This document shows positions 1 to 10,283 of a stretch of 10,283 nt of DNA, piece after piece. The notes beneath the pieces are model-generated. The model was not told where the DNA came from and ran no database searches. It saw only the letters and a program-made list of their open reading frames with translations. Position 1 is the first letter of the stretch; each line of letters begins with the position of its first letter. This DNA comes from Bacteroidota bacterium (GTDB lineage: Bacteria > Bacteroidota > Bacteroidia > Chitinophagales > UBA10324). The stretch is from positions 1-10,283 of the forward strand of contig DMRR01000217.1 of NCBI GenBank assembly GCA_003455275.1. The letters are read 5' to 3'. A program made the translations under genes and the position numbers.

Positions 1-353
1 TAATTGTCTTTATTGAATTTTCCTCCGGCATGAAGAACAGTAAGCACCACTTCGAGCGCGCTCTTTTTTTCTTTCTTCATTATTTCGGTTGGAATACCGC
101 GACCATCATCTAGCACAGTGATGGAATTATTTTCATTGATAGTGACAGAAATGTTTTTGCAATAACCGGCGAGCGCTTCGTCAATTGAGTTGTCAACTAC
201 TTCATAAACTAAGTGGTGTAATCCGCGCACTCCTATATCGCCGATATACATGGCTGGGCGCATGCGAACCGCTTCGAGTCCTTCAAGAACTGTAATGTTT
301 TCGGCGGTATAATTCTGAGGTTTTTTTGTTTCCAATGTTGCTTCTTCTAACAT
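1..353 (-). CDS. gyrB: DNA gyrase subunit B, N-terminal part (runs off left edge)
   Basis: This is the ATPase subunit of DNA gyrase, which with GyrA introduces negative supercoils. Only the first 117 codons are inside the window; the reading frame is open to base 1. The visible part is the start of the GHKL ATPase domain. It has [11 protein letters not shown] at about residues 29-39, then [19 protein letters not shown] with the expected catalytic Glu51 and Mg-binding Asn55, then DDGRGIP at 82-88, and HAGGKF at 108-113 at the start of the ATP lid. The start at 353 gives a short variable leader ([10 protein letters not shown]) before the conserved core. No Shine-Dalgarno sequence is visible, as is usual in Bacteroidota. 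The topoisomerase IV subunit ParE is the main alternative. The [14 protein letters not shown] wording and [12 protein letters not shown] favour GyrB, but the missing C-terminus would settle it. Confidence 0.93.
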
Positions 354-555
354 GATTTTTAAGGTGATGATGGTCTTATTACCAATGTGCCCAAATGTAA
401 TTTCTGAGAGGGGTATTAGCTAATTTTTCCCTCTGAAAAAGTGAAGTTTTATTTCACTGCAAGTGTTGAAAAATTACTGATGGATACAGGCCGTAGAAAT
501 GCACTTTTACTGGCACAATTTTGAATAAAAAGCGCCTTTAAAAAATTCTTAAATC

Positions 556-1110
556 ATGTCGAAAAAAATCAGCTCCATCCTGTTTCTTCTTTTTCTTTCT
601 GTTTCTGTCTTTGCCCAGAAAAACAAACCCGTTGCTCCCGTTCTTCCGATTGATGATGAAACCAAGTTGGTAAGCTACACAGGTGTGGTAGATGCTACCG
701 GAGTTTCAAAAAGCGAAATGTTTAAGCGCGCCATGGCATGGACAAAAGAATTTTTTCCAAGTGCAACGGCGGTTCAAAGTGCCGATACAGTTGAGATGAA
801 AATTATTTGCAAGGGAAAATTTGATTGCAAACGCGAAGTGAAAGGCAGCCAGCCCGTAACAAGCGATAGAATTATTTACACGCTCACCATCGCTTTTAAA
901 GACGGACGCTATAAATATGAAGTCACCAAGATTTTAGTTCAGGGACAAACCAGCGTTCCAATTGAAAAATATTTTGATGATGCTGATCCAAAAGCTGAGG
1001 ACCACTTCAACACACTCACTCAAGTAGATGAAAATATTACTGCACTCGTAAATTCACTTAAAACACGAATGGAGCAACCCAGTGTAAAGGTGAAAAAAGA
1101 TGACTGGTAG
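556..1110 (+). CDS. Secreted DUF4468 domain protein
   Basis: A 184-residue exported protein of unknown function. Residues 1-20 form a signal peptide (positively charged start, a run of Leu/Phe/Ser/Val, then VFA-Q as a likely signal peptidase I site). There is no lipobox cysteine. The mature part begins with a proline-rich linker and then matches the DUF4468 (TBP-like fold) pattern as I know it: PIDDETKLVSYTGVVDATGVSKSEMFKRA, an AMAWTKEFFP helix, a central strand region with YTLTIAFKDGRYKYEVT, and a C-terminal helix with a basic tail. This family is common in Bacteroidota, often as single genes with no known role. It is convergent with gldH (58-bp gap) and divergent from gyrB (202-bp gap), so it is probably transcribed alone. 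The first ATG is chosen because it gives a complete signal peptide. The family call is by eye. Confidence 0.85.
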   Translation: MSKKISSILFLLFLSVSVFAQKNKPVAPVLPIDDETKLVSYTGVVDATGVSKSEMFKRAMAWTKEFFPSATAVQSADTVEMKIICKGKFDCKREVKGSQPVTSDRIIYTLTIAFKDGRYKYEVTKILVQGQTSVPIEKYFDDADPKAEDHFNTLTQVDENITALVNSLKTRMEQPSVKVKKDDW

Positions 1111-1134
1111 TGGCGATGACTCTAAAGCAAAGCG

Positions 1135-1155
1135 AAAATTCTTATTGAATTTTTT
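1135..1155. terminator. Possible bidirectional terminator between convergent genes
   Basis: Between the ends of the DUF4468 gene and gldH there is a perfect 7-bp inverted repeat (AAAATTC at 1135-1141, GAATTTT at 1147-1153) with a 5-base loop. The T run at 1150-1155 on the plus strand overlaps the stem. The stem is A/T-rich and weak, so this is a candidate only. Its position between two convergent genes is the main support. Confidence 0.35.
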
Positions 1156-1168
1156 AGAAAAAAATACT

Positions 1169-1660
1169 TCAGTTTTTATCTTCTGTTGAGATAGTTTTCT
1201 CAACCCTTACGCCCATATCCATAATCCCGGGCAATGGATCCTGTCGCATGATCTGTTCGAATGTAAAAGAGTAGACACCCTTTTGGTTGAAGAATGCGTT
1301 TTGCTGAGCAAGAAATTTATAATCCCAGATATCGCCCATACCTTCTCCGAACCAGGAGCCATCATCAGTTGAGAGAGGAATCTCTACACGCTGTCTTTCC
1401 TGTTTGCCATCTGGTGAAGTGGTAGTGACCATCAGCCACAAATTGCTGTAAGGATAGACACTTGCATGCCGGACATTAAAATAAACATTATAGTAAGCAG
1501 ATGTATCATTTACACTTACTTCGAACTTCAATTGATTCTTGCTATACCACAGGTAATTATCAATCGAAATATTTTTTTCAAAAACACGATTTTTATCACA
1601 GCTGAAAAAAGATACAGCTATCACGGTAAACAATAAAAAACGGAATAATGATTTCATCAT
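1169..1660 (-). CDS. gldH: Gliding motility lipoprotein GldH
   Basis: A 163-residue outer-membrane-type lipoprotein. Residues 1-20 are a lipoprotein signal peptide (MMKSLFRFLLF..., lipobox FFSC) with Cys21 as the acylated residue. The mature part fits GldH: an early aromatic NYLWYSKNQLKFEV segment, then the conserved stretch YYNVYFNVRHASVYPYSNLWLMV at about 57-79, a P-x-G turn, and DDGSWFGEGMGDIWDYKF at about 99-116. GldH is required for gliding in Flavobacterium johnsoniae, where it works with other Gld lipoproteins. It is also found in non-gliding Bacteroidota, so it does not by itself prove motility. It follows ricT on the same strand after 80 bp, a pairing that I recall as recurrent in the phylum. 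Two adjacent ATG codons could start it (1660 or 1657). No Shine-Dalgarno sequence is seen. Confidence 0.87.
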   Translation of the reverse strand: MMKSLFRFLLFTVIAVSFFSCDKNRVFEKNISIDNYLWYSKNQLKFEVSVNDTSAYYNVYFNVRHASVYPYSNLWLMVTTTSPDGKQERQRVEIPLSTDDGSWFGEGMGDIWDYKFLAQQNAFFNQKGVYSFTFEQIMRQDPLPGIMDMGVRVEKTISTEDKN

Positions 1661-1740
1661 TTTGTGGCTGCTGAAGTGAAATTCTTTTTCAAACTTATTT
1701 TATGAATTAACGATGATTTGTAATTTCCATTATTATAAAA

Positions 1741-3102
1741 TCATCCAACAGATGGGCGTGTAGGTCCGCTATTGTAGCGGTTGGGTTTGGTGCGGTTTTG
1801 CTGAGGATTCTGTTTAGGTTTCTGTTGTGGCTTTGCGGGAGATTTTTGCTGAGGTTGATTTTGTTTTTGTTCTTGCGATTGTTGTTTCCCTTTCTGTTGT
1901 GGTTGATTTTGATTTCTGTTTTCAGTTTTATGCTGAGGCTGATTTTTTCCGTCACGGCGCTCACGGTCCCTACCGCGGTTGCGGCTTTTCTTTTTCTTTC
2001 CTCCAAGTGATTCCAAAGTTGTTTGCCCTACAGTATCAGCATATTTAAGGTCTTCTTCAGTATCTGATTTTCTGGTAGGTGTTTTCACGGCATAGTTGCC
2101 AAGGTCGGCAGGTTTTACTCCGTTTTTATTCATGGCTACAATTTCATTCACCTTGTCCACGGTGAGTGGATGGAAAACATTTTTTTCTTTATATGTAAAA
2201 TACATAAGCCTGCGAAAGACATCGGTCTTCTGAAGGTAAGCAATACCGCTTTCGGTTTCAATTTTCTCCAAATTTTTTGGAAAGTCTTGCAACGCATCAA
2301 GGTAGGTATCGAGCTCATAATTTAAACAGCATTTCAGTCGCCCGCACTGCCCGGAAAGTTTGGCCTGGTTAATTGAGAGCTGCTGGTAACGAGCGGCAGA
2401 GGTAGTAACGCCCTTGAATTCTGTGAGCCAGGTGCTGCAGCAAAGCTCGCGTCCGCAGGAACCAATTCCTCCTATGCGCGCAGCTTCCTGCCTTGCACCA
2501 ATATGATTCATTTCAACCTTTACTTTAAATTCAGCTGCATATGCTTTAATAAGTTCGCGAAAGTCAACCCTGTTTTCAGCGATGTAATAGAAGATGGCTT
2601 TCTTTCCGTCGCCCTGGAATTCTACATCTCCGATTTTCATATCAAGATTCATACTGCGGGCGATTGCGCGTGCGCGAACCATAGTTGGCTGGTCGCGTTT
2701 GCGGGCTTCTTCCCACCGGTTCATATCAAAATCATTTGCCTTGCGAATAACAGACCGCAATGATTTGTCTTCTGCAATTTTCTTCCGCTTCATCTGCAGC
2801 CGCACAAGCTCGCCGGTGAGTGAGGCAACTCCTACATCCTGCCCGCCCATCTCTGTTTCAACCACTACTACATCATGAGTATCAATCGGCAGTTTGTTGT
2901 TATTGCGGAAAATTTCTTTTCGCGATCCGTTCTTAAAGCTTACTTCAATAAACCGCGTGATTTCATCATCGTAACCTACCTGAACACCTGAAAGCCAGTC
3001 GTAGGTATTAAGGCGATTGCAACCGCCATTTGAACAACTTCCGTTGCTTTTACATCCAGTGGGCTTGCCATTTGCGGATGAGGTGCATCCGTTACAAGCC
3101 AT
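1741..3102 (-). CDS. ricT: RicT/YaaT-type PSP1 domain protein with Cys-rich head and Q/N/K-rich tail
   Basis: A 453-residue cytoplasmic protein of the RicT (YaaT, PSP1 domain) family. In Bacillus subtilis RicT is part of the RicA-RicF-RicT complex, which carries iron-sulfur clusters and affects RNase Y and mRNA maturation; the role in Bacteroidota is not established. Three parts are visible. Residues 1-30 have five cysteines (3, 6, 17, 23, 28). Residues from about 35 to 335 form the conserved core, including two near-duplicate motifs CGRELCC (216-222) and CGRLKCC (253-259), the expected cluster ligands. Residues from about 369 to the end form a basic low-complexity tail of Lys, Arg, Gln, Asn and Pro with NQPQ(Q/H)K at 387, 399 and 415. 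It lies between holB (149 bp upstream) and gldH (80 bp downstream), all co-oriented. The start gives the usual MACNGC head. Confidence 0.9.
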   Translation of the reverse strand: MACNGCTSSANGKPTGCKSNGSCSNGGCNRLNTYDWLSGVQVGYDDEITRFIEVSFKNGSRKEIFRNNNKLPIDTHDVVVVETEMGGQDVGVASLTGELVRLQMKRKKIAEDKSLRSVIRKANDFDMNRWEEARKRDQPTMVRARAIARSMNLDMKIGDVEFQGDGKKAIFYYIAENRVDFRELIKAYAAEFKVKVEMNHIGARQEAARIGGIGSCGRELCCSTWLTEFKGVTTSAARYQQLSINQAKLSGQCGRLKCCLNYELDTYLDALQDFPKNLEKIETESGIAYLQKTDVFRRLMYFTYKEKNVFHPLTVDKVNEIVAMNKNGVKPADLGNYAVKTPTRKSDTEEDLKYADTVGQTTLESLGGKKKKSRNRGRDRERRDGKNQPQHKTENRNQNQPQQKGKQQSQEQKQNQPQQKSPAKPQQKPKQNPQQNRTKPNRYNSGPTRPSVG

Positions 3103-3110
3103 AGTTTCTT

Positions 3111-3157
3111 GATTTGAAGGTTTGGAGATTTGAAAATTTAAAAATGAATTTCAAATC
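3111..3157. repeat. Octamer-periodic intergenic repeat, copy A (upstream of ricT)
   Basis: This A/T-rich element has an 8-bp period (units close to GATTTGAA, GGTTTGGA, GATTTGAA, AATTTAAA, AATGAATT). It matches copy B at 4466-4511 at 41 of 46 positions. Within it GATTTGAAA (3127-3135) and TTTCAAATC (3149-3157) form a perfect 9-bp inverted repeat with a 13-base loop. It ends 8 bp upstream of the ricT start codon, so it would be in the mRNA leader or promoter. Confidence 0.8.
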
Positions 3158-3198
3158 CAGAATATGATTATTAGTCACAGTTTTATTTTTTGATTTTA

Positions 3199-3240
3199 TG
3201 TTGAGAGAAAAACTGAGTGAATAATTTTTATCTCTCAACA
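3199..3240. repeat. Perfect 10-bp inverted repeat after holB
   Basis: TGTTGAGAGA (3199-3208) is the exact reverse complement of TCTCTCAACA (3231-3240), with a 22-base loop whose ends can add three more A-T pairs after one mismatch. It lies 11 bp past the holB stop codon on the minus strand. This suggests a transcript-end structure or attenuator between holB and ricT. On the minus strand the sequence after the stem is A-rich rather than T-rich, so it is not a textbook intrinsic terminator. A protein-binding site is the alternative. Confidence 0.6.
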
Positions 3241-3251
3241 AGTATAGATAT

Positions 3252-4451
3252 TCAGGTCAAAACTATTTCTTTTCTCTTTAACACCTGTGAAATAAAAATG
3301 CCGAGATTCATGAACAGCATTTTTGGATTTGCATTTCTTTCAAGGTGATAGTAAGATTCTTCCAGTTTCCTGACGATTTCTTCCTTGCTGTTTAAGAGCA
3401 GCCTCGAATTTACATATTGTGCTAACTTCAATTCACTTTCAGTGAGCCTTGTTTTTTTTTCACCTAAATAATCCAGCACAATTACTTCGCGGAATAAATC
3501 CAGGCCGTATCGAATCAGACCTTTCAGGTTTTCCCGGCCCAAACCCGCCGACTTTTCGGTGAAATTGATGAGGGTTTGGTTTTCATGTTTTCCGCTTACA
3601 CAGATTCTGAGGAAATGAAGAAATAACTTTTCGTTATCGTCCTCAGCATTTCTTATTAATCGAAGTGCTTCGCTGTAATTTCCGTTTGCAAGTCGTGCAA
3701 TGCTGTGAGCTTCTTTTGCAGCTATGTTTTCTTTTTTCTCTAACTGTTCAATCAAATCTTCATCGGCTATTCGCGGAACTTTTATGATTTGAACTCTTGA
3801 AAGAATGGTGCTCAATATTGCTTCCTCGTTTTCTGCCACCAGAATGAAAATTGTATTCTCCTGTGGTTCTTCGAGGGACTTTAATAAAATGTTTCCTTCT
3901 TTTCCCAGCAACTCAGGCATCCAAAGAATAAAAATCTTGAAGTGCGATTCAAAAGTTTTCAGATTTAGCCTACGGATTATTTCCTGGCATTCCTCGGCAG
4001 TAATATTTCCCTGTTTGTTTTCTGCATCAAGCGATTCCAGCCAATCCTGAACACTCAGATAAGGATTTGGAAGAAAATATTTTCGCCACTCTTCCATAAA
4101 ATCGGCGCTTGTTGGTTTGCTGACAGACTTACCATCCTTAGAAGAAACAACCGGAAATGTGAAATGGATATCAGGGTGAATGAGTTTGCTTGCTTTTAAA
4201 CAAGATGAACATTCGCCGCAACTGTCAGAAATAATTTTTGCGGTGCTTTCACCAAACAGTTCTCCGGAATTTGAATGAAGAGATGAAACTTTTTCACAAT
4301 TCAAATATTGAGCAAATGCAAGAGCAAGCGGAAGATTTCCGCTCCCCTCATTGCCAAGCAACATGATGGCATGAGGAATTTTTTTGTTCTCCACACTCGC
4401 AACCAATTGTTGCTTCAGTTTTTGCTGCCCAATAATGGATGAGAATTGCAT
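3252..4451 (-). CDS. holB: DNA polymerase III delta' subunit
   Basis: A 399-residue clamp-loader subunit (AAA+ family). Delta' is the stator of the complex that opens the beta clamp and loads it on primed DNA. Near the N-terminus are FSSIIGQQKLKQQL and IPHAIMLLGNEGSGNLPLALAFAQYLNC. The Walker A position (33-40) has no Lys-Ser/Thr, so no ATP is expected to bind, which fits a delta' rather than a DnaX subunit. Cys52, Cys78, Cys81 and Cys84 are placed like the zinc-binding cysteines of the family. FILWMPELLGKEGNILLKSLEEPQENTIFILVA at about 173-205 is the Walker B and following-helix region, with DEAD residues replaced. ILSRVQIIKV at 216-224 is the sensor-1/SRC-like segment. The C-terminal region is helical, as expected for the oligomerisation domain. 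It heads the holB-ricT-gldH run. The start codon follows repeat copy B by 14 bp. Confidence 0.92.
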   Translation of the reverse strand: MQFSSIIGQQKLKQQLVASVENKKIPHAIMLLGNEGSGNLPLALAFAQYLNCEKVSSLHSNSGELFGESTAKIISDSCGECSSCLKASKLIHPDIHFTFPVVSSKDGKSVSKPTSADFMEEWRKYFLPNPYLSVQDWLESLDAENKQGNITAEECQEIIRRLNLKTFESHFKIFILWMPELLGKEGNILLKSLEEPQENTIFILVAENEEAILSTILSRVQIIKVPRIADEDLIEQLEKKENIAAKEAHSIARLANGNYSEALRLIRNAEDDNEKLFLHFLRICVSGKHENQTLINFTEKSAGLGRENLKGLIRYGLDLFREVIVLDYLGEKKTRLTESELKLAQYVNSRLLLNSKEEIVRKLEESYYHLERNANPKMLFMNLGIFISQVLKRKEIVLT

Positions 4452-4465
4452 GGAGCAAATAAAAC

Positions 4466-4511
4466 GATTTGAATATTTGGAGATTTGAAAATATGAAAAT
4501 GAACTTCAAAT
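4466..4511. repeat. Octamer-periodic intergenic repeat, copy B (upstream of holB)
   Basis: This is the second copy of the element at 3111-3157, identical at 41 of 46 positions and with the same 8-bp period. ATTTGAA (4483-4489) and TTCAAAT (4505-4511) keep the potential hairpin of copy A, although the element has diverged elsewhere. It ends 14 bp upstream of the holB start codon in the spacer with the divergent permease gene. The rest of that spacer (4512-4693) shows only small A/T-rich inverted repeats and no gene. Confidence 0.8.
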
Positions 4512-4693
4512 AAAGTGCAACGCAGATTATTCGACTTATTCTTTTGTTTTCACAAAACACTCATTGCTTCGCTAAACAGATTGTCATGATAAGTTATGAT
4601 TTCTAACAACTCAAAGTTGCATTTACTAAAAACAGATATCGATAAACAAATAACCATTTTGCTTAGGTTTACCCGAAACATATTTTTCCAGGA

Positions 4694-6391
4694 ATGAATT
4701 TCAATTCACTTTTTCGAAAGAAACCACTCACCACACTACTTGAAGAAGTAAAAAAAGGTCAGCACGAATCAGAACACAATCCGCAAATGGATACTGGCGA
4801 AGTTTCACTTCATCGCACTTTAAGAGTTCGTGATCTGACCGCATTTGGAATTGCGGCAATTATTGGTGCAGGTAGTTTTAGTTCCATGGGCGCGGCATGT
4901 TTTAGTGGAGGGCCAGGTGTAATTTTCCTTTTCATTATTTGTGCAGTAGCGTGCGGGTTCACGGCATTGTGCTATGCTGAGTTTGCTTCGCGGGTTCCAA
5001 CATCAGGGAGCGCTTACACTTATTCTTATGTTGCTTTCGGTGAAATGTTCGCATGGATTATTGGCTGGGCTTTACTGATGGAATATTCAATTGGAAATAT
5101 TTATGTCGCATTTGCATGGAGTGGATATTTTACAAATCTCATTGGCGCGGTTGGAATGCATATTCCGGAATGGTTGACGATAAATTATACAGCGGCCCAT
5201 CAGGCATTTGATAAAGGTGTAGCAGGAGAAGGAATGATTGCATGGAATACTGCTCCGATGATTGGCAATCTCAGAATCATTTTCGATTTACCTGCTGTGA
5301 TTGTAAATGCATTGATCACCTGGTTGGTTTATATTGGTGTAAAGGAGTCGAGAAATTTTAGCAATGCAATGGTGGCTATCAAACTTGCAATTGTTTTGCT
5401 GGTGATTGTGGTCGGATGTTTTTATGTTGATATAGACAACTGGTCGCCTTTTATGCCTAATGGTTTTGGTGGTGTGATGAGTGGAGTGGCAGCTGTCTTC
5501 TTTGCTTATATCGGTTTCGATGCAGTGTCAACTCTTGCCGAAGAAAGTAAAAACCCGCAGCGCGATTTGCCCCGAGGGATGATTTATTCATTGGTGATTT
5601 GTACAGTGCTTTACATTGTTCTTTCGCTTGTACTAACAGGAATGGTGAAATCAGACATGCTCGGAGTAAGCGATCCACTTGCCGAAGTATTTAAAATAAA
5701 AGCAGTGAAATGGATGTTGTTCATTGTTTCGATTGCTGCTGTGGTGGCCATGACGAGCGTGCTTCTTGTTTTTCAAATGGGGCAACCTAGAATCTGGATG
5801 AGCATGAGCCGCGATGGATTGCTCCCAAAAAAGTTTTCTTCAATTCACCCGAAATATAAAACACCTGCCTTTGCAACGATTGTGACAGGACTGGTGGTTG
5901 GTGTTCCATTATTTTTTACGGATGAAAATTTTGTGCTCGACTTCACAAGCATCGGAACATTATTCGCATTTGTATTGGTGTGTGGTGGTGTGCTTCTTCT
6001 TCCGAGAAAAGAAAATAATTCAGGTACAGGATTTCAGCTTCCTTATATCAACGGAAAATTTTTGGTGCCTCTTATCGTCGGTGTAACATTTTCATTTCTC
6101 TATTACCAGTTTCCTGATTACTTTAAAAATCTACTGAATGTAAATGCGGATAATGCAGCCCAAGATATTCCAATGCTGATTTTTATTGTGCTGTGTTTTG
6201 TGATGGCAGTTCTTTCCTCCCTGAAAAATTATTCTCTCATTCCTGTGCTTGGAGTTTTATCGTGTTGTTATCTTCTTACCGGAATGGCAGTGAGCAATTG
6301 GTCGTGGTTCGCAACCTGGCTGGTGATTGGATTGGTTGTTTACCTGCTGTATGGATTCAGGAAAAGTAAGCTGAATACATCAGGCAAGTGA
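4694..6391 (+). CDS. APC-superfamily amino acid permease (CAT-like)
   Basis: A 565-residue inner-membrane transporter, probably a proton- or gradient-driven amino acid importer. About 45 hydrophilic residues precede the first membrane segment. That segment has GIAAIIGAGSFSSMG (52-66), the APC motif in which unwound TM1 (GxG) binds the substrate backbone. GGPGVIFLFIICAVACGFTALCYAEFASRVPTSGSAYTY follows, the TM2-TM3 signature. IGFDAVSTLAEESKNPQRDLPRGM in the middle is the TM6/TM7 loop signature. QMGQPRIWMSMSRDGLLPKKFSSIHPKYKTPAFATI is the TM8-TM9 loop. I count roughly 12-14 hydrophobic segments. The length and motifs are most like the cationic amino acid transporter (CAT/YfnA) group, but substrate cannot be read from sequence. 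It is divergent from holB by 242 bp, and its 3' end overlaps the convergent repressor gene by 12 bp. Confidence 0.9.
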   Translation: MNFNSLFRKKPLTTLLEEVKKGQHESEHNPQMDTGEVSLHRTLRVRDLTAFGIAAIIGAGSFSSMGAACFSGGPGVIFLFIICAVACGFTALCYAEFASRVPTSGSAYTYSYVAFGEMFAWIIGWALLMEYSIGNIYVAFAWSGYFTNLIGAVGMHIPEWLTINYTAAHQAFDKGVAGEGMIAWNTAPMIGNLRIIFDLPAVIVNALITWLVYIGVKESRNFSNAMVAIKLAIVLLVIVVGCFYVDIDNWSPFMPNGFGGVMSGVAAVFFAYIGFDAVSTLAEESKNPQRDLPRGMIYSLVICTVLYIVLSLVLTGMVKSDMLGVSDPLAEVFKIKAVKWMLFIVSIAAVVAMTSVLLVFQMGQPRIWMSMSRDGLLPKKFSSIHPKYKTPAFATIVTGLVVGVPLFFTDENFVLDFTSIGTLFAFVLVCGGVLLLPRKENNSGTGFQLPYINGKFLVPLIVGVTFSFLYYQFPDYFKNLLNVNADNAAQDIPMLIFIVLCFVMAVLSSLKNYSLIPVLGVLSCCYLLTGMAVSNWSWFATWLVIGLVVYLLYGFRKSKLNTSGK

Positions 6392-7192
6392 TTTCTCCAT
6401 CTTCTCTTTCATCACTTTTATTTCTTTCTCCATCTTAGTAACTGCAGACAGCAATTCGTCTTTCTGAAAATTCGGTTCAGGAATTTTTGAACTGATATAG
6501 TTGCAGAACTTCCACACTTCCCGGATATCGCCTGCTGAAATTTCATAAGGTTCAAATAATGGATTGAGCGAGCGAAGCGTGAGTTTCTTTTTTCTTCTCA
6601 ATTGATTGTAAGCAATCTTGAAAACAATTCCATCATCATGCGTGAGAATGATGTATCCATTTCCATCTTTTATCTCAAACCAATTCTCAACATATTCTGT
6701 AATCACCCAACTCTTGTCTTCAATGGGAAACATGGAGTCGCCGCTGATTTGAAACATGCGATACTTCCGGTCATTAAATAAAATTGGAAGCTGAAATGAT
6801 GGAAGCCGCTTGATGTAATCAGGATCGGCGTAACCATTCCGGTAGCCGGCTGCTGCTTTCAGGTTCACTACTTCAATATTTTCCTTGTTGTGGCTGTCAA
6901 TACTTGTAGCAAGCACACGCAATTTGCTTCCTTTTATATAGGCATCGTGGCCGCCTTCCAGTTCAGCAAGATTGGTTTCGGAAATTTTACTCAGATCAAT
7001 TTTAATAAGCGTGTCAATAGACACTCCGTAGTATTTAGAAAAGTTGAGCAATGCTTCGAGGGTAGGATTTATCACACTTCCGTTTTCATAGCTGTTCAGG
7101 GTTGCCCGGCTGATTCCCAATTCAGCGGCGGCTTTTTCCTGGGTGAACTGACTGCGGGTTCTCAGAAAGCGGATATTGGAATTAAAGTGCAT
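6380..7192 (-). CDS. LexA-like repressor: XRE/CI helix-turn-helix fused to S24 peptidase
   Basis: A 270-residue repressor, likely inactivated by RecA-stimulated self-cleavage. Residues 4-65 are an XRE/CI-type helix-turn-helix (IRFLRTRSQFTQEKAAAELGISRATLNSYENG). A linker carries LKAAAGY with the Ala115-Gly116 bond in the place of the LexA/UmuD/CI cleavage site. The S24 domain has ISGDSMFP with nucleophile Ser153 and GIVFKIAY with Lys192; their 39-residue spacing is close to that in LexA (Ser119, Lys156 in E. coli). An unusual Lys/Glu-rich C-terminal helix (about 240-270) follows. The frame is open upstream to an ATG at 7237, but that codon lies inside the palindromic operator. The ATG at 7192 starts directly before the helix-turn-helix and is preferred. 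It is divergent from dinB, and the operator upstream suggests it represses itself and dinB-dnaE. Phage CI-like or umuD-like origin is possible; no phage genes are near. Confidence 0.88.
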   Translation of the reverse strand: MHFNSNIRFLRTRSQFTQEKAAAELGISRATLNSYENGSVINPTLEALLNFSKYYGVSIDTLIKIDLSKISETNLAELEGGHDAYIKGSKLRVLATSIDSHNKENIEVVNLKAAAGYRNGYADPDYIKRLPSFQLPILFNDRKYRMFQISGDSMFPIEDKSWVITEYVENWFEIKDGNGYIILTHDDGIVFKIAYNQLRRKKKLTLRSLNPLFEPYEISAGDIREVWKFCNYISSKIPEPNFQKDELLSAVTKMEKEIKVMKEKMEKSLA

Positions 7193-7223
7193 GACAAAAA
7201 AATATTTTTCAGAAAATTGTTTT

Positions 7224-7264
7224 TGATTGTAATACAATCATTAGTTTTGATTGTAATAATTTCA
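7224..7264. promoter_or_regulatory. Tandem palindromic operators for the LexA-like repressor
   Basis: TGATTGTAATACAATCA (7224-7240) is a perfect palindrome with 8-bp arms around one central base. A second copy, TGATTGTAATAATTTCA (7248-7264), matches it at 14 of 17 positions and starts 24 bp later. A 14-base direct repeat (TTTTGATTGTAATA at 7221 and 7245) covers the left halves. The pair sits 31 bp upstream of the repressor start and 29 bp upstream of the dinB start. This fits cooperative binding of a dimeric CI/LexA-type repressor controlling both directions. The binding protein is inferred from position. Confidence 0.7.
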
Positions 7265-7266
7265 AA
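7235..7266 (-). promoter_or_regulatory. Possible repressor promoter (Bacteroidota type)
   Basis: On the minus strand TTTG (complement of CAAA at 7263-7266) is followed after exactly 19 bases by TA at 7243-7242. This spacing resembles the -33 TTTG and -7 TAnnTTTG elements described for Bacteroidota, but the TTTG half of the -7 box is poor. Both operators overlap it, as expected for autorepression. Confidence 0.3.
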
Positions 7267-7276
7267 AGTAGAAAAC
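7246..7276 (+). promoter_or_regulatory. Possible dinB-dnaE promoter (Bacteroidota type)
   Basis: TTTG at 7246-7249 is followed after 19 bases by TAGAAAAC at 7269-7276, which keeps only the TA of the -7 consensus. A start site near 7283 would leave a leader of about 10 bases before the dinB ATG. The second operator starts within the TTTG element, so a bound repressor would block it. The -7 match is weak. Confidence 0.3.
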
Positions 7277-7293
7277 ATTTTCTCAATCGCCAA

Positions 7294-8490
7294 ATGCTGT
7301 TAACCACCGAACGAAACATCGTGCACATGGATCTGGACTGCTTCTTCGTATCAGTAAGCCGGTTGCTCAACCCGAAATTGAATGGCAAACCCGTGCTCGT
7401 AGGCGGCGGCGAGCGTGGAGTAGTGGCAGCATGCAGTTACGAGGCGCGCAAGTTTGGGATTCATTCAGCCATGCCTATGAAGCAGGCGAAGCGCCTGTGC
7501 CCCGAAGCCATTATTGTTCGCGGCGATTATGATGAGTACACAAAGTACTCCGACATTGTGACTGAAATCATCAGCGAGAAAGTTCCGGTGTATGAAAAAT
7601 CTTCGATTGACGAATTCTACATTGATCTCACCGGCATGGATAAATTTTTCGGCAGCTACAAATTCATTCTGGAACTGTGGGAGAAAATTAAAAAGAACAC
7701 AGGGTTGCCTCTGTCCTTTGGGTTGAGCCCGAATAAAACAGTTTCAAAAATTGCGACTGACGAAGCGAAGCCATGCGGGCAAATGAAAATTAATTTCGGT
7801 GCGGAAAAACTTTTTCTTGCTCCGCTTACGGTCAGCAAAATTCCCGGCGTGGGAGAAAAAACATATCACCTGCTGCGCAGCATGGGCGTGCAATACATCA
7901 ACACCCTGCAGCAAATGCCGGTTGAGCTGATGGAGCGCGCACTTGGCGAAAACGGAACCACCATCTGGAAAAAAGCAAACGGCATTGACAATTCGCCGGT
8001 GGAACCTTACGATGAACGCAAGAGCATCAGCACCGAAGAAACTTTTGACAGCGACACTACTGATGTGCAGCAGTTGAAATTTATTCTGATCAAGATGACC
8101 GAGAAATTGTGTTACCAGTTACGCGACGAAGTGAAACTGACCTCGTGTGTAACAGTCAAGATTCGTTATTCTGATTTCGATACACACACCATGCAGTCGC
8201 GCATTGCTTACACCTCAAGCGACCATGTACTTATTGCGCGTGTGAAAGAATTGTTCGACAAACTGTTTCAGCGCCGCATGCTCATTCGGTTAGTGGGCGT
8301 GCGCTTCAGCCACTTAGTGCGCGGCGGTTATCAGATCAATTTGTTTGAAGATTCAGAGTCGGTGATAAAGCTCTACCAGGCGATGGACAGAATGCGCAGA
8401 AGGTACGGAAGCGATAAAGTGCTTCGCGCCGCAGGAGTTGGTTTTTCCATGCGCGGGTTCAATCCGTTTAATGGGATAAGGAAAGTATGA
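7294..8490 (+). CDS. dinB: Y-family DNA polymerase IV (DinB type)
   Basis: A 398-residue translesion DNA polymerase. The palm has IVHMDLDCFFVSV with catalytic Asp13 and probable steric-gate Phe18, and SSIDEFYIDLTG with Asp106-Glu107. These correspond to Asp8, Phe13 and Asp103-Glu104 of E. coli Pol IV, so the enzyme should be active. AACSYEARKFGIHSAMPMKQAKRLCP (46-70) is the fingers region, and SKIPGVGEKT (181-190) is the thumb helix-hairpin-helix. The little-finger domain follows. QINLF (347-351) fits the QxxLF beta-clamp-binding consensus and is followed by a helical tail of about 45 residues rather than lying at the C-terminus. The start at 7294 is needed because Met12 would remove the first beta strand. 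There is no Shine-Dalgarno sequence. The stop is 6 bp before dnaE, so the two are probably one operon under the shared operators. Confidence 0.93.
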   Translation: MLLTTERNIVHMDLDCFFVSVSRLLNPKLNGKPVLVGGGERGVVAACSYEARKFGIHSAMPMKQAKRLCPEAIIVRGDYDEYTKYSDIVTEIISEKVPVYEKSSIDEFYIDLTGMDKFFGSYKFILELWEKIKKNTGLPLSFGLSPNKTVSKIATDEAKPCGQMKINFGAEKLFLAPLTVSKIPGVGEKTYHLLRSMGVQYINTLQQMPVELMERALGENGTTIWKKANGIDNSPVEPYDERKSISTEETFDSDTTDVQQLKFILIKMTEKLCYQLRDEVKLTSCVTVKIRYSDFDTHTMQSRIAYTSSDHVLIARVKELFDKLFQRRMLIRLVGVRFSHLVRGGYQINLFEDSESVIKLYQAMDRMRRRYGSDKVLRAAGVGFSMRGFNPFNGIRKV

Positions 8491-8496
8491 CGCGCT

Positions 8497-10283
8497 ATGT
8501 ATCTCAACTGCCACTCTTATTTCAGTTTCAAATACGGCACGCTCAGCGTTGAAAAACTTTTAGCGGAAGCACAGCAGAAAAATATTTCGCGGCTTGCGCT
8601 CACTGATATTAATAACACTTCAGGAGTTTTGGATTTTGTGCGGCTCGCTTCGCGATATGGAGTAACACCTGCCGTTGGAATTGATTTTCGAAACGGTGTG
8701 CAACAACAGTTCATTGGAATTGCACGCAACAACAATGGATTTCTTGAACTGAATGATTTTCTATCACCACACCTTCATGCAGAAAAAAAAACGGAGAAAG
8801 AAATTGCGCCGCGCGCACCGCAGTTTGATCATGCGTATGTCATTTATCCTTTTGGAAATATTCCGGTGAATTCGCTTCGCGAAAATGAATTCGTTGGAGT
8901 AAAACCGGGCGAGCTCAACAAACTTCTTTTTTCTGATCTGAAAAATTATCCGGACAAATTAGTGGCGCTCGCTCCCGTTACTTTTAATTCTAAAAAAGAT
9001 TTTAATGCGCATCGCCTGCTGCGCGCCATGGATAACAACACGCTGTTGTCAAAACTTGCCGCCACAGAACAAGCTCAGCCCGGTGAAATGATGATGAGCG
9101 AAGAAAATTTGCGATTGCTGTATGCGCGTTTTCCGTTTCTGATTTCGAATGCTAAAAAAATTCTCAGCGATTGCTCCATTCATTTTGATTTCGGAAAAAG
9201 CAAGAACAAAAAATATTTTACCGGCAATGCTGCCGCCGACCGCGAACTGCTGCGCCGCGAATGCCGCGACGGAATGAGTTACCGCTATGGCGCAATTTCA
9301 AAAACAATTTCTGACCGGCTCGAAAAGGAACTGATGATGATTGAGGAAAAAGATTTTTCCGCTTACTTCCTCATCAACTGGGACATTGTGCGCTATGCGC
9401 AGCACAAAAATTATTTCTACATCGGGCGCGGCAGCGGCGCCAACAGCTTGGTGGCTTACCTGCTTCGCATCACGGATGTGGATCCCATTGATCTGGATTT
9501 ATACTTCGAGCGGTTTATTAATCCTTCGCGCATTAATCCGCCCGATTTCGATATTGACTTCAGCTGGAAGGACCGCGATGATGTAACCGATTACATTTTC
9601 GCGCGGCACGGCACGCGCCACACTGCACTGCTTGCCACTTACAGCACACTGCAATCAAATGCAGTGGTTCGTGAGCTGGGAAAAGTTTTCGGCTTGCCGA
9701 AAAATGAAATTGATTCCATACAGGAGCGCTACGAAAAAAATTCGCGCGACAAATACCTTCAACTCATTTTTAATTATGGAAATTACCTGCACGATTTTCC
9801 TTCGCACCTCAGCATTCATGCAGGCGGAATATTAATTTCAGAGGAACCCATTCACGCATACACGGCAACCAACCTTCCGCCGAAAGGTTTTCCAACCACA
9901 CAGTTCAGCATGTTGGAAGCAGAGGATGTCGGGTTATACAAATTCGATATTCTCTCGCAGCGCGGGCTCGGGCACATTAAGGACACAGTAGAAATTGTGA
10001 AACAAAACCGCCGTGAGAAAATTGACATACACGATATCAAACGGTTTAAGAAAGATGAACGGGTGAAAGAACGATTGAGCCAGGCGCGCTGCATGGGTTG
10101 CTTTTACATTGAATCGCCTGCGATGAGAATGCTTTTGAAAAAATTGGAAGTAGATAATTATCTCGGGTTGGTTGCTGCGAGCTCCATCATTCGCCCCGGT
10201 GTGGCGCGCAGCGGCATGATGAAGGAATACATTATCCGTTACCGCAATCCGGCGAAGGCAACTTATGTGCATCCGCTCATGCA
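8497..10283 (+). CDS. Second-type DNA polymerase III alpha subunit (DnaE2-like), partial
   Basis: The first 595 codons of a C-family DNA polymerase; the right edge cuts it. The N-terminal PHP domain is recognisable (NCHSYFSFKYGTLSVEKLL, ALTDINNTSG, GVTPAVGIDF) but has lost expected metal ligands: the usual HxH is Asn4-Cys5-His6, and the usual TDH is Thr36-Asp37-Ile38. The palm keeps GRGSGANS (310-317) and PDFDIDF, with catalytic Asp352 and Asp354. YKFDIL supplies the third, Asp484. SIHAGGILIS and GCFYIESPAMRMLLKKL are also family signatures. The catalytic pair lies about 50 residues earlier than in E. coli DnaE (Asp401, Asp403), so the N-terminal region is shortened. The partnership with dinB and a LexA-like repressor points to an inducible, error-prone or repair polymerase and not the main replicase. 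AAGGAAAG 11 bases before the ATG is a weak ribosome-binding candidate. The main dnaE is expected elsewhere in the genome. Confidence 0.9.
   Translation, partial: MYLNCHSYFSFKYGTLSVEKLLAEAQQKNISRLALTDINNTSGVLDFVRLASRYGVTPAVGIDFRNGVQQQFIGIARNNNGFLELNDFLSPHLHAEKKTEKEIAPRAPQFDHAYVIYPFGNIPVNSLRENEFVGVKPGELNKLLFSDLKNYPDKLVALAPVTFNSKKDFNAHRLLRAMDNNTLLSKLAATEQAQPGEMMMSEENLRLLYARFPFLISNAKKILSDCSIHFDFGKSKNKKYFTGNAAADRELLRRECRDGMSYRYGAISKTISDRLEKELMMIEEKDFSAYFLINWDIVRYAQHKNYFYIGRGSGANSLVAYLLRITDVDPIDLDLYFERFINPSRINPPDFDIDFSWKDRDDVTDYIFARHGTRHTALLATYSTLQSNAVVRELGKVFGLPKNEIDSIQERYEKNSRDKYLQLIFNYGNYLHDFPSHLSIHAGGILISEEPIHAYTATNLPPKGFPTTQFSMLEAEDVGLYKFDILSQRGLGHIKDTVEIVKQNRREKIDIHDIKRFKKDERVKERLSQARCMGCFYIESPAMRMLLKKLEVDNYLGLVAASSIIRPGVARSGMMKEYIIRYRNPAKATYVHPLM

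Follow-up and report, generated by a model that had tools for sequence, protein, structure and literature searches.

Genes of the cassette

The window, meaning the whole stretch of 10,283 nucleotides analyzed here, comes from an uncultured Bacteroidota genome that is about 80% complete. It carries a CI-type/S24 repressor gene on the minus strand, divergent from dinB and dnaE on the plus strand, with one control region between them. Pfam domains, catalytic residues and coordinates all agree with the original prediction of a self-cleaving S24 repressor facing a dinB-dnaE pair, and the sequence features claimed for the cassette are present. The dinB stop codon (TGA, 8488-8490) and the dnaE ATG at 8497 give the predicted spacing of 6 bp, which has room for no other gene, such as the RecA-like imuA whose absence had been pointed out. 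The window stops at 10283 because an N gap (10284-10658) starts at the next position and interrupts dnaE. Past the window, the contig resumes the gene and ends it at 11780, although the middle of dnaE has no readable sequence because of this assembly gap.

The repressor gene (6380..7192, minus strand) encodes a non-canonical LexA-like protein with a CI-type helix-turn-helix (HTH_3, 2.3e-12) and an S24 self-cleaving domain (Peptidase_S24, 1.3e-6), as judged from Pfam, a 7-sequence alignment and a tree of 45 repressors. By alignment, its most likely start is the ATG at 7190-7192, giving a predicted 270 residues; an alternative in-frame TTG lies at 7237. The GDSM serine 153, lysine 192 and Ala115-Gly116, the predicted scissile bond, are invariant in all seven aligned repressors, including the window's. 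Phage proteins provide three weak matches to the repressor, with 25-39% identity over about half its length, which speak neither for nor against a recent phage origin of it. A six-frame search of the genome with PF00717 gave 0 matches and is uninformative on other S24 proteins because it missed the window's own repressor.

DinB (7294..8490, plus strand; 398 residues) is a Y-family polymerase by Pfam (IMS, 1.6e-47) and by a 9-sequence alignment. As predicted, it keeps Asp13, Asp106 and Glu107, which are invariant in 9/9 aligned sequences, the window's among them. The predicted clamp motif is also in place in sequence and alignment as QINLF at residues 347-351 (8332..8346, plus strand), which we take to be beta-clamp-binding-like from its resemblance to the motif. 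Residues 354-378 (8353..8427, plus strand) form a RecA-N-terminus-like motif, a predicted RecA contact, that aligns gap-free to residues 6-30 of the same genome's RecA with a score of 42, reached by 0 of 5000 shuffles.

The 5' part of a DnaE2-like pol III alpha subunit (8497..10283, plus strand) displays the Pfam domains PHP, DNA_pol3_alpha and finger, and HHH_6 is found in the 3' part. Applied to a full-length relative, the DnaE model reaches 533 bits and the DnaE2 model 474, both below their cut-offs. General DnaE models score above the DnaE2 model, so that the DnaE2 label for the window's alpha subunit is no more than plausible. The genome contains one Y-family protein, one RecA and two dnaE genes altogether; the second encodes a DnaE1-like protein, so the window's dnaE is not the sole alpha subunit.

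Operators and promoter elements

Motif search and scanning place two predicted operators in the 101-bp intergenic region. O1 (7225..7239) is a perfect 15-bp palindrome, GATTGTAATACAATC, of a 7-1-7 form that arises in 3.6% of 20000 shuffles of this region. O2 (7249..7263), GATTGTAATAATTTC, lies 24 bp away from O1, centre to centre. The consensus, GATTG-N5-CAATC, is common to both divergent genes and is matched by O1 at 20.1 bits and by O2 at 8.0 bits. The -7 consensus in Bacteroidetes is TAnnTTTG. The octamer TAGTTTTG (7242..7249, plus strand), between O1 and O2, fits it as a candidate -7 element of the dinB promoter, and TACTTTTG (7263..7270, minus strand), at the edge of O2, is a candidate for that of the repressor promoter.

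Relation to known systems

What this analysis adds is the control anatomy, i.e. the operator sequence and the two-site layout; the polymerase pair and the repressor family are already known. The available part of Timinskas and Venclovas 2019 (PMC6511836) describes a Bacteroidetes Y-family polymerase coupled with DnaE2 as "two apparently active polymerases" with no ImuA, and the available part of a 2026 NAR survey (PMC12926913) names this pair DnaE2B-PolY-RecA. Operons of dinB and pol III alpha under non-canonical LexA repressors were described by Sanchez-Osuna 2021 (PMC8565304). The earlier suggestion that novelty lies in the module is contradicted by these papers, whereas its SOS-mutasome reading holds to the extent that the locus is best explained as two active polymerases, with no imuA, in one cassette inducible by damage. 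For the GATTG-N5-CAATC operator and the strict two-site layout we found no published description, and strict tandem spacing was not found in the main text of PMC8565304.

The window shares with DnaE2B-PolY-RecA systems an intact Y-family polymerase with the RecA-N-terminal motif, a linked second pol III alpha, the Bacteroidetes setting and the lack of ImuA and of ImuB-C. In this genome, about 80% complete, no ImuB was found and the sole match to the ImuA model was RecA, below a cut-off that was not reached in any control genome either, Caulobacter included. Nothing categorical separates the window from this group; it is a member with a repressor alongside. ImuA-ImuB-DnaE2 cassettes likewise link a repressor to a Y-family protein and a second alpha subunit, but membership is rejected because the window's Y-family member keeps its active site and no ImuA match exceeds the cut-off.

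Like non-canonical LexA proteins of Bacteroidetes, to which the original prediction had related it, the repressor combines a CI-type HTH and an S24 domain with Ala-Gly and Ser-Lys, as compared through relatives bearing a published motif rather than the published proteins themselves. Further shared features are a palindrome whose halves are a constant 5 bp apart, located upstream of both the repressor's own gene and an error-prone polymerase gene, and the ability of the repressor to face that gene. The differences are the operator, GATTG-N5-CAATC versus CTAA-N5-TTAG or GGA-N5-TCC, and recA, which is no visible target here. Operator binding and mitomycin C induction are published for related repressors, and in one species the repressor lies opposite an error-prone polymerase with both induced by mitomycin C (PMC8565304). 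The phage lambda CI system has in common with the window a CI-type HTH plus S24 repressor and two operators separated by roughly two turns of DNA, the lambda spacing given in the available text of PMC8053113 and comparable to the 24 bp seen here. The window's system differs in being chromosomal, with two operators found at this promoter, and cooperative binding through the C-terminal domain is a putative trait in it.

A proposed mechanism

From the genes, catalytic residues, motifs, operator pair and conservation read in the sequence, we infer two-dimer repression, RecA-triggered cleavage, joint induction and complex formation. In the undamaged cell, a pair of repressor dimers would occupy O1 and O2, sites that overlap or adjoin the candidate -7 elements of the two divergent promoters, and would keep down both the repressor's own gene and dinB-dnaE. 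Upon damage, RecA filaments on DNA would provoke repressor self-cleavage at Ala115-Gly116 and open the promoters, and DinB and a DnaE2-like polymerase, both active, would then be produced jointly. DinB, bound to the clamp via QINLF and to RecA via its RecA-N-terminal motif, may bring in DnaE or share the template with it, resulting in error-prone bypass. With all of these steps included, the locus is probably an SOS-type mutagenesis cassette of the DnaE2B-PolY-RecA kind under a non-canonical LexA.

Conservation and complex formation

The locus survey covered the best 80 of 575 confirmed DinB relatives, and its counts therefore describe near relatives of the window's DinB. The conserved neighbourhood that the original prediction called for is found: among these 80 loci, the divergent repressor//dinB order occurs in 33, dinB-dnaE within 1.1 kb in 28, and the full repressor//dinB-dnaE order in 14. 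The reverse dnaE-dinB order is found in 18/80, with the repressor divergent from dnaE in 9 of the 18, and in 15/80 dinB stands without any linked repressor or dnaE. Repressors were detected with the window's own at a limit of 1e-5, and unseen ones may reflect short contigs or divergent sequences. The conserved order exceeds chance, and active polymerases paired without ImuA recur as a unit in Bacteroidota, often linked to their repressor. L022 and L037 are likely the same contig, as are L028 and L043.

The two genes could also be co-regulated without their products forming a complex, as translesion polymerases that act independently and gain access to the clamp separately. Both DinB and DnaE look active from their sequences, no further gene lies between them here, and [LM]F is kept at the alpha-subunit clamp-motif position after the HhH region in 36 DnaE C-terminal regions (two shorter proteins excluded). 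Some members of the family have the two genes apart: G010 and G014 carry dnaE on the opposite strand, about 1.8 kb downstream. Against this stand the linkage of dinB and dnaE in either order within the best 80 of 575 and the surveys (PMC6511836, PMC12926913), which in their available parts regard the pair as a putative complex with RecA. The absence of a DinB-DnaE mutasome is thus possible, if not the probable case.

Pairing of operators

The window's predicted operator class follows one repressor clade and is distinct from the two published motifs; the clade has neither of them as its conserved motif. A perfect CTAA motif occurs beside 5 repressors 36-39% identical to the window's, and the GGA motif in 4 flavobacterial loci. 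The operator motif reached a log-likelihood of 85 versus 18-26 in 5 shuffled sets, from 15 of 30 upstream regions chosen after sites had been spotted by eye, with L025-L028 excluded as near-copies of L024 and with 40 restarts for the real set and 15 for the shuffled ones.

A mate operator lies 23 or 24 bp away in 16/18 loci (14/15 without L042, L051 and L071, added after the motif scan), compared with a mean of 0.5 and a maximum of 4 over 200 shuffling runs. For 35 loci of the repressor-class groups, a mate at 22-24 bp is found in 25, versus about 2.3 by shuffling; the two sets share L059, L071, L074 and L087, without which the count is 22/31. Each repressor class has an almost constant spacing, as tabulated in 41 rows of spacings and -7 elements in which L040 and L110 are entered at the class spacing despite a higher-scoring other site, the L080 row is out of register, and many -7 matches come from related flavobacterial loci. 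Of the flavobacterial loci chosen for a perfect GGA-N5-TCC, 4/4 have paired sites with a spacing of 19 bp. Universal pairing is rejected: CTAA-type loci without an adjacent repressor have a site of at least 12 bits in 10/18, and the best mate of these lies at 22-24 bp in only 3/10 (shuffles, mean 0.6 and maximum 4), one of which, L058, has a mate scoring below zero.

Each divergent promoter might instead have one operator of its own, without cooperativity between repressor dimers. The disparity between O1 and O2, the weakness of several mates elsewhere (1.1 bits in L046), the -7-like elements for both directions at the operator pair and the mostly single-site CTAA-type loci are what such an arrangement would predict. 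Against it stand the near-fixed spacing in each class though the spacers diverge (identity over 12 loci, 0.69 for operators versus 0.48 for spacers) and pairs at genes that lack the divergent partner. The pair precedes dinB without a divergent repressor in L020, L021 and L023, and it lies upstream of 9/13 related repressor genes, including that of G005, whose dinB is 46 kb distant, and that of G012, in which a close dinB is lacking. The G012 pair is not fully independent because this genome belongs to the same genus as G010-G015. The operator is absent before the other 4/13 repressor genes (G001, G003, G004 and G009); in G004, the repressor lies after dnaE instead. On this evidence, independent single operators are unlikely.

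Paired-dimer repression makes a precise hypothesis of how the cassette switches, namely through two operators at fixed spacing. In its general form, Bacteroidota phage-type SOS repressors facing dinB or dnaE would bind as paired dimers at a class-set spacing (24/23, 23, 22 or 19 bp) in a lambda-like switch, the window's clade having a third operator sequence and a circuit shrunk here to one mutagenesis operon; we consider the chances of this generalization evenly balanced. If the cooperativity is real, this would be a bacterial SOS circuit with the sharp on/off logic of phage lambda, and recA could stay outside it.

Extent of the regulon

No operator was found before the same genome's recA, where the best score, -1.0 bits, is reached in 90% of shuffles. 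The 11 other places in the genome within two mismatches of the operator are all inside ORFs and have no mate. Within three mismatches there are 144 places, and 67 when the pattern is reversed. If no more than one mismatch is allowed, paired half-sites number 16 versus 9 for the control in the window's genome and 19 versus 8 in G005. None of the 15 others in the window's genome has two good operators; 14 fall within ORFs (90 aa or longer) and one is in a gapped 1441-aa ORF. A wider regulon via paired half-sites is rejected, as the pattern does not outnumber the reversed control across 16 genomes (384 versus 370, table sum).

That the repressor is the global LexA of the organism, with the cassette as one of many targets, is decidedly improbable given the bare recA upstream region and the mateless matches in this genome, about 80% complete, even though some relatives govern larger regulons including recA (PMC8565304), three-mismatch places are in excess, and a good single site of 11.5 bits lies upstream of recA in G006 (0/200 shuffles), with weaker ones in L154, L157, L163 and L164 (p 0.04-0.06). 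With no sign of regulation at recA or at the remaining good matches, the sequence suggests that the cassette is under a dedicated one-operon switch in the window's genome. At L121, in G004, a perfect half-site match occurs elsewhere in the genome.

Locus and precedents

The divergent arrangement originally predicted is borne out by domain searches and catalytic residues. The repressor gene (6380-7192, minus strand) encodes 270 aa with a CI-type helix-turn-helix and an S24 peptidase domain, and its Ser153, Lys192 and Ala115-Gly116 are unchanged across an alignment of seven sequences. At a distance of 101 bp, dinB is divergent from it on the plus strand and encodes a 398-aa protein with Asp13, Asp106 and Glu107; dnaE, for a pol III alpha subunit, begins 6 bp past the dinB stop on the same strand. 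The contig measures 19913 bases, of which the window takes up 1-10283, right up to an N gap (10284-10658); dnaE picks up after the gap and stops at 11780, with an HHH_6 domain in the final part of its product. A second N gap of this contig (L003:15893-16292) lies within a 1441-aa ORF. The genome is incomplete (2.2 Mb, 277 contigs, ~80% complete), and the closest named loci are from uncultured Bacteroidota, one of them a Chitinophagales bacterium. On the other side of the repressor gene, an amino acid permease gene (4694-6391, plus strand) overlaps it tail-to-tail by 12 bp (6380-6391). Positions 3-4451 hold a GyrB-like N-terminal part (named by eye; HATPase_c), a GldH lipoprotein, a PSP1 protein and a pol III delta-type subunit on the minus strand, and a DUF4468 protein on the plus strand.

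The original prediction placed the novelty in the module, which is already in print. Bacteroidetes PolY2 and DnaE2, two apparently active polymerases without ImuA and ImuB-C, were described in 2019 (PMC6511836), and the same module was later termed DnaE2B-PolY-RecA (2026, PMC12926913). The repressor family controlling dinB-pol III alpha operons was reported in 2021 (PMC8565304). The polymerase module itself being known, the part of the locus worth testing is a pair of operators.

Paired operators

Two 15-bp candidate operators, O1 (GATTGTAATACAATC, 7225-7239) and O2 (GATTGTAATAATTTC, 7249-7263), lie between the repressor gene and dinB. A palindromic motif, GATTGTAnTACAATC, emerges from 15 upstream regions with a log-likelihood of 85, against 18-26 in shuffled sets. 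With a scoring matrix built without the locus under test, the best second site falls at 23 or 24 bp in 16 of 18 loci (shuffled mean 0.5, maximum 4, 200 runs), or 14 of 15 when three later-added loci are removed. Over 12 loci, identity is lower in the spacer (0.48) than in the operators (0.69).

The pair precedes dinB even where the repressor is located elsewhere (L020, L021 and L023), and it precedes 9 of 13 related repressor genes; it is missing before the other four examined, those of family genomes G001, G003, G004 and G009. Since pairs also stand before repressor genes away from dinB (24 bp in G005, remote from dinB; 23 bp in G012, with no nearby dinB), the motif is tied to this repressor. 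When 45 repressors are placed in a tree, a branch with support 97/85 sets the 8 that have window-type operators apart from the rest, CTAA-type repressors included. The predicted cleavage site reads Ala-Ser (KASYL) in the tree's 11 Cyclobacteriaceae repressors (L077, L078, L083, L086, L092, L093, L095, L097, L098, L112 and L115), which are also shorter (231-232 aa), and Ala-Gly in the others.

A similar layout with other sequences is found in 25 of 35 loci, four of them in common with the 18-locus set, where the best mate lies at 22-24 bp (shuffled mean 2.3, maximum 6, 100 runs), some mates scoring weakly. Paired loci include 6 of 9 CTAA-type loci (five at 23 bp, one at 22 bp), 8 of 9 flavobacterial repressor//dnaE-dinB loci at 22 bp, 6 of 11 Cyclobacteriaceae loci at 23 bp and 5 of the remaining 6. 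In four flavobacterial loci that carry the published GGA-N5-TCC motif, it is present twice, in perfect form and 19 bp apart. Pairing is not a universal rule: among 10 CTAA-type loci where no repressor is adjacent, only three pairs were seen, one not credible by score.

Motif discovery in the 2021 paper yielded CTAA-N5-TTAG and GGA-N5-TCC only, with diverged palindromes in some paralogs (e.g., TTAC-N5-GTAA) and several promoters carrying more than one site (PMC8565304). Its main text contains neither "cooperativ" nor an ATTG motif, the diverged palindromes being listed in its supplement; the window operator differs from the main-text motifs. Searches of an open-licence library for later work turned up none on tandem operators of this repressor family.

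Proposed switching

The Bacteroidetes -7 consensus is TAnnTTTG. This element occurs at or adjoining the operator pair in 12 of 41 loci on the forward strand (shuffled mean 1.1, maximum 5) and in 12 of 41 on the reverse strand (mean 2.5, maximum 6). The window has one between O1 and O2 in the dinB direction and one at the O2 edge in the repressor direction. With candidate -7 elements at the pair on both strands, a bound repressor could therefore block both promoters. Phage lambda CI binds cooperatively to operator pairs about two DNA turns apart (PMC8053113), and the 22-24 bp spacing of the Bacteroidota pairs is close to this; repressor binding here may likewise be cooperative. The S24 residues suggest that the repressor would cleave itself on RecA filaments. 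For relatives' repressors, mitomycin C induction and operator binding were demonstrated and cleavage was inferred (PMC8565304).

The recA upstream region of this genome has a best site of -1.0 bits, equalled in 90% of shuffles. Eleven other places within two mismatches of the operator all lie within ORFs and lack a mate, and of the 15 other places that match the paired half-sites with one mismatch, none has two good operators. The cassette is therefore the only good target seen at these stringencies in the ~80% complete genome. Allowing three mismatches gives 144 places versus 67 for the reversed pattern, an excess that may reflect composition or further sites. Among 14 family recA regions, one has a convincing site (G006) and four more are weak (p 0.04-0.06).

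Neighborhood conservation

The neighborhood was expected to be kept in related genomes, and it is. Among the best 80 of 575 DinB relatives, from named genomes, the repressor is divergent from dinB in 33, dinB is followed by dnaE within 1.1 kb in 28, and both features occur together in 14. The same 80 include 18 with the reverse order dnaE-dinB (repressor divergent from dnaE in 9), two further loci (L060 and L062) in which repressor and dinB are co-oriented, the repressor first, and 15 with neither repressor nor dnaE linked to dinB. Within the family, 12 of 16 genomes, this one counted, have a repressor at least 64% identical, one more has a 45% match with an internal stop, and 12 of 16 have a DinB at least 55% identical. 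The order is dinB, dnaE, repressor on one strand in G004, and repressor and dinB share a contig 46 and 84 kb apart in G005 and G009, respectively. In G005, dinB and dnaE are ~1 kb apart and separated by a 153-aa ORF (L023, ~3605-4066) that resembles an IS200-type transposase by eye.

Polymerases

Searches of the window's genome give one Y-family protein, one RecA and two alpha subunits; the window dnaE is thus not the sole alpha gene, a second (1145 aa) being on contig C187. The absence of ImuA from this genome is moderately firm: RecA was the sole match to the ImuA model, below threshold, and the model also scored below cut-off in every control genome. The polymerase site of the window DnaE looks intact in its readable part because its DFDIDF and KFD aspartates match DFDVDF and KFD of E. 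coli alpha, used as structural reference. Its PHP metal site looks broken, as NCHS and TDIN replace the HVHT and TDHG of the other alpha. An intact PHP metal site is missing from most DnaE2 proteins, according to a 2013 survey (PMC3919608). Gapless alignment places the DinB tail against residues 6-30 of the same genome's RecA, with a score reached in none of 5000 shuffles; by sequence, the tail is a RecA-NT-like motif of the kind known from Y-family members (PMC6511836). At its C terminus (residues 1046-1195), the DnaE of G004 (L147:2717-6412, minus strand) has a domain resembling 2'-5' RNA ligases (PF13563); with this tail as query, 1 of 37 DnaE proteins has it, namely G004's own.
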